DNA from: Thioalkalivibrio sp. ALJ12 | GTDB taxonomy: Bacteria; Pseudomonadota; Gammaproteobacteria; Ectothiorhodospirales; Ectothiorhodospiraceae | Assembly (NCBI RefSeq): GCF_000378305.1 | Contig: NZ_KB899538.1 | Location: 124,001 to 188,000, forward strand | Length of the DNA stretch: 64,000 nt | Direction of reading: 5' to 3' | Part shown: positions 1-64,000 of the stretch, piece by piece | Position numbering within the stretch: position 1 is the first letter of the stretch | How the letters are laid out: each line of letters opens with the position of its first letter | Translations under genes and position numbers: made by a program | The notes under the pieces: model-generated | Told to the model about the DNA's origin: nothing | The model's input: the letters and a program-made list of their open reading frames with translations, nothing else | The model's database searches: none

Positions 1-2
1 CG

Positions 3-1159
<1,157 letters not shown>

Positions 1160-1199
1160 CGCCAGGCCGAACCCTCGGGATGACCTGCGACTGGCGCGA

Positions 1200-2012
1200 T
1201 CATACCTTGATGTAGATCCAGCCTTCGGCCTGACGGCGCGCGGCCTCGGCTACGCCGGAATCGATCCGTTCGGCCTGCGGGAGGATGTCCACCGTGCCGC
1301 CCTCCTCGCGGGCCAGACGATCGAGGGTCTGGGTGCAGGCCGTGAAACGCAGGCTCGCATACTCCTGGCTGAGCGCCGCAACCCGCTCGGGATACGGAGC
1401 CCGGTCCGTGCGCAGGAAATCCATCGCGTTGTTGTGCACCACGACCTGCACGTTCAGCTCGCGACCATCGGCCGCCGCGTCGCGGTACATCGCCTCGATG
1501 TCGTCCAGCAGCTCGGCCATGGATTTCGGGTCGGCCTCGTTGATATGCAGCAGGATCTGGTCAGTCTCGGTCGCCGCGACGACCTGCGGCGCGGAGCCAT
1601 CGGCCTGATCGCTACCGGCAATCAGCGCCGTCTCGCCGGCATCACCACCAATCAAGGCGGTTGGTTCGCCACTCCCGAGGAATCCGGCGTCGCGCGTAAT
1701 CTCGTAACCCGCCAGGGACCCCAGCACGAGCGCCACCACCCCGGCCGCCATCGACGGGAACCAGTGGGTACGTGATGATCGGGAGATACGACAGCGTCCG
1801 CCGCCTGACTGGGCCGTGGGAAGGTCCTCGTAGGCCATGCCCACCAGCTCCTTGAGCTGGTGCATATCGCAGACCTCTCGGCTCAGGCGCTCGCTGGAGG
1901 AGATCAGCTTCAGTGTATTGAGGCGATCCTCGGGCGAGAATTCGCCATCGACGAACGCATTGAGAATCTCCTCGCTGGGGCGATCCTGCGCATTGAGACG
2001 GTGTTCAGCCAT
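1200..2012 (-). CDS. Putative anti-sigma factor fused to a C-terminal DsrE-like domain
   Basis: 270 residues in three parts. Residues about 12-62 (SEEILNAFVDGEFSPEDR and onward) look like the cytoplasmic sigma-binding region of membrane anti-sigma factors. A transmembrane helix lies at about 87-105, and about 150-270 form a DsrE-fold domain that would be periplasmic. The classical zinc anti-sigma motif HxxxCxxC is not present, only EVCDMHQL. Cys216 in FTACTQTLD is the conserved candidate sulfur-reactive residue. The start overlaps the end of the ECF sigma gene by 8 bases, which implies translational coupling and a sigma/anti-sigma pair. Fusion of an anti-sigma region to a DsrE domain suggests signalling by a sulfur species or thiol state across the membrane. 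The domains are visible; the mechanism is inferred. Confidence 0.75.
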   Translation of the reverse strand: MAEHRLNAQDRPSEEILNAFVDGEFSPEDRLNTLKLISSSERLSREVCDMHQLKELVGMAYEDLPTAQSGGGRCRISRSSRTHWFPSMAAGVVALVLGSLAGYEITRDAGFLGSGEPTALIGGDAGETALIAGSDQADGSAPQVVAATETDQILLHINEADPKSMAELLDDIEAMYRDAAADGRELNVQVVVHNNAMDFLRTDRAPYPERVAALSQEYASLRFTACTQTLDRLAREEGGTVDILPQAERIDSGVAEAARRQAEGWIYIKV

Positions 2013-2565
2013 GCCGATTCCTCACTACCTGAAGATGGGGTCCATCAGCCGCTTGCCCCTGGTCGGCCTGCTGTTCCAACAGCACCTTTTTCAGTTGCGC
2101 CCGAGCCCGGCTCAGGCGGCTCATTACGGTCCCGATCGGCACATCCAGCACCTCCGAGACCTCTGCGTATGCGAACCCCTCCAGGTCCACGAGCGACACC
2201 ACCTGTCGGTGATCCGCGCTCAACTGCGCCATCGCACGGTGGACATCCGACACCATCCGGTTGCGTTCGGTCTGCATCTCCGGACAGTCCTCGCAGGGCA
2301 GCTCCATGCTGTCCACGTCCACCGTATCCTTCTGCCGCCGTCCCCAGTCCCGGTAGCAGTTGGTCATGATGCGGAACACCCAGGCCTTCAGGGCGCTCTC
2401 GTCCTGCAGCGATTTCAGCCGGGTCAGGGCCTTCATCATCGCTTCCTGCACCAGGTCGTCGGCCAAAGCGGCGTCGTGACACCAGGCAAAGGCCATGCGG
2501 TACATTTGCGGTCGAAGGTCACAGACCTTCTGGCGCAACCGCCTCTGTGCGAACCAGGTCGCCAT
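2005..2565 (-). CDS. ECF-family RNA polymerase sigma factor
   Basis: 186 residues, the normal size for an extracytoplasmic-function sigma factor. Region 2 is visible as DDLVQEAMMKALTRL followed by AWVFRIMTNCYRDWGRR. Region 4 is visible as LSADHRQVVSLVDLEGFAY and IGTVMSRLSRARAQL, the -35 recognition helix. The ATG is preceded by GGAGG seven bases upstream. It leads a three-gene unit with an anti-sigma-DsrE fusion and a second DsrE protein, so its activity is probably held in check at the membrane. An ECF-like promoter lies about 60-90 bases upstream, suggesting autoregulation. A Cys-containing linker (LPCEDCPE, near residue 90) between the two regions could be redox-relevant, but that is speculation. 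Confidence 0.92.
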   Translation of the reverse strand: MATWFAQRRLRQKVCDLRPQMYRMAFAWCHDAALADDLVQEAMMKALTRLKSLQDESALKAWVFRIMTNCYRDWGRRQKDTVDVDSMELPCEDCPEMQTERNRMVSDVHRAMAQLSADHRQVVSLVDLEGFAYAEVSEVLDVPIGTVMSRLSRARAQLKKVLLEQQADQGQAADGPHLQVVRNRHG

Positions 2566-2626
2566 GTTGTATTTCCTCCATCCGCAGGGCCGTACGTGCG
2601 GCCTTGCTTGTTCTTGTACCTTGTAG

Positions 2627-2652
2627 GACGCTACCCCACGCAGCGCTATTCC
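2627..2652 (-). promoter_or_regulatory. Candidate ECF-type promoter of the sigma factor cassette
   Basis: Read on the minus strand, a -35-like GGAATA is separated by exactly 16 bases from CGTC, a layout common to promoters read by ECF sigma factors. It lies 62 bases upstream of the sigma factor start codon. Between it and the gene is an imperfect 8-bp palindrome at 2588-2603 (GGCCG arms) in the untranslated leader. Autoregulation by the encoded sigma factor is inferred. Confidence 0.5.
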
Positions 2653-2709
2653 GGTCCAGGCCCTTCTCTTTGTGGCCTGCGTCCCGAATCCCCAGCCTCA
2701 GGATACCCA

Positions 2710-3153
2710 ATGCCCTTCGATCCGCAACAACTGGAAGCCTCCTTTGCATTCGACCCGGAGACCACCCGTGACCTGCGCGAGCGCTGGTCACGTCTGATCA
2801 CGGATGCCGTCTGGGGCGACCTGAAGACCGGGACGATCGGGGCAGTACCCCGCCTGCGCAAGCGCCTGCTGGAGCTGGGCGAGAACCTGCGGTCGCTGTT
2901 GTCCGACCGCGCCTGGATTCCGCACGAGCGCGAACGCGTGAAGGGGGCGATGGCGGCCGCGCTCAACCTGCGCGACAGCCTGCAGCAGACCGACCGGGCG
3001 GCGAAGCTGCTGAACGGAGGCGAGGATTTCGCGGCCTTCGAGGCCGACTACCTGGCCTTTCGCAAGGCGCTACTGACCTTCCTCGAACAGCACGAACAGG
3101 TCTGGGGTGATCTCCTGGAAAGCCTCTACGACGACGCGCCGGACGAGGACTGA
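2710..3153 (+). CDS. Conserved hypothetical protein, mostly helical
   Basis: 147 residues from ATG at 2710. The open frame extends far upstream, but those codons overlap the divergent sigma factor and lack homology-like character, so the internal ATG is preferred. The protein is charged and helical, with no signal peptide, membrane segment or cysteine, and has an acidic tail (DDAPDED). I do not recognise a family. It ends two bases before the TTG start of the ligase gene, so the two are almost certainly co-transcribed and possibly translationally coupled with the following deacylase gene. Confidence 0.7.
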   Translation: MPFDPQQLEASFAFDPETTRDLRERWSRLITDAVWGDLKTGTIGAVPRLRKRLLELGENLRSLLSDRAWIPHERERVKGAMAAALNLRDSLQQTDRAAKLLNGGEDFAAFEADYLAFRKALLTFLEQHEQVWGDLLESLYDDAPDED

Positions 3154-3155
3154 CT

Positions 3156-4592
3156 TTGGGCCAGGAGATCGCCGACGAGCACTTCAACGCACAGGACTAC
3201 GAGCGTTTTCGCGCCGCCCTGGGTCGCGAGACGGCGCTGCTGCACGAATGGCTGGAACAGCAGACGGATGGCCCCGAAGTCCCGCCACGACTCGGGTTCG
3301 AGATCGAGGCCTGGCTTTGCGATGCGGCCGGACGCCCCCTGCCGGTCAACCAGGGGGTCCTCGAATCGATGGACAGCCCCCTGGCAACGCTGGAACTCGC
3401 CCAGTTCAACCTCGAGCTCAATTCGTCGGTCTTCCAGGTAGGCCCCGGATGCTTTGCGGCGATCCTCTCGGAGCTGAACGAGACCCTGCGCCAGGCACGC
3501 CGCGCCGCACGCCACCATCAGGCCGAGCTGCTGATGGCCGGCACGCTCCCAACCATCCAGCCGGGGGACCTCGGCCTGCACCACATGTCGCCCCAGGCGC
3601 GCTACCGCGCACTGAACACGGCGGTGCTGGAACAACGTGCACAACGGCCGCTCAAGCTCGACATCGTCGGGCGCGAACATCTGCAGCACGCCCACCGCGA
3701 CGTGATGCTGGAGGCCCTGGCCACCTCGTTCCAGGTCCACACGGAGACCCGTCCAGCAGTCGCCCACCGCGCCTACAACGCCAGCCTGGTGGCCAGCGCC
3801 CCGGTACTGGCCGCAGCCGGCAATACCCCGTTTGTGTTCGGCCATGATCTGTGGTGCGAGAGCCGCATCCCGGTGTTCGAACAATCGGTCGAGGTGGGTG
3901 GCTTTGCCGACAGCGCGCGCGGCCCGATCCGACGCGTGACCTTTGGCACGGGGTACCTGCATCACTCGATCGGCGAACTCTTTACCGAGAATCTGGAGCA
4001 CTTTCCGGTGCTGTTGCCGGCCAGGCTCGATGCCCCGTCGCGGGAGCTGCGCCATCTGGCCCTGCACAACGGGACGATCTGGCGCTGGACGCGCCCCATC
4101 GTGGGCGTCGACGACCGCGGCCACCGCAACCTGCGGCTGGAGTTCCGCTGTCTGCCGGCCGGGCCCACGCTGATCGACATGCTGGCGAACACGGCGTTCG
4201 CGATGGGACTGACCGAACACCTGATCCACGAATCGCCCGACGGCACGCTGGGCACACCCTTCTCGGAGGCACGCGACAACTTCTACAATGCCGCGCGCTA
4301 CGGGCTGGATGCCAGACTGCGCTGGGGACACGCGGAGCCGGAGCCGGCCCCCCGGCTGATTCGGCGGCACCTGCTGCCGCGGGCCGCCGCGGGACTCGAG
4401 CGTCTGGGCGTGGACCCCGCCGAGGCCAACAGCCTGCTCGGAATTATCGCGGCGCGCACGGCCACGCGGCAGACCGGGACCCAGTGGCAGCGCGACTGGG
4501 TCGAGCGTCATGGTCGGGACTGGTCCGGCCTCGTGCGCGCCTATCGCGGCTGGCAAAACACCGGCTCGCCGGTCCACACCTGGGGACTCTGA
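3156..4592 (+). CDS. GCS2-family glutamate-cysteine ligase-like enzyme
   Basis: 478 residues of the glutamate-cysteine ligase family 2 / carboxylate-amine ligase fold. Recognisable features are LGFEIEAWL near residue 50 (substrate- and metal-binding Glu residues), the FNLELNSS segment near 90, and RLEFRCLPAGPT near 330. The start is a TTG two bases after the upstream stop. A classical GshA occurs separately at 24.6 kb, so this enzyme may either be a second gamma-glutamyl-cysteine synthase or join another amine to a carboxylate. The deacylase gene beginning nine bases downstream suggests a shared pathway on an N-acylated or gamma-linked amino acid. The substrate cannot be read from the sequence. 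Confidence 0.8.
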   Translation: MGQEIADEHFNAQDYERFRAALGRETALLHEWLEQQTDGPEVPPRLGFEIEAWLCDAAGRPLPVNQGVLESMDSPLATLELAQFNLELNSSVFQVGPGCFAAILSELNETLRQARRAARHHQAELLMAGTLPTIQPGDLGLHHMSPQARYRALNTAVLEQRAQRPLKLDIVGREHLQHAHRDVMLEALATSFQVHTETRPAVAHRAYNASLVASAPVLAAAGNTPFVFGHDLWCESRIPVFEQSVEVGGFADSARGPIRRVTFGTGYLHHSIGELFTENLEHFPVLLPARLDAPSRELRHLALHNGTIWRWTRPIVGVDDRGHRNLRLEFRCLPAGPTLIDMLANTAFAMGLTEHLIHESPDGTLGTPFSEARDNFYNAARYGLDARLRWGHAEPEPAPRLIRRHLLPRAAAGLERLGVDPAEANSLLGIIAARTATRQTGTQWQRDWVERHGRDWSGLVRAYRGWQNTGSPVHTWGL

Positions 4593-4600
4593 TTCGACCC

Positions 4601-5614
4601 ATGACCCAAGACCTTCCCGAACTCCACGAACTGCCTGATGGCTTTCTCGACGCCACCCCGCAGAACCTGCACGAGTGCGTACCGGAGCCCACCCTGATCC
4701 ACCTGGAGGGGCAACGCAGCCCGGCGGTCGCGGTCGTCCTTCTGCTGCACGGCAACGAGCCCGTGGGCCTGCAGGCGGTCCAGCAGCTGCTGCGACACTA
4801 CACCGGGAAGCCCCTGCCACGGGCACTGACGCTGATCATCGGCAACCCGCGCGCCGCGGCCGTCAGCCAGCGCCATCTCGACGAGCAACCGGACTTCAAT
4901 CGCATCTGGCCCGGTACCGAGCAGGCGGGATCGCCGGAGGCCGAGCGCTTCGCCGAGGTCTGTCGCCGCCTGGAACAGCGCGGGCTGTTCGCCGCGGTCG
5001 ATTTGCACAACAACACCGGGCGCAACCCACATTACGCCTGCATCAACCGCCTGGACCCGGCCTTCATGAACCTGGCGGCGCTGTTCGGGCGCACAGTGGT
5101 TTACTTCACGCGCCCGCGCGGCGTCGCCTCGATGGCCCTGGCGCGTATCGCCCCCTCGGTGACGCTGGAATGTGGCCCGCCGAATGACGAGTCAGGCATC
5201 CAGCACGCCTTCGAGATGCTCGACGCCGTGCTGCACCTGGATCACTTTCCGGAGCATCCGCCACGCGCCGGCGATATCGAGATCTTCCACACCGTGGCCC
5301 AGGTGCGCGTACGACCCGGGCTGCAGGCCGGGCTGGACGCCCAGCACGATGTCCGGCTCGAACCCGACCTGGACCGCCTGAACTTCCAGTTGCTCCCGGC
5401 CCGCTCGACACTGGTGCATATCCGCCCCGAGGTCGACAGCCCGCTGGTCGCGATTGCCGAGGACGGAAGCGAGGTGACCGCTCAATATCTGGAGACGCAT
5501 GGCGACGAGATCCAGCTCAAGCGCGCGGCGATGCCGTCGATGCTGACGCTGGATTCACGGGTAATCGCACAGGATTGCCTGTGCTACCTGATGGAGCCCC
5601 TGGCCCTGCCTTGA
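4601..5614 (+). CDS. Succinylglutamate desuccinylase / aspartoacylase family hydrolase
   Basis: 337 residues from ATG at 4601. The zinc-binding motif LLHGNEPVG (His and Glu) is near residue 50, VDLHNNTGRNPHY near 135 supplies a further His, and TLECGPPND near 190 supplies the catalytic Glu expected of the AstE/AspA family (M14-like carboxypeptidase fold). These enzymes remove acyl groups from N-acyl amino acids in the cytoplasm. There is no arginine-succinyltransferase operon here, so a role in arginine breakdown is unlikely. The link to the upstream ligase-like enzyme suggests a partner role. It ends in a hairpin shared with the convergent tubulin-like gene. Confidence 0.85.
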   Translation: MTQDLPELHELPDGFLDATPQNLHECVPEPTLIHLEGQRSPAVAVVLLLHGNEPVGLQAVQQLLRHYTGKPLPRALTLIIGNPRAAAVSQRHLDEQPDFNRIWPGTEQAGSPEAERFAEVCRRLEQRGLFAAVDLHNNTGRNPHYACINRLDPAFMNLAALFGRTVVYFTRPRGVASMALARIAPSVTLECGPPNDESGIQHAFEMLDAVLHLDHFPEHPPRAGDIEIFHTVAQVRVRPGLQAGLDAQHDVRLEPDLDRLNFQLLPARSTLVHIRPEVDSPLVAIAEDGSEVTAQYLETHGDEIQLKRAAMPSMLTLDSRVIAQDCLCYLMEPLALP

Positions 5615-5622
5615 CGAGCGCT

Positions 5623-5646
5623 CTGCCCCTGACGCCTCAGGGGCAG
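5623..5646. terminator. Shared hairpin between convergent genes
   Basis: A perfect 10-bp stem (CTGCCCCTGA paired with TCAGGGGCAG) around a CGCC loop lies in the 43-base gap between the convergent deacylase and tubulin-like genes. No strong T tract follows on either strand, so termination efficiency is uncertain. Confidence 0.55.
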
Positions 5647-5657
5647 CCCCAACATTC

Positions 5658-7889
5658 TTACTTCTTGCTGCTGGTCCGGCGCTTGGTCGCAGTCGTACCG
5701 GTCTTGCCGTCGTTCAGGCTGATGATCTGCGTCTTGCTGGTGCGGTGGCGGTAGATTTCGCGCAGATAGCGAATCGCCTGCTTGACGTTCTCTCGACTCA
5801 GCCGGATGTCATTGATCGAGACGAAGCTCTGCTCGTCGCTGCACATCTCGCGATATTTTTTCTCGTACATCGGTTTGATCGCGTACCAATTGGTATCAAG
5901 GATGCGCGTCGGGTTCTCGAACTCGTTGAGCATGTCGTCCACGCGCTGTTCGTCGAATTCCTCGGCCCGGATCAGGTCCAGAACCGCATGGTCGAGGGTG
6001 TCATCGAAGCGGGTCTTGTCATTGGCGAAGCAGCGCTTGATGTAGGCAACGAACAGGGTCAGGAAGTCGTCCGACAGGCAGGGGCTCTTCACCACCAGGG
6101 TGGTCAGCGACAGGTTGGCCGAGGCCCCGATGACCAGGGCGTAGCGCTTGAGCGTGGTGTTCGGGAACAGCCCGTTCAGGTGCGTCTTCAGCCGGTTCAG
6201 GTCCATGTAGGACAGCTTGTAGTCCTTGGGCAGCGACAGGATCGTGACGATAGACGAGCAGTTCTTGAAGAAGTGCAGGTCGCGCAGATGGACCGCGTCC
6301 ATGCTCGACTCCTTGTATTTCTTCAAGGCCTCGCGGTAGCGCGGGGCATCGATCGGCAGCAGGCTGATGCCCTCGATCGCCTCGGTCTGCTTGTTGAAAT
6401 GCGGCAGATCGATGGAGCGATAAAACAGGTCATCGATATCCAGCGAACCCTGCCCGACCGGGGCCTGCTCGCCGGTCGCCACCTCGGACTCCGCGTAGGC
6501 CACGGCCACCGGCCCCGCCAGGCTCATGAAGAGATCGTTCGCATCCAGGCGGATCGTCTCGCCGATGTCGACCCCCGCACGGCGGAAGTAGTCTTCATCG
6601 TAGTCCGTGGTGACCGCCTGCGCGGTCAGGATGTTGAAGATCTGCTGGGAGATGTACTGGTTGGCGTACTTCTCCATGGCGTTGACATCGACGTTGCGGA
6701 TATTGCCGTCGTCGGTCTCCTCCGCGTAGCGCATGATGTCGTTGGAGATCAGCATCATCGCGTTCCAGGGGCGGATGCGATGCATCATGTCCTCGTCGCG
6801 GGTCTCCTCGGCCTCGAAGTTGTAGGAGAAATCCCATTCCTCCGCGAGATACTTGCACAGCAGGCGCCCGGCATTGATGTGCAGCGCCTCGGACATCTCC
6901 ACCCGGTTGTCCTGGATGTTCGGCAGGATGCAGATACCGGCGGCAAAGATCGGCTCGAACACGAACGAGTGGTCGCGGTTGGCCTTGTCGCGCTTTTCCA
7001 GCTTCGGGTCGAAGGTCTTGCGCATGTAGGAGTACTGTTGCGCCAGCCCGAATTCCGAGGCCATGCCGGAGCCCGTACCGCCGCCGGCGCTGAAGATGTA
7101 GAAGTACAGCCGCGACTGGTTGGCCTTGATCCCGCAGGAATCGATCAGATAGGAGTGGATGAACTTCCAGTCCTCGTTGGAGAACTGATCGGTGTCCTTG
7201 TTCAGGATGATGCGCGCCAGGTACTGGCCCAGGATCGGCGCGTTACCGGCCCCGCCGGCATGCACCTCGGACAGATCCATGATCTTCATCTTGTTGTAGT
7301 TATCGATGAAGTTGTCCTGCCCTGCACGACTGGAGAAGCGGATGCGCCCCTCGATGTCCTTGTCGAGATCGCCCAGCATCACCATCGGCTCGATCAGGAA
7401 TACCGGCTTCACCGCATTGGACGGCGGCAGGTTCAGGCTCTTGCGAATCCAGCGCAGCGGCCGCATCTCCTTCTCGCGGCCACCATTTTCTTCGTTGTCC
7501 AGCTCGCGCATGTATTCCGAGCGCGCGCTGTGAACCAGCGCCGCCACATCGAGGGCGACGTTGGAGCCGCACCGGCCAACACCGATCAGGCACACGGACG
7601 GGAAGCACTGCTGCTTGTGTTCGTCGGCGGCGCTCCCCTTGGTCAGTCGCGGGAATACCGTGCTGCGCAGGTGATCGAGATTTTCGAGGATCCGGTCGAG
7701 GTCGCGCTCGGTAAAGTAGTGCGGTTCTGCGCGATCCTGGGTGGTGCGCATCGACGCGCGACTGGCACCCGCGGCCGGCATGGCCATGCGCGGCCGCGAC
7801 GGTGGCGCCACGACCCCTTCAGTCAGGACGTTGTCCGCATCCTCGGGCGGGTTCTCCGGCGTGGTATCGCTGGGGTTGGACGTGGACAT
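5658..7889 (-). CDS. Tubulin/FtsZ-superfamily GTPase, large solitary form
   Basis: 743 residues. After a disordered tail (1-55) and a helical region comes CLIGVGRCGSN (100-110), which matches the first nucleotide-binding loop of tubulin and FtsZ. AGGAGN at 211-216 resembles the T3 loop. SAGGGTGSG at 267-275 is the tubulin signature T4 loop. NAMMLISND (376-384) and NVDVNAMEKY (399-408) sit where the T6 and catalytic T7 loops are expected. The C-terminal part (about 420-743) has no domain I recognise and ends in a basic Lys/Arg/Thr tail. It is far longer than FtsZ (about 390) and is not in a cell-division cluster. The GTP-binding loops look intact, so GTP binding and polymerisation are plausible. 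The start is supported by AGGAG eight bases upstream. Confidence 0.82.
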   Translation of the reverse strand: MSTSNPSDTTPENPPEDADNVLTEGVVAPPSRPRMAMPAAGASRASMRTTQDRAEPHYFTERDLDRILENLDHLRSTVFPRLTKGSAADEHKQQCFPSVCLIGVGRCGSNVALDVAALVHSARSEYMRELDNEENGGREKEMRPLRWIRKSLNLPPSNAVKPVFLIEPMVMLGDLDKDIEGRIRFSSRAGQDNFIDNYNKMKIMDLSEVHAGGAGNAPILGQYLARIILNKDTDQFSNEDWKFIHSYLIDSCGIKANQSRLYFYIFSAGGGTGSGMASEFGLAQQYSYMRKTFDPKLEKRDKANRDHSFVFEPIFAAGICILPNIQDNRVEMSEALHINAGRLLCKYLAEEWDFSYNFEAEETRDEDMMHRIRPWNAMMLISNDIMRYAEETDDGNIRNVDVNAMEKYANQYISQQIFNILTAQAVTTDYDEDYFRRAGVDIGETIRLDANDLFMSLAGPVAVAYAESEVATGEQAPVGQGSLDIDDLFYRSIDLPHFNKQTEAIEGISLLPIDAPRYREALKKYKESSMDAVHLRDLHFFKNCSSIVTILSLPKDYKLSYMDLNRLKTHLNGLFPNTTLKRYALVIGASANLSLTTLVVKSPCLSDDFLTLFVAYIKRCFANDKTRFDDTLDHAVLDLIRAEEFDEQRVDDMLNEFENPTRILDTNWYAIKPMYEKKYREMCSDEQSFVSINDIRLSRENVKQAIRYLREIYRHRTSKTQIISLNDGKTGTTATKRRTSSKK

Positions 7890-7943
7890 GCCTGTACTCC
7901 TGTATGAATCGCCAAAAATGAGCGCTGGTTCCTTGCGCCTCGC

Positions 7944-7972
7944 ACTAAAGCATGGCGAGGGCGGGGTTTCAA
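7944..7972 (-). promoter_or_regulatory. Candidate sigma-70 promoter of the tubulin-like gene
   Basis: On the minus strand TTGAAA and TTTAGT are separated by 17 bases, 55 bases upstream of the start codon. The surrounding 209-base gap (7890-8098) holds no other gene that I can see. Confidence 0.4.
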
Positions 7973-8098
7973 CCAGACAGGAGGCACGGGCCGACCGGCC
8001 ACGTATGGCGGAGTATCACGCGATGCAGAAGCGTTCGACGGGCCGGCGGGTCGTCATACTAAAGACGGACGACACGGGGAAGCATCGTCTTGGAAAAC

Positions 8099-8308
8099 TC
8101 AGCCGTCGCGCTCGACGCGCTCGAGCACCTGGGAGACATGATCACCCTTGCGGTAATTCGGCAGATCACGCTGCATGTCGGCCAGGGCCTTTTCGCGCGC
8201 CTGCTCGCTGTCATACCAGCGATAGGACTCCCAGTCGGGCCCCAGCAGGTGCGGCATGGCCATGGTGCTGCCTTCCGGCAGGCGGATGCGGATTCCGTAA
8301 CGTTTCAT
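8099..8308 (-). CDS. Small conserved hypothetical protein
   Basis: 69 residues, soluble and charged, beginning MKRYGIRIRLPEGSTMAMPH, with no signal peptide or cysteines. I do not recognise a family. It lies upstream of the tubulin-like gene on the same strand, 209 bases away, so the two may be separate transcripts. Codon use is like its neighbours and the frame is clean, so I take it as a real small gene. It could be a cytoplasmic regulator or accessory protein, but nothing in the sequence indicates its role. Confidence 0.6.
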   Translation of the reverse strand: MKRYGIRIRLPEGSTMAMPHLLGPDWESYRWYDSEQAREKALADMQRDLPNYRKGDHVSQVLERVERDG

Positions 8309-8409
8309 GGAGTTCGTCCGATGTTGGTCCCAATGAGCCGGGACGGCCGGGGCGCAGTCTAGCCGAGCCCTGAAAGACCAGCAACAAACCGGCGCAGCCC
8401 CCCCAGAAC

Positions 8410-8438
8410 AAAAAAGGGGCTGCAGAAGCAGCCCCTTT
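8410..8438 (-). terminator. Rho-independent terminator of tRNA-Met
   Basis: On the minus strand an 11-bp stem (AAAGGGGCTGC with GCAGCCCCTTT), loop TTCT, runs into a TTTTTT tract. It begins 12 bases after the encoded CCA end of the tRNA. Confidence 0.85.
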
Positions 8439-8449
8439 CGGGAAGACGG

Positions 8450-8526
8450 TGGTGGCTACGCCCTGATTCGAACAGGGGACCCCATCATTATGAGTGATGT
8501 GCTCTAACCAGCTGAGCTACGTAGCC
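8450..8526 (-). tRNA. tRNA-Met (anticodon CAT), elongator
   Basis: 77 bases including an encoded CCA. On the minus strand the acceptor stem GGCTACG pairs with CGTAGCC. The D arm contains AGCTCAGCTGGTTAGAGC, the anticodon stem CATCA/TGATG encloses loop CTCATAA with CAT as anticodon, and the T arm has TTCGAAT. The acceptor pairing with a normal first base pair and the close match to the known elongator Met tRNA identify it as elongator and not initiator. A promoter and a terminator flank it closely, so it is a single-gene transcript. Confidence 0.95.
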
Positions 8527-8539
8527 ACGCGGGTTGCGA

Positions 8540-8568
8540 ATTCTCCGGAGCTGCCCACCCAAAGTCAA
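8540..8568 (-). promoter_or_regulatory. Candidate promoter of tRNA-Met
   Basis: On the minus strand TTGACT is followed after 17 bases by GAGAAT and then a GC-rich stretch (CGCAACCCGCG) before the tRNA. That arrangement resembles a stable-RNA promoter with a GC-rich discriminator. Confidence 0.5.
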
Positions 8569-8586
8569 GTAGATGCGCGAAGCGGG

Positions 8587-8892
8587 TCAGATCTGCAGGC
8601 GCTCCACCACCCGTCCGTTCTTCAGGTGCTCCTCGAGGATCTCGTCGATATCGTGCTCGTCGTGATAGGTGTACCAGACACCCTCGGGATACACGACGGC
8701 GATCGGGCCCTCGTTGCAACGGTCCAGGCAGCCGGCGGTATTGACCCGCACCTGCCCCTTGCCGTGGATCCCCATCGCCTTGGCGCGATCCTTCGCGTAG
8801 GCGCGCATCTCGGTCGCCCCGTGGTCCTCGCAGCAGTTGCCGTCTTCGCGGCAATTGGTGCAGAAGAAGATGTGGCGTTCGTAGTAGCCCAT
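8587..8892 (-). CDS. Thioredoxin-like [2Fe-2S] ferredoxin
   Basis: 101 residues from the ATG at 8892. The ATG five codons upstream is also open, but GGAG lies six bases before the inner one. Six cysteines occur as CTNC (11, 14), CC (20, 21) and CLDRC (55, 59) in a thioredoxin-fold ferredoxin of the Shethna / NuoE-like type, with NTAGCLDRCNEGP as the clearest block. It would carry one [2Fe-2S] cluster in the cytoplasm and act as an electron carrier. Its partner is not in the neighbourhood: tRNA-Met follows and a DUF481 gene precedes it. Confidence 0.85.
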   Translation of the reverse strand: MGYYERHIFFCTNCREDGNCCEDHGATEMRAYAKDRAKAMGIHGKGQVRVNTAGCLDRCNEGPIAVVYPEGVWYTYHDEHDIDEILEEHLKNGRVVERLQI

Positions 8893-8946
8893 CGTGTGCT
8901 CCGTCATTCGATCAGCGCATCATAGCGCGGGGTGCGAAAGATCCGG

Positions 8947-9681
8947 TTACTGGAAGCGATAGACCAGACTCACGTCGGTAATGGTGTCGGTATTCTCGGT
9001 ACCCGGCTCGACATCGGTGTTGTGCTTGACCGTGAAGCTGGTGCGCAGTGCCAGCCGGCTGGTCATGTCTGCGGTGAGCGAGAGGATGTTTTCAATCTCG
9101 GTGTTGTCCGAACCATAAAGGATCAGGAGTTCGTCGGTCAGGCGCGCATTCTCGGAGAAGTCCCAGCGAAAGTTGCCGCCAAAGCGTGCCACGGGTTCGC
9201 GTTCGGTGCTGCCCTCGATGCGCTGCTTGTACTGCCGCATACCGCCACCCACTTCGGCGTCCAGCTTGACGGTCTCGCGATCCACCAGCCGGCGACCGTA
9301 ACCGCCAGTCAGCGAGCTCTGGTACACATAACTGCTGAACCGGTCACGCTCGTAGCGTGCAGCACCGAACAGGTAATCGTGTTCGCCCAACTTGCGATCC
9401 AGCTGGTAACTGCCGACATAGCGCTGCCCGGTCGTGTCGTCGTCTTCCTCGTGGTAGTACCCGTCCAGGCGCAGCCGATTGCGCCATTCTTCCGCCGTGT
9501 GCTGCGAGCGGAAGCGGGCATTGGCCGTAGTCGACTCGGTGTTCCCTGTGGTCTTGGATGCCCCGAGCTCGATACTGGTCTCCCAGCCCTCGGCATCCCA
9601 GGCGATGGCGGGCAGGGCTGGTATGCTCACCAGCATGAACAGGGCAAGCGAGGAACGAACAGGGTGGGCAAAACGCAGCAT
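8947..9681 (-). CDS. DUF481-family outer-membrane beta-barrel protein
   Basis: 244 residues with a signal peptide (basic MLRFAHPVR, hydrophobic stretch, cleavage after PAIA near residue 27). The mature part alternates polar and apolar residues and ends VSLVYRF-Q, with the aromatic near the end typical of outer-membrane barrels. The WETSIELGASKTTGNTES opening is characteristic of the DUF481 (YdiY-like) family, whose function is not well known. The start has AGAGG six bases upstream. Its start codon overlaps the divergent GlcF-like gene's start codon by two bases, so each gene's promoter must lie inside the other's coding sequence. Confidence 0.85.
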   Translation of the reverse strand: MLRFAHPVRSSLALFMLVSIPALPAIAWDAEGWETSIELGASKTTGNTESTTANARFRSQHTAEEWRNRLRLDGYYHEEDDDTTGQRYVGSYQLDRKLGEHDYLFGAARYERDRFSSYVYQSSLTGGYGRRLVDRETVKLDAEVGGGMRQYKQRIEGSTEREPVARFGGNFRWDFSENARLTDELLILYGSDNTEIENILSLTADMTSRLALRTSFTVKHNTDVEPGTENTDTITDVSLVYRFQ

Positions 9682-10972
9682 GAAACCTCTCCCGGGACAG
9701 AGTAATGGGGACGAAACCCTAGCAAAGCCCCTCGGTGCGTCGGACCAACCGCCCCGGTTTCAGGGTCTTTCCGCGGCTGACCAGTGCGTCCACTGCGGGC
9801 TGTGCCTGCCGCACTGCCCCACCTATGCCTGGCACCGAGTCGAAGGGGACTCTCCGCGCGGGCGCCTGACCCTGATGCAGGGGCTGGCCCAGGGCCGACT
9901 GGAGCCGCAGGCGCCCCGCCTGCGCGAACACCTGGAGGGTTGTCTCGGTTGCCGCAGCTGCGAGGCCGTCTGCCCGGCACGCGTACCGTTCGGCGCATTG
10001 ATGGATCGCGCACACGAGATCCTGGAGGAAAACCCGCAGGAGGACCGCCCCGCCACCGCCCGTTGGCGCCAGTCCCTGCAGGCCTCGGCTCTGCGCCACG
10101 AGTCACTGCGCGCCCTCGGTGGCATGGCCGCCCGCATCGCCCAGAAGACCGGGGTGCAGCGCTGCCTGCGCCCCGGACAGCGGTTGTGGCGCACCCTGGA
10201 CCATACCCGTGCCTCGCTCGCCCCGGCGCCGCGACTGGCGGACACCGTGGCCCCGGAACACGCGGATGCCCTGCTGTTTACCGGTTGCATGGATCGTTTC
10301 TTTACCGGACCGGACCTGGAGGCCGCGCTCGCCGTACTGAACGCGCTGGGGTTCCGGGTCGCGGTACCACGCGACCAGGTTTGCTGCGGGGCACTGGAAC
10401 AGCATGGTGGGCGGCCACAGGCCGCGCGCGCCCTGCAACAGCGAAACGCAGAGGCCCTGGCCGGCGAGATGCCCGTGATCGCGCTGGACAGCGGTTGCGA
10501 GGCCACGCTGCGGGAAACCCCCGAGGGCAGTCAGGGGGAGCGCAGCATGAGCCTGACCCGGTTCCTGAGCGACCACATCAAGGCCGAGCCCGCGCCTCCG
10601 ACCTGGCGCGACAGCCCAGTACGCGTCGCGCTGCACCTGCCCTGCACCCTGCGCAACGTGACGCACGAGACCCGCGATCTGACCGCACTGCTACAACGGC
10701 TGCCAGGCGTCACCCTGACGGACGTGTCCGGTGCCCCGAACTGCTGTGGTGCGGGTGGCACCGCGATGCTTGCGCTTCCGGAGATGTCCGACGGGCTGGG
10801 CGCGGCCACGCTGGATGCGCTGACCGCCGATGCCCCGGATGTGATCGTGAGCGCAAACGTCGGTTGCAGCGTCCACCTGCGTGCCCTGGCGGACGACTGC
10901 GGGGGCCCGCCAATCCTCTCGCCGGCCCGCTTTCTCGCCAGTCGGCTCGGCTCCGGCCCCTCCCGGACCTGA
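9680..10972 (+). CDS. glcF: GlcF-like iron-sulfur subunit (glycolate oxidase / heterodisulfide-reductase type)
   Basis: 430 residues. Two [4Fe-4S] motifs of bacterial ferredoxin type appear at CVHCGLCLPHCP and CLGCRSCEAVCP, followed by two cysteine-rich CCG domains (CCGALEQHGG and CCGAGGTAM). This is the GlcF architecture and close to the usual 400-residue length. The known partner subunits GlcD and GlcE are not adjacent, so the protein may serve another flavin dehydrogenase. The gph gene for phosphoglycolate phosphatase lies in this window at 61.5 kb, which makes a glycolate-salvage role plausible in an autotroph, though this is inference. ATG 9680 is the only in-frame ATG before the first cysteine motif. 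Its ribosome site is weak. Confidence 0.85.
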   Translation: MKPLPGQSNGDETLAKPLGASDQPPRFQGLSAADQCVHCGLCLPHCPTYAWHRVEGDSPRGRLTLMQGLAQGRLEPQAPRLREHLEGCLGCRSCEAVCPARVPFGALMDRAHEILEENPQEDRPATARWRQSLQASALRHESLRALGGMAARIAQKTGVQRCLRPGQRLWRTLDHTRASLAPAPRLADTVAPEHADALLFTGCMDRFFTGPDLEAALAVLNALGFRVAVPRDQVCCGALEQHGGRPQAARALQQRNAEALAGEMPVIALDSGCEATLRETPEGSQGERSMSLTRFLSDHIKAEPAPPTWRDSPVRVALHLPCTLRNVTHETRDLTALLQRLPGVTLTDVSGAPNCCGAGGTAMLALPEMSDGLGAATLDALTADAPDVIVSANVGCSVHLRALADDCGGPPILSPARFLASRLGSGPSRT

Positions 10973-11027
10973 CGGCCGCAATCGCTTGCGTTACGCTTTA
11001 GTTATTCCCTGCGAAACGGGCACCACC

Positions 11028-11666
11028 ATGCGCAAACTCAGCCCCCTGGATCACCTGATCGGCCAGGCCGATGCCTTCGTCAAGGTCGTGGCCGGCCACG
11101 CCCGCTCCACCGGCCGTCCGTCGCCCGGGGGCGACGACTGGCCGCACCTGGAAGAGGAAGACCGCCAGCTGTCGACGCGCCTGATGCGGGTCAACCATGC
11201 CGGCGAGCTTGCCGCCCAGGGTCTGTACCAGGGGCAGATGCTGACCGCGCGCAATCCACAGATCCGCGAACACCTGGACCAGGCCTCACGCGAGGAAGGC
11301 GACCACCTGCACTGGTGCGCGCAGCGTGTGCACGAACTGGGCGGCCACACCAGCCTGCTGGGGCCGTTCTGGTATATCGGATCATTCGGGCTCGGCGCCG
11401 TGGCGGGCCTGGCGGGGGATGCCTGGAGCCTGGGCTTTATCGACGAGACCGAGCGTCAGGTCGAGCGCCACCTGGACCGTCACCTGGAGCGCTTGCCGAA
11501 GAGCGACGAGACCTCCGCCCGTATCCTCGAGCAGATGAAGCAGGACGAGGTGGAACACGGGGCGCATGCGATGGCGCTGGGCGGCAAGCCACCCCCCTGG
11601 CCGGTACGCAACGTGCTGATGCCGCTCACCTCGACCGTGATGACACGCACCGCCTACTGGATCTGA
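11028..11666 (+). CDS. coq7: Ubiquinone biosynthesis hydroxylase Coq7
   Basis: 212 residues. The di-iron carboxylate ligands are visible as NHAGELAAQGLYQGQ, REEGDHLHWC, and later EQMKQDEVEHGAHA, giving the paired Glu and EXXH motifs of the Coq7 family. The enzyme hydroxylates 2-octaprenyl-3-methyl-6-methoxy-1,4-benzoquinol, the last ring hydroxylation in aerobic ubiquinone synthesis, at the inner membrane. The C-terminal half is hydrophobic enough for a membrane-associated helix. It follows the GlcF-like gene by 55 bases and may be co-transcribed. The sucrose gene is convergent after a short gap. Confidence 0.95.
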   Translation: MRKLSPLDHLIGQADAFVKVVAGHARSTGRPSPGGDDWPHLEEEDRQLSTRLMRVNHAGELAAQGLYQGQMLTARNPQIREHLDQASREEGDHLHWCAQRVHELGGHTSLLGPFWYIGSFGLGAVAGLAGDAWSLGFIDETERQVERHLDRHLERLPKSDETSARILEQMKQDEVEHGAHAMALGGKPPPWPVRNVLMPLTSTVMTRTAYWI

Positions 11667-11688
11667 GACCTGCCCCGGAGGACCGGGG

Positions 11689-13860
11689 CTATTCGTCGGC
11701 CGGGATGTCGCAGCGGTTGGGCAGATCGAAGTGCTCGATGCCCTCGAGGATACCGCGCGCATAGGTCGCGTCAGCAAAGAAGATGCGCTGGAATCCGCGC
11801 AGCCCTTCCAGCTCCGGCTGGTGATTCCCGACCACGACCCCGAGCAGCCGCCCACGCAGCATATCCTCGTCGTTACCGGAGTCCCCGGCCACCAGCACAT
11901 GTTCGAGCGGGATGCCCCACTTGTCAGACAGGTAGCGCACCGCGAGCCCCTTGGAGGCGCGCACCGGAAGCAGATCCAAGTAGCGCTTGTGCGAATAGAT
12001 CACGCGCGCGTGCAGGTCTTCGCGGTACAAGCGGGTCTCGATGCTCTCGGCATCCAGCTCCCCCGGAGGATCGACGAAGAAACTCACCTTGAACGCCCGC
12101 TGGTCCTCCTTGGGCTGCAGCTCCAGCCCGGGCACCTTCAGCAGGCACTCGCGCAGGCGGTCGGGCTCCCAGCGGTGGCTGATGTGCCGTGCCCAGCCGC
12201 GATCCTCGGTCCGCTCCGCCCCGTAGTGGATCTCGCTGCCCACCGAGGTAATCCAGACGTCCGGCGCGGGCACCCCGTGCTCTTCCAGCACGGCCGCGGC
12301 GGAATCCAGCCGCCGGCCCGTGGCCACACCGAATACCACCTGCTTGCGGTGGCGTTTGAGCCAGGCGACAAAGGCCCGCGTGGCCTTGTCGTTGCCCAGC
12401 AGGGTGTTGTCGATGTCCGTGATCACGGCACGGTCGGCCTTGGCCAGCCGACCGGAGGTCGAGCGCTGTTCGCGCCGTGTCTGGCGCACCTCCTTGCTGA
12501 GCGCCTTGACCAACCTCACGTACTTCTCGGCATGTCCGTCCCAGGAGTAGTGCTGGCGCACGCCCTTCAGGCCCGCGCGCGAATAGCGCTGCCAGCGCGG
12601 GCGGTCCGCGAGGATGCCCTGGATCGCATCGGCGATCCCTTCCGGGTCCAGCGGGTCGACCAGCAACCCGTTGTGGCAGCGCGAGATGATCTCTTCGGGC
12701 CCCCCGTCATTGGTGGCGACGATCGGGGCCCCGCTGGCCGCGGCCTCGATCAGGGTCAGGCCAAACGGCTCGGTCAGCGCTGGATTGACGAACACCCCCT
12801 TGCTGGACGCGACCAGGCGGTAGAGGTCCGGCACGTCCTCGGGGCTGTGGTGCTTCGGGTAGGCCACACGGCCGTAGAGGTCGTGGCGGTCGATGCGCAG
12901 CAGCAGGTCCTTTAGTACGTCGCGCGCACCCTTGTCGAGGTCGCGGATGTCATCGCGATTGCCGGCCACGATCACCAGATTGGCGTTCTCCCGCAGCCAC
13001 TCGTTGCCGGCGTAGGCCTCGACCAGGGCGCGGATGTTCTTGCGCTCGTCGGCCCTGGAGAGCGCCATGATCAGCGGGCGATCCGGCTTTTGCAGAAACC
13101 GCCGGATCTCGGGCCAGATCGGCGGCTTGCGCTGGCCGCGTTTGGGCGGGTAGAAGCGTTCGAGGTCGGTCCCGGGTGGGATCACCTCCATGCGTTCGGG
13201 CTGGTAGTTGTCGTAGGTCGCGTACTGCTCGCCAATCTCCTGGCGAGTGCTGGCAATCACCCGATGGGAATGGGCCAGGGCCTCTTCCTCGGCGTGGATG
13301 CGGGTGGCGATGTTATAGCGCGACTCGATGTCGTCGTCGGACATCCCGCCCTCGCGCAGACGCTCGCGCTTGACCCGACCCAGGGAATGCCCGGTCTGGA
13401 GCATCGGCGCGCCCAGCAGGTTGGACAGGCGCACCGCCACATGCCCGGCATCGGCGTAGTGCCCGTGAATCACGTCCGGGCGCAGCCCCACCTCGCGGAT
13501 ATGCCCGAGGGCGTTGTCGGCGAAGCAGTCGAGATAGGGCCAGAGCTTTTCCTTGCGCAGGTAGCGTTTGGGTCCGCAATCCAGACGCACAATAAAGGCG
13601 CCGTCGCCGAGTGGCTCCTCGCGTTCGGCGTAGTCGTCCGCGACCCGGCTGTCGACAATGCGCCGTGTGAGCAGATCGACCCGCCCCACCTGCGGGTGTC
13701 GCGCCAGCGCGCGCGCCAGCTCGACTACGTACAGCGTCTGCCCACCGGTGTCGGCGTCGCGCCCCAGCTCCAGATCCCGCCCCCGCATCAAGCCGTGGAC
13801 ACTGATCAGGACGAGGTACAGGCCCTCCCCATCACGGGCCTTGCTCTGGGTCTTTTTCAT
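11689..13860 (-). CDS. sps: Sucrose-phosphate synthase with C-terminal sucrose-phosphatase domain
   Basis: 723 residues. The GT4 glycosyltransferase part (about 14-455) begins with the family motif DADTGGQTLYVVELA and has the E-x7-E donor site EPFGLTLIE at 364-372. The C-terminal HAD domain keeps both signature motifs, DIDNT at 482-486 and GDSGNDEDM near 658, so unlike many plant-type enzymes it may be a true bifunctional synthase/phosphatase. It would make sucrose from UDP-glucose and fructose-6-phosphate. Sucrose is a known minor compatible solute in haloalkaliphilic sulfur oxidisers, which suits the inferred host. The upstream invertase gene (13 bases away) is probably in the same transcript, pairing synthesis with breakdown. 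Confidence 0.93.
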   Translation of the reverse strand: MKKTQSKARDGEGLYLVLISVHGLMRGRDLELGRDADTGGQTLYVVELARALARHPQVGRVDLLTRRIVDSRVADDYAEREEPLGDGAFIVRLDCGPKRYLRKEKLWPYLDCFADNALGHIREVGLRPDVIHGHYADAGHVAVRLSNLLGAPMLQTGHSLGRVKRERLREGGMSDDDIESRYNIATRIHAEEEALAHSHRVIASTRQEIGEQYATYDNYQPERMEVIPPGTDLERFYPPKRGQRKPPIWPEIRRFLQKPDRPLIMALSRADERKNIRALVEAYAGNEWLRENANLVIVAGNRDDIRDLDKGARDVLKDLLLRIDRHDLYGRVAYPKHHSPEDVPDLYRLVASSKGVFVNPALTEPFGLTLIEAAASGAPIVATNDGGPEEIISRCHNGLLVDPLDPEGIADAIQGILADRPRWQRYSRAGLKGVRQHYSWDGHAEKYVRLVKALSKEVRQTRREQRSTSGRLAKADRAVITDIDNTLLGNDKATRAFVAWLKRHRKQVVFGVATGRRLDSAAAVLEEHGVPAPDVWITSVGSEIHYGAERTEDRGWARHISHRWEPDRLRECLLKVPGLELQPKEDQRAFKVSFFVDPPGELDAESIETRLYREDLHARVIYSHKRYLDLLPVRASKGLAVRYLSDKWGIPLEHVLVAGDSGNDEDMLRGRLLGVVVGNHQPELEGLRGFQRIFFADATYARGILEGIEHFDLPNRCDIPADE

Positions 13861-13873
13861 GGACGCACATGCC

Positions 13874-15271
13874 TCATGGCAATTCGGGTTCGGGGCTGTC
13901 GAACAGGCTCATGGTATCGGGGTTGTCGAGCAGGGCCTGTGAAACCAGGACGGCGGTAGCCGACCAGGTCTGCTGATAGTTGGCGCGCCGACCGATCAAC
14001 CGGCCGTGACGGCCGTCGTAATACTCCGGCCAGTCGTCGCGATGCAGCCGTTCGGCCGCCACTGCATGCACGCTGCGCGCGAGATCCGGGCGCCCGACCC
14101 GCAGCGCGGCACCGGTAAACGCCCACAGCAACGCCGGCCAGTTGCCACCATTGTGGTAGGACCATGGCGTGTTCTTGGGGTCGGAGCCGGTCAGCAGGCG
14201 CCATTCCTCGCCGCTCATCGCCGGGTAGCAGATCTTCACCGGCATGGTCCCGATCAGGTCCTCGAAGCGCTGCTCGAAGGTCTGCATGATCGAGCGCGAC
14301 TGGCGCTCGTCGGCCAGCCCGAACAGAACCGCCAGCAGATTGCCGAAGCTGAAGAAGCGAAAATCCATCCGCCCCGGCCCCAGGTTGCCGACCAGATACC
14401 CGCTCTCCGAGGGCAGCCAGTCCACCAGCCAGTCAGGGATGCTCTCGGGATAGATGTTCAGCGCATTCTCCGACTCGTGGCCGAAGTGCTCGGTACGGTA
14501 GCGGTGGATGTGGTTCAGTCGCTCGAGATCCAGCCAGTAGTAGTGGCGGATGTAATCGGACAGTTGCCGGGTACGGATCGCGGACTGCTCGCAGAGCTGC
14601 TCGGAGTCGGTATCGCAGGGTTCCAGCATCGCCAAGGAGGCCTTCAGCATGCCGTAGAACAGCGCCTGAATCTCCAGCGGGTGGCCGAACACGCCCATGC
14701 GCCGGTCGATCATGAAGCTGCCGTCCGGCACCAGCAGGGTCGGGAAGACCTCGAAGCGGTCCTGCAGACAGATACTGAGGATCAACCGGATGCCGCGCTG
14801 CACATCCTGGCTTTTGATGAAGTCGTGATCTCCGGTGCGGTTCTGATAGGCGCGCAGCAGCAGCACCCACCACATCATCGAATCCACCGGGGCCACGCGG
14901 CCGATCGCGCGATCGCCGAAATCGGCCGCCAGCCCCTCGCGACCGTTCTCGTCGGTGAACACGCGAAAGCTCGCCGGCATCACGCGCGGCAGACGGCGGT
15001 GACCCTCGATTTCTTCCTGGGTATCGCGGATTTGCAGGATCAGCGACAGGAAGTCGCGCACCACCTCGGGCTCGTCGTTCAGCAGGTAGACGAGCCCGGA
15101 GGGCACGAAATCGCGGATAAAGCAGTCCGCGTAGTTGTCCGCAGGCGCGCGGGCATCCAGGCTGGCGACGGTCCCCACCGTACGGCCTTGATAGCGCACC
15201 TCGGCATCACGAAGAAGCTGGAAGGCGGACTCCAGCGTCGGGTTTCGGGCATCGGGCGGAAGCTGGTTCAT
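13874..15271 (-). CDS. GH100 alkaline/neutral invertase-like glycoside hydrolase
   Basis: 465 residues starting at MNQLPPDARN. The frame is open further upstream, but those codons overlap the EAL gene and are low-complexity. Family GH100 features include DNYADCFIRDFVPSG near 50, GRVAPVDSMMWWVLLL near 130 and the C-terminal WSYHNGGNWP. Enzymes of this family hydrolyse sucrose to glucose and fructose in the cytoplasm and have no signal peptide, matching this protein. Together with the sucrose synthase it could balance the cellular sucrose pool. A related specificity (for example for a sucrose analogue) is possible. Confidence 0.88.
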   Translation of the reverse strand: MNQLPPDARNPTLESAFQLLRDAEVRYQGRTVGTVASLDARAPADNYADCFIRDFVPSGLVYLLNDEPEVVRDFLSLILQIRDTQEEIEGHRRLPRVMPASFRVFTDENGREGLAADFGDRAIGRVAPVDSMMWWVLLLRAYQNRTGDHDFIKSQDVQRGIRLILSICLQDRFEVFPTLLVPDGSFMIDRRMGVFGHPLEIQALFYGMLKASLAMLEPCDTDSEQLCEQSAIRTRQLSDYIRHYYWLDLERLNHIHRYRTEHFGHESENALNIYPESIPDWLVDWLPSESGYLVGNLGPGRMDFRFFSFGNLLAVLFGLADERQSRSIMQTFEQRFEDLIGTMPVKICYPAMSGEEWRLLTGSDPKNTPWSYHNGGNWPALLWAFTGAALRVGRPDLARSVHAVAAERLHRDDWPEYYDGRHGRLIGRRANYQQTWSATAVLVSQALLDNPDTMSLFDSPEPELP

Positions 15272-15329
15272 ACCCTTGAGTCTAAGGGAGACACGGGTCG
15301 GATGTGCACCGCCCCAGAGAAACCACGGT

Positions 15330-16406
15330 TCAGGCCTCCGGATGCACGGGCATGGGCGGCTCGGCGGCCGGACGGGCGAACAGGTATCCCTGGCAGTAGT
15401 CGACCTGGTCCTTGAGCCAGCGCCACTCCTCCACCGTCTCGATGCCCTCGGCGACGGTCTGGATCTCGAGCTCGCGCGCCAGTTCGGTGATCTTGCCGAG
15501 AATCTTCTGCTGATAGATATCACCGTCGATGCCACTGACCAGCTGGCGGTCGATCTTCACGTAGTCCGGGCGCAGCTGCGAAAGCATGTTCAGCGAGGCA
15601 TAACCCGCGCCGAGATCGTCGAGTGCCACCTGGAAACCGGCACGGCGATAGCGATCGACGATGCGCGAGAGGTGATCGACATCGGTCACGTAGTCGCTCT
15701 CGATCACCTCGAACACGAAACCGCTCGGACCATCCCCGTCCGGACGCGACAGGATCTCGCGCACCGTCGTCTCCAGACAGAACGCCGGGTCGTAGATCGC
15801 CGTGGGGTTGAAGTTGATGAACAGCCGACTCCCGATCCCGCGTTCGGTGGCGCGGCGAATTGCGTTGATCCGCGCCGAGCGGTCGAGATGGAACAGCAGC
15901 TCGGCCGCCCGCGCCGTCTTGAACAACTCATTCGGCGGGATCACGTCGCCGGCGGGCGTGCGGGCACGCACCAGCGCCTCGTAGGCGAACACCTCTTCGG
16001 GCTGGGCGGCGTGCACGATCGGCTGGAAATGAAAGTCCAGCGAGTCGTTCGCGAGGATCGCCGCCAGATCGCGGGCGTTGTGGCGAGCGATCAGCGTGGA
16101 CAGCAGGTGGGTGTCCTGCAGATGGGCGAGGCTGAAGGTCTCGTCGCCCGGGACGAAGGTCGCCCGACAACCGGACTGTTCCGCACCGCTCAAGGCCTGC
16201 TCCAAGCGCACCAGGGTGTCACCCAGCCCCCCGTTATTGTCGACCGGCATTGCAAGAATGCCGGAGACGGGTTCGCTGCAGGGGAGTTGTTCCTCCACCA
16301 TGCGGCTGCGCAAGACTGCGCGGGTATGCGCCAGAACCGGCGCGAGATACAGGGTGCCGGATTCCGCCGGCAGGAGATCGATACGTTCGCAATCCGGGCA
16401 ACTCAC
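15330..16406 (-). CDS. EAL-domain cyclic-di-GMP phosphodiesterase
   Basis: 358 residues from a GTG at 16406 that has GGAGG five bases upstream; no ATG fits better. The N-terminal 100 residues carry CPDC and other cysteines and no known domain. The EAL domain spans about 115-350 and its catalytic set is complete: EALVR at 143, NFNP, the metal-binding Glu in VIESDY, LDDLGAGYASL, VKID and VAEGIE. Hydrolytic activity is therefore likely. The CPDCERI N-terminus might bind a metal, but I see only one such pair. The gene is divergent from msrB with about 105 bases between them. Confidence 0.9.
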   Translation of the reverse strand: MSCPDCERIDLLPAESGTLYLAPVLAHTRAVLRSRMVEEQLPCSEPVSGILAMPVDNNGGLGDTLVRLEQALSGAEQSGCRATFVPGDETFSLAHLQDTHLLSTLIARHNARDLAAILANDSLDFHFQPIVHAAQPEEVFAYEALVRARTPAGDVIPPNELFKTARAAELLFHLDRSARINAIRRATERGIGSRLFINFNPTAIYDPAFCLETTVREILSRPDGDGPSGFVFEVIESDYVTDVDHLSRIVDRYRRAGFQVALDDLGAGYASLNMLSQLRPDYVKIDRQLVSGIDGDIYQQKILGKITELARELEIQTVAEGIETVEEWRWLKDQVDYCQGYLFARPAAEPPMPVHPEA

Positions 16407-16511
16407 GACCACCTCCAGCGGTCCATCGTATCCAGTCGAGACCCTCCGGGCAGTGCTACGATCCCGGTCATTCTCGGTTTGTACGCACCATAGCACCACC
16501 CGGAGGCTGCA

Positions 16512-16907
16512 ATGAATAACCCAGATCATCCCGACGACGACCTGCGCGCACGCCTGACACCCGAGCAGTACCGCATCGCCCGCGAAGGCGGGACCGAGCG
16601 CCCATTCACCGGGGCCTATCACGACCACAAGGCGGATGGCGTCTATCACTGCGTAGCCTGCGGTACCGCGCTGTTCGACTCCACCACCAAGTTCGATTCC
16701 GGCTCCGGATGGCCCAGCTATACGGCCCCTGCCGCGCCCGACGCCGTGAGCGAGTACCGCGACCGCTCGCTGGGCATGGAACGCACCGAGGTCCGCTGCG
16801 CGGGCTGCGACTCGCACCTGGGACACGTCTTCCCCGACGGCCCGCCCCCGACCGGACTGCGTTACTGCATCAACTCCGCCGTGCTCGATTTTCGCCCACG
16901 CGCCTGA
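16512..16907 (+). CDS. msrB: Peptide-methionine (R)-S-oxide reductase MsrB
   Basis: 131 residues, full length for a cytoplasmic MsrB. Zinc ligands are CVAC (47, 50) and CAGC (96, 99), and the catalytic Cys119 lies in [11 protein letters not shown]. The [10 protein letters not shown] block is diagnostic. It reduces methionine-R-sulfoxide in proteins and is one of several thiol and redox repair genes in the window. GGAGG sits close upstream of the ATG. The MFS gene follows after 31 bases and may share the transcript. Confidence 0.96.
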
Positions 16908-16938
16908 GTACGTCGCCACTCCCGTGGAAAGGAATCCC

Positions 16939-18150
16939 GTGTCCTCTTCGATCACCCCGCGCGAACGCGTGAATGTCCTGCTGCTGGCCACGGCACAGGC
17001 CCTGTTTCTGATCGCCGCGGTCACCGTGATGACACTGAGCGGCGTGGTCGGGGAGCGCCTGGCCACGGACCCGGCCCTGGCCACCCTGCCGGTCGCCGCG
17101 ATGATGGTCGGGACCCTGGTCACCACCCTGCCCGCCTCGCTGTTCATGAAGCGCTTCGGGCGGCGCACCGGCTTCCTGCTGGGCACCAGCGTGGGCGGGG
17201 TCGGTGGCGCCGCACTGGCGGCGGCCGGGGTCTTCGCGGAGGCCTTCTGGCTGTTCGTGCTCGGCAACCTGCTGCTGGGGGCCTACCAGGCGTTCGCGAT
17301 GTACTACCGCTTTGCCGCCGCCGACGTGGCCAGCTCCGCCTTTCGCCCGCGAGCGATCTCACTGGTGATGGCCGGCGGGGTCGTGGCCGCCTTCCTCGGC
17401 CCGTGGAACGCCCACCATGCCCAGGCCCTGCTGCCGGACACGCCGGAGGCCGGACCCTACCTGGTCCTCGGCGCCCTGGCCCTGCTGGCGATGGCGCTGC
17501 TGGCCTGGCTGCGCGTGCCGGCGCCGCCGCCAGAGGAACGCGGGCCCGCCCGGCCGATGGCCGAGATCCTGCCGCAGGGTCGCTTCCTTGTGGCCCTGAC
17601 CGCGGCCGCACTGGGCTATGCGGTCATGGTGCTGCTGATGACGGCGACCCCGCTGGCCATGCGCCAGGCGGACTTCGACATGGGTCAGGTCGCACTGGTG
17701 ATGCAGTGGCACGTGCTGGGGATGTTCGCGCCTTCGTTTGTGACCGGCCACCTGATCACCCGCCTTGGGATCACACGCATCCTGGCGCTCGGCAATGCGC
17801 TGGTGCTGTTCAGCGTGGCGGTTGCCGCGCACGGGGAGACGCTGGGGCATTTCTGGCTGGCGCTGTTCCTGCTGGGGGTCGGCTGGAACTTCCTGTTCAT
17901 TGGCGGCAGCACGCTGCTGACGACCACGCATACCGCCACCGAGAAGGGCAAGGTCCAGGGTGTGAACGACCTGACCATCTTCACGCTGGTCACGGCCGGC
18001 TCGCTGCTGGCTGGCGCACTGCTGCGACCACTGGGCTGGGACGGCCTGAACCTGGCCATGCTGCCGGTCGTCGCGCTGCTGACCATCGCCGTCGCCTGGC
18101 TCTGGTTCGACGACACCCGCGCCTCATCCGCCCCACGCGCCGAACCCTGA
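16939..18150 (+). CDS. MFS transporter, 12 membrane segments
   Basis: 403 residues from a GTG preceded by AAGGA; a GTG 15 bases earlier is also open. About twelve hydrophobic helices are visible, with the FMKRFGRRTG loop between helices 2 and 3 matching the MFS motif A. The substrate is unknown; the family includes many drug and metabolite exporters. The last ten residues (RASSAPRAEP) are identical to the end of the convergent RND pump gene at 19054, because both genes end inside the arms of one inverted repeat. The native C-terminus may therefore have been replaced. Confidence 0.85.
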   Translation: MSSSITPRERVNVLLLATAQALFLIAAVTVMTLSGVVGERLATDPALATLPVAAMMVGTLVTTLPASLFMKRFGRRTGFLLGTSVGGVGGAALAAAGVFAEAFWLFVLGNLLLGAYQAFAMYYRFAAADVASSAFRPRAISLVMAGGVVAAFLGPWNAHHAQALLPDTPEAGPYLVLGALALLAMALLAWLRVPAPPPEERGPARPMAEILPQGRFLVALTAAALGYAVMVLLMTATPLAMRQADFDMGQVALVMQWHVLGMFAPSFVTGHLITRLGITRILALGNALVLFSVAVAAHGETLGHFWLALFLLGVGWNFLFIGGSTLLTTTHTATEKGKVQGVNDLTIFTLVTAGSLLAGALLRPLGWDGLNLAMLPVVALLTIAVAWLWFDDTRASSAPRAEP

Positions 18151-18261
18151 TTTCCCGTTGCCGGGCCGCCTGTCTTGTTGTGGCTGGCTCTGGTTCGGCA
18201 TCCGGTGTTTACGGTGGCTTCGGTCCGCCGCCTGCCATGCGCTGTCTCGCCAGCGCACCGC

Positions 18262-18285
18262 GCCCGTTGTTGATCAAAAACGGGC
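18262..18285. repeat. Short palindromic repeat, type GCCCGTT...AACGGGC
   Basis: A 24-base near-perfect palindrome with GCCCGTT and AACGGGC arms around TTGATCAA. Closely similar units occur inside two of the small inverted-repeat elements at 57573-57595, 58994-59016 and 59082-59105, so this is a dispersed unit that can sit inside another repeat. Confidence 0.7.
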
Positions 18286-18605
18286 TTATTTGCTCGTGCA
18301 AAGAAGTATCCAAGAAACACGCCCGACTGCCGCGACCCCGGCCCGCTATGCGGGCCGGGGTTTCCCTCGCTCCGAGGCTTTTCGCGGGCGGCGCTGAAAC
18401 TCGCTGCGCTGTCGCTTCGCTCAGACAGTCAGCGCCTCTCTTCCCGCGAAAACCCTCTCCACTCGGCGCGACGACAACGGGGGCTGAAGGTCTAAACAGC
18501 GGCGATCCCCATGTTCGTGCTTCTGGATGGAGGCTGGGTCTTCGGACATCTTCGGCACGCTCGGCCTACGGCCATAGCGTGCCGCGCCCGCAAGCGGGCG
18601 CCAAG

Positions 18606-18692
18606 GGTAGGATGCCGATGAGCGTAGCGAATCGCATCAGGGTTGCCCGGACGCTGGGATGGTGCGTTTCGCTGCGCTCAACCGCACCCTAC
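18606..18692. repeat. Palindromic intergenic element
   Basis: Two roughly 32-base arms of the form GGTAGGATGC...GATGAGCG and its inverse, CGCTCAACCGCACCCTAC, are about 75 percent complementary and lie at the centre of the larger inverted repeat. Similar GTAGGGTGCG-type units are widespread in bacterial intergenic DNA. No transposase accompanies it. Confidence 0.6.
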
Positions 18693-19053
18693 GGCGTCGG
18701 AGTTGGGCGAAACGTTGGGGAATGGCTCTTGTTTTGACCTTATCCCCCCGTATGAAGCCCCTTGCGGAAGGGTCCTCGGGACGGACGATTCAAAATAGAA
18801 ACGGGGGCGCTGACTGTCTGAGCGAAGCCAAAGGCGCAGCGAGTTTCAGCGCCGCCGGCCCGAGGGCCCTGGAGCAAGGTCCCCGGGCGGAATCCGGGTG
18901 CCCTTCTTTGGGTACTTTATTGGACAAGCAAGAAAGTGCCTCGCGGCGCGCTCGCGAGTGAGCGCACGGCAGGCGGCCGGACGAAGCCACCGTAAACTCC
19001 AGACGACGAACCAGGCCCCGCCCCAGCAGGGCAGGCGGCCCGGCAACGGGAAA

Positions 19054-22000
19054 TCAGGGTTCGGCGCGGGGGGCGGATGAAGCGCGGCCGCCGCGGCGTT
19101 CGCCGTCGACGTCGGTGACTTCGGCGTCGAGGTCGTGCAGGCGGCGGGTGGTCGCCAGCGGCGAGGTGGTGCCGCGCGCGACCAGGCTGTAGGCCGCCGG
19201 AATCACGAACAGCGTGAACAGCGTGGCAAACAGCACACCGGAGAACACGGCCACCCCGATCACGAAGCGCGTCTCCTCGCCCGGCCCGGAGGCCAGGATC
19301 AGCGGAATCGACCCGGCCACGGTGGTCAGCGCGGTCATCAGCACCGGCCGCAAACGCATGCGCGCCGCCTCGACTACGGCAGTGTCGAAGTCGCGCCCGC
19401 GGTCGCGCAACTGGTTGGCGAACTCGACAATCAGGATGCCGTTCTTGGCCGCCAGCCCGATCAGCATGACCATCCCGATCTGACTGTAGATGTTCAGGGT
19501 CTGGCCAGTCAGGTGTAACCCCAGTAATGCCCCGACCACCGCGAGTGGCACGGTCAGCATGATCACGAACGGGTGCACAAAGCTCTCGAACTGGGCAGCC
19601 AGCACCAGGAACACGACCAGCAGTGCCAGCGCAAAGACGAACAGGATCGCTTCGGAGCCCGTGCGCAGGTCCAGCGACTCGCCCTTGTAGTCGATTCCTG
19701 CCTCGGCCGGGAGCAGCTCGGCCGCCTTCGCATCCAGGGCATCCAGCGCCTGGCCGAGCGTCATCCCGTCCTGCAGGCCGGCGGTCAGCGTAACGGCGCG
19801 GGCTCGGTTATAGCGTTCCAGAGACGAGGGACCGGCAAATTCCTCGTAGGTGACCAGGCTCGACAGCGGCACCATGGAGCCGGCCGCCGAACGCACATAG
19901 AGGTTGTCGATATCCCCCGGGGTGCGGCGCTGGTCGGTCAGGCCCTCGATAATCACGTCATACTCCTCGCCGCGATCGACAAAGGTCGTCACATCGCGCC
20001 CCCCGAGCACGATGTCCAGCGTGCGCCCGACATCGCGCATGGACACACCAAGGTCGCCGGCACGGTCGCGGTCCAGGCGCACATTGATCTGCGGCTGGGT
20101 GGGCTCGTAGTCGAGATCCACGCGGGTGAGGCCGTCGATGCCCTCGGCCGCCTCGCGCATAATCTCGCCCCACTCCTCGAGGGTGTCGTAGTCCGGGCCG
20201 GAGATCACAAACTGCACGGGCGGACCGATGCGTCCGCGCGAGAGGCCCTGGCGCATGACCACGCGCGCCTCGACCCCCGGCATCTCTTCGACGATGCCCC
20301 GCACCTCGTCGATCACCTCCTGCCCCGACATGTCGCGGTCGTCCCAGTGCTCGAGGATGGCGATCACAAAGCCGTTGTTCATCAGCTCCGACCCGCCAAA
20401 TCCGCGCGGCGTACGCACCAGGGCCCGACGGATGGGACCGTCCTCGACCAAGGGCTGAATGCGGGTCTCGATCTCGGCCATCTGGCGGCTCATGTAGTCG
20501 AAATTGGCCCCCTCCGGGCCGTCGACCATCACGAAGAAGGCACCGCGATCCTCCTGTGGCGCAAACTCCTCGGGCAGGGTGTCGAACAGATACCAGGCGG
20601 CCGCGAGCACGAGCGCCAGGATCGGCACGATCAGCCAGGCTCCCTTAAGGCCGGTCTGCAGCGCACGCCCGTAACCGCGTTCCAGGTAGGAAAAGCCGCG
20701 ACTGATAAAGCGCGCCGCGCCGGTGTCATCGTCGCCCTTGTGCATCAGCCGCCCGGACAGCACGGGCGCGAGGGTGAGCGCGACCAGGCTGGAGAAGAAC
20801 ACGGCGATCGCCATCGCGATCGCAAACTCGGTGAACAGACGCCCGACCGTGCCCTCGAGGAAGGCCAGCGGCACAAACACCGCAATCAGCACCGAGGTGG
20901 TCGCGACGATCGCGAAGCCCACCTGCCCGGCGCCACGATAGGCCGCCAGCAGACCGGGCTCGCCACGCTCGATGCGCCGGTGGATGTTCTCCAGCATCAC
21001 GATGGAGTCATCCACCACCAACCCCACGGCGAGCACTAGCGCCAGCAGGGTCAACAGGTTGACCGAGAACCCGAACAGGTTGATGCCGATAAAGGCCGCC
21101 GTGATCGCCACGGGCACCGTCACCGCCGGGATGATGGTCGCCCGCCAGCTCCCCAGGAACAGCCAGATCACGAATACGACCGCCGCCGTCGCCACGGCCA
21201 GCGTGATGTAGACCTCGCGGATCGCCCCCTCGATGAACACCGACTCGTCGTAGGTGGTCACCAGCGAGGTACCCTCCGGCAGGCTGTCCTGCAGATCGGC
21301 GGCCAGGGCCTTCACCCCGTTGGCGACATCCAGCACGTTTGCATTCGACTGACGGATGATCCCCAGGCCGATCATGTCCTCGCGGTTGCCGCGGAACTCG
21401 CTGCGTTCGGTGTCGGCGCCGATGTTCACCTCGGCGACGTCGCTCAGCCGCACCAGCTGCCCTTCCTCGCCACGCTTGAGCACGAGGTTGGAGAAGTCTT
21501 CCGGGGTGCGGTACTGGCGATCGACCCGCACCGTGAACTCGCGCTCGACCGACTCCAGACGCCCGGCCGGGAGCTCGACGTTCTCCTGTTCCAGGGCATC
21601 GGCGATGTCCGTTACGGTCAGCTCGCGCGCGGCCAGGGCCTCGCGGTCCACCCAGATCCGCATCGCATAGCTGCGCGCACCGCCGCGGCGCACCAGCGCG
21701 ACACCATCCACCACCGAGATGCGGTCGATCAGGTGACGCTCCGCGTAGTCCGCCAGCTCCAGCTGATCCATCGTGGTACTGGACAGGTTCAGCCAGAGGA
21801 TCGGGTTGGCGTCGGCATCCGCCTTGGTGACCTCCGGCGGGTCAATATCCTCGGGCAGGTCGCGCATCGCGCGGCTGACGGCCTCGCGCACGTCGTTGGC
21901 CGCCGCGTCCAGGTCGCGATTCAGGTTGAATTCGATGGTAATGCGGGACTGGCCGTCCTCGCTGGTGGACTCCACATAGCGGATGCCCTCGATCCCCGCG

Positions 22001-22212
22001 ACCCGGTCTTCCAGCCGCTGGGTCACCTCGCGCTCGATGATGTCGCCGCTGGCGCCTGGGTAGACGGTGTCGATCGTGACCACGGGCGGGTCCACGTCGG
22101 GGTATTCACGTAGCGGCAGGTTGTCGTAGGCGATCAGGCCGAAGGTAATCAGCAGCAGGTTGAAGACAATCGCCAGGACCGGACGGCGATTGGCGACATC
22201 CGAGATAATCAT
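19054..22212 (-). CDS. RND-family efflux transporter, inner-membrane pump (HAE-1 type)
   Basis: 1052 residues with the two-fold RND layout: a membrane segment at the start (about 10-30), a large periplasmic loop, six helices, then a repeat of the same. NLFGFSVNLLTLLALVLAVG and GLVVDDSIVMLENI (near 390-415) hold the Asp pair of the proton relay. It would use the proton-motive force to export drugs or other hydrophobic compounds through a tripartite complex. Its start codon overlaps the adaptor stop codon by four bases. The partner outer-membrane channel is not here. The final residues RASSAPRAEP come from a repeat arm shared with the MFS gene. Confidence 0.93.
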   Translation of the reverse strand: MIISDVANRRPVLAIVFNLLLITFGLIAYDNLPLREYPDVDPPVVTIDTVYPGASGDIIEREVTQRLEDRVAGIEGIRYVESTSEDGQSRITIEFNLNRDLDAAANDVREAVSRAMRDLPEDIDPPEVTKADADANPILWLNLSSTTMDQLELADYAERHLIDRISVVDGVALVRRGGARSYAMRIWVDREALAARELTVTDIADALEQENVELPAGRLESVEREFTVRVDRQYRTPEDFSNLVLKRGEEGQLVRLSDVAEVNIGADTERSEFRGNREDMIGLGIIRQSNANVLDVANGVKALAADLQDSLPEGTSLVTTYDESVFIEGAIREVYITLAVATAAVVFVIWLFLGSWRATIIPAVTVPVAITAAFIGINLFGFSVNLLTLLALVLAVGLVVDDSIVMLENIHRRIERGEPGLLAAYRGAGQVGFAIVATTSVLIAVFVPLAFLEGTVGRLFTEFAIAMAIAVFFSSLVALTLAPVLSGRLMHKGDDDTGAARFISRGFSYLERGYGRALQTGLKGAWLIVPILALVLAAAWYLFDTLPEEFAPQEDRGAFFVMVDGPEGANFDYMSRQMAEIETRIQPLVEDGPIRRALVRTPRGFGGSELMNNGFVIAILEHWDDRDMSGQEVIDEVRGIVEEMPGVEARVVMRQGLSRGRIGPPVQFVISGPDYDTLEEWGEIMREAAEGIDGLTRVDLDYEPTQPQINVRLDRDRAGDLGVSMRDVGRTLDIVLGGRDVTTFVDRGEEYDVIIEGLTDQRRTPGDIDNLYVRSAAGSMVPLSSLVTYEEFAGPSSLERYNRARAVTLTAGLQDGMTLGQALDALDAKAAELLPAEAGIDYKGESLDLRTGSEAILFVFALALLVVFLVLAAQFESFVHPFVIMLTVPLAVVGALLGLHLTGQTLNIYSQIGMVMLIGLAAKNGILIVEFANQLRDRGRDFDTAVVEAARMRLRPVLMTALTTVAGSIPLILASGPGEETRFVIGVAVFSGVLFATLFTLFVIPAAYSLVARGTTSPLATTRRLHDLDAEVTDVDGERRGGRASSAPRAEP

Positions 22213-23324
22213 TGCGCGTCACCGGCCTCGCCGGTTTCCAGGAACTCGGGCACGCGCGGCGGCAGCACGCGCACGGACTGCCCGTCCCGCACTCGGGACA
22301 CGCCCTCGGAGACGACCACATCCCCGGTTTCCAGCCCGGACAGGATCTCGGCAAAGCCCGGCATGCGACGCCCAATGCGGATCCGTACGCGCTCTACCGT
22401 GCCGTCATCCAGATGGCGGAAGGTGAAGTGCTGATCGGCCACCTGTTGAACCGCGCCCTCGGGGATGGCGACCCGTTCGACCGGATCCAGCGCCAGGCGA
22501 ATATTGACCAGCATCCCCGGGCGCAGGATGAAGTCGGGGTTGTCCACCGTCGCGCGCACCGTCAGCGTCCGGGTCGACACATCGAGGCGGTTGCTAACCG
22601 CCGAGACCTGTCCCTCGAACACCCCGATCGCGCTGCGACCATAGACCGTGCTACCCAGCGGGATCGCGGCCGCGTGCCGCTCGGGGACCGCGAAATCGAC
22701 CCTCACCCGCTCGATATCATCCAGCTCCGCGATCGGGGTACCGGGGCTCACCAGCGAACCGGGACTCACCTGGCGCAGGCCCAGCCGGCCGGAAAATGGG
22801 GCGCGGATCGTGCGGTTGGCCACGCGCGCCTCGGCGGCCGCCAGCCGGGCCTCGGCCTCGCTCAGGCGCGAGCGCTGCTGGTCCACCTGCTGCTGTGTCA
22901 CAACGCCATCGGCCACGCGATCGCGCACACGTTCCAGTTCGCGCTCGGCCTCTTCGACCTGAACACGCGCCTCGCGCAGAGCCGCCTCGGCCTCGTCTGC
23001 ATCCAGGCGGACCAGGATCTGCCCTGCCTCGACCTCGTCACCATCGTCGAACAGGACCTCGACCACGCGCTCGGTCACGTTCGCGGTGACCAGCACCGAT
23101 TCGTTGGCGCGAACGGTACCCAGGGACTCGACAATGGTTTCGAAGGTGCGCGGCTGCACGGTTGAGGTCCGCACCGGCGTGCGGCGATCCGCCTCCTCGG
23201 GGGCCTCGTCGGCGGCCTGCGCGTCGCCACTGTTCGACTGGAATTCGCCCTCGAGCCCGTACCAGGCAGCCACGCCCAGCGCGAGCACAGCTACCAACCC
23301 CAGCAACCAGCCAATCGCCTTCAC
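22209..23324 (-). CDS. RND efflux periplasmic adaptor (membrane fusion protein)
   Basis: 371 residues starting with a GTG behind GAGGGG. A single N-terminal membrane segment (about 5-22) is followed by a barrel-sandwich/lipoyl half-motif around VLVTANVTERVVEV, a coiled-coil hairpin (about 110-165, rich in Ala, Glu, Arg, Gln), the second lipoyl half at TIRAPFSGRLGLRQVSPG, and beta-barrel domains. These features are typical of MFP adaptors such as those of MexAB-type pumps. Coupled to the pump gene by ATGA. A strong terminator sits only 17 bases upstream of its start, so its expression may depend on read-through. Confidence 0.93.
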   Translation of the reverse strand: MKAIGWLLGLVAVLALGVAAWYGLEGEFQSNSGDAQAADEAPEEADRRTPVRTSTVQPRTFETIVESLGTVRANESVLVTANVTERVVEVLFDDGDEVEAGQILVRLDADEAEAALREARVQVEEAERELERVRDRVADGVVTQQQVDQQRSRLSEAEARLAAAEARVANRTIRAPFSGRLGLRQVSPGSLVSPGTPIAELDDIERVRVDFAVPERHAAAIPLGSTVYGRSAIGVFEGQVSAVSNRLDVSTRTLTVRATVDNPDFILRPGMLVNIRLALDPVERVAIPEGAVQQVADQHFTFRHLDDGTVERVRIRIGRRMPGFAEILSGLETGDVVVSEGVSRVRDGQSVRVLPPRVPEFLETGEAGDAQ

Positions 23325-23340
23325 CCAGCCAACCCCTCGC

Positions 23341-23373
23341 TAAAAAGCGGGCCCGAGCAAGCCCGGGCCCGCG
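23341..23373 (-). terminator. Terminator or attenuator between the GS-hydroquinone reductase and RND genes
   Basis: On the minus strand a 9-bp GC stem (GCGGGCCCG with CGGGCCCGC) is followed by TTTTTA. It stands between the GS-hydroquinone reductase stop and the adaptor start, leaving just 17 bases before the adaptor GTG, so no separate promoter fits downstream of it. Either it separates two units whose promoter overlaps it, or it acts as an attenuator. Confidence 0.7.
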
Positions 23374-23400
23374 TAATCCTCGCCAATAGTGTAACGACCG

Positions 23401-24417
23401 TCACATTTCCGCGGCGTTCCGGAGTTCGGCCGGGAGATCCCCCAGCGGCCGACCGTGCGGCGCACTGTAATCGATCACCGGGCCCTTCGGCACGATGCGG
23501 CTGGGGTTCAGCATCGGGTGGCTGCCGTAGTAGTGCGCCTTGATGTGATCCATGCGCACGGTCTCGGCCACGCCGGGGCGCTGGTAGAGCATGCGCAGGT
23601 AGGCCGACAGCGCCGGGAAGTCGATGATGCGCTGGCGGTTGCACTTGAAGTGGCTGTAGTAAACCGGATCAAAGCGCACCAGGGTGGTGAACAGTCGCCA
23701 GTCGGCCTCGGTGATCCGGTCGCCCACCAGGAACGGCTGACGCACCAGGCGGTCCTCCAGCCAGTCCAGGGTCTCGAACAGGCGGTCCCAGGCGGCATCG
23801 TAGGCCTGCTGGGAGGTTGCGAAACCCGAGCGGTAGACGCCGTTGTTCACATTTTCATAGACGCGATCGTTGACCGCGTGGATCTCCTCGCGCAGGTCCT
23901 CCGGGTAGAAATCCAGCGTATTGCCGGTGATGCCGTCGAAGGCGCTGTTGAACATGCGCACCAGGTCTTCCGACTCGTTGTTCACGATCCGGTCGGTCTG
24001 GGTGTCAAACAGCACCGGCACGGTCACGATGCCCGTGTACTTCGGATCGGTGCGGGTGTAGAGCTCGTGCATGTAGCGGGAGCCGTGCACGCGGTCGCCG
24101 GTGCAGCCGTCGCAGTCATCGAAGGACCAGCCGGCGTCGCCCATGTAGTGATGCACCACCGACAGCCCGATGTGCGACTCCAGACCCTTGAGCTTGCGCA
24201 GGATCAGCGCGCGATGCGCCCAGGGGCAGGCATAGGAGACGTACAGGTGGTAGCGCCCGGACTCGGCCGGGTAGCCGCCCTCGCCCAGCGGGCCCGCGGA
24301 GCCGTCGGCGGTCACGTAGTTGCGGTATTGCTGGTCCTGGCGCACGAACTCTCCGTTCTCGTCGGACTCCTCTTCCAGCCAGCCCTCGCGCAGTTCGCCG
24401 TTGATCAGAAGACTCAT
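23401..24417 (-). CDS. Glutathionyl-hydroquinone reductase (YqjG/ECM4 family)
   Basis: 338 residues, the length of the GS-hydroquinone reductase class of glutathione transferases. The catalytic Cys is in YVSYACPWAHRALI, and the N-terminal thioredoxin-fold domain is followed by the all-helical C-terminal domain. These enzymes use glutathione to reduce glutathionyl-hydroquinones in the cytoplasm. Proximity to gshA (24.6 kb) and to an RND pump suggests detoxification of quinones or xenobiotics. A Shine-Dalgarno GAGGGA precedes the ATG. CDGC near 112 is a further cysteine pair of unknown purpose. Confidence 0.9.
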   Translation of the reverse strand: MSLLINGELREGWLEEESDENGEFVRQDQQYRNYVTADGSAGPLGEGGYPAESGRYHLYVSYACPWAHRALILRKLKGLESHIGLSVVHHYMGDAGWSFDDCDGCTGDRVHGSRYMHELYTRTDPKYTGIVTVPVLFDTQTDRIVNNESEDLVRMFNSAFDGITGNTLDFYPEDLREEIHAVNDRVYENVNNGVYRSGFATSQQAYDAAWDRLFETLDWLEDRLVRQPFLVGDRITEADWRLFTTLVRFDPVYYSHFKCNRQRIIDFPALSAYLRMLYQRPGVAETVRMDHIKAHYYGSHPMLNPSRIVPKGPVIDYSAPHGRPLGDLPAELRNAAEM

Positions 24418-24555
24418 GGGGTTCCCTCTGTAGCGGTCCAGTCGCCACGGTTACGGATGATGGCTTCGATTATCATGTCGATAAATTCGAAGATAAATCG
24501 CGTTGTTTCCGCTTGAAGATTCGAAAATATCGAATCAACAACCAAACACTAAGGT

Positions 24556-26142
24556 TCAGGAGGCGCGCAGCGTGCCGTCGAAGTAGCGGGCAAGGAAGGT
24601 ATCGAAGTCCAGGGTATCGGCCGCCTCGATCGCGGCCTGCTCCGCCAGGCTCTGGCGCGCCAGGGCCTCCAGCGTCTCGGCGCGCGGCAGCGGACCGTTG
24701 AAGCGAAACGCCTCGCGGTGCTGCGCGGACAGACGGCTGGCGTAGCGGTAGAAGCCCTCCTCGCGCGCCATCATGTCCTCCAGCATGCGCGCCGAGGGAG
24801 TCAGATCGGCCTGCTCGACCTTGCCCCACTGCTCGCTTAGCGCACGGCGGTACGGGTCGCCCGGCAGTTCCTGGTCAAGGATTGCGGCGACCGGGCGCAT
24901 CAGGGCCAGCAGTTCGCGCGCCCAGTCCTGCAGCGCGACCTCGCCGCCGGGGCGACGCAGTGCAAGCCCCGGGCGGCGGCCATAGTGCGCCACATCGAGC
25001 AGGTTGGCATCGATCGCGTCCAGCTCACCCGCCTCCAGCTGTGGGCTCGGCTGCAGCAGGCAGGCCAGGGCGAACACCTCCAGAAAGCGCAGCTGGGTCT
25101 CGTCCACCCCCAGCGGGTGCTGGGCGTTGATGTCCACCGAGCGCAGTTCGACGTACTCGATCCCGCGCGCCTCCAGCGCATCGGTGGGCTTCTCGAAGCG
25201 CTCCAGCGGCTGCTTCGGGCGCACCGTGGAGTAATACTCGTTCTCGATCTGCAGGATGTTGGCGTTCAGCTGGCGATACTCGCCATCGACCTTCACGCCG
25301 ATGCGCTCCCACTCGGGACTGGGCGTGTTGATCGCGCAGCGCAGCGAGTCGACGTAACCGCCAAGGGAGTTGTAGTCCGCCTTGATGCCGGTGTCCGCCT
25401 CCTTGCGGTTGGTGTACCCGATGTCGCCCATGCGCAGGCTGGTCGCATGCGGGAGGTAGGAGGTGTCGTCGTCGAAGTCCTCGAGCACCGCGCCGTGGCC
25501 CTCGAGGAAGGAATTGCACACCGCCGGCGAGGCCCCGAACAGATACGGCACCAGCCAGCCGAAGCGCAGCAGGTTGCGGATCATGCCCATCATGCGCTCG
25601 TCGCGGAACGCGCGGTCGTCCTGTTCGCCCAGCACCTGCGCGAGCGCCGGCCAGAACTCGGGGCGCGGGGAATAGTTGAAGTGCACCCCGGCGATCACCT
25701 GCATTTTGCGCCCGTAGCGGTGCCCCAGCCCGATGCGATAAACGGTCTTCATGCGTCCGGCGTTGGACGTGCCGTACTGCGCGACCGGGATCGCGTTGTC
25801 GTCGGCGGTCACGCAGGGCATGGAAGTGGACCACAGGATCTCGTCGCCGACATTGGCGGCGGCGAAGGCCTGCAGGTCGTGCAGGAAACCCAGCGTCTCG
25901 CGCACATCGTCGAACGGCGGGGTGACCAGCTCCAGCAGGGCCTCGGAGTAGTCGGTCGTGATATTCGGGTGGGTCAGCGCCGAACCCAGTGCCGCCGGGT
26001 GTGGGGTCAGGGCCGGCGAGCCCTGCGGGCCGACGCGCAGGGTCTCCTTCTCCAGGCCAATGCGCCCGTGCAGGCCAGTGCCCGCCAGGCGCTCCGCCAG
26101 CTGCGCGACCAGTCCCTGCAGATTGCGTTCGTCGGTTCCCAC
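24556..26142 (-). CDS. gshA: Glutamate-cysteine ligase GshA
   Basis: About 528 residues from a GTG at 26142, the same length as typical proteobacterial GshA; a TTG 27 bases earlier is also open. Class I features include GRIGLEKETLRV near 25, TTDYSEALLELVTPP near 60, and the conserved ATP- and substrate-binding blocks SLRMGDIGYTNR and EYVELRSVDINAQHPLG. It carries out the first step of glutathione synthesis in the cytoplasm. It sits beside the GS-hydroquinone reductase but 138 bases upstream on the same strand. gshB is not in the window, and a GCS2-type relative is present at 3.2 kb. Confidence 0.95.
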   Translation of the reverse strand: MGTDERNLQGLVAQLAERLAGTGLHGRIGLEKETLRVGPQGSPALTPHPAALGSALTHPNITTDYSEALLELVTPPFDDVRETLGFLHDLQAFAAANVGDEILWSTSMPCVTADDNAIPVAQYGTSNAGRMKTVYRIGLGHRYGRKMQVIAGVHFNYSPRPEFWPALAQVLGEQDDRAFRDERMMGMIRNLLRFGWLVPYLFGASPAVCNSFLEGHGAVLEDFDDDTSYLPHATSLRMGDIGYTNRKEADTGIKADYNSLGGYVDSLRCAINTPSPEWERIGVKVDGEYRQLNANILQIENEYYSTVRPKQPLERFEKPTDALEARGIEYVELRSVDINAQHPLGVDETQLRFLEVFALACLLQPSPQLEAGELDAIDANLLDVAHYGRRPGLALRRPGGEVALQDWARELLALMRPVAAILDQELPGDPYRRALSEQWGKVEQADLTPSARMLEDMMAREEGFYRYASRLSAQHREAFRFNGPLPRAETLEALARQSLAEQAAIEAADTLDFDTFLARYFDGTLRAS

Positions 26143-26289
26143 TGGGCTGCGTTTCCTGCCTGTCTGCAAACCCGGCGAACATACCGGAATGCGCCCCCGG
26201 GGTCACATGCAACCGGCACGGGGTTGCGGGAAGCCCAGCGCCCGCGCAACCTTGCCGGCAACCGTTTGCGCTGACCGGAAGCCACCGAG

Positions 26290-27102
26290 ATGTCCAGTAA
26301 CGATTTACCCGATGACCTGATGGAACGCTTGAGCGCCCGTGCCCGCCGCGAAGGCCAGGACCCGCAGGCCCTGATAGAGCGCTGGCTGGAGACGCCGGCG
26401 ACCGCCGCCAGCCTGCATGTCTCGGCCCCGGTGAACGCCCTGGTCGAGGGGCTTTATCGCGAGGACACGACGATCGCCGACATCCTCGATCGCGGCGATT
26501 TCGGGCTGGGGACCTTCAACGACCTCGACGGCGAGATGGTGGTCCTGGATGGCGAGGTCTTCCAGCTGCGCTCGGACGGCCGCGCCTACGCGGTCAGCCC
26601 GGAGACACGCACGCCCTTCGCCTGCGTCACGCGCTTTCGCCCGTGGAGCGAGGAAACCATCGACACCCCGATGGACTACGACGGGCTGCTCGCCCTGTTC
26701 AACCGCCTGATCCCGTCGCACAACATGGTCTACGCGATCCGGCTGGATGGCGTGTTCGATTACGTGCGCACCCGCTCGGTCCCGCGCCAGGACGCCTACC
26801 GGCCGCTGGTGGAGGTTGCCCGCGAGCAGCCGGAGTACGAATTCGAGGGCATTGAGGGTTCGATGGCCGGCTTCTGGACCCCCGAGTTCATGCAGTCAGT
26901 TGCGGTGCCCGGCTACCATCTGCATTTCGTGGACGCCGACCGCCGCTGCGGCGGTCACCTGCTGGAGGCCCGTCCGCGATCCATCCGCATCGCCCTGCAA
27001 CACCTCCCGCGCGTGGACCTGGGCCTGCCCATGACACTGGACTATCTGACCGCGGACCTGTCGCGGGACACATCCGAGGATCTGAACGAGGCCGAACACT
27101 GA
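26290..27102 (+). CDS. budA: Alpha-acetolactate decarboxylase
   Basis: 270 residues. The domain from about 45 to 260 matches the BudA/AlsD family: GDFGLGTFNDLDGEMVVLDG near 77, FEGIEGSMAGFWTPEF near 185, and the zinc-binding YHLHFVD near 213. It decarboxylates acetolactate to acetoin. The first 40 residues form an extra helical, basic segment (SARARREGQDPQALIERWL) that resembles a small ribbon-helix-helix or coiled tail and is not usual in the family. No acetolactate synthase gene is adjacent, so it may drain acetolactate overflow from branched-chain amino acid synthesis. Confidence 0.88.
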   Translation: MSSNDLPDDLMERLSARARREGQDPQALIERWLETPATAASLHVSAPVNALVEGLYREDTTIADILDRGDFGLGTFNDLDGEMVVLDGEVFQLRSDGRAYAVSPETRTPFACVTRFRPWSEETIDTPMDYDGLLALFNRLIPSHNMVYAIRLDGVFDYVRTRSVPRQDAYRPLVEVAREQPEYEFEGIEGSMAGFWTPEFMQSVAVPGYHLHFVDADRRCGGHLLEARPRSIRIALQHLPRVDLGLPMTLDYLTADLSRDTSEDLNEAEH

Positions 27103-27180
27103 CCTGACCGTTCATACGCGCCTTTGCCTGCGCCCGCGCTGCATATTAGTCTTTTCTTATTTTTGGTAATCGGAGCGCCC

Positions 27181-27579
27181 GTGGACCAGGAAAGACAACG
27201 CCGCAGCTGGGACGAGATCGTGGTGGATGCCCTGCGCACGCCCGCCGCCTGGCTGTTTCTGCTCGGGCTGGCAGCGGGCGCCGGGATAGTGCACTGGGGC
27301 GTCGAGCCGGGGCCGCCCGAGGGGGTCCTGATGGTCACCCTGCACAATGACAGCGAGGTCCCCATCCGCGCGGTTCACTTCGACTTCGGGCACGACCTGT
27401 CCGAGTCGTCGCTGCGCGAGGGCGAGATCGGCCCCGGAGAACGCCGCCGTGTGGCCCTGAACCACCCGCCCGGGGCCGGTTTCAACGTGGAGATCCGCTA
27501 CGCCGACGGCCATGAACAGGAGTTCTGCGCCAACCGCGGCGTGGAGGGCCGGGAGCAGGAAGTCCGGGTCTATCGCTGA
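27181..27579 (+). CDS. Single-pass membrane hypothetical protein
   Basis: 132 residues from a GTG with GGAG six bases upstream. An N-terminal cytoplasmic stretch is followed by one membrane helix (about 23-42, WLFLLGLAAGAGIVHW) and a beta-rich periplasmic-side domain beginning LMVTLHNDSEVPIRAVHFDFG. One Cys is near the end (FCANRG). I do not recognise the family. It sits between the acetolactate decarboxylase and an AraC regulator, all on the same strand. Confidence 0.65.
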   Translation: MDQERQRRSWDEIVVDALRTPAAWLFLLGLAAGAGIVHWGVEPGPPEGVLMVTLHNDSEVPIRAVHFDFGHDLSESSLREGEIGPGERRRVALNHPPGAGFNVEIRYADGHEQEFCANRGVEGREQEVRVYR

Positions 27580-27658
27580 CATCCCCGTCGCGGTCATCCC
27601 GTGACAAGTGGATCGACGGCTCGCCATGGCCTATAAGCCAGGTTGCGGGGTGCAGACG

Positions 27659-28552
27659 ATGCCACAACGATCGACCAGTATGCTCGACTTCTTTGCGCGG
27701 GGGCACGACGCGCCGTTCCTGCAGGAGGTCCGCGCGCGGGGAAACCCGCCGATCCCGATGATCGAGAACGCCCACCCGCCGGGGCGCATGAGCACCCCGC
27801 CGGTGCGCGAGCTGATGATCAGCGACACCTGCGGGGCGCCCTTTCGCTTTCGTTGCGACATCGGTGCCGGGGCTTTTTCCGGCTGGGCAGACCCGAAGGA
27901 GTTCGTGGTGATCCCACCGAACGTTCCTACTTACTGCCAGATGCACGACCCTGCCAGGATGCGTTTTGTCGGTATACCAGCGGGACTCGCCCGCGCCTGC
28001 CTGGAACGCGACCCCGATGACCCACTGGACTTTGGTCCCCTTCATACCCGCACACAGGCCGACCCACTGGTGAGTCAGGCCCTGGCGTGCCTTTGGCAGG
28101 AGATGGGGCGGCAGGACCCGGCCGCACGTCTGTTCGTGGAAAGCATGATCGCGGTGCTGGTCGTGCGCCTCGCCCGCCTCGCGGATCAGCACCAGGAACT
28201 GGCGTCGCGCCGAGCGAGTCTCGCGCCGCACCAGTCGGCACGGGTCATCGAATACATGCGCGGCCATCTGGATCACCGTGTCACACTGGGCGACCTGGCC
28301 GCCCTGACCGGTCTGTCACCCTGGCACTTCGCGCGCGCCTTTCGCGAGACGCATGGCCTGCCACCACATCGGTACCTCACGCGCCTGCGCCTGGAGCGGG
28401 CCCGCGACCTGCTGGTCCGCACCCCCCTGAGCGTTACCGAGATCGCCAGCGCCACCGGGTACTCGTCGCAGCAGCTGGCCCGACACTTCCGCCGCGCCTT
28501 CGGTGTTGCCCCGGCGGCCTACCGGCGCATCCACGCGGGCAGCGCCGCATAG
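27659..28552 (+). CDS. AraC-family transcriptional regulator
   Basis: About 297 residues from ATG 27659 (a GTG at 27608 is also in frame). The C-terminal 100 residues carry the two helix-turn-helix motifs of AraC proteins: VTLGDLAALTGLSPWHFARAF and LSVTEIASATGYSSQQLARHF, then RRAFGVAPAAYRR. The N-terminal part resembles the cupin-like sensing domain. Activator or repressor function and ligand are unknown; its likely targets are the downstream methyltransferase and globin genes. Confidence 0.88.
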   Translation: MPQRSTSMLDFFARGHDAPFLQEVRARGNPPIPMIENAHPPGRMSTPPVRELMISDTCGAPFRFRCDIGAGAFSGWADPKEFVVIPPNVPTYCQMHDPARMRFVGIPAGLARACLERDPDDPLDFGPLHTRTQADPLVSQALACLWQEMGRQDPAARLFVESMIAVLVVRLARLADQHQELASRRASLAPHQSARVIEYMRGHLDHRVTLGDLAALTGLSPWHFARAFRETHGLPPHRYLTRLRLERARDLLVRTPLSVTEIASATGYSSQQLARHFRRAFGVAPAAYRRIHAGSAA

Positions 28553-28741
28553 GGCCACACGGTTTTTTCGAGCCTTCCTCGCTCGACCCGCACCCGCCTC
28601 GGGGTGGCCGGCCAGCGGCGGACGCCCCCGGCGGGACATTTGCCGCAAGAAAGCGCCGCCCGGCGCAAGTTTCTGACAGCGCAGGGCGCCCCCGCCCCCT
28701 AGGCTCGAGACAAAGCCATCCGCCACCCCCGAGGCCGGCCC

Positions 28742-29830
28742 ATGTCTTCTGTCTCGCAAACCAGAGCAACGCCACGGACTGCCGAGGCCTTCGGCGAGCA
28801 CCTGATCGAGGTCCTCAACCACGGCGCGGTGTGCCTGATGCTCTCGGTCGGACACCGCACCGGGCTGTTCGACCAGATGCGCGACCGACCCGCCGCGACC
28901 GCGGAGGCGATCGCCACGGCCGCGGGCCTTAACCCGCGCTACGTGCGCGAATGGCTGGGCGCGATGGCCACCGGCGGCTTCGTCACCGTGGAGCCGGAGG
29001 GCCCGCGCTTCGCCCTGCCCCCGGCACACGCCGCCTGCCTGACCCGGGCCGCCGCGGCTGACAACCTGGCCGTCTTCGCCCAGTACATCGGCCTGCTGGG
29101 CGGGGTGGAGGACCGGATCGTGGACGCCTTCCATACCGGCGAAGGCGTCGGATACGAACACTATGCCCGCTTCCACGAGGTGATGGCCGAGGACAGCGGC
29201 CAGTCCGTCCTGTCGTCGCTGGAAAGCGACATCCTGCCGCTGGTGCCGGGCCTGACCGACCACCTCGAACGCGGCATCCGCGTACTGGATGTCGGCTGCG
29301 GCAGGGGCCGTATCCTCAACCGGCTGGCGACGCTCTACCCGCGCAGCGAGTTCACGGGGCTCGACCTGTCGGCAGAGGCCATCGAGCAGGCCCGAGCCGA
29401 GACGCAGACCCTCGGGCTGGACAACGCGGTGTTCATTGAGGCGGATGCCGCGACGCTCGATCGCCACGTGCCGGCACGCCAGTTCGAGCTGATTACCACC
29501 TTCGACGCCATCCACGACCAGGCCGACCCGCTGGCCACCCTGGAGGGCATCCACCGCGCACTCGCGCCCGAAGGGATCTACCTGATGCAGGACATCCGCG
29601 GTTCCGGCGCGATCCGCGACGATCTCGATCATCCCCTGGGCCCCTTTCTCTACACCGTGTCCTGCATGCACTGCATGCCGGTATCACTCGCCCAGGGCGG
29701 CCCGGGACTGGGCGCGATGTGGGGCGAGCCCCGGGCCCGCGAATACCTGACGCGCGCCGGCTTTCACGACATCCAGGTCCATCAACTGGCCCATGACCCG
29801 CAGAACAACTGGTACGTGGCCACCCGATAA
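28742..29830 (+). CDS. SAM-dependent methyltransferase with N-terminal winged-helix domain
   Basis: 362 residues. The first 85 look like the dimerisation and winged-helix region found in O-methyltransferase-like proteins (TGLFDQM, YVREWLGAMATGGFV). The Rossmann core starts at RVLDVGCGRGRILNRLA near 180, with Asp in LDLSAEA and the VFIEADA loop, typical class I methyltransferase motifs. The substrate is unknown. It lies downstream of an AraC regulator (189-base gap) and 21 bases before a truncated globin, so the two may be co-transcribed. Confidence 0.85.
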   Translation: MSSVSQTRATPRTAEAFGEHLIEVLNHGAVCLMLSVGHRTGLFDQMRDRPAATAEAIATAAGLNPRYVREWLGAMATGGFVTVEPEGPRFALPPAHAACLTRAAAADNLAVFAQYIGLLGGVEDRIVDAFHTGEGVGYEHYARFHEVMAEDSGQSVLSSLESDILPLVPGLTDHLERGIRVLDVGCGRGRILNRLATLYPRSEFTGLDLSAEAIEQARAETQTLGLDNAVFIEADAATLDRHVPARQFELITTFDAIHDQADPLATLEGIHRALAPEGIYLMQDIRGSGAIRDDLDHPLGPFLYTVSCMHCMPVSLAQGGPGLGAMWGEPRAREYLTRAGFHDIQVHQLAHDPQNNWYVATR

Positions 29831-29851
29831 CCCCCGCGAGGAGGATTCATC

Positions 29852-30214
29852 ATGACCGACACAAGTCTCTACGAACGCCTGGGCGGCGAGACGCGCATCC
29901 GCGAACTCGCCACGACCATCTTCGACAAGCACACGCAGAACGCCACCATCCGCAACCGCTACGCCAACACGGATCGCGATGACGTGATTCGCCTGGTGAC
30001 CGAATTTATCTGCAACGGCACCGGCGGCCCGCAGGCCTACAGCGGACGCGACATGCTGACCACCCATCGCGGCATGAACATCAGCGAAGAGGAATTCGTC
30101 GCGGTGGTCGACGACATCGTCGAGGCCCTGGACGAACATGGGGTCGGCCAGCGCGAGAAGGAAGAACTGCTGATGATCTCCTGGTCGCTAAAGCCCGAGA
30201 TCGTGCGGGTCTGA
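29852..30214 (+). CDS. Truncated (group 1) hemoglobin-like protein
   Basis: 120 residues, the size of bacterial truncated globins. The start SLYERLGGETRIRELATTIF is the family signature, and the proximal heme His is expected in DMLTTHRGM near 70. A Phe-Tyr type distal pair is not obvious, since the helix reads FDKHTQN, so ligand preference cannot be judged. GGAGG nine bases before the ATG supports the start. It is followed by a short broken gene, and its location in a possible AraC-regulated unit suggests a role in oxygen, NO or sulfide binding. Confidence 0.87.
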   Translation: MTDTSLYERLGGETRIRELATTIFDKHTQNATIRNRYANTDRDDVIRLVTEFICNGTGGPQAYSGRDMLTTHRGMNISEEEFVAVVDDIVEALDEHGVGQREKEELLMISWSLKPEIVRV

Positions 30215-30233
30215 CATCCCGGAGGAACGAACC

Positions 30234-30986
30234 ATGAAGACCTATTCACCCTTCACAGGCCTTGCGCTGTCGGTCGCAGTCGCCGCGACCCTGGCCCTGA
30301 CCGCCCCGGCGATTGCAGCCGAACCCGACGACCACTTCATCATTCGCGACACCGAGCAACCGCGCGAGGAACTGGCGCGGACCGTCCGCGAGTTTGCCTA
30401 GGGAGACGCTGATTTAATCGCACGTCCGCGTTGGTGCCCCCTGTTTTCCGAGACAAGGCGCGTCGTGCAGCGGGTAGTGGTTCTACCCGCAAGCGGCGCA
30501 ACGCAGGATCGGGGAACAGGGGGCACCAACCCCAAAGGGGCTCGGCCGCTTTTGCGCGCGCACGGCGTTGCGGCTCCCTTGTGCAGAATGACTGCACGGC
30601 AGTCACCGCGCCTTGTTCGCACGCAAAAGCGACTCGAGCGCGGACGCGCGATTAAATCAGCGTCTCCCTAGAACGAGGAGGACTGGATCTTTCTGGCCGA
30701 GTTTGGCCTGGCCGGTGGCGACATCACGGCCCTGAAGGTCTGCTATCTGCCCCTGGGGCCCGACATCCTGGATGCCGGGATGCACGTCGGCGCGATGATG
30801 CCCTGCGGCCATATCGGGCTGTACGAGGAAGACGACGTCACCAAGCTGTCCATACTGCACCCCAAATTCATGACCACACTACAACCGCACCCGAGCCTGG
30901 AGCGGGCAGTGGAACGCGCCGAGCCGGCCTTCGAGGCGCTGCTGGACCATGCCCTGGGCCCGCGCCCGCAAGGCAATGCGCCGTAG
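30234..30986 (+). pseudogene. Broken gene for a secreted DUF302-like protein
   Basis: Two halves of one gene flank a 268-base insertion. The 5' half (30234 onward) encodes a signal peptide (LALSVAVAATLALTAPAIAA) and HFIIRDTE. The reading frame then shifts by one base near 30360, since the next conserved-looking block, REELARTVREFA, lies in another frame and runs into a TAG. The 3' half resumes as EEDWIFLAEFGL, LKVCYLPLGPDI and MMPCGHIGLYEEDDVTKL, a DUF302-type pattern. Three lesions are visible: a frameshift, an in-frame stop at the insertion site, and the insertion itself. Family assignment is tentative. Confidence 0.75.
30396..30671. mobile_element. MITE-like inverted-repeat element, copy 1, inside a gene
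   Basis: The element proper (30400-30667, 268 bases) begins GGAGACGCTG and ends with its exact complement. The 29-base arms match in 28 positions. CTAG occurs at both outer edges (30396-30399 and 30668-30671), consistent with a 4-base target duplication such as that made by IS5-group elements. It is too short to encode a transposase. Two further stems lie inside, one with loop GTGGTTC. It interrupts the DUF302-like gene. Two related copies occur at 57.4 and 58.9 kb. Confidence 0.88.
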
Positions 30987-31157
30987 CCACACACCAGCAA
31001 TCCGCGGCGGGGTGGCCCACGCCTGGCCGCGGGCATGGGTCTCCGGACAGAGACCGTCCGGAGACCCGCCAGCCGGAATGACCCTTGAGGAGATGCCGGT
31101 TTGATTGCGCAAACTGCCTGTCACAGAACCGTCACTTTCGCGTTGTACGCTGTCGCG

Positions 31158-31577
31158 ATGACACACTCACGTTCTCGCCACTGGGCCGGGGCCGGCGCCG
31201 ACCTCTGGCTTCTGCTGCAGGCGGTCGACGGAGTGGAAAAGGCACAGCGCCTGGCCCGGGCCGCCGGCTGGGTGCTGGCGCTGGCCGGTGCGGTCGTCGT
31301 CGCACTCGGCCTGCTGATGCAGCACACCCCGACGATGATGGAGGGAACAGTGGTCGCACTGCTGGCCGTCATCGGCGGCTGGCTGCGCAGCCGCATCGCC
31401 GCCACGCTCCTGATGCTGCTGATGGCACTCGGGCTGGCCACCGGCCTGGCGGCCGGGGCGGCGACAGGAGGCCTGCTGCTGCAGGTGGCCCTGTTCGGTG
31501 TGGCCCTGCGCATGGTCGAAGCGGCCTTTCGCTTTCGCCAGCGACATGCTTTCGCGCAGCGCCAGAACGGTCAGTAG
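31158..31577 (+). CDS. Small multi-pass membrane protein
   Basis: 139 residues from ATG 31158. About four hydrophobic helices span roughly residues 35-115 (WVLALAGAVVVALGLLM, VVALLAVIGGWL, ATLLMLLMALGLATGLAAG, LLLQVALFGVALRM). The ends are basic. I do not recognise the family. It is 60 bases upstream of the larger membrane-hydrolase gene and on the same strand, so a shared transcript is possible. Confidence 0.65.
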   Translation: MTHSRSRHWAGAGADLWLLLQAVDGVEKAQRLARAAGWVLALAGAVVVALGLLMQHTPTMMEGTVVALLAVIGGWLRSRIAATLLMLLMALGLATGLAAGAATGGLLLQVALFGVALRMVEAAFRFRQRHAFAQRQNGQ

Positions 31578-31637
31578 TTCTCGGAGCAAACGGGGCTTCG
31601 TCACGGAGACTTGAACCCGTCTCGCGGGCCAGACAGG

Positions 31638-33359
31638 ATGAAGCTTTCCACCCGCGAAGGAACCGCATACGCGATGTCGGTCGTCGCCCGTCTGCAAACC
31701 CGCCTGCGGCGCTTCATCTGGCCCGGCTGGGCCACACGTGTCCTGGGGTCGCTGTCGATCCCGGGGCTGATCCTGGCCACGCTGTTTTTCGCCGCCTCGC
31801 TGACCCCGAGTCTGATCCCGCGTACCGACGACGTGCAGGGCGTCCTGTCCGGGCTGTCGCTGGCCGCGGGCTACGGGCTGGGCGTGTTTTTCCACTGGCT
31901 GTGGTCCTACCTGGAGCTGCCCGAGCCCAGCGAGCGCGTGCACAACACACTGGTGCTGATCGCCGGAGGCGGGGCCGCACTGATCGTGCTGATGTTTCTG
32001 TGGCAGGCCACCGAGTGGCAGAACACCATCCGCGAGTTGATGGATCAGGAGCCGGTGGACGGAGGCTTCCCGGTCCGCCTGGGGCTGATCGCCGCGGCCG
32101 TGTTCGCCGCGACCCTAGCTGTCGGGCGACTGTTCCAGTTGCTGGTGCGGTTTCTCGCGCAGCACCTGCGGCGCTTCATCCCGCGCCGGCTGTCGAACGT
32201 GATCGGCGTGGTGGCGGCCGCGGCAGTATTCTGGGCCGTAATCGACGGCGTCGTCCTGGAATACGGCCTGCGCACCGCCGATCGCAGCTTCCAGCAGTTC
32301 GACGTACGCGAGTACCCCGGGGCCGAGCAGCCAACCAACCCCTCCCGAACGGGCAGTACCGAGTCGCTGATCTCCTGGGAAGAGGGCCTGGGTCGCCAGG
32401 GCCAGCGCTTCATCGGTGACGCCCCGGTCGCGGCCGACATCGCGGACTTCACCGGTGAAGAGGCCTTTGACCCGATTCGGGTATACGTCGGACTGAATGC
32501 GGCCGAGGAAATCGAGGAACGGGCCCGCCTGGCCCTGCAGGAGCTATTGCGGGTGGACGCTTTCGACCGTTCGGTCCTGATCCTGGCCACTCCCACCGGG
32601 CGCGGCTGGGTGGACAACCGCGCGATCGCGCCGGTGGAATACCTGCATAACGGCGACATCGCAACCGTCGCCGTGCAGTACTCCTACCTGCCGAGCTGGC
32701 TGTCGCTGATGTCGGAGTCCCAGTACGGTCACGAGACGGCCCAGGCCGTATTCGCGGAGATCTACAGCTACTGGAAACAGCTCCCAGAGGACTCGCGTCC
32801 GGAGCTGTACCTCTATGGCCTGAGCCTGGGCGCACTGAACTCCGAGCGCGCGGCGGACCTCTACGACGTGATCGGCGACCCGTTCAACGGTGCCCTGTGG
32901 GCGGGGCCGCCCTTCCGCAGCGAGACCTGGCGCGACATCACGCGCCAGCGCCAGCCGGATTCCCCGGCCTGGCTACCGCGTTTTCGCGACAGCTCGGTGG
33001 TGCGCTTCACCAATCAGGAGAATCATCTGGACATCCCCGGCGCCTCCTGGGGCCCGATGCGCATCGTCTACCTGCAGTACGCAAGCGACCCGATCACCTT
33101 CTTCGAGCCACAGGCGCTGTACCGCAAACCCGAATGGATGCAGTCGCCACGTGGCCCGGATGTCTCGCCGGACCTGACCTGGTACCCGGTGGTCACCATG
33201 CTGCAGCTGGCCGTGGACGTGGCCATCGGCGATGCCGCACCGCGCGGCTACGGACATGTCTATGCCACCGAGCACTACATCGACAGCTGGCAGGCGGTGA
33301 CAGCCACGGAGTGGTCGGAAGACGAGCTCCAGTGGCTGAAGCGCCACCTGGCCGACTAG
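31638..33359 (+). CDS. Membrane-anchored alpha/beta-hydrolase of the Abhydrolase_9 type
   Basis: 573 residues from ATG 31638. The first about 210 residues have four or so membrane helices with a SLTPSLIPR motif, as in the N-terminal domain of this family. The C-terminal 330 residues form the hydrolase domain, with GRGWVD, YSYLPSWLS and the nucleophile motif LYGLSLGAL. The catalytic Ser is in that motif; Asp and His are expected near EPQALY and GYGHVYATEHY. Substrates are unknown, though lipid or ester hydrolysis at the membrane is likely. Its stop and that of the next, opposite gene share a CTAG. Confidence 0.85.
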   Translation: MKLSTREGTAYAMSVVARLQTRLRRFIWPGWATRVLGSLSIPGLILATLFFAASLTPSLIPRTDDVQGVLSGLSLAAGYGLGVFFHWLWSYLELPEPSERVHNTLVLIAGGGAALIVLMFLWQATEWQNTIRELMDQEPVDGGFPVRLGLIAAAVFAATLAVGRLFQLLVRFLAQHLRRFIPRRLSNVIGVVAAAAVFWAVIDGVVLEYGLRTADRSFQQFDVREYPGAEQPTNPSRTGSTESLISWEEGLGRQGQRFIGDAPVAADIADFTGEEAFDPIRVYVGLNAAEEIEERARLALQELLRVDAFDRSVLILATPTGRGWVDNRAIAPVEYLHNGDIATVAVQYSYLPSWLSLMSESQYGHETAQAVFAEIYSYWKQLPEDSRPELYLYGLSLGALNSERAADLYDVIGDPFNGALWAGPPFRSETWRDITRQRQPDSPAWLPRFRDSSVVRFTNQENHLDIPGASWGPMRIVYLQYASDPITFFEPQALYRKPEWMQSPRGPDVSPDLTWYPVVTMLQLAVDVAIGDAAPRGYGHVYATEHYIDSWQAVTATEWSEDELQWLKRHLAD

Positions 33360-33772
33360 TCGGAAGCCCCCTGTGGAATCAGGCCGCGCTTGCGGAGATT
33401 GCGGCCGGTGATGCTGACCGCGCCCGCCACGCATCCCGCGTACAACAGCGCAACAACACCCAAAATTCCGAGGAACACGGGGTCCAGTGCGTTGCCTTCG
33501 GCCCATACCAGCAGAAATGCAACGGGAAGTTGCGTACCCAAGAGCACGGCCACCATCACCGCAATCACCCGCCACTTCTCGGAGCGCGACAGATAGCGCC
33601 CGTTCCTGCGCCCGAAGGCCTCGCACGGCCACATGACCGCCAGCATGAGTATCGCAATGCCAAGTGGCGTACCGAGCTCCTCCAGCTCGAAATACGCAAT
33701 CACCACCATTGCCGCAATCGACAGCGAGAAATAAAGCAGTACAAACCGCGTCAGCAGATTCTTGATGGACAT
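33356..33772 (-). CDS. ABZJ_00895-like four-helix membrane protein
   Basis: 138 residues with four hydrophobic helices and the internal block GRRNGRYLSRSEKWRVI, which matches a small membrane family known from Acinetobacter and other gammaproteobacteria. Function unknown. Convergent with the hydrolase gene: the two stop codons overlap in the palindrome CTAG. No signal peptide beyond the first helix. Confidence 0.7.
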   Translation of the reverse strand: MSIKNLLTRFVLLYFSLSIAAMVVIAYFELEELGTPLGIAILMLAVMWPCEAFGRRNGRYLSRSEKWRVIAVMVAVLLGTQLPVAFLLVWAEGNALDPVFLGILGVVALLYAGCVAGAVSITGRNLRKRGLIPQGASD

Positions 33773-33862
33773 GATCCCCTCCCTGGGTGTGCGTTGGCCG
33801 CACCATCCTGTGCGGCCCGAATGACATCTGAAATACTCTGGCCCCGCGATCAGGGCGCGTTG

Positions 33863-34234
33863 CTACCTCTCGGTAAACTCGGCGTCCTCGATGAGCACGG
33901 GATAGGTATAGCCCGCGCCGAAGTCACGCTCCAGCACCAGCGTCCCCATCACCGAAACGCGGTCGCCGACCTCCGGCAACTCGGTGGATGTAATCGTGAT
34001 GTAGTCACCCTCGTTGCCGGTTCCGTCCACGAAGTGGATGAAGTTCACCCCCATGATGTCCTCGTTGACCTGGCCGACGATGCCCTCCAGGCGCACCGAT
34101 TCACCCTCGAGTTCGGCCGGCGCCTGACTCAGCTGCGCGACCGTATGGACCTCATCCGCGGCCACAAAGGGCACCCACAGGGCCGCCACCAGCAGCCCCG
34201 CCACGATTCCTGCTTGCTTGCGCATCCACTCCAC
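33863..34234 (-). CDS. Periplasmic OB-fold-like protein
   Basis: 123 residues with an N-terminal signal peptide (AGIVAGLLVAALWVPFVAA, cleavage near 26) and then a short beta-rich domain containing GESVRLEGIVGQVNEDIMG, TGNEGDYITI and VGDRVSVMGTL. This arrangement is that of small periplasmic OB-fold proteins. Function unknown. It precedes a 200-base gap (34235-34436) in which I see no gene, between it and the divergent mtfA gene. Confidence 0.65.
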   Translation of the reverse strand: MEWMRKQAGIVAGLLVAALWVPFVAADEVHTVAQLSQAPAELEGESVRLEGIVGQVNEDIMGVNFIHFVDGTGNEGDYITITSTELPEVGDRVSVMGTLVLERDFGAGYTYPVLIEDAEFTER

Positions 34235-34436
34235 TCCATCGCTTGCCTGTGGCAGCCATACGGGCCGCCCGAACGATTGATTCTGGCACAGAACATCCCT
34301 TTCACGTCACACCGCCGCCCGCAGCGGACAGGAAGCCCGATACCTTCGATAGCCGCCAGCCGCCCTGCCCCTCCCCCGGGCCACGCCGAATCCGTCCACG
34401 CGGCACCCCGCACATAAAACGTGCGACGATGTCGGC

Positions 34437-35273
34437 ATGCACGACACGCCCCATTATCCGTTGCGCGGCCTGCTCAAGCGGCTGATCGAGCCCTTTGCGA
34501 CTGGCCATAGCGGCCGTGTGCCGCTCGGCCCCGATGAATGGGAGACCCTGCGCCGCCAGGTTCCGTTCATCGCGACGCTCACGCCCGAAGAGACCGAACG
34601 CCTGAAGGGGCTGGTCGAAGAGCTGTTGGGCACCCGCGAGTTTGTGGGCATCGAGTCCGAGCCGACCCCCGGCCAGTGCCGCATGATCGCGGCCTACGCG
34701 GCACTACCGGTCCTGGAGCTGGGGCTCGCCCCCTATCGCGACTGGCGCACACTGGTGCTGTATCCGGACACCTTCGTGCCGGAGCACGAATGGGTGGACG
34801 AGGACGGCATCGTGCATCAGGGGGCCATGCCACAGTCCGGCGAGGCCTGGGAGCGCGGGCCCGTCATCCTGTCCTGGGCCGATGTCGTTCGCGATGGTGC
34901 CGTGGTGGTGCACGAGATGACCCACGTTCTGGATGCCGGTAACGGCGACGTGAACGGCTTTCCGCCACTCGCGCGCGATCACTCGGCCGAGGACTGGACC
35001 CGCGACTTCACCGCGGCCTACGAGGCGTTTGTCGAGGCCGTGGAGAACGACACCCCGGAAGACCAGCTGCCGCTGGATCCGTACGCCGCGACCGCGCCGG
35101 AGGAATTCCTGGCCGTGGCCGCAGAGGCCTTCTTCTTCGAGCCGCAAGGGCTGCGCGAGGCCCTGCCGGCGGTCTATGATCATCTGGCCCGATATTATCG
35201 CCAGGAACCACACCGTCGCGCGGCGGCCATCGCCACGCAAGGGACCCACTTGCCACACGAGATCTCCGCATGA
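34437..35273 (+). CDS. mtfA: Zinc-dependent peptidase of the MtfA family
   Basis: 278 residues. The zinc site is HEMTH at 159-163, with a third ligand likely in EEFLAVAAEAFFFEP near 225. In enterobacteria MtfA binds the glucose repressor Mlc; here the family resemblance is clear but the partner is unknown. It is cytoplasmic, without a signal peptide. Its stop overlaps the start of the FliL-like gene by four bases (ATGA), indicating translational coupling between two genes not usually linked. Confidence 0.85.
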   Translation: MHDTPHYPLRGLLKRLIEPFATGHSGRVPLGPDEWETLRRQVPFIATLTPEETERLKGLVEELLGTREFVGIESEPTPGQCRMIAAYAALPVLELGLAPYRDWRTLVLYPDTFVPEHEWVDEDGIVHQGAMPQSGEAWERGPVILSWADVVRDGAVVVHEMTHVLDAGNGDVNGFPPLARDHSAEDWTRDFTAAYEAFVEAVENDTPEDQLPLDPYAATAPEEFLAVAAEAFFFEPQGLREALPAVYDHLARYYRQEPHRRAAAIATQGTHLPHEISA

Positions 35274-35668
35274 AGACCCTGTCGCCAAGCCTTTTCCTGC
35301 TCGCCATGCTTTGGTGGATGATCCCCGGCAGCGCTGTCGCTGTCGATGACCTCGACAGCCGCTACGTGACCCTGGAACCCGTGGTGGTCAACATGGAATC
35401 CTCCGACCGCGCCCGTTACCTGCAGGCCAAGATTCAACTCGAGGCTGCGGAGATGGGTGACGCCCGCGAGATTCGTGGACATATTCCGGCCGTGCGGGAC
35501 CGGCTCATTCGCATCCTGGGAGGGCGCTCACCCGACAGCCTGCGCGGCAGCGCGGCCCGCGAGGACTTGCGCCAGGAGGCGATGGAAGAGCTCAACGAGC
35601 TGCTGGAGGAACTGACCGGCGCCCCGCGCATCGAGGCCCTGTACTTCTCGGACTTCATCCGCCAGTAG
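35270..35668 (+). CDS. FliL-like secreted or anchored protein
   Basis: 132 residues with a signal-like or anchor segment (about 7-24) followed by a domain resembling the C-terminal region of flagellar FliL: YVTLEPVVVNM, RYLQAKIQLE, RGHIPAVRDRLIRIL and YFSDFIRQ. FliL stabilises the flagellar stator, but no flagellar genes are nearby. The coupling to mtfA is unusual. It could be a stomatin/FliL-type adaptor that is not flagellar, which remains an inference. Confidence 0.75.
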   Translation: MKTLSPSLFLLAMLWWMIPGSAVAVDDLDSRYVTLEPVVVNMESSDRARYLQAKIQLEAAEMGDAREIRGHIPAVRDRLIRILGGRSPDSLRGSAAREDLRQEAMEELNELLEELTGAPRIEALYFSDFIRQ

Positions 35669-35698
35669 TAACGCGCGCCACCGGCCAAACAAAGGAGA

Positions 35699-35723
35699 CC
35701 CCGGCAGCCAAGATCTGCCGGGG
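35699..35723. terminator. Hairpin after the FliL-like gene
   Basis: CCCCGGCAG pairs with CTGCCGGGG around a short loop, 31 bases after the FliL-like stop. There is no U-rich tail, so it may be a weak terminator or a processing site. A second GGACC-type GC-rich stem follows near 35740. Confidence 0.4.
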
Positions 35724-35787
35724 CCCAAGCTGCCCGACGGAGGACCGGGCCGGGGTCCCGCCAGGGACCCAGTTCATCCTGCCAAGA

Positions 35788-36084
35788 TCAGTGCGGCCGG
35801 TGCAGCAGTGGCATCTCGCCACGCTCGACCATGTGCCGGATCAGGGTCGCCCGGCCAGGTTCTTCCTGCTCCAGCTCGGCAGCACACTGTGAATCCTGGT
35901 GCGTGGCCTCGGCCAGCAGCACCTCGAGCTCACGCAGGTCCACCTTCGGCTGCTGCAGATCCTCCGGCTTCGGGTTCTCCACCATGTGGGTCTCCCAGAA
36001 CATCCGGGGATGCCAGCAGTGCAGTTGTGCATCCGGGTGCTGAAAGAGTTCGACACAACGACGATTGAGTTCCTGTGCATTCAT
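35788..36084 (-). CDS. Hypothetical small acidic protein
   Basis: 98 residues, soluble, with Cys at 10, 23 and 67 and His-rich ends (CWHPRMF and HRPH). There are no signal peptide or membrane helix and no recognised domain. It is isolated on the minus strand, upstream of the ABC-F gene's 3' end by about 75 bases. The reading frame fits the local codon use, so I treat it as real. Confidence 0.55.
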   Translation of the reverse strand: MNAQELNRRCVELFQHPDAQLHCWHPRMFWETHMVENPKPEDLQQPKVDLRELEVLLAEATHQDSQCAAELEQEEPGRATLIRHMVERGEMPLLHRPH

Positions 36085-36159
36085 TGCGAATGACTCCTCG
36101 TGCCGGTGTATTCACTCTTCTGTATAGACCCCCGAATACCCGAGTGCAAGGCTCGGGCA

Positions 36160-38067
<1,908 letters not shown>

Positions 38068-38270
38068 GAGCGTAGTGTAGGGAAACGGTTACCCGCGCAC
38101 ACATGACAGTGCGAGTTCAAAGCCCCCTCCTGACCCATGCGTCAATTTATTGCCACCCCTTGCCGCCCGGGGCGGCCTTGCCTTGCCACCCCGGCAGAAA
38201 GGCGCCGATTTTCCGTCACCCCAAGAAAGACAATAAACGCATCACATTGTTTATAATCTTTTTTACTAAA

Positions 38271-38286
38271 TGGCACAAAATTCGCT
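38271..38286 (+). promoter_or_regulatory. Candidate sigma-54 promoter upstream of the GGDEF gene
   Basis: TGGCAC followed by AAAAT and TCGC gives GG and GC pairs separated by 10 bases, the sigma-54 (-24/-12) spacing, with one mismatch in the -12 box (TCGC for TTGC). It lies 41 bases before the start codon. A sigma-70-like TATAAT at 38252-38257 is close by, so either could be used. The surrounding 260-base gap is locally AT-rich in an otherwise GC-rich region. Confidence 0.4.
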
Positions 38287-38326
38287 TCAGCTTAAGCCCA
38301 AGACTTTTGGATACGGCGAGGCGGCC

Positions 38327-39250
38327 ATGAATCGCGACGGAAACGCAGGGAATCTGCGCCTGGTATCGGGCAAGGGGAAATCCACCGAGCACCCCGAGGC
38401 CCCATTTGACGCGCTGGCCTTCGTCCAGTCCCTGACCGCGACACTGGAATTCGACGCCGTCCTTCAGCGCCTGCAAGAGCAGCTCCACACCCTCCTGCAG
38501 CATTCCGGATGGATCTTCTACACCGACAACGAAGACCAGTCGTGGTCGGGCGGCGAGGATGACCGTCACCGCATCGAATACGGGCTCAGCTACAACGGCG
38601 TCACCATGGGCTCCTTGATCCTGATGCGCGGACGCCGCTTCAGCGACGCGGAACAGCAGCAGATCGAGGCGCTGCTCGGGCTGGCCGCCCCCGCCCTGCA
38701 CAATGCCCACCGGTTCCGGCGGCTGATGTCCAACCTGGAGAGCGACGAACTCACGGGGCTGGGCAACCGTCGTGCCTTCGAGATCCAGGGCGCCAAATGG
38801 CTGGCCGACTGCCGCCGCCAGGACCGCCCACTGTCCGTGCTGGCCATCGACCTGGACCACTTCAAGCGCATCAATGACGACTACGGCCATGCGGTGGGCG
38901 ACGAGCTACTGCGCCGCGTAGCGGACACGCTGCGTACGGCCACACGGCAGTCCGATCTGCTGGTGCGTATGGGCGGAGAGGAATTCCTGGCCGTCTTGCC
39001 GGGGGCCGACCTGGCCTGCGCCATGGAGTGCGCGGAACGCATCCGCACGGCGATTGCGAGTATCCGCGCCACCGCGACCGCCGATGATGCATCAGCCCTG
39101 CAAAGCGAGGGCGTAGTCAAGGTCACGGCCAGCATCGGGGTCGCGAGCGTGGGCCGCCACACGACGCTGCAGGCCCTCTACCAGAAGGCCGACGAGGCGC
39201 TATACGCTGCCAAGCAGTCCGGGCGCAACCGCGTCCTGGCGGGCAACTGA
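38327..39250 (+). CDS. GGDEF-domain diguanylate cyclase
   Basis: 307 residues from ATG 38327, with GAGG upstream. An N-terminal sensory region (about 1-145) with no definite domain, possibly GAF-like, is followed by the GGDEF domain (about 147-305). The active site is GGEEF, and an RQSD inhibitory site lies five residues before it, so product feedback is expected. Substrate-binding DLDHFKRINDDYGH is complete. It likely makes c-di-GMP in the cytoplasm. An EAL phosphodiesterase is present at 15.3 kb but not linked. Confidence 0.92.
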   Translation: MNRDGNAGNLRLVSGKGKSTEHPEAPFDALAFVQSLTATLEFDAVLQRLQEQLHTLLQHSGWIFYTDNEDQSWSGGEDDRHRIEYGLSYNGVTMGSLILMRGRRFSDAEQQQIEALLGLAAPALHNAHRFRRLMSNLESDELTGLGNRRAFEIQGAKWLADCRRQDRPLSVLAIDLDHFKRINDDYGHAVGDELLRRVADTLRTATRQSDLLVRMGGEEFLAVLPGADLACAMECAERIRTAIASIRATATADDASALQSEGVVKVTASIGVASVGRHTTLQALYQKADEALYAAKQSGRNRVLAGN

Positions 39251-39269
39251 CCCCCGGCCGAAGCTGGAC

Positions 39270-40211
39270 TCAGGGGTTCGCGCCAGGCTGAATAAAATCC
39301 ACACAGGTAAGCGCCGTGGCCAGGATGGCCTGGCGCAGGGCCTCGATCGCCTCCGGCCGCGGAAAACTGGTACGCCAGGCCAGCGCCACCCGGCGGCTGG
39401 GGGCCGGGTCCTCGAATCGACGCACGGCCAGCAGGCGCTGGGCGTAGCGATCGGCCCCCACCGCAGTACACGGCAGAATGGTCACGCCCATACCCGAGGC
39501 CACCATATGGCGAATGGTCTCCAGTGAGGACCCCTCCATATTGCGCGGCGTACTGCCATCGGCCGTAACCGTCCTCTGGCAGGCGGGGCAGCGTTCCAGC
39601 ACCTGATCACGGAAGCAGTGCCCGGCACCGAGCATCAGCAAGGTCGCATCCGCCATGTCCTCGAGGGTCAGCGTCTTCTTGTCCTGCAGGGGGTGGCCGC
39701 CCGGCAGCACCGCGACGAAGGGCTCGTCGTACAGCGGCAGCGTGACCACCCCCGGCTCTTCGAACGGCAACGAAATGATGATCGCGTCCAGTTCGCCGTG
39801 CTTCAGCCGCTCGCGCAATCGGTCGGTGTAGTTCTCCTCGATCACCAGCGGCATTCTGGGCGCGCGCTCGCGCAGCACCGGGATCAGCTCGGGCAGCAGG
39901 TACGGACCAATGGTGTAGATGGCCCCGAGCCGCAAAGGCCCCGCCAGCTGGTCCTGACTCTGCACCGCCACCGCACGCAGATGCTCCACCTCGGTCAGCA
40001 CCCGGCGGGCCTGGGTCACGACTTGCTCGCCGGCCGGGGTCACGCTGACCTCGCCACGGCCGCGCTCGAACAGGGTAACCCCCAGTTCATCTTCAAGTTT
40101 GCGAATGGCGACGGACAAAGACGGCTGACTGACATGACAAGCCTCGGCCGCCCGACCAAAATGACGCTGGTCGGCCACCGCAACGACATAGCGCAACTCG
40201 CTCAGCGTCAT
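39270..40211 (-). CDS. oxyR: Hydrogen-peroxide sensing regulator OxyR
   Basis: 313 residues of the LysR family. The N-terminal HTH (RHFGRAAEACHVSQPSLSVA) is typical. The sensor cysteines are at 199 (GAGHCF) and 208 (LERCPAC), the same numbers as in enteric OxyR. It would switch on antioxidant genes. Its start overlaps the stop of a small upstream DUF3301 gene by four bases (ATGA), so the two are coupled. The window's thiol-repair genes (msrB, OsmC) are candidate targets by knowledge of the family only. Confidence 0.95.
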   Translation of the reverse strand: MTLSELRYVVAVADQRHFGRAAEACHVSQPSLSVAIRKLEDELGVTLFERGRGEVSVTPAGEQVVTQARRVLTEVEHLRAVAVQSQDQLAGPLRLGAIYTIGPYLLPELIPVLRERAPRMPLVIEENYTDRLRERLKHGELDAIIISLPFEEPGVVTLPLYDEPFVAVLPGGHPLQDKKTLTLEDMADATLLMLGAGHCFRDQVLERCPACQRTVTADGSTPRNMEGSSLETIRHMVASGMGVTILPCTAVGADRYAQRLLAVRRFEDPAPSRRVALAWRTSFPRPEAIEALRQAILATALTCVDFIQPGANP

Positions 40212-40561
40212 CGTTCGGGGCCCCGATGCCCCGCACCGCCATCGCCATCCACCAGGCGCCCGTCATCGGGCAGGTCGAGGGTGACCTGGCGCAGACGACG
40301 GCCATCCAGCGAGATCTCGCCCACATGTCGGCTGGCCCCGTCGGTGGCGAATTCAAAGCGGTATTGCCGCCACCAGGCCAGGCCTCCGGGCCGGCGCCGA
40401 ATGGACTGGCGCGTGCGTACCACGCTGCCATCCAGCAACTGCACACCGGCCTGCTCGCAACTGCGGCGCGCGATCTGGCGCACCCGTTCGTGGGTGCGCC
40501 AGGAGTCGTTCACGTAAAAGGCCACCAGAACCAGGGCTAGGATTATCAGCAAAGCCGTCAT
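40208..40561 (-). CDS. DUF3301-family membrane-anchored protein
   Basis: 117 residues from ATG 40561. One N-terminal helix (ALLIILALVLVAFYVND) is followed by a basic domain with GGLAWWRQYRFEFATDGA, the hallmark of DUF3301, a small conserved family of unknown function. It ends in a four-base overlap with oxyR. The reading frame extends upstream but the TM start is the natural beginning. Confidence 0.75.
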   Translation of the reverse strand: MTALLIILALVLVAFYVNDSWRTHERVRQIARRSCEQAGVQLLDGSVVRTRQSIRRRPGGLAWWRQYRFEFATDGASRHVGEISLDGRRLRQVTLDLPDDGRLVDGDGGAGHRGPER

Positions 40562-40621
40562 GGACGGGTATGATACCCACATTCCGTTTCTTGCCGACGA
40601 CCACCCTGCACTCGACGCCCC

Positions 40622-41455
40622 ATGTCCATCAGCACAAACGCATTCAATCAACTCGCCGGAGAGCTCCGTTCTGTTGGCCAGAGCGAGCTGCTACCTCGCT
40701 TCGAGGCCGGGATCGCGGTGGACTACAAGGCCGATGGCTCGGTGATCACCCAGGCCGACCATGCCGTCGATGCACGACTTCGCGACCTGCTGGGGACCGC
40801 GATCGCAGGCGAACCCGTATTGAGCGAGGAGCAATCGCGGCAGGAGCAGGCCCGCGTACTCGACGAGGCACCCGCCTTCTGGCTGGTCGACCCGCTGGAC
40901 GGCACCAGTAACTTCGCCGGCGGCATGCCCTTTTTCGCGATCTCCATTGCGCGCATCGAAGACGACCGCGTCACCCATGGCGCGACCTACGACCCGGTAC
41001 GGGACGAACTCTTTACCGCACGCGAAGACGGACCCCTGCTGCTAAACGATGCGCCCCCCCCGGCAGCCGCCCGCGCCCCGGCCAGCCGCCTGGACAAGGC
41101 CATCGCCCTGGTCGACTACAAGCGCCTGGCCCCCGACTTGGCGGCGGCCATGGCCACTAACGCCCCGTACCGCTCGCAGCGCAACCTGGGGGCCTGCGCC
41201 CTGGAATGGGCCTGGCTGGCGGCCGGGCGCGCCGATCTGTATCTGCACGGCGGGCAGGCCCTGTGGGACAGCGCCGCCGGAACGCTGATGCTGGCCCGCG
41301 CCGGCGGCACAATGAGCAACCTCGAGGGCGAGGCGGCGTTTGGCCGCTCCCTGAACAAGCGCTCGGCCATCGCGGCCCGTTCGGCCGCGTTGTTCGATCA
41401 ATGGCGGGCATGGACCTCCCCACACCGAATGCCCTCCATGGCCTCTCAATCGTGA
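40622..41455 (+). CDS. Inositol-monophosphatase-family phosphatase
   Basis: 277 residues. Metal-binding motifs LSEEQ (near 68), DPLDGTSNFA (near 89) and, late in the chain, WDSAAG are those of the IMPase/SuhB/CysQ superfamily. The substrate could be inositol phosphate, 3'-phosphoadenosine phosphate, or a histidinol or fructose phosphate; the sequence does not decide. It heads a tight run of genes: its stop overlaps the start of the adenylate cyclase (GTGA), so it may be linked to second-messenger metabolism. Confidence 0.85.
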   Translation: MSISTNAFNQLAGELRSVGQSELLPRFEAGIAVDYKADGSVITQADHAVDARLRDLLGTAIAGEPVLSEEQSRQEQARVLDEAPAFWLVDPLDGTSNFAGGMPFFAISIARIEDDRVTHGATYDPVRDELFTAREDGPLLLNDAPPPAAARAPASRLDKAIALVDYKRLAPDLAAAMATNAPYRSQRNLGACALEWAWLAAGRADLYLHGGQALWDSAAGTLMLARAGGTMSNLEGEAAFGRSLNKRSAIAARSAALFDQWRAWTSPHRMPSMASQS

Positions 41456-42849
41456 AATCCAGAAAATCAAACAACGGGCGCTTGTCGGCGGGGGATTTCA
41501 CTCCACGCTATCTCCCCATCGCCTGGAAGATCGTCGCGGTCGTCGCCATCCTCACCCTGCTGGGCATCGGCACCCTTTCGGTGGTGGTGCTGAACCAGGT
41601 CACCAATGTCCTCAACAACCAGATCCAGGCCCAGGCCGAGCTGACCCTGGCACCCGTCGCCCGCACCTCGGCCGAGCTGATGCTGGCCGAGGACTATCTG
41701 ACCCTGGAGACCCTGCTGAACTCGCTGGTCGAGGACGGTCGCGTCGAATCGGTCACCGCCTACGCCATCGACCGCGGCGTGATCGCCTCGGCCGGCACCC
41801 CACCCTCCCCCGGGGGAGGCATCAGCGAAGGCGTGTGGCCACTCGCCGTTCCGGTAGAGCCCTACCAGCGCGAGGTGTACTTCCAGGATGTACAGGTCGG
41901 GTACATCGAGGCGCACATCGACACGACCCCCATGCAGGAACTGATCCGCAACACCATCAATGCGGGGATTGCGACAGCGATCGGGGTCTTTCTGCTCAGC
42001 CTGATCCTGGCAATCGACATCAGCAAGCGCCTGGTGCGCCCGCTGGAGCGCCTGGCACATGCCATGCGCGAGCGCATACGTCATCCCGTCGACGAACATG
42101 GGCGACCCGTGCCGATGGTGCACGAGGACGAGATCGCCCAGCTGACCGACGCCTTCAACAACATGGCCCAGGACCTGCTGCGCAAGGACCAGGTCGAATC
42201 GGCCCTGCGCCGTTATGTCTCCGACGCGATCGCGCAGGACATCCTGGAGAATCTCGACCGGATCGAGCTCGGAGGACGGGCGGTCGAGGGCTCGGTGCTG
42301 TTCGCCGACATCAAGGGCTATACCGCGCTGTCGGAGCGCTGCACCCCGGAAGAACTCGGCCGCATGCTGAATGAATTCTTCGGTCCGATGGCGGAATGTA
42401 TTGCCCGTCACGGTGGGACGGTAGACAAGTACATGGGCGACTGTACCATGGCGGTGTTTGGCCTCGGCGGTGACGAGAACCATCGCCAGACGGCCGCACG
42501 AACCGGGCTCGCGTTGCTGGAAACGGTCGCCGCGATCAACGCTGAACGCGAGGCCCGGGGCGAGGAACGCGTCGAATTCCGCATTGGCTTGAACGCGGGC
42601 GAGATGCTGGCCGGCAACATGGGCGCGCAGGACCGCATGCAATTCACCGTGGTCGGCGACACCGTCAACGTGGCGGCCCGCCTGGTCACGGTCGCGCCAT
42701 CCGCCGGCATGGTAACCACGCAGTGCTTCATGGAGCATGAGCAGGTGAAAGGGCAGTTTGAAACCGAACACTGGGGGACGCACGAGTTACACGGCGTCAG
42801 CGAACCCGCCGAGGTCATTCGTATCCTCGCGGTGGCGGACACCCATTGA
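41452..42849 (+). CDS. Membrane class III adenylate cyclase with HAMP domain
   Basis: 465 residues from GTG 41452, which overlaps the preceding stop by four bases. Helix 1 (about 25-47), a sensory loop, helix 2 (about 171-190), HAMP (190-245), then a class III cyclase domain (280-455). Asp286 and Asp330 bind metals. Lys326 (VDKYMGD) and Asp403 (VVGDTVN) predict ATP over GTP. Asn406 and Arg410 (NVAAR) are the transition-state pair. It would make cAMP at the inner membrane in response to a periplasmic signal. CRP lies at 54.8 kb. Confidence 0.92.
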   Translation: MKSRKSNNGRLSAGDFTPRYLPIAWKIVAVVAILTLLGIGTLSVVVLNQVTNVLNNQIQAQAELTLAPVARTSAELMLAEDYLTLETLLNSLVEDGRVESVTAYAIDRGVIASAGTPPSPGGGISEGVWPLAVPVEPYQREVYFQDVQVGYIEAHIDTTPMQELIRNTINAGIATAIGVFLLSLILAIDISKRLVRPLERLAHAMRERIRHPVDEHGRPVPMVHEDEIAQLTDAFNNMAQDLLRKDQVESALRRYVSDAIAQDILENLDRIELGGRAVEGSVLFADIKGYTALSERCTPEELGRMLNEFFGPMAECIARHGGTVDKYMGDCTMAVFGLGGDENHRQTAARTGLALLETVAAINAEREARGEERVEFRIGLNAGEMLAGNMGAQDRMQFTVVGDTVNVAARLVTVAPSAGMVTTQCFMEHEQVKGQFETEHWGTHELHGVSEPAEVIRILAVADTH

Positions 42850-43991
42850 TGCGGCTCCACGGCGCGCGACCGGGCCTGCTGCTGGCCGCCCTCGCTCTGC
42901 TTTTTTTCCAGGGCTGCGCCGGCATGCAGCCCTTCATGACGGCGGAAGACCAGATCGAAGCCGCCGTCGAGGAAGGCGAGTACCAGCGCGCCCTGGAGCT
43001 GATCAACGAGCACGACCCCGAGCCAGCCGCCGAATGGACCTCGCGCCGAGAGCAGATCGAGATCATGGCGCAAGAGGCAGCAGAGCAGGCCATGAAGAAA
43101 GCACGGGCTGTTTCCGCCGAGGGCGCGGTCGCAGAGGCCCTGGGGATCCTGGAGGACGCCGACTCCCGCCTGCCCGAAAGCGAGGAGCGTGCCCGCTTCA
43201 TTGACCAGCTGGAGCGCCAGCGCCAGGTCGGTCTGCGCACCCTGCAGCAGCGCCACGATGTCCTTGAGGCCCGCAACCTGGTTCAGCAACTCCGCCTGCT
43301 GGAGATCATGCGCCCCCTGGTTCCGGATACCGGTCAACTGCCCGCAGACCCGGACGCCCTGAGCGAACGCGCCCCCGCCCTGGCCAAGGCCCTGGAGCAG
43401 TATGCCGACGACAGCGATGGCCGCGAGCGCCTGGAGCTGTTGCGCCTGGCACAGGATTTATCCCCGGTCAGCGAACGGGCCACCCGCATCCGCGAACTCC
43501 AGGAGGAGATGCGCACACGCGAAGAAGACAAGGACCGCGAAGAGGAGGCCGAGCGCCTGTCCGCGATCAACGCGCAGTTGCGTCAGGCACTGCAGGCCGG
43601 CGAATTGCAGCGGGCGGCTCAGTGGTGCCGTAGTGGCGACATCCGGCTGGACGAAGATGCCTCCGGCCCCGACCAGGCCGCCCAGCGAGCACGCATCTCC
43701 CTGTGCGACGAGTGGCGCGAACAGCGCGACCAGCGCGCCGAGCACCTGCTGGAAGAGGGCCGCCGCCAGTACACGGCCGGCCAGATCCAGGAGGCGGTCG
43801 ACACCTGGGAAGAAGGACTTGCGCTGGCCCCCAGTCATTCCGGGCTGGCCACCGCGCGCGAGCGGGCCCTGCGCGTACTTGAACGTCTTGACACCCTGCG
43901 CATCCCCGAGGCCCCGGCGCCGGTCGATCCGGAGGCCTTCCCCATCCCCGACACCGAGGATGCCGAGGGGGACGAGGAGCCGGAGTCCTGA
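42849..43991 (+). CDS. TPR-like coiled lipoprotein downstream of the cyclase
   Basis: 380 residues from ATG 42849, whose first base is the last of the cyclase stop (TGATG). A lipobox (FFQGCAG, Cys near 24) marks a lipoprotein, and the rest is helical and acidic with a coiled segment (about 205-230) and TPR-like repeats near the end (AEHLLEEGRRQYTAGQIQEA). It is likely an outer-membrane or inner-membrane lipoprotein acting with the cyclase, but that is inference from coupling. Confidence 0.8.
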   Translation: MRLHGARPGLLLAALALLFFQGCAGMQPFMTAEDQIEAAVEEGEYQRALELINEHDPEPAAEWTSRREQIEIMAQEAAEQAMKKARAVSAEGAVAEALGILEDADSRLPESEERARFIDQLERQRQVGLRTLQQRHDVLEARNLVQQLRLLEIMRPLVPDTGQLPADPDALSERAPALAKALEQYADDSDGRERLELLRLAQDLSPVSERATRIRELQEEMRTREEDKDREEEAERLSAINAQLRQALQAGELQRAAQWCRSGDIRLDEDASGPDQAAQRARISLCDEWREQRDQRAEHLLEEGRRQYTAGQIQEAVDTWEEGLALAPSHSGLATARERALRVLERLDTLRIPEAPAPVDPEAFPIPDTEDAEGDEEPES

Positions 43992-44073
43992 GATCTGGCA
44001 GGCTGCCAGGTCGTCCCCATGCGGCGACCCTGCTAGGATTGCCGCGCCCGCCTAACCGGAACCACCCCCTGCG

Positions 44074-45288
44074 ATGAGTGCTTCTGTCCACGACCTGATC
44101 ACCGACGAACCCCACCGAGTCCTGCAACTGGGCAGTACCGAGGTCGTTGTGCTGGGCACCGCGCATGTCTCCCGCGCCAGCGCCGACAAGGTGCGTGCCC
44201 TCGTGGACACCGGCGAGTTCGACGCGGTGGCCATCGAACTGTGCGAGAGCCGCCAGCGCGCGATGCTGGATCCCGACGCGGTCGGGCGCATGGACCTGTT
44301 CAGTGTGATGCGCCAGGGGCAGGCCCCGATGATCGCCGCGAGCCTCGCGCTGGGGGCCTATCAGCAGCGCCTGGCGGAACAGTACGGGATCGAGCCGGGG
44401 GCCGAGATGCGCGCGGCGATGGACGCAGCCCTGGATGGCGGGCTGCCGCTGGCGCTGATCGACCGCGACCTCGGCCTGACGCTACGCCGCACCTACCGCG
44501 CGGTGCCCTGGTGGCAGCGCATGGGGCTGATCGGCGGGCTGTTCGGCTCGGTCCTGTCGCGCGAGAAGATCGACGAATCGGAGATCGAACGGCTGAAGGA
44601 AGGCGACATGCTGGAGTCCACCTTCAGCGAATTCGCCGAACAGTCGGAGGACCTCTATCGCACGCTGATCCACGAGCGCGACCAGTACATGGCGGCCCAC
44701 CTGCGGCGCCTGGCCGCGTCCGGCAACCACCGCCGCATCCTCGCCGTGGTCGGTGCCGGGCACCTGTCCGGGATCGCAACCCAAGCGGAAGACGAACTGA
44801 CGCCGCCCGACGCCATCCTGGACTCCCTCGACCAATCACCGCCCAAGGCACGCTGGCCCAAGGTCCTGCCGTGGGTGATCGTCGCCGTGATCCTGACCGG
44901 CTTCGTGATCGGTTTCCTGCGCAATCCGGACATCGGCCTGCAGATGGTGATGGACTGGGTGATGATCAACGGCGGCCTGGCCGCCATTGGCGCGATTATC
45001 GCGCTCGCGCATCCGCTGACCGTGGTCACAGCGGCGCTGGCCGCACCCCTGACCTCGCTGAACCCGACCATCGGGGTAGGCTTCGTCGCGGCCGCGGCCG
45101 AGCTGTTTCTGCGCAAACCGCGGGTCGACGACTTTGCCCGCCTGCGCCAGGACACCACCACCCCGAGGGGCTGGTGGCGCAACCGGGTCTCGCGCGTGCT
45201 GCTGGTCTTCCTGCTGACGACGCTCGGCTCCGCGGCCGGCACCTATATCGGCGGTGCACGCGTATTCAGCCACCTGTTCGGTAGCTGA
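44074..45288 (+). CDS. TraB/PrgY-family membrane protein
   Basis: 404 residues. The N-terminal domain (about 15-250) carries VVLGTAHVSRAS, a TraB signature, and VVGAGHLSGI near 228 supplies the second conserved block. The C-terminal part has several membrane helices (about 263-395). Family members occur in bacteria and mitochondria; the bacterial PrgY is linked to peptide-pheromone inhibition but most functions are unknown. Here it follows the TPR lipoprotein gene on the same strand by 82 bases. Confidence 0.85.
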   Translation: MSASVHDLITDEPHRVLQLGSTEVVVLGTAHVSRASADKVRALVDTGEFDAVAIELCESRQRAMLDPDAVGRMDLFSVMRQGQAPMIAASLALGAYQQRLAEQYGIEPGAEMRAAMDAALDGGLPLALIDRDLGLTLRRTYRAVPWWQRMGLIGGLFGSVLSREKIDESEIERLKEGDMLESTFSEFAEQSEDLYRTLIHERDQYMAAHLRRLAASGNHRRILAVVGAGHLSGIATQAEDELTPPDAILDSLDQSPPKARWPKVLPWVIVAVILTGFVIGFLRNPDIGLQMVMDWVMINGGLAAIGAIIALAHPLTVVTAALAAPLTSLNPTIGVGFVAAAAELFLRKPRVDDFARLRQDTTTPRGWWRNRVSRVLLVFLLTTLGSAAGTYIGGARVFSHLFGS

Positions 45289-45289
45289 C

Positions 45290-46288
45290 CTACTCCGGGA
45301 TCCGCAGCACCAGCTTGCCGCGACGCCCGCCGGCCTCGATACGCCGGTGCGCCTCGGCCGCCTCGGCCAGCGGCAGGCTGTCCTCCACGTTGACCTGCAG
45401 CCGCCCGCTGGCCAGGCGCGCGAGCCCCTCGGCCACCAGCGTGGCCTGGTGCTTCAGGCGCCGGCGATCCCCTTCCAGCATCGGGGTCAGCATCAGCTCC
45501 AGGCTGATACTGGGGTTGCGCAGGCGCGCCGCGTTCCAGTCGACGTCATCCGGCGGCGCCAGCAGGGTCACCAGATCACCGCCGTAGGCCACCTGTGCCA
45601 GCCCATCGCGGAAGACCGGCCCGCCCACGGTGTCCAGCACGATGTCGAAACCGCGCCCGTCGGTGTAGCCCCGGATCGACTCCCCGGCGTCGGGCCGGGT
45701 CAGGTCGACCACGTCGCCGCCCAGGCTGGTGACCAGGCGCTGCGCCTCTTCGCGACGCACCAGCCCCAGGACCCGGGCCCCGGCCGCGCGCGCGATCTGC
45801 ACGGCCATCTGCCCCACCCCGCCTGCAGCGGCATGCACCAGTACGGTCTGTCCACGCTGCAGATCGGCGCGCTCGAACAATGCCTCCCAGGCCGTGAGCC
45901 AGGTCAGCGGCAAAGCCGCGGCCTGCAGGTCCGTCACCGCGGCCGGTACCGGCACCACGGCCGCCTCCGGGACCACCACCTGCTCGGCATAGGTACCCGG
46001 GTCCGCCCCCACGCCACCAAAGCAGAAGGCCACGCGCTGCCCCGGGCGGACATGGCGCACACCGCTGGCGCAGGACTCGACCACGCCGACACCGTCACAG
46101 CCGGGCGTGTTACGTGGTGCCCCTGGCACCAGCATGCCCCGTGCCCGAACCTTGGTGTCGACGGGGTTCACGCCGGCCGCCAGCAGCCGAATCTTTACGT
46201 CTTCAGTCCCTTCAAGCTCGGGCTCGGGGACTTCCTTCAGTTGCAGGACATCCGCCCCACCGGGCGCGTCGAAAACAATTGCTCGCAT
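45290..46288 (-). CDS. NAD(P)H:quinone oxidoreductase-type zinc-free alcohol dehydrogenase
   Basis: 332 residues of the medium-chain dehydrogenase family. The nucleotide-binding AAAGGVGQMAVQIARAAGARV is typical; the usual zinc-binding Cys residues of alcohol dehydrogenases are missing, as in quinone reductases. It opens MRAIVFDAPGGADVLQLKEV, a pattern of the QOR group, and would reduce quinones or enones in the cytoplasm. Its stop lies just beyond the TraB gene, so the two are convergent with almost no gap. Confidence 0.88.
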   Translation of the reverse strand: MRAIVFDAPGGADVLQLKEVPEPELEGTEDVKIRLLAAGVNPVDTKVRARGMLVPGAPRNTPGCDGVGVVESCASGVRHVRPGQRVAFCFGGVGADPGTYAEQVVVPEAAVVPVPAAVTDLQAAALPLTWLTAWEALFERADLQRGQTVLVHAAAGGVGQMAVQIARAAGARVLGLVRREEAQRLVTSLGGDVVDLTRPDAGESIRGYTDGRGFDIVLDTVGGPVFRDGLAQVAYGGDLVTLLAPPDDVDWNAARLRNPSISLELMLTPMLEGDRRRLKHQATLVAEGLARLASGRLQVNVEDSLPLAEAAEAHRRIEAGGRRGKLVLRIPE

Positions 46289-46360
46289 CGAGCGACTCCT
46301 CGTGCTTGAACATGCCTTTTGGATTTTGAGACCGCGTCAGGAAGTCTTGCCAGCGGCACA

Positions 46361-46876
46361 CTAGAGCCCGATCCCGATGCCGATCCCGAAACGCACGCCC
46401 GACGACGGCCTCGGGGGTTCCGGGTCCGGCCACAGGTGGACCGAGTAGGCATCCAGCAGCGGGAAGACATAGGCCAGCTGCCCGATCGAGCCCTCCTCGG
46501 TCCCCGAGACCGTCCCCACCGCCGTAACGCGGCGTCCCGGGCGGTAGTCGACCGGATCGGCAAAACCATCGAGCTTGAGGCGAAAACGCCCCGTATTCGC
46601 CTGTCGTGTCTGCGGCTCCTGGCGCTGCAGCGGGTAGCTGACCACCTCTAGCACCGTACTGTCCGCACGGTTGTCGACGCGGGCAATCACCCCGCCCCAG
46701 ACCTGGTCCTCGGCGGGCAGATTGTCAGCCGTCACGCTGCGCGGGGGCACCGGATCACCCACCGCATCGGGGATGTCCAGCGGGCCGGAGGCGCAACCCG
46801 CCAGCAGCACCGGCGCAAACACCAGCACCAGCGCAGCGACCCGGGTGCGCCATGCGTTACCAGTACCAGGGATCAT
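46361..46876 (-). CDS. Slp-family outer-membrane lipoprotein (copy 2)
   Basis: 171 residues from ATG 46876 with lipobox VLLAGCASG (Cys near 24). Slp-type core: VWGGVIARVDN, DSTVLEVVSYPLQRQ and RRVTAVGTVSGTE. Its start overlaps the end of a paralogous gene by 20 bases, giving a tandem duplication. Slp in enterobacteria is a starvation-induced outer-membrane lipoprotein; the tail here (GIGIGIGL) is unremarkable. The orientation implies co-transcription from upstream. Confidence 0.87.
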   Translation of the reverse strand: MIPGTGNAWRTRVAALVLVFAPVLLAGCASGPLDIPDAVGDPVPPRSVTADNLPAEDQVWGGVIARVDNRADSTVLEVVSYPLQRQEPQTRQANTGRFRLKLDGFADPVDYRPGRRVTAVGTVSGTEEGSIGQLAYVFPLLDAYSVHLWPDPEPPRPSSGVRFGIGIGIGL

Positions 46877-47429
46877 ATCGCCAGGGGTCGTGACGCCAGT
46901 GGTAGGGGTGCGGCCGCCAGTACGGGCCCATATAGCCCGGCGGGCCCCAAGGGTCGTAGTAATACGGATCGCGCGGCGGGGGGCGCTTGGCCCACAGGTG
47001 TACCGTCTGTGCGTCGATACGGACGAAGCGATAGTCGAACTCGCCAATTGAGCCGTCCTCTATGCCATCCAGCCGGCCGCGCACCGTGACCTCGCGCCCC
47101 TCCGCGTACACCTGGGGATCGAGGAAGTCGTCGATATAGGCACGGAACCGGCCCTCCGACTGGTCGACCTCGCGCGGACGAGCCTCGCGATTGAGCGGGC
47201 GCGCCACCACCTCGAGCCGGGTGCCGTCCCGGGTGTTCTCGACCTTTGCAATGACACCGCCCCAGACCACGGCCTGGCCCTTGGTCGCCTCGGGGTCGGC
47301 CAGGACCTCGGCGCGGGTCAGGGGCTCCTCCGGCAGGGGCTCGATCCCTTCGGGGATACTCGCACAGCCCACGAGCAACCCGCCCAGCAGCAAGCCGGTC
47401 AGCGCAGAAAAGTGACGCAGAAGGTTCAT
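46857..47429 (-). CDS. Slp-family outer-membrane lipoprotein with aromatic tail (copy 1)
   Basis: 190 residues with lipobox LLVGCASIP (Cys near 22). The Slp core matches its neighbour (VWGGVIAKVEN, GTRLEVVARPLNR, REVTVRGRLDG). The last 40 residues form a Tyr/Trp/His/Pro-rich tail (PYYYDPWGPPGYMGPYW and RHDPWRYDPWYW) that the second copy lacks. The tail could bind metal, heme or carbohydrate, but nothing decides it. The paralogue gene overlaps this gene by 20 bases. Confidence 0.88.
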   Translation of the reverse strand: MNLLRHFSALTGLLLGGLLVGCASIPEGIEPLPEEPLTRAEVLADPEATKGQAVVWGGVIAKVENTRDGTRLEVVARPLNREARPREVDQSEGRFRAYIDDFLDPQVYAEGREVTVRGRLDGIEDGSIGEFDYRFVRIDAQTVHLWAKRPPPRDPYYYDPWGPPGYMGPYWRPHPYHWRHDPWRYDPWYW

Positions 47430-47465
47430 GCCTCTAGGACCGCCCGCAGCGCATCAAGGTTCGCG

Positions 47466-48347
47466 TCACTCCGGGCCTGACGCACAAAGCGCCTCGACAT
47501 CCACGATCTCGTGCTGGGCCGCCTCCACGGCCCGCAGCAGGTCCTCCGGCTCCAGCCCGACGGCCTGCCAGACATCCTCGTCCACCGGTGGGGCATCGGC
47601 CCAGTCGCGCGAGTCAATCTCGGCCAGGTGGGCCCCGGTATTGGCAAGATGCACCAGCATCACCGCCAACCGGTGCCCCTCGGGCGCTGACTGCGGGTGG
47701 TGGTGCCCAGCCACACAGGCCACCAGCCCCTCCGGCAGTCCCCAGTGGGCGGCCAGCGCCCCGCCCAGTTCCGCGTGATCGAAACCCAGCTGCTCGCGCT
47801 CGGCCCGCTGCGGACTGGGCCCCGCCCCGATATCCAGGCTGGAGAGAAATGCGCGGTGCGCCGCCTCCGGCGACTGGGTGAACAGCAAGAGCTTGCCCAG
47901 ATCATGCAGCAGCCCGGCGAGAAACACGCTACCGGCCTGGCGCGGCAGGACGCGGTCAGCCAGGTGGCGGGCGATGACCGCACAGTAGGCGGAATGGCGC
48001 CAGAACACCTCCAGCGGCAGACGCTCCTGGTCGGGGATGCGGCCGGTCGCGCGGGTGATCGCACCGGCCACGACCAGACGCTTGAGGGTGTCGCGTCCGA
48101 GCAGGTTCACCGCGCGTTCCACGGTATCGACGCTGCGCGTCTGTGCATACGCCGGGCTGTTGGCCAGGCGCAGAACGAGGGCCACCAGACCGGGGTCCCG
48201 CCCCAGGGTTGCGGCGATCTGTCCCGGTGTACTGTTGTCATCCTCCAGCAGGCGCGCGACTTCGAACACGACCTGCGGCATCGCCAGCAGCTTGTCGGCC
48301 GACTGGACGCGCGCCTCGAGGCTTTCCGTTGCGTGCATCTCGGACAT
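47466..48347 (-). CDS. HDOD-domain signalling protein
   Basis: 293 residues from ATG 48347. The HDOD domain runs through about 15-210: TLGRDPGLVALVLRLANSPAYA, VERAVNLLGRDTLKRLV, FWRHSAYCAVIARHLA, and the HD-like LAGLLHDLGKLLLFTQ. HDOD proteins take part in bacterial stress and second-messenger signalling and lack obvious phosphohydrolase activity. The gene is isolated between the Slp pair and the divergent hydrolase gene. Confidence 0.87.
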   Translation of the reverse strand: MSEMHATESLEARVQSADKLLAMPQVVFEVARLLEDDNSTPGQIAATLGRDPGLVALVLRLANSPAYAQTRSVDTVERAVNLLGRDTLKRLVVAGAITRATGRIPDQERLPLEVFWRHSAYCAVIARHLADRVLPRQAGSVFLAGLLHDLGKLLLFTQSPEAAHRAFLSSLDIGAGPSPQRAEREQLGFDHAELGGALAAHWGLPEGLVACVAGHHHPQSAPEGHRLAVMLVHLANTGAHLAEIDSRDWADAPPVDEDVWQAVGLEPEDLLRAVEAAQHEIVDVEALCASGPE

Positions 48348-48506
48348 CCTGGTTCTCCACAACAGGGCCGCACGCCCCGCTGTATCTACTGTAGCCCCAT
48401 GCCCCCCGCCAGGGAAACGAAGCCCGGGCAAATCGCGGCGGAACGAACCATAATCAGGTACTCGGATCACTAATTGTTGCTTGCACCCCACAACGGAGGT
48501 TGTCCC

Positions 48507-49286
48507 ATGGCGTTTCGACTGACCGCTGCACTACTGGCCTTTACCCTCCCCGGCCTGGCGCTGGCCGGCATCCAGACCGAGGAGGTCACCTACGATCATG
48601 ATGGCGAGGAGATGACCGGCTATCTCGCCTACCCCGACAGCGACGGCCCCCACCCGGGCGTCCTGGTGGTCCATGAATGGTGGGGCCACAACGAATACGC
48701 CCGCGACCGGGCCGAGCAACTGGCACGCGAGGGCTATGCCGCCTTCGCACTGGACATGTACGGCAGCGGCAAGAGAGCCGACCACCCATCCGAGGCGGGA
48801 GAGTTCGCCGGACAGATTCGCGGCAACCGCGACCTGATGCTGGGCCGCTTCGAGGCCGCCCATGACTGGCTCAAGGAGCACGATGCCACAGCCGACCAGG
48901 CGCTGGCGGCGGTGGGCTACTGCTTCGGCGGCACGGTGGTGCTGGAGGCCGCGCGTGCCGGAATGGACCTGGCCCTGGTTGCCAGCTTCCATGGCGCACT
49001 GGTGACTGACCACCCGGCGAGTGCGGGCGACGTCACGGCGGAAGTCCTGGTCTTCAACGGTGCGGCCGACCCGATGGTCCCGCCGGAGCAGGTGGCGGAC
49101 TTCCGCGAGGAGATGGATAACGCCGAGGCCACCTATACCTTTGTCGACTTCTCCGGTGTGGTGCACAGTTTCACCAACCCCGGGGCCGACGAGATCGCCG
49201 AGAAGTTCGACATGCCGGTGGGCTACGACGAGCGGGCTGACCGCGACTCGTGGAAGCACCTGCTGAGCGCCCTGGAACGCATGTAG
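48507..49286 (+). CDS. Secreted dienelactone-hydrolase family protein
   Basis: 259 residues from ATG 48507 with GGAGG upstream. A signal peptide (cleavage near 20, LALA) precedes an alpha/beta-hydrolase fold of dienelactone-hydrolase type. The catalytic set is Cys139 (GYCFGG), Asp188 (GAADPM) and His220 (VVHSF). Dienelactone hydrolases act on lactones of chlorocatechol pathways, but many periplasmic homologues have unknown substrates. No ring-cleavage genes are adjacent. It is followed by a strong hairpin. Confidence 0.9.
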   Translation: MAFRLTAALLAFTLPGLALAGIQTEEVTYDHDGEEMTGYLAYPDSDGPHPGVLVVHEWWGHNEYARDRAEQLAREGYAAFALDMYGSGKRADHPSEAGEFAGQIRGNRDLMLGRFEAAHDWLKEHDATADQALAAVGYCFGGTVVLEAARAGMDLALVASFHGALVTDHPASAGDVTAEVLVFNGAADPMVPPEQVADFREEMDNAEATYTFVDFSGVVHSFTNPGADEIAEKFDMPVGYDERADRDSWKHLLSALERM

Positions 49287-49305
49287 TTCGAGTATCTGGC
49301 ACTGC

Positions 49306-49345
49306 TCGAGCGTGGCGGGCCCGTTGCCCGCCACGCTCGATTTAC
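49306..49345. terminator. Bidirectional terminator
   Basis: A perfect 15-bp stem (TCGAGCGTGGCGGGC with GCCCGCCACGCTCGA) and a 5-base loop, followed by TTT on the plus strand, between the convergent hydrolase and response-regulator genes. Confidence 0.8.
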
Positions 49346-49368
49346 GCTACCCGGCCCCGCCGATCCGG

Positions 49369-50649
49369 TCAGAAGTTGCGGAAAAAGATCAGGGTCCCAA
49401 GCCCCACCACCACGGCCACCATGACCAGGATCGCCAGCTTCAGCCAGCGCCAGCCGCGAGAAGGCGCCGGACGACTGCGGCGCTTGCGCGATGAAGGCCT
49501 GGCCGCGGGCGTATCGGCCGCCATCGCCGGTGCGGGCGACATCGGTTCGTTGGCACGGGCCACCAGCGGTTCATGCGCCTCCCCGCGCGCAGCGGGGGCG
49601 TCACGTTCCTGCCCCGAAAGAGACGTCGCCGACCCCAGCTCCAATTCGCGGATGCGGGCTCGCAGAGTCTGATTGCGTTCGCGCGACTCCTCCAGTTCCT
49701 GCTCACGACGGGCCAGCCGTTCAGCAAGGGCCGAGGAGGAGCCGTCCTGCTCCGAACAGCGGGCCTCCAGGTCGGCCCGTGCCCGCTCGGCTGCGGCGGC
49801 ACGCTCACACTGCTGATTGCGCTCCTGACGCAGCCGGGACGCCTCTTCCAGGGCCTGATCCCGCTCCTTCTGCACGGTCTCGCGCAAGCGGTCCAGCTCG
49901 ACCAGCTCGTGGTCCAGCCGGATATTCTCGTTCTCGAACTCGCGCACGCGGGCACGTAGTACTTCTAGCTCCTCGACCCGCTCGGACGAGTCCGGAGTGG
50001 CCGTCTCCTCGCCCGGATCTTCGCCCGCGATCAGCTCGGCCGCCTGCAGCTCGGCGAGCTGGCCTTCGCTTTCCTCGGCGCGCTGCAAGGCGGCCGTCGC
50101 CTCATCGCGCGCCTCGCTCAGCGCGGTGCGCAGGCGTTCGATCTCGCGCTGCGCCTCGCGCTCACTGGCGGATTGCTGGCGTAGCATCAACTCGCGACGC
50201 AGCCGGTCCACTTCCTGCCGCAGGAGCTGGTCGCCGCCACCCCCTGTAGTCAGCGGCAGCAGATCATTGACCACCTCGCGCACGCGACCGGGCACAAAGG
50301 GTTTCATCAACACAGCGTTGGCGCCCAGTTGCAGCCATTCGCGACTGGCTTCCTCGTCGCTCTCCTGACCGGTGATGATGGCCACCGGAAGATCGGCCGG
50401 GAGCCCTTCGGCACCATCGCGAATCCGCAGCAGCAGGTCCTGGCCATCCAGGCCCGGCATAGACAGGTCCGTCAGCACCAGACCGATATCGGCATTGCGC
50501 TGCAGGAGCGACCAGGCCTCTTCGCCGTCCGCCGCCTCGTAGACCACACGCTCACCCTGCAGGATGCGCTGCAGGGCGATCCGGATCACCTTGGAATCAT
50601 CCACTACCAGAATGGCGGTGCGGGTCGTTGCCGATTGTTGTTCAGTCAT
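49369..50649 (-). CDS. Response-regulator receiver protein with long coiled coil and C-terminal membrane anchor
   Basis: 426 residues from ATG 50649. A receiver domain (about 12-130) with the phosphate-acceptor Asp in LVLTDLSMPG and a Lys in AVLMKPF is followed by a coiled coil of about 200 residues (heptad-rich Glu, Arg, Ala, Leu) with disordered stretches, a basic region (SSRKRRSRPAPSRGWRW), and one C-terminal helix (LAILVMVAVVVGLGTLIFF). There is no output domain. Tail-anchoring of a receiver domain at the membrane is unusual; it may be a scaffold. No histidine kinase is adjacent. Confidence 0.85.
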   Translation of the reverse strand: MTEQQSATTRTAILVVDDSKVIRIALQRILQGERVVYEAADGEEAWSLLQRNADIGLVLTDLSMPGLDGQDLLLRIRDGAEGLPADLPVAIITGQESDEEASREWLQLGANAVLMKPFVPGRVREVVNDLLPLTTGGGGDQLLRQEVDRLRRELMLRQQSASEREAQREIERLRTALSEARDEATAALQRAEESEGQLAELQAAELIAGEDPGEETATPDSSERVEELEVLRARVREFENENIRLDHELVELDRLRETVQKERDQALEEASRLRQERNQQCERAAAAERARADLEARCSEQDGSSSALAERLARREQELEESRERNQTLRARIRELELGSATSLSGQERDAPAARGEAHEPLVARANEPMSPAPAMAADTPAARPSSRKRRSRPAPSRGWRWLKLAILVMVAVVVGLGTLIFFRNF

Positions 50650-50792
50650 CAAAGCCCCCCGGGGCACGTCACGTACCGCGCTCCCCTGCACGGCCGGACT
50701 CAAGTCCCGCTCTGAAGGTTACGCATGCGCCCGGCCCGGCGCCAGCGCACGCTGCGGCCCGGCGAGAACCGGGTCACGTTTTTGCGCAGCGC

Positions 50793-52346
50793 TTAAACGG
50801 GCTTCGACTTCCACTGGACCGCATACAGATCCCGCCGCCGATCGCGCAGGTTGCGCACCGAGCCGTGGTTACGCAGCTCCTTCAGGTTGTCGAGGTCGAG
50901 GTCGACGATCAGGGTCATCTCGGTATTCGGCGTCGCCTCCGCGGCCACCGCGTCATGCGGGAACGCGAAGTCGGACGGCGTGAACACCGCCGCCTGCGAG
51001 TACTGCATGTCCATGTTCTCGACCCTGGGGAGGTTGCCGACCGAGCCGGACATCACCACATAGCACTCGTTCTCGATGGCCCGCGCCTGGGCGCAGCGGC
51101 GCACCCGCAGATAGGCATTCTTGGTATCGGTCCAGAACGGCACGAACAGGATCTGCAGCCCCTTCTCGGCCATCACCCGGGGCAGCTCCGGAAACTCCAC
51201 GTCATAGCAGATCAGGATGCCGATCTTGCCGAAGTCGGTGTCGAATACGTGCACCTCGTCGCCACCCTGCAGCCCCCAGTAGGCGACCTCGTCGGGGGTG
51301 ACATGCACCTTGTACTGTCGGTCCCAGGTCCCGTCACGCCGACACAGATAGGAGACATTGCGCAGGACCTCGTCGCTGTACTCCGGCATCGACCCGGCGA
51401 CGATGTTGATGTTGTAGGCGAGCGCCAGGCGCACCATCTCCTCGCGGATCTGCTCGGTGTATTCGGCCAGATGGCGCACGGCCTCGGCCGGATACTCCTG
51501 GTTGAACGCGCCCATCAGCGGGCCATTGAAGAACTCCGGGAACAGGACGCAGTCGGAGCGGTAGCCGGAGACGGCATCCACGAAGTACTCGACTTGCTGA
51601 AACAGCGAGTCGAGGTCCGGTGTCGGGCGCATCTGCCACTGGACCACGCCGATGCGCACGTCCGAACGGCTGCCCCCGATCAGCTTCTCCTTCTCCTCGT
51701 AGTAGATGTTCAGCCACTCGATCAGCGTCGCGTAGGCGCCCGATTTCTCGTCGTCCGGGAGGTAGTTGGTGATGATCTTGCGAACGTGGAAATCGTTGGC
51801 CAGCTGGAAGGTCAGGATCGGATCGGTGATCTCGTGATTCTTGACCTTCTCCACGTACTGCTGCGGGGTCAGGTCGTCCCGGTGCTGCTCGTAGCCCGGG
51901 ATGCGCCCACCGGCCACGATCGCGCGCAGATTGAGCTTCTGGCACAGCTCCTTGCGCGCGTCATACAAGCGACGGCCGAGGCGCAGGCCGCGATACTCGG
52001 GGTGGACAAAGATATCGACGCCGTAAAGGGTGTCGCCATCCGGGTCGTGGGTCGTCAGGAACCCGTTTCCGGTGATCTGCCAGTAGCTGTGCTGATCACC
52101 GAATCGCTTGTACTCGACGATCAGGCTGATTGCCGCAGCCACCACCTTGCCCTTGTCCTCGATACAGATCTGGCCTTCGGGAAAACGGGAGATCTGTGAC
52201 CGAAACTGGGCCTCGCTCCAGGCCCCGTCGAGGTCGTGGTAGACCCGCTCCATGATCTCGCGGATGTCGTCGTAGTCCTCCATCCGTGTCGGCCGCAGCG
52301 TCAGGCGGTGCGGGACATTGGGGTCGGCGTCTTGCTGATTGCTCAC
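50793..52346 (-). CDS. GNAT acetyltransferase fused to a carbon-nitrogen hydrolase (nitrilase fold)
   Basis: 517 residues in two domains. The GNAT domain (about 14-200) has the acyl-CoA loop YRGLRLGRRLYDA. The nitrilase domain (about 228-510) has its triad at Glu271 (FPEFF), Lys346 (YKVHVTPDE) and Cys380 (ILICYDVEFPE). Such fusions occur in many bacteria, but substrates of most are unknown. A joint acylation and amide-hydrolysis role in small-molecule metabolism is likely. Cytoplasmic, with no signal peptide. It is followed 440 bases on by two small membrane-protein genes on the same strand. Confidence 0.9.
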   Translation of the reverse strand: MSNQQDADPNVPHRLTLRPTRMEDYDDIREIMERVYHDLDGAWSEAQFRSQISRFPEGQICIEDKGKVVAAAISLIVEYKRFGDQHSYWQITGNGFLTTHDPDGDTLYGVDIFVHPEYRGLRLGRRLYDARKELCQKLNLRAIVAGGRIPGYEQHRDDLTPQQYVEKVKNHEITDPILTFQLANDFHVRKIITNYLPDDEKSGAYATLIEWLNIYYEEKEKLIGGSRSDVRIGVVQWQMRPTPDLDSLFQQVEYFVDAVSGYRSDCVLFPEFFNGPLMGAFNQEYPAEAVRHLAEYTEQIREEMVRLALAYNINIVAGSMPEYSDEVLRNVSYLCRRDGTWDRQYKVHVTPDEVAYWGLQGGDEVHVFDTDFGKIGILICYDVEFPELPRVMAEKGLQILFVPFWTDTKNAYLRVRRCAQARAIENECYVVMSGSVGNLPRVENMDMQYSQAAVFTPSDFAFPHDAVAAEATPNTEMTLIVDLDLDNLKELRNHGSVRNLRDRRRDLYAVQWKSKPV

Positions 52347-52385
52347 GCGTTAAGTACTCCGTGACGGGACCGCTCGCCGGTCGGT

Positions 52386-52709
52386 TCAGAAAATCCAGGC
52401 CAGCAGCAGCCAGAAAAAGACAAAGAACAAGAAAAAGCCGGGGATCATGAACTGCAACTCGCCGATCAGCCCCTCACCAGCGGCCAGCGCGAACACCAGC
52501 ATGACCAGCACCGAGACGATCGCGGCGACCAGGGCCGCCATCTGCAGCCCAATGCCATCGTCGAACGTGATCGCGACCCACTCGGACAGCCCGGGCAGGG
52601 TGACGGCCGCGCCCAGCACGATCAACGCCACCAGCAACGCGGCCAGCGCCGAGGTCCCCAGCAGTATGCGCAGGGCCAGGCGGCTGTCGCGGCGATCGCC
52701 GGAACTCAC
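52386..52709 (-). CDS. Small three-helix membrane protein
   Basis: 107 residues with three hydrophobic helices (about 12-35, 54-77 and 86-107). I do not recognise a family. Its start overlaps the end of the PH-domain gene by four bases, so the two are co-translated. Confidence 0.65.
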   Translation of the reverse strand: MSSGDRRDSRLALRILLGTSALAALLVALIVLGAAVTLPGLSEWVAITFDDGIGLQMAALVAAIVSVLVMLVFALAAGEGLIGELQFMIPGFFLFFVFFWLLLAWIF

Positions 52710-53098
52710 GCGGCTGCCTCGCGACGATCGCGCACGTAGTCACGCACGCGGTGCGGATCGGGGATACCGCTCACACGGAACTCCGGGTTGTCGCCGGTGG
52801 TGTACACCGCAATCTCGCCGACCCGGAAGATCCGGTTCCAGAAGCTCTGATCGACCTTCACGGTGCGGATCTGGCCAATGTCCAGGTCCACATGGGACTT
52901 GCTGAGCAGGCCCTCCTCCAGGTGCACCTGATCGGCATCGATGCGCAGACGCACCGAGCGCGTCTGCAGATACCACCACAGCAGGATCAACAGCCCCAGA
53001 CCAAAGGCCGCGATCAGCAGGACACTGAAGATGAAACCGAACGGGTGATTGCGAAACATCGCCGGGCGGGCGTCGATCGCGGGCGCACGACTGGACAT
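52706..53098 (-). CDS. Membrane PH-like domain protein (bPH2 / DUF304 type)
   Basis: 130 residues from ATG 53098. Two hydrophobic segments (about 22-45) precede a bacterial pleckstrin-homology-like domain containing VRLRIDADQVHLEEGLLSK and SFWNRIFRVGEIAVYTTG. This YdbT/DUF304-type arrangement is common; function unknown. It is coupled to the following three-helix protein by a four-base overlap. Confidence 0.78.
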   Translation of the reverse strand: MSSRAPAIDARPAMFRNHPFGFIFSVLLIAAFGLGLLILLWWYLQTRSVRLRIDADQVHLEEGLLSKSHVDLDIGQIRTVKVDQSFWNRIFRVGEIAVYTTGDNPEFRVSGIPDPHRVRDYVRDRREAAA

Positions 53099-53206
53099 GG
53101 GACCTCCGGTTCGCGGACAGGTCCCGACAGTGTGCCAGATGGAGCGCCCGCCGCGGGTGTCTCCAGGCGATGCTGCCGCGCCGGTCAAGGAACGCGGTAT
53201 CGCGTA

Positions 53207-54016
53207 TCAGGCGGGGCGGCTCATGTTCTTGCCGTAGAAGATCTCCATCATCTCGTGCTTGAGCAACTTGGCGATGCGCTTGGCCTCTTTCGCCGAGTAG
53301 TCATCCTTGCCCAGGCCGAACAGGTAGCTGTCGAGATCGAAATCCTTGAGCACCATCTTGGTGTGGAACAGGTACTCCTGGTACACGTTCACGTCCACCA
53401 TCTGGTACTTCTCCTTGGTGTCGCGCGAGAGGAAGTCCTGGATGGAGTTGATCTTGTGATCGATGAAGTGCTTCTTGCCACGCACGTCGCGGGTAAAGCC
53501 GCGCACGCGGTAGTCCATGATCACGATGTCCGACTCGAAGCTGTGGATCAGGTAGTTCAGCGCGCGTAGCGGGGAGATGCGACCACAGGTGGAAACATCG
53601 ATATCCGCGCGGAAGGTTGCGATCCCGCCCTCCGGGTGCGCCTCCGGATAGGTATGGACCGTGATATGACTCTTGTCGAGGTGACCGACCACCGTTTCCG
53701 GCAGCGGGCCCGGGCCTTCGGTGTAGCCGATCATCTCGGTCGCCACCGGCTCCTCGGATATCAGCATCGTCACCGAGGCGCCCTGCGGGTCGTAGTCCTG
53801 GCGCGAGATATCCAGGATGTTGGCCCCGATCAGGTGGGCCACGTCCGTCAGGATCTGCGTCAGACGCTGGGCGTTGTAGGCCTCGTCGATGTACGCAATG
53901 TACTCGTCACGATGGCGTTCGCCGGAGGCGTAGCAGATATCGTAGATATTGAAGCTCAGGCTCTTGGTCAGGTTGTTGAACCCGTGGAGCTTGATCTGCT
54001 TCTTGTGACGGGGCAT
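53207..54016 (-). CDS. speD: S-adenosylmethionine decarboxylase proenzyme
   Basis: 269 residues, the bacterial class 1A type. The self-cleavage site that forms the pyruvoyl group is [15 protein letters not shown] with Ser116. It makes decarboxylated SAM for spermidine synthesis. AGAGGA precedes the ATG. In pseudomonads the order trpC-vfr-OsmC-like-speD is the same, so the neighbourhood is conserved. The partner SpeE is not in the window. Confidence 0.95.
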
Positions 54017-54127
54017 GGCGTTTCCTCTTGCCCGGTGCGCAGGGAACGGCGGATTGTAGACGTCCCGGGGCGTCAGGGAAACACGCTACGCCCTTTGGGG
54101 AAAATTCCCGCCGACTGCGCGGGTGTC

Positions 54128-54556
54128 TCAGCGGGGCGCGGGGCCCTCGAGGATTTCGAAGTCGTGGGTAACCCGGGCCGCCGCCCCCAGCATCAGCGAG
54201 GCCGAGCAGTACTTCTCCGCGGACAACTCCACCGCGCGCCCCACCTGCTTCTCGGACAGGCCATGGCCGTAGACCCGAAAGTGCACGTGGATGTCGGTGA
54301 ACACCTTGGGCACCGTCTCGGCCCGCGTACCGTCCACTGTGACCTCGCAGTCGAGGACCTCCTGGCGTCCCTTCTTGAGCATCGCCACGACATCGAAACT
54401 GGTGCAGCCACCCAGCCCCAGCAGCAGCATCTCCATCGGGCGGGCGCCCAGGTTCCGACCACCGGCATCCGGGGGGCCGTCCATCACGATCGCGTGGCCG
54501 CTGCCGGTCTCGCCGACAAACGCCACCTGTTCCAGCCACTTCACCCTGACCTGCAT
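54128..54556 (-). CDS. OsmC-family protein
   Basis: 142 residues from ATG 54556 with a near-perfect AAAGGAG ribosome site. The OsmC/YhfA fold shows MLLLGLGGCTSFDVV (Cys near 52) and a second Cys near 117 (AEKYCSASL). The two-cysteine pair is that of peroxidase-type OsmC. In pseudomonads it lies at the equivalent spot between vfr and speD. The cytoplasmic protein may reduce organic peroxides, but YhfA-type members have less clear roles. Confidence 0.88.
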   Translation of the reverse strand: MQVRVKWLEQVAFVGETGSGHAIVMDGPPDAGGRNLGARPMEMLLLGLGGCTSFDVVAMLKKGRQEVLDCEVTVDGTRAETVPKVFTDIHVHFRVYGHGLSEKQVGRAVELSAEKYCSASLMLGAAARVTHDFEILEGPAPR

Positions 54557-54648
54557 GCGCGTCTCCTTTTGCCCACAACTTCGGCCCGTTTGGAAGGCCC
54601 TGTGTGGCCTATACTCAACAAAAAATGCATGAACTTTGAGATGCAAGA

Positions 54649-54681
54649 CACAAAATCAAATGCTGGTCGTTGGATTTTGTG
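54649..54681. promoter_or_regulatory. Inverted-repeat operator candidate between osmC and crp
   Basis: CACAAAATC at 54649-54657 and its inverse GATTTTGTG at 54673-54681 are perfect 9-bp arms separated by 15 bases. The site sits in the divergent osmC-crp promoter region, upstream of crp by 84 bases. It may be bound by a dimeric regulator. The TGTG half resembles the CRP half-site only weakly. Confidence 0.45.
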
Positions 54682-54764
54682 ACTCGATCCCGACACCCGG
54701 GTCCCGCTCACGGAGGGCTGAATTACACTGAAAACCGTCCTCACCAAGCGAGACGTTAAAAGCC

Positions 54765-55418
54765 ATGGATGCCATGACTATGAATAATCCGTTCGTCTAC
54801 CGCCCGGCGCAGCCGTCGCCGGCACTGGAGCGCTTCCTCGGTTACTGCCATCGCCGGCACTACCGCAAGCGCACGACGATCATTCACTCCGGCACGGTAC
54901 CGGATACGTTGTACTACGTCGTCAGCGGTTCCGTTTCCGTGTTGGGCGAGAACAACGGCCACGAGCTCGTCCTGGCCTACCTGAACAAGGGCGAGTTCTT
55001 CGGCGAACTCGGCATGTTCGAGGATGACCCGCGTTCGGCGACGGTCGTCACCCGCGAGGATACCGAGACCGCCGAGATCCCCTACACCCAGTTCCGCGAG
55101 ATCGCGCAGCGCGACCCGGAGATCCTGATGCTGCTGACCAGCCAGATCGCCACCCGCCTGCGCCAGACCTCGCGCAAGGTGATGGACCTGGCCTTTGTCG
55201 ATGTCACCGGCCGCATTGCCCACACCCTGCTGGATCTGGCACGCCAGCCCGACGCCATGACCCACCCGGACGGCATGCAGCTGCGCATCACCCGCCAGGA
55301 GATCGCGCGCATCGTCGGCTGCTCTCGCGAGATGGCCGGGCGTGTCCTGAAGGACCTGGAGGAACGCGGGCTGATCACCGCCCACGGCAAGACCATCGTG
55401 GTGTTCGGCACCCGCTGA
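54765..55418 (+). CDS. crp: cAMP receptor protein (CRP/Vfr)
   Basis: 217 residues. The cAMP-binding beta-roll with FFGELGMFEDDPRSATV and the C-terminal HTH ITRQEIARIVGCSREMAGRVLKDL identify CRP/Vfr; the Arg/Ser phosphate-cassette and the recognition-helix residues RE-x3-R are intact. It probably acts with the class III cyclase at 41.5 kb to regulate transcription. ATG 54765 was used, with two further in-frame ATGs at 54774 and 54780. Confidence 0.94.
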   Translation: MDAMTMNNPFVYRPAQPSPALERFLGYCHRRHYRKRTTIIHSGTVPDTLYYVVSGSVSVLGENNGHELVLAYLNKGEFFGELGMFEDDPRSATVVTREDTETAEIPYTQFREIAQRDPEILMLLTSQIATRLRQTSRKVMDLAFVDVTGRIAHTLLDLARQPDAMTHPDGMQLRITRQEIARIVGCSREMAGRVLKDLEERGLITAHGKTIVVFGTR

Positions 55419-55471
55419 GCGGCACCCTGGCGAAAACCTGCCCGCAGCCAATACGGGCGGGCGCCGCGCCC

Positions 55472-55491
55472 GCAAGCAAGCAAGCAAGCAA
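55472..55491. repeat. Short AAGC tandem repeat
   Basis: Four to five consecutive AAGC units in the 99-base gap between crp and the convergent trpC. Such tracts can slip in length, but it lies outside both coding regions. Confidence 0.6.
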
Positions 55492-55517
55492 ACCCCGGGC
55501 GACTTGTTGCCGTGGTA

Positions 55518-56324
55518 CTAGTCTTCGCCGCGGAACAGCCGGCCCAGCGCCTGGCCCGGATCCTCGGTCCGCATGAAGGCTTCGCCTACCAGGAAGGCAT
55601 TCACCCCCGACTCCTGCATGCGCGCCACATCCTCACGGGTATGGATGCCGCTCTCGGTGACCAGTAGCGCCGAGTCCGGCACCTGGTCCTTCAGCTCCAG
55701 CGTGGTCTCCAGGCGCGTCTCGAAGGTGCGCAGGTCGCGGTTGTTGATGCCGATCAGATCCGCCCCGATCTTCTTCGCGCGCTCGAGCTCCTCGGCATCG
55801 TGCACCTCGACCAGGGCATCCATGCCCAGCTCGCGGGTCAGGAAGTACAGTTCGTGCAGCGCGGTGTCATCCAGCGCGGCGGCGATCAGCAGCACGCAGT
55901 CCGCCCCCAGCACCCGCGCCTCGTAAACCTGGTAGAGGTCGATCACGAAATCCTTGCGCAGGATCGGCAGCTGGCAGGCCACGCGCGCATCCCGCAGATC
56001 CCCGTCACGCCCCTTGAAGAAGTCCACGTCGGTCAGCACCGACAGGCAGGTGGCCCCGTGTTCCTCGTAGCTGCGGGCAAAGACCTCGGGGTTGAAGTTC
56101 GGGCTGATCTGCCCCTGGCTAGGGCTGGCTTTCTTGATCTCCGCGATCACGGCCGCGCGGCCGGCATCGATATCGCGCTGTAACGCCGCCCGGAACCCGC
56201 GCGGCTCCGGGGCCGACCCCATCCAGCCACGCAGCTCGCGCAACGGCCAGAAGGCCTCGCGTTCCTTCAGTTCCTCGCGCTTGCGCTCGAGGATCCGCTT
56301 GAGGATGTCCGGGACGTCAGTCAT
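55518..56324 (-). CDS. trpC: Indole-3-glycerol-phosphate synthase
   Basis: 268 residues from ATG 56324. Typical blocks: VIAEIKKASPSQG near 60, CLSVLTDVDFFKG, LPILRKDFVIDLYQV with the catalytic Lys, and GINNRDLRTFE and LVTESGI. Its start overlaps the trpD stop by one base (TGATG). It is the fourth enzyme in the tryptophan pathway and the last gene of the trp run here. The long open frame that reads through trpD in another frame is spurious. Confidence 0.96.
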   Translation of the reverse strand: MTDVPDILKRILERKREELKEREAFWPLRELRGWMGSAPEPRGFRAALQRDIDAGRAAVIAEIKKASPSQGQISPNFNPEVFARSYEEHGATCLSVLTDVDFFKGRDGDLRDARVACQLPILRKDFVIDLYQVYEARVLGADCVLLIAAALDDTALHELYFLTRELGMDALVEVHDAEELERAKKIGADLIGINNRDLRTFETRLETTLELKDQVPDSALLVTESGIHTREDVARMQESGVNAFLVGEAFMRTEDPGQALGRLFRGED

Positions 56325-57361
56325 CAGCTTCCTGCTCCTTGATTGGTCAATCGTGCACTGGTCGCCTGCAGCCGCTCCAGGCGCTCGCGGGCGGCACCCG
56401 AATCGATCGCCTCGGCCGCACGGCCAACGCCCGCGGCCAGCGACTCGGCGCCACCCCCGGCGTAGATCGCGGCCCCGGCGTTCAGCAGGACGATATCGCG
56501 AGCCGCGCCGGCCTGCCCCTCCAGCACCCCGCGCAGCATCGCGGCCGAGGCCTCCACGCTGTCGACCCGGATCGCGTCCAGCCCGCTCCGTGCCAGCCCG
56601 AAATCCTCGGGCACGACGGTGTACTCCTCGATCGCGCCATCCTTCAGCTCGGCCACACGCGTCGGGGCACCGATGCTGATCTCGTCCAGCCCGTCCTCGG
56701 CGTGCACCACCAGCACATGCTCGCTGCCCAGTCCCTTCAGGGCCTCGGCCAGCGGCCGCACCCAGGCATCGGAGAACACGCCCAGCACCTGATTCGGCGC
56801 CCCGGCAGGGTTGGTCAGCGGGCCCAGCACATTGAACAGCGTGCGCACGCCCAGCTCCTTGCGCGGGCCGATCGCGTGTTTCATCGCACCATGATGGGCC
56901 GGAGCAAACAGGAAGCCAACGCCGACCTCTTCGATGCAGGACCCAACCGCCTCCGGCGCCAGCCCGAGATGGATCCCCAGGTGCTCCAGCACGTCCGCGG
57001 AGCCGGACTTCGACGACACCGAGCGGTTGCCGTGCTTGGCCACCCGCACGCCACCGGCCGCCGCGACCAACGCCGAGGCGGTGGAGATATTGAAGGTGCC
57101 GGAGGCATCGCCGCCGGTGCCGCAGGTATCGACCAGCCCGGTGCGCGGGACATCCACGCGGGTCGCCAGCTCGCGCATTACACCGGCCGCCGCGCGGATC
57201 TCCTCGATGGTCTCGCCCTTCATGCGCAGGGCCACCAGCAGCCCGCCAATCTGGGCGTCGGTGGCCTCTCCGGTCATCACTAACTGCATCACGGCGGTCA
57301 TGGCCGCCTCGTCCAGGTTCTGACATTCGATCAGGGCCGCTATGGCTTGCTGCACGGTCAC
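56324..57361 (-). CDS. trpD: Anthranilate phosphoribosyltransferase
   Basis: 345 residues. The PRPP site [17 protein letters not shown] (near 83) and [21 protein letters not shown] are clear. It transfers the phosphoribosyl group to anthranilate. It is separated from trpG by about 1.8 kb, because a MITE-bounded MFS gene has been inserted. The next 66 bases upstream (57362-57427) carry its likely promoter or the normal trpG-trpD junction before the element. Confidence 0.96.
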
Positions 57362-57427
57362 AGGGCTGCTCCTGTCGGGGAATGGGGAGCGCTAGTGTAA
57401 CGCCCGCTCCCGCGCGGCACGAACCAG

Positions 57428-57707
57428 GGAAACGCTGCCCCCTATGCACACTCGCGTTGGTACCCCAGGTTTTCCGAGGCTAGGCGCGGCCCTTGCCGGT
57501 AGTGGTTCTACCGGCAAGGGCCGCAACGCAGGATCCGGGAACCTGGGGTGCCAGCCTCGAAGGGGCTCGGCCGCCCGTTTTTGATCACAACGGGCGCGGG
57601 AACAGCGTTGCGGTTCCCTTGTGCAGAATGACTGCACGGCAGTCACCGCGCCTTGTTCGCACGCAAAAGCGACTCGAGCGCGAGTGTGCATAGGGGTCAG
57701 CGTTTCC
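57428..57707. mobile_element. MITE-like inverted-repeat element, copy 2, between trpD and the MFS gene
   Basis: 280 bases, same orientation as copy 1. The terminal 29-base arms begin GGAAACGCTG and match each other in 28 of 29 positions, yet bases 11-20 of the arm differ from copies 1 and 3. Outside flanks are CCAG and CTAA, an imperfect duplication. A 15-bp stem with loop GTGGTTC lies at about 57490-57526. It contains one of the GCCCGTT palindromes at 57573-57595. The right arm supplies the stop codon of the MFS gene. Confidence 0.88.
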
Positions 57708-58896
57708 CTAATCCTCCGCCGAACCAGACAAAAGCAGCAAAGAGCCAGATGACCGCCGCACCGGCGACCAGGTGCAGCAGGACGTCATCCAGCCAGTCGA
57801 CCACGAAGAGCGTGAGCAGGGCTGCAAACCCGAGCTGAATAAAGGCCTGCATCGCCGAGGCCATACCGCGCGCCCCCGGATAGCAGTCCAGCGCCAGCAG
57901 GGTCAGCGAGGGCATCCCGAGGGCCAGGGCAAAGCTGTACAGCGCAAACGGCAGGGTCACCGCCGCCACCGAGGGTTCCGGGGCCAGCGCCGCCCAGCCC
58001 ACCAGCGCCAGCGAAATCCCGGTGAGCAGCAAGCCGATGCGGACCGTGACCTCGGGCGCCACGCGCCCGGCACTCCAGCCGGAGGCCACGCCCCCCAGCA
58101 TCAGCCCGACCACCATGGGCGCGAACAGCCACCAGAAATCGCGCTCGCCCCCGCCGAGATGGACATAGATCAGCGCAGGCGAGGCCGCGACGAACAGGAA
58201 CTTGGCCCCGAACAGGGTGGTATGCACCAGCACCGGCTGCAGGAACTGCAGGTTGCGCAACGTACCCGCATAGCGCCCCAGCACCAGCCGCGGCCGGCTG
58301 GACACGCGCCCGACCGGGGGCAGGGTCTCCGGCAGCCAGAGACGCGCGGCCAGCAACAGCACGACCCCGTAGAGCACCAGGAACGCGAACACCGACCGCC
58401 ACCCGAACGCGGACTGCAGATAGCCGCCCAGGATGGGCGCGATCGCAGGCCCCATCGCGAACATGATCGTCACAATCGCGAATACGCGCCGCGAATCGAT
58501 GGGGTCGAAACGGTCGCGCACCAGGGCACGGCTCACCACCACCCCCGCCGCCGCCGCGAAGCCCTGGCCGATCCGCAACCCGATCACTTGCCAGTACTCC
58601 ACCGCCACCACCAGCAGCGCGGATGTCGCGACATAGGCCACTAGCGCCCACAGCACGACCGGACGCCGGCCAAAGGCATCCGACAGCGGCCCGGCTACCA
58701 GCGTGGCCAGGGCAAAGGCGACCAGATAGGAGGACAGCGTCGCCTGCATCGCCGCACCGTCGACGGACAGGTCCGCGGCCATCGCCGGAAACGACGGCAG
58801 GTAGGTATCCAGCGAGAACGGCGCCAACAGCGCCAGGGGCGCGACCAGCAGCGCGAAACGCAGCCGGGTGCGGCGTTCTAGGGAAGCACTGGTCAA
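57697..58896 (-). CDS. Bcr/CflA-type MFS drug efflux transporter, ends supplied by flanking elements
   Basis: About 399 residues from a TTG at 58896 that lies inside the terminal repeat of copy 3; the frame continues back to a GTG at 58995, also inside the element. No normal start codon lies before the first helix. Twelve helices, motif A GPLSDAFGRRPVVL and the opening SLDTYLPSFPAMAADL identify the Bcr/CflA drug-efflux group. Its stop (TGA) and last residues (GLGKR) are read from the right arm of copy 2. The native start and end appear lost or displaced, so function is uncertain. Confidence 0.82.
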   Translation of the reverse strand: MTSASLERRTRLRFALLVAPLALLAPFSLDTYLPSFPAMAADLSVDGAAMQATLSSYLVAFALATLVAGPLSDAFGRRPVVLWALVAYVATSALLVVAVEYWQVIGLRIGQGFAAAAGVVVSRALVRDRFDPIDSRRVFAIVTIMFAMGPAIAPILGGYLQSAFGWRSVFAFLVLYGVVLLLAARLWLPETLPPVGRVSSRPRLVLGRYAGTLRNLQFLQPVLVHTTLFGAKFLFVAASPALIYVHLGGGERDFWWLFAPMVVGLMLGGVASGWSAGRVAPEVTVRIGLLLTGISLALVGWAALAPEPSVAAVTLPFALYSFALALGMPSLTLLALDCYPGARGMASAMQAFIQLGFAALLTLFVVDWLDDVLLHLVAGAAVIWLFAAFVWFGGGLGKR

Positions 58897-59191
58897 TGTA
58901 CGCGCCCGCGCTCGAGTCGCTTTTGCGTGCGAACAAGGCGCGGTGACCGCCGTGCAGTCATTCTGCACAAGGGAGCCGCAACGCCGTGCGCACACCCGTT
59001 TTTGATAACAACGGGCGGCCGAGCCCCCGCATTGAATAGCTTGTGGGGTTGGAGCCCCATGTTCCCCGATCCTGCGTTGCGCCCCGAATCAATCAAAAAC
59101 GGGCCGGTAGAACCACTACCCGCTGCACGATGCTCCTGGTCTCGGAAAACACGGGGCACCAACGCGGGTGCGTACATTGACCAGTGCTTCC
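58882..59191. mobile_element. MITE-like inverted-repeat element, copy 3, inverted, between the MFS gene and trpG
   Basis: 310 bases, opposite orientation to copies 1 and 2. Terminal arms begin GGAAGCACTG and match in 28 of 29 positions; CTAG is at one outer flank and CTCC at the other. It is longer because it has two GCCCGTT-type palindromes (58994-59016 and 59082-59105), one splitting the GTGGTTC stem. It ends seven bases from the trpG stop codon. The shared core includes a GTGCAG/CTGCAC hairpin seen in all copies. Confidence 0.87.
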
Positions 59192-59197
59192 CTCCGC

Positions 59198-59791
59198 TCA
59201 CGCCGGCTGGGGCAGGCGGCGCAGGAAGTTGTCGAGGAGCTCGTGCCCCTGCCGGGTCAGGATGGATTCGGGGTGGAACTGCACGCCCTCGACGTCCAGT
59301 TCACGGTGGCGCAGACCCATGATCTCGTCGCGGGTGCCATCCTCGCGCTCGGTCCAGGCGGTGACCTCCAGGCAATCGGGCAGCGAGGCCGACTCCACTA
59401 CCAGGGAGTGATAGCGCGTGGCCTCCAGCGGATTCTCGAGGCCCGCGAAGACCCCCACCCCGGTGTGATGCACCGGGGAGGTCTTGCCATGCATGATCTC
59501 GCGGGCCCGCACCACGCGCCCGCCGAACACCTGGCCAATCGCCTGATGCCCGAGACAGACCCCCAGGATCGGGATCTGCCCGGCAAAGCGGCGGATCACC
59601 TCCATCGACACCCCTGCCTCGTTCGGGGTGCAGGGCCCGGGCGAGATCATGATCCCGGCCGGTGCCAGCTCGGCGACCTGGTCGGGCGTGATCCGGTCGT
59701 TGCGGTGCACCTCGACCTCCGCCCCCAGCTCGCCCAGGTACTGGACCAGATTGAAGGTGAACGAGTCGTAGTTGTCGATCATCAGGATCAT
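59198..59791 (-). CDS. trpG: Anthranilate synthase glutamine amidotransferase subunit
   Basis: 197 residues. The catalytic Cys is in [12 protein letters not shown] (near 79) and the His-Glu pair in QFHPES (near 170). The opening [17 protein letters not shown] is typical. It delivers ammonia from glutamine to TrpE. Its ATG overlaps the stop of a small 36-codon open frame by four bases (ATGA), and the strong GGAGG site for trpG lies inside that frame. It ends seven bases before MITE copy 3. Confidence 0.97.
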
Positions 59792-59898
59792 GCCGGGATT
59801 CCCTCCGCCGCACCGGGCCGGTACAGATCGCAGACTAGCGCGAGTGCGCCCCGCGTGCCCGACAACCGCGCTCGCGCTGCCCGTTCTGCGTCGGTCAT
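59788..59898 (-). CDS. Small ORF between trpE and trpG
   Basis: 36 codons beginning ATGACCGACGCAG, seven bases after the trpE stop and overlapping trpG by ATGA, with GAGG five bases before its ATG. The peptide starts [14 protein letters not shown], and the codon spacing looks deliberate because trpG's ribosome site lies within it. It may be a coupling or leader peptide ensuring balanced TrpE/TrpG synthesis. No homology can be claimed for so short a peptide. Confidence 0.45.
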
Positions 59899-59905
59899 CA
59901 CGCCC

Positions 59906-61393
59906 TCAGCCACGGTGCCTGCGCGGCCCCAGTCCGCCCAGCGCCATCTCGGCGGCACGGACCACCGCGCGCCCCTTGTTCAGGGTCTCCTGCCACTCGT
60001 TCTCGGGCACCGAGTCATGCACCACCCCGGCACCGGCCTGGATGTGCAGCTCGCCGTCGTGCAGTACGGCCGTGCGGATCGCGATCGCGGTATCCATGTT
60101 GCCAGACCAGGAGAGGTAGCCGACCGCGCCGGAATACGGTCCGCGCTTGACCGGCTCCAGCTCGTCGATGATCTCCAGCGCGCGGATCTTCGGCGCGCCG
60201 GAGACCGTGCCGGCCGGGAAGGTCGCCCGCAGCACGTCCATCGGCGAGTGCCCCGGGGCGAGCTGGCCCTCGACGTTGGAGACGATGTGCATCACGTGCG
60301 AGTAGCGCTCGATGCTCATGGTGTCGGTCACCTCCACCGAGCCGATCTCGCAGACCCGACCAACGTCGTTGCGCCCGAGGTCGATCAGCATCAGGTGCTC
60401 GGCGCGTTCCTTCGGATCGGCCAGCAACTCGACCTCCAGCGCGCGGTCCTCCTCCTCGGTACGCCCGCGCGGGCGGGTACCGGCGATCGGACGCACGGTC
60501 ACGCGGTCATCCTCCAGCCGCACCAGGATCTCCGGCGAGGCCCCGACCACATGGTGGTCGTCCAGGTCCAGGTAGTACATGTAGGGCGACGGGTTCAGCG
60601 CCCGCAGCGCGCGGTAGAGGTTCAGCGGGGGCGCCGAGAACGGCACGCTCATGCGCTGCGCCAGCACCACCTGCATCACGTCGCCGTCCATGATGTATTC
60701 CTGCGCCCGCGCCACGGCAGCCTGGAAGCCCTCGGCCGACCAGCCCGGCACATACTCCGGCACCGCGTGCGGGTGCGGCGGGTCCTCCGGCGGTACCAGC
60801 GGCTCGCCGATCCGGCTCTCCAGCTCGTCGAGGCGTTCGGCCGCCACGGCCTGTCCGTCGGGGCGCGAGGTATCGGCATGCACCACGAGATACAGCCGCC
60901 CGGAGAGGTTGTCGTAGACCACGACCTCCTCGGAGACCATCAGCAGGATGTCCGGCAGCCCCAGCGCATCGGGCTTTTCCGGGCCCTCCAGGCGCGGCTC
61001 GATCAGGCGCACGGTCTCGAAGCCGAAGTAGCCGACCAGGCCACCGGTGAAGCGCGGCAGGCCCGGCAGCTCGGCAACCTTGAAGCGCGCCTGGTAGGCC
61101 TCGATCCAGGCCAGTGGATCGGTCTCGGTGGTCTGCTCGACCAGGTCACCGTCGGTCTCCACCGTGATGTCGTGACCGTGCACCCGCACCCGGGTCCGCG
61201 CCGGCAGGCCGATAAAAGAATAGCGGCCCCAGCGTTCCCCGCCCTGCACCGACTCGAACAGGTAGGAATACGGCCGGTTGGCCAGCTTCAGGAAGATGGA
61301 CAGCGGGGTCTCGAGATCCGCCAGGACCTCGCGCACCAGCGGGATGCGGTTATAGCCCTCGCGGGCCAGGGCGTCGAACTGTTCGGGGGTCAT
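59906..61393 (-). CDS. trpE: Anthranilate synthase component I
   Basis: 495 residues from ATG 61393 (an upstream TTG is open but AGGA favours this ATG). The chorismate-binding core has [40 protein letters not shown], and [14 protein letters not shown]. The N-terminal feedback site for tryptophan includes the LES-like LFESVQGG. It uses glutamine-derived ammonia from TrpG. It follows gph by 91 bases, in the rpe-gph-trpE order known from pseudomonads. Confidence 0.96.
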
Positions 61394-61484
61394 CACAAGG
61401 GTTCCTGACAAGAGAGGGGCAGACGGCGCGGCAGATCAATCGCCGTTTCGCCATCGCCCCGCTGTCCGGTCCATTGCGATCATG

Positions 61485-62168
61485 TCAGGCCGCCCGGGCT
61501 GGCAGCAGTCCCGGCAGTTCGTCCAGGCGATCCAGCACGGCGTCTGGATTTTCGTCGCGGATGTCGTCGCCGTGATTGTAGCCGTAGGTCATGCAGACGA
61601 TCTGGAAGCCCGCCGCGCGCGCCGCCTTCACGTCGCTCTTCGAGTCCCCGACCATCAGCGACTCGGAGGGGTCGACACCCAGCTCGTTCGCCGCGTGCAA
61701 CAGCGGCGCCGGGTCGGGCTTTTTCTGCGGCAGGGCATCACCGGCGACCACGATCTCGAAGTCATCGAGGATGCCCTTCTCGCGCAGCAGCGGCACGGTG
61801 AAGCGCTCGGCCTTGTTGGTCACGCAGCCCAGGCGGTAACCGGCGGCCTTCAGCTGGTCCAGCCCCTCGCGCACCCCCGGGTACAGCGGCGAGCGCCCGG
61901 CGGTGTTCTCCTGGTAGATGCGCATGAACACCGGCAGGGCCCGCTCGAAGGTCTCCGGGTCCGGCTCGCCGTCGAGCGCATTGAGCAGCGCCCGCTTGAC
62001 CAGCCTCTCCACGCCGTTGCCGACCCAGTTGCGCACGGCCGCCTCGCCGCGCTCGGGCAGGCCGAGCTCGCGCATCATGGCATCCACGCTATAGGCGAGG
62101 TCCGGCACGCTGTCGATCAGCGTGCCGTCCAGGTCGATCAGGATCATGCGGGGGCGCTTCAGGGACAT
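61485..62168 (-). CDS. gph: Phosphoglycolate phosphatase
   Basis: 227 residues of the HAD superfamily. Motif I is LIDLDGTLIDSV (near 10), motif III is in VTNKAERF with the catalytic Lys further on, and motif IV is LMVGDSKSDVKAARAAG. The enzyme removes phosphate from 2-phosphoglycolate, the product of Rubisco oxygenation and DNA repair. GGAG is positioned before the ATG. The rpe-gph pair is conserved and suits an autotroph. The Rubisco genes themselves are not in this window. Confidence 0.93.
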   Translation of the reverse strand: MSLKRPRMILIDLDGTLIDSVPDLAYSVDAMMRELGLPERGEAAVRNWVGNGVERLVKRALLNALDGEPDPETFERALPVFMRIYQENTAGRSPLYPGVREGLDQLKAAGYRLGCVTNKAERFTVPLLREKGILDDFEIVVAGDALPQKKPDPAPLLHAANELGVDPSESLMVGDSKSDVKAARAAGFQIVCMTYGYNHGDDIRDENPDAVLDRLDELPGLLPARAA

Positions 62169-62185
62169 CCTGGTCTCCGGGCGAA

Positions 62186-62875
62186 TCAGGCCTTGGCCAT
62201 CTCGTCGCGCATCTGCTGGATGATGCTGTTGTAGCGGTTCGCGTCGGAGTCGCTGGACGCGCCGAAGATCGCGGAGCCGGCGACGAAGGTATCCGCACCC
62301 GCAGCCTTGATCTCGCGAATGTTGTCGGCCTTCACACCACCGTCGATCTCGAGGCGGATATCACGCCCGGATTCGTCGATCATCTTGCGCGCGGCGCGCA
62401 GCTTGTCGAGGGTGGCCGGGATGAACTTCTGGCCGCCAAAGCCCGGGTTCACCGACATCAGCAGGATCATGTCGACCTTGTCCATCACGTATTCCAGGTA
62501 GGACAGCGGGGTCGCCGGGTTGAACACCAGACCCGCCTTGCAGCCCTCGGCGTGGATCAACTGCAGGGTGCGGTCGATGTGGTCGGAGGCCTCCGGGTGG
62601 AAGGTGATGTAGCTGGCGCCGGCCTGGGCGAAGTCCGGGATGATGCGGTCCACCGGCTTGACCATCAGGTGCACGTCGATCGGCGCAGTCACGCCGTGCT
62701 TGCGCAGGGCATCGCAGACCAGCGGGCCGATGGTCAGGTTCGGCACGTAGTGGTTGTCCATCACGTCGAAGTGGACGATGTCCGCGCCGGAGGCCAGGAC
62801 GTTGTCGACTTCCTCGCCCAGACGGGCAAAGTCGGCGGAGAGGATGGACGGGGCAATGAAATCGGGTTGTGCCAT
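62186..62875 (-). CDS. rpe: Ribulose-phosphate 3-epimerase
   Basis: 229 residues from ATG 62875. The TIM-barrel blocks [54 protein letters not shown] and LEIDGGVK are diagnostic, with His and Asp metal ligands in place. It interconverts ribulose- and xylulose-5-phosphate in the pentose and Calvin cycles. It is 17 bases from gph, so co-transcription is likely. Confidence 0.97.
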
Positions 62876-63000
62876 GGGAAGCCTCGCAGAAATCTCTGGG
62901 ATAGCGGGACCGACCATCGGCCACGCTCTCGGAACCGCGGAACTTTACCGGATGCCGCCATGGCAGGCAAAAGGCGGCGCATGCGACAGGCCCTCCAACG

Positions 63001-63030
63001 CAAACGGGCCGGGGAAACCCCGGCCCGTCG
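63001..63030 (-). terminator. Terminator after the cytochrome c gene
   Basis: On the minus strand an 11-bp stem (ACGGGCCGGGG with CCCCGGCCCGT) around TTT, just downstream of the cytochrome stop, followed by only a short TTTG run. It separates the cytochrome gene from rpe. Confidence 0.65.
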
Positions 63031-63055
63031 GCTTGCCACTTCGCGGTTGCCTGAA

Positions 63056-63379
63056 TCAGTTGAATTCGGACTCGATGAAGGCGGCCACGTTGGCGATGTC
63101 GTCATCGCTCAGCGCCTGGGCATGCGGGCGCATCAGACCGGTATGGGAACCGACCTCTTCACCGGCGCGGTAGCGCTCGAGCTTGTCGGTCACGTATTCG
63201 GCGTCACGACCGGCCAGCGCGGGGAAGATCGCCTGCCCCTTGCCCTGTGCACCATGGCAGCTCAGGCAGGTGGACTGGTACTTGGACTGGCCAGCCTGGA
63301 TGTCGGCCGCCTGCGCGGCGGAGGACAGCATCAGCACACTCCCTGCGATCCCGGCCAGAACGAACAGCTTGGTTTTCAT
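63056..63379 (-). CDS. Periplasmic class I cytochrome c
   Basis: 107 residues with a signal peptide (cleavage near 24 at AQA-A) and one heme-binding motif CLSCH (38-42). The likely axial Met is in SHTGLMRPHAQAL near 83. The small size and single heme resemble the short cytochromes c5 or c554/c551 that carry electrons to terminal oxidases or sulfur-oxidation enzymes. GAGGAG precedes the ATG. The downstream hairpin ends the transcript. Confidence 0.93.
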   Translation of the reverse strand: MKTKLFVLAGIAGSVLMLSSAAQAADIQAGQSKYQSTCLSCHGAQGKGQAIFPALAGRDAEYVTDKLERYRAGEEVGSHTGLMRPHAQALSDDDIANVAAFIESEFN

Positions 63380-63515
63380 TGTTGTGGTCTCCTCGTTTGC
63401 AGCTCACCAACGGGGTTGCACCCCATCGTGAAGTGAACGTTAGCAGGGCTTCCCTGAACGGTTCATTAACATAAAAACCGGTAGGGAAATGCGGCCACAA
63501 GAAGGTTTGAACGGA

Positions 63516-64000
63516 TCAGCGCCCGTGCACATAGCGTTCGTCAGACCAGGTCGCCAGCCACTCCGGGCGCACCATCACCAGACCGGTGACGACCATGCCG
63601 TTGAGGACAGCCTCGGGCAGCACGAGCAGGGCCAGATAGCGCACGTAATCGCGGTAGATATCGCCCCAGGCCAGGTCGGTGAACAGCCCGTAGATCACCG
63701 CCGAGGTCAGCACCGTGGCCGCCACCGTCAGGGCCCCGCCGAGGAACGCGACCCCGTACAGGTAGATGAACATGTGGCGGGGCAGCCAGGCCTCAGTCGC
63801 CCGCAGCAGCCCCCAGGTCACAGCTACCGGAAGCACGCCCGCCAGCAGGACTGTCAGCGGAAAGGCCGCAAGCGGCAGCGCCCCCAGCAGGGCCAGTCCC
63901 GCGACCACCAGAAATACCATCAAGATCGCCAGCTGCCAGCCGAACATCAGCGTAATCGTGGCCATGCCAAGAAAGTGCAGCGCCAGGCCCTCCAGGGTCT
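63516..64000 (-). CDS. CbiM-like energy-coupling-factor permease, 5' end beyond window
   Basis: At least 161 residues, continuing past the right edge; the visible ATG at 63965 is probably internal because the frame stays open upstream with the family-like segment TLEGLALHFLG. Several helices, RHMFIYLYGVAFLGGALT and VLPEAVLNGMVVTG match the CbiM/ECF metal-transport permease group (cobalt or nickel). Since only the C-terminal part is inside the window, substrate and partner genes cannot be judged. Confidence 0.75.
   Translation of the reverse strand, partial: TLEGLALHFLGMATITLMFGWQLAILMVFLVVAGLALLGALPLAAFPLTVLLAGVLPVAVTWGLLRATEAWLPRHMFIYLYGVAFLGGALTVAATVLTSAVIYGLFTDLAWGDIYRDYVRYLALLVLPEAVLNGMVVTGLVMVRPEWLATWSDERYVHGR

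Follow-up and report, generated by a model that had tools for sequence, protein, structure and literature searches.

A putative FtsZl2-type tubulin-superfamily protein in Thioalkalivibrio and the c-di-GMP genes that adjoin its relatives in some genera

The gene and its setting

In this study, we analysed a stretch of 64,000 nucleotides from Thioalkalivibrio sp. ALJ12 (contig NZ_KB899538.1, positions 124,001 to 188,000 of the forward strand; hereafter the window) for a gene whose product had been described, from the letters of the DNA, as a solitary tubulin/FtsZ-superfamily protein with intact GTP loops. The open reading frame of 743 codons is a real gene, as had been claimed, and begins with ATG (Table 1). 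Its product is best regarded as a probable member of the family FtsZ-like 2 (FtsZl2), all tested features of the protein being in agreement with that assignment. The family was defined by Makarova and Koonin in 2010 with PFL_1302 as its type and is proteobacterial according to the available text of that paper (PMC2875224). The FtsZl2 gene of the window has a GC3 of 0.88, compared with 0.77–0.90 in eight other genes of the window, and an overall GC content of 0.61 versus 0.665 for the window as a whole. Values of dN/dS in eight pairs of relatives were 0.02–0.12, and the gene is therefore under purifying selection.

The three neighbours scanned at the locus encode GCS2, AstE/aspartoacylase and DUF481 proteins. 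No gene of a division or plasmid-segregation cluster was recognised among them, in agreement with the earlier placement of the gene outside any such cluster. The single match to PF00091 in the host genome of 2.78 Mb is FtsZ (C1:14806-15282), approximately 109 kb from the start of the window. The description of the gene as solitary is correct for this locus, but it does not hold for the family as a whole, members of which have c-di-GMP gene neighbours in some genera.

Two further features separate the FtsZl2 gene from the DUF481 gene. One is a tRNA-Met (CAT) gene (8450..8526, minus strand), located 0.56 kb upstream of the FtsZl2 gene, with a terminator-like hairpin after it; the other is a small, 69-aa ORF (8099..8308, minus strand) for which no Pfam match was found. 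The tRNA-Met gene is also present in three of the four other Thioalkalivibrio loci (absent from L010), and the family of the small ORF in all four. Elsewhere in the window there is a compact sucrose cluster (11689..15535, minus strand), in which a sucrose-synthase-type glycosyltransferase fused to a sucrose-6-phosphatase adjoins a GH100 neutral invertase; our guess is that it serves salt protection. An EAL-domain ORF (15330..17267, minus strand) lies 7.4 kb from the FtsZl2 gene, and its match is limited to residues 401–633, so that its true start may be further in.

Table 1. Coordinates in the window of the FtsZl2 gene, its ribosome-binding site and the parts of the encoded protein
Feature	Position	Strand	Basis
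Putative FtsZl2-type tubulin-superfamily GTPase, 743 aa	5658..7889	-	ORF, relatives, motifs, alignment
Ribosome-binding site AGGAG, 7 nt ahead of the ATG	7897..7901	-	sequence
Variable N-terminal extension, residues 1–57, 0 of 57 columns invariant	7719..7889	-	107-row alignment
T1 loop GVGRCGSN, residues 103–110	7560..7583	-	motif and alignment
T3 region GAGNAPILGQYLA, residues 213–225 (GAGN at 213)	7215..7253	-	motif and alignment
T4 tubulin signature GGGTGSG, residues 269–275	7065..7085	-	motif and alignment
T6 candidate LISND, residues 380–384, invariant in 107 rows	6738..6752	-	alignment; analogy to FtsZ
Helix H7 candidate, residues 402–428 (409–427 invariant)	6606..6686	-	alignment; inferred from FtsZ
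T7 synergy loop ETIRLDANDLFMSLAG, residues 444–459, D449 and D452 invariant	6513..6560	-	alignment
C-terminal domain, residues 480–725, 115 of 246 columns invariant in 107 rows	5715..6452	-	Pfam, alignment
Basic tail, residues 726–743, without conservation	5661..5714	-	alignment

Motif order, conservation and superfamily membership

The three GTP loops of the sequence-only reading, GVGRCGSN (residue 103), GAGN (213) and GGGTGSG (269), were borne out in that order, and no loss of GTP-binding residues was found in the 107 rows of the family alignment. The stretches around T3 and T4, residues 409–427 of the H7 candidate and residues 444–460 around T7 are invariant in all 107 rows. The stretch around T6 is nearly so, varying in 1 of 13 columns, and that around T1 varies in 3 of 11. 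The T6 and H7 candidates were placed by the layout that we take to be that of FtsZ. A regular expression for T7 matched 23 of 29 FtsZ sequences, and that for T6 only one of the 29, so that the T6 assignment rests on position and invariance. The assignment of NVDVNAME as a T7-like loop was wrong, since its eight columns are 71–100% conserved, whereas the T7 loop at residues 444–459 is invariant. The NVDVNAME stretch overlaps the start of the H7 candidate. In a weak profile alignment, LDANDLF of the FtsZl2 protein stands opposite VDFADVR of FtsZ.

The GTPase and C-terminal parts are both highly conserved, with 108 of 205, 103 of 170 and 115 of 246 columns invariant in the 107 rows, while the first 57 and last 18 residues have no invariant column. 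A long C-terminal part had been noted and is present, although its size had been overestimated at roughly 320 residues; approximately 283 residues follow T7, tail included. The basic tail likewise exists but, as noted, is not a conserved element of the family. No Pfam family matched the C-terminal domain above its cut-off.

The assignment to the tubulin/FtsZ superfamily, as a GTPase other than FtsZ with intact loops, is backed by the order of the motifs together with their invariance. Ordered and spaced T1, T3 and T4 motifs were found in all 29 FtsZ sequences and all 107 family members, and in none of 1192 other called genes. Among 7247 other ORFs, counted after removal of family fragments, a single one had the ordered motifs, and this was the organism's own FtsZ.

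Sequence profiles (Pfam, HMM and profile–profile comparison) gave no proof of membership. The Pfam families Tubulin and Tubulin_2 were matched in all 21 members scanned, but the matches fell short of the curated cut-offs (best E-values 0.0025 and 0.0013); the window protein itself scored 12.7 bits against Tubulin_2 (PF13809), whose cut-off is 27. Profile–profile alignment (hhalign) against the 29 FtsZ sequences gave a score of 30.1 (E 0.008), which is within the range of 48 control families (best score 32.3, E 0.0067; second control E 0.0079), and the comparison run the other way round, a direction without controls, gave a score of 36.7 (E 0.0011). For comparison, an HHpred E-value of 0.0033 for PFL_1302 against PF00091 is given in the available text of PMC2875224. 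An HMM of Pseudomonadota FtsZ failed to single out the family, whose best rank was 37 of 891 hits (1281 genes). A PDB search returned no match to any tubulin, and AlphaFold2 models were of unusably low confidence, with pLDDT values of 35.3 (full length, 61 rows) and 34.7 (residues 58–478, 59 rows). Searches of NCBIfam and PADLOC gave nothing usable for the window protein, and no PHROG matched above chance. DUF6562 (E 0.009 in the window protein, matches in 10 of 21 members) was below its own cut-off. Taken on motif order and invariance, the placement of the protein in the tubulin/FtsZ superfamily is probably correct.

Distribution of the family and its gene neighbourhoods

A search of genome_contigs (bacteria and archaea) identified 388 relatives, of which the best 80 were all gammaproteobacterial by title, from Thioalkalivibrio, Marinobacter, Halomonadaceae, Alkalimonas, Rheinheimera, Alishewanella, Marinifaba and Pseudomonas. 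The gene is sparsely distributed overall, being present in 2 of 369 evenly drawn genomes of the class and 9 of 398 of the phylum (own genome included in both; all nine in the same class). It is frequent in certain genera, with 83 of 119 sampled genomes of genus g273, which we take to be Pseudomonas on the basis of matches of up to 100% between its loci and those of named Pseudomonas, and 29 of 48 genomes of family f188, all in genus g286, for which Shewanella is our guess. Three of 12 other genomes of the window's genus also have it. A quick, midpoint-rooted tree places the Thioalkalivibrio sequences with those of Marinobacter (support 89), within a clade that also includes Halomonadaceae (100); this grouping suggests horizontal arrival of the gene in Thioalkalivibrio. 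The gene has probably also been lost at times, as in one genome (G825) only profile positions 384–727 are present and in another (G746, L116:6909-9607) it exists as separate pieces only, apparently a decayed copy.

The Pseudomonas piscis member (L082) has 74% identity to the window protein over residues 58–734. We take P. piscis to be near P. protegens. Four sites with the GGGTG pattern were found in P. piscis, one of which is the GGGTGSG of that gene and two of which read GGGTGTG, so that another counterpart of PFL_1302 might strictly still exist there. Matching of chromosomal position to the PFL_1302 locus number was rejected, since positions are too variable. A 'tubulin-like protein' in a CRISPRi paper on P. 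fluorescens is, in the available text, FtsZ itself (PMC6828691).

For the neighbourhood analysis, 92 loci (those of the 80 best named relatives and 12 more) were gene-called with a simple codon model, and 89 were used, L051, L052 and L072 being left out because gene calling had missed the family gene there. Six seeds were used in BLAST to find GGDEF/EAL genes, which filled 35 of 174 slots directly beside the FtsZl2 gene, 7 of 170 in second place and 9 of 816 farther out. These counts overstate the enrichment because the loci are related. When distinct gene families (≥300 bp) were counted instead, GGDEF/EAL domains occurred in 4 of 47 adjacent families versus 2 of the 235 families confined to more distant slots, a modest difference (Fisher p = 0.008). 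Per genome, 20–62 GGDEF matches were found in 20 genomes, or about 0.5–1.8 per 100 kb.

In these loci, the association is confined to particular genera. A c-di-GMP gene is the direct neighbour in 27 of 53 Pseudomonas loci (with six more in second place), 7 of 10 g286 loci and one of three Alkalimonas loci, leaving 26, 3 and 2 loci, respectively, without one. None of the 23 other loci, Thioalkalivibrio and G048 included, has a direct c-di-GMP neighbour, although in G048 a c-di-GMP gene occupies the second place. On the tree, at least 11 changes between adjacent and non-adjacent states are needed (3 of 88 rows not scored). Four architectures were distinguished, namely MHYT-GGDEF-EAL and NMT1-GGDEF in Pseudomonas, ammonium transporter-PAS-GGDEF-EAL in g286 and propeller-GGDEF in one Alkalimonas locus, with the domains confirmed by Pfam in one or two representatives of each kind. 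The MHYT protein is presumably NbdA-like. In addition, L119 has a PAS-GGDEF-EAL gene two genes from the FtsZl2 gene. Forty-one of 42 c-di-GMP neighbours have the same direction as the FtsZl2 gene, which occurs on either side of three of the four kinds. Both orders of the FtsZl2 and MHYT-GGDEF-EAL genes occur in Pseudomonas, and in g286 the FtsZl2 and ammonium transporter-GGDEF-EAL genes swap order between the same flanks, c27 and c40 (L117, L121, L123 and L127 versus L124–L126).

Similar counts were made in sampled genomes. Both the FtsZl2 gene and an MHYT protein (best hits >150 bits, with weaker MHYT matches excluded) occur in 70 g273 genomes, in 67 of which the two share a strand and lie no more than 6 kb apart (66 upstream, 1 downstream); the downstream order was seen in 11 named Pseudomonas loci. 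In g286, 25 genomes have both genes, 20 of them within 6 kb (16 downstream, 4 upstream; G900, with the c-di-GMP gene in two pieces, is among the 20) and five not. The partner is also present where the FtsZl2 gene is missing, in 21 of 36 such g273 genomes versus 70 of 83 with the gene (p = 0.004, uncorrected for kinship) and in 15 of 19 such f188 genomes. Its flanks in those genomes were similar in all five g273 loci read (L159–L163) and in two of four g286 loci (L166 and L167, the latter by one flank only as the contig ends). At L168 and L169, the c-di-GMP gene lies by a usual neighbour while the FtsZl2 gene sits elsewhere in the genome. The names given to flank genes (RapA, MFS, GppA-like, Bra/Liv) are our own reading. 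Since the partner keeps similar flanks in several genomes without the FtsZl2 gene, the c-di-GMP gene looks resident, and the FtsZl2 gene appears to be the one that comes, goes and changes side.

Proposed function and comparison with known systems

Our main reading, to which we give a probability of roughly 0.6, is that the window protein is a chromosomal FtsZl2 member that forms GTP-dependent filaments in an accessory role, and is not a division protein; the tie to c-di-GMP is the weaker part of the proposal. Conservation of the motifs implies that GTP would be bound, and the invariant T7 aspartates imply, by analogy with FtsZ and tubulin, head-to-tail stacking with hydrolysis. In a protein of this kind, presumed cytoplasmic, GTP would be held between subunits and the T7 aspartates of one subunit would complete the GTPase site of the next, so that stacking with hydrolysis at the interface could give rise to dynamic filaments. 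The conserved C-terminal domain may make a contact specific to the family, and the two variable ends, the N-terminus and the tail, may serve for flexibility or anchoring. The presence of FtsZ in the cell, and the absence of the FtsZl2 gene from many close relatives, point to an accessory cytoskeletal task rather than division.

With less weight, and from the gene neighbourhoods of relatives, we propose that in Pseudomonas and one other genus, and perhaps in further lineages, this accessory role is linked to c-di-GMP signalling in matters of attachment, envelope or motility state. The adjoining diguanylate cyclases and phosphodiesterases, with their MHYT, NMT1, ammonium transporter or beta-propeller sensors, might set the assembly or position of the filament; alternatively, the filament might position the enzymes, and a GTP filament would thus link sensing to a change in attachment or envelope. 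We regard such coupling, for the lineages concerned, as a tentative and rather doubtful proposal. Coincidence, in which a few insertion-tolerant sites happen to hold a c-di-GMP gene and the protein is unrelated to c-di-GMP in function, has a likelihood that we place slightly short of even. The similar flanks of c-di-GMP genes in genomes without the FtsZl2 gene, the situation at L168 and L169, and the 23 other loci with no direct neighbour are all in keeping with coincidence. It is less easily reconciled with unrelated sites in different genera holding c-di-GMP genes of different kinds, or with an FtsZl2 gene that changes side and yet is almost always codirectional with its neighbour.

Other roles for the protein were considered. 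A GTP switch that has kept its loops but does not polymerise is unlikely, although the inserts between T1 and T4 and the large extra domain could block filament contacts. The T7 aspartates would complete the GTPase site of the neighbouring subunit and so matter only when subunits stack, and their invariance in 107 rows argues against such a switch. Still less probable is a regulator or brake of FtsZ that enters or titrates the division ring. Shared superfamily motifs, intact GTP loops and the presence of FtsZ in the same cell would suit that role, but none of the 92 neighbourhoods was found to contain ftsZ (best E-value with the FtsZ HMM 0.17; most neighbours are without annotation), many close relatives do without the FtsZl2 gene and its C-terminal domain is unlike FtsZ. 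That the gene belongs to a mobile element and encodes a TubZ-like protein of segregation or of a phage is very improbable. Horizontal spread is likely from the grouping of Thioalkalivibrio with Marinobacter and Halomonadaceae, and the tRNA-Met gene upstream would be in keeping with a mobile element; against this, no relative was found by tblastn in 72,556 plasmid and 50,697 phage records or in viral contigs scanned with two peptide patterns, and there was no PHROG match above chance.

Among 119 sampled genomes of one large genus, 83 carry a member of this tubulin-superfamily family, which was named in 2010, and no experiment on FtsZl2, nor any link from it to c-di-GMP, was found in a literature whose coverage leaves out most subscription journals and preprints. 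The only earlier hint of such a link that we met is a referee's remark, in the available text of PMC2875224, that one FtsZl1 gene (Pirellula staleyi) adjoins a diguanylate phosphodiesterase. The corrected T7 gives exact residues to mutate, and the recurrent c-di-GMP neighbours offer a first testable function, for which biofilm and motility assays in laboratory strains are ready.

The protein had been proposed as a new type, which it is not, as it fits FtsZl2 even in how long its C-terminal region is (PMC2875224); the window holds a probable member of a family that had already been named. As described in the available part of that paper, FtsZl2 proteins keep T1, T4, T6, T7 and H7, have inserts between T1 and T4, and end in a region of ~300 aa that is mixed alpha/beta, with no coiled coil and no known relatives. 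The window protein is likewise proteobacterial, appears to keep the same elements (T6, H7 and T7 by FtsZ analogy), and shares the inserts, a C-terminal region of about 300 residues, the motif GGGTG[ST]G and an origin in FtsZ-bearing genomes. A difference lies in the gene neighbourhoods of the family, as no associated or conserved neighbour genes are reported for FtsZl2 in that text, whereas we found c-di-GMP genes enriched beside members in some genera.

The window protein shares with FtsZ the T1, T3, T4 and T7 motifs and their order. The spacing is wider, with T1 to T4 spanning residues 103–269 in the window protein versus 29–117 in the organism's own FtsZ (T3 at 81) and T7 at residue 446 versus 218; the C-terminal domain is without resemblance, and the FtsZl2 gene is missing from many close relatives. 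FtsZl1/Tubulin_2 proteins resemble the family in that all 21 members scanned match that Pfam family below its threshold, but no vWA, kinase or OmpA neighbour was recognised among the neighbours scanned or read, and T6 to T7 are present here, whereas they are not identifiable in FtsZl1 according to the available text of PMC2875224. The available part of a 2023 phylogeny leaves out the Tubulin_2 FtsZ-like group and lacks the name FtsZl (PMC9871819). TubZ and PhuZ share the superfamily only, and differ in that no plasmid or phage copy of FtsZl2 was found, nor was any TubZ-type partner gene recognised beside the FtsZl2 gene in the window.
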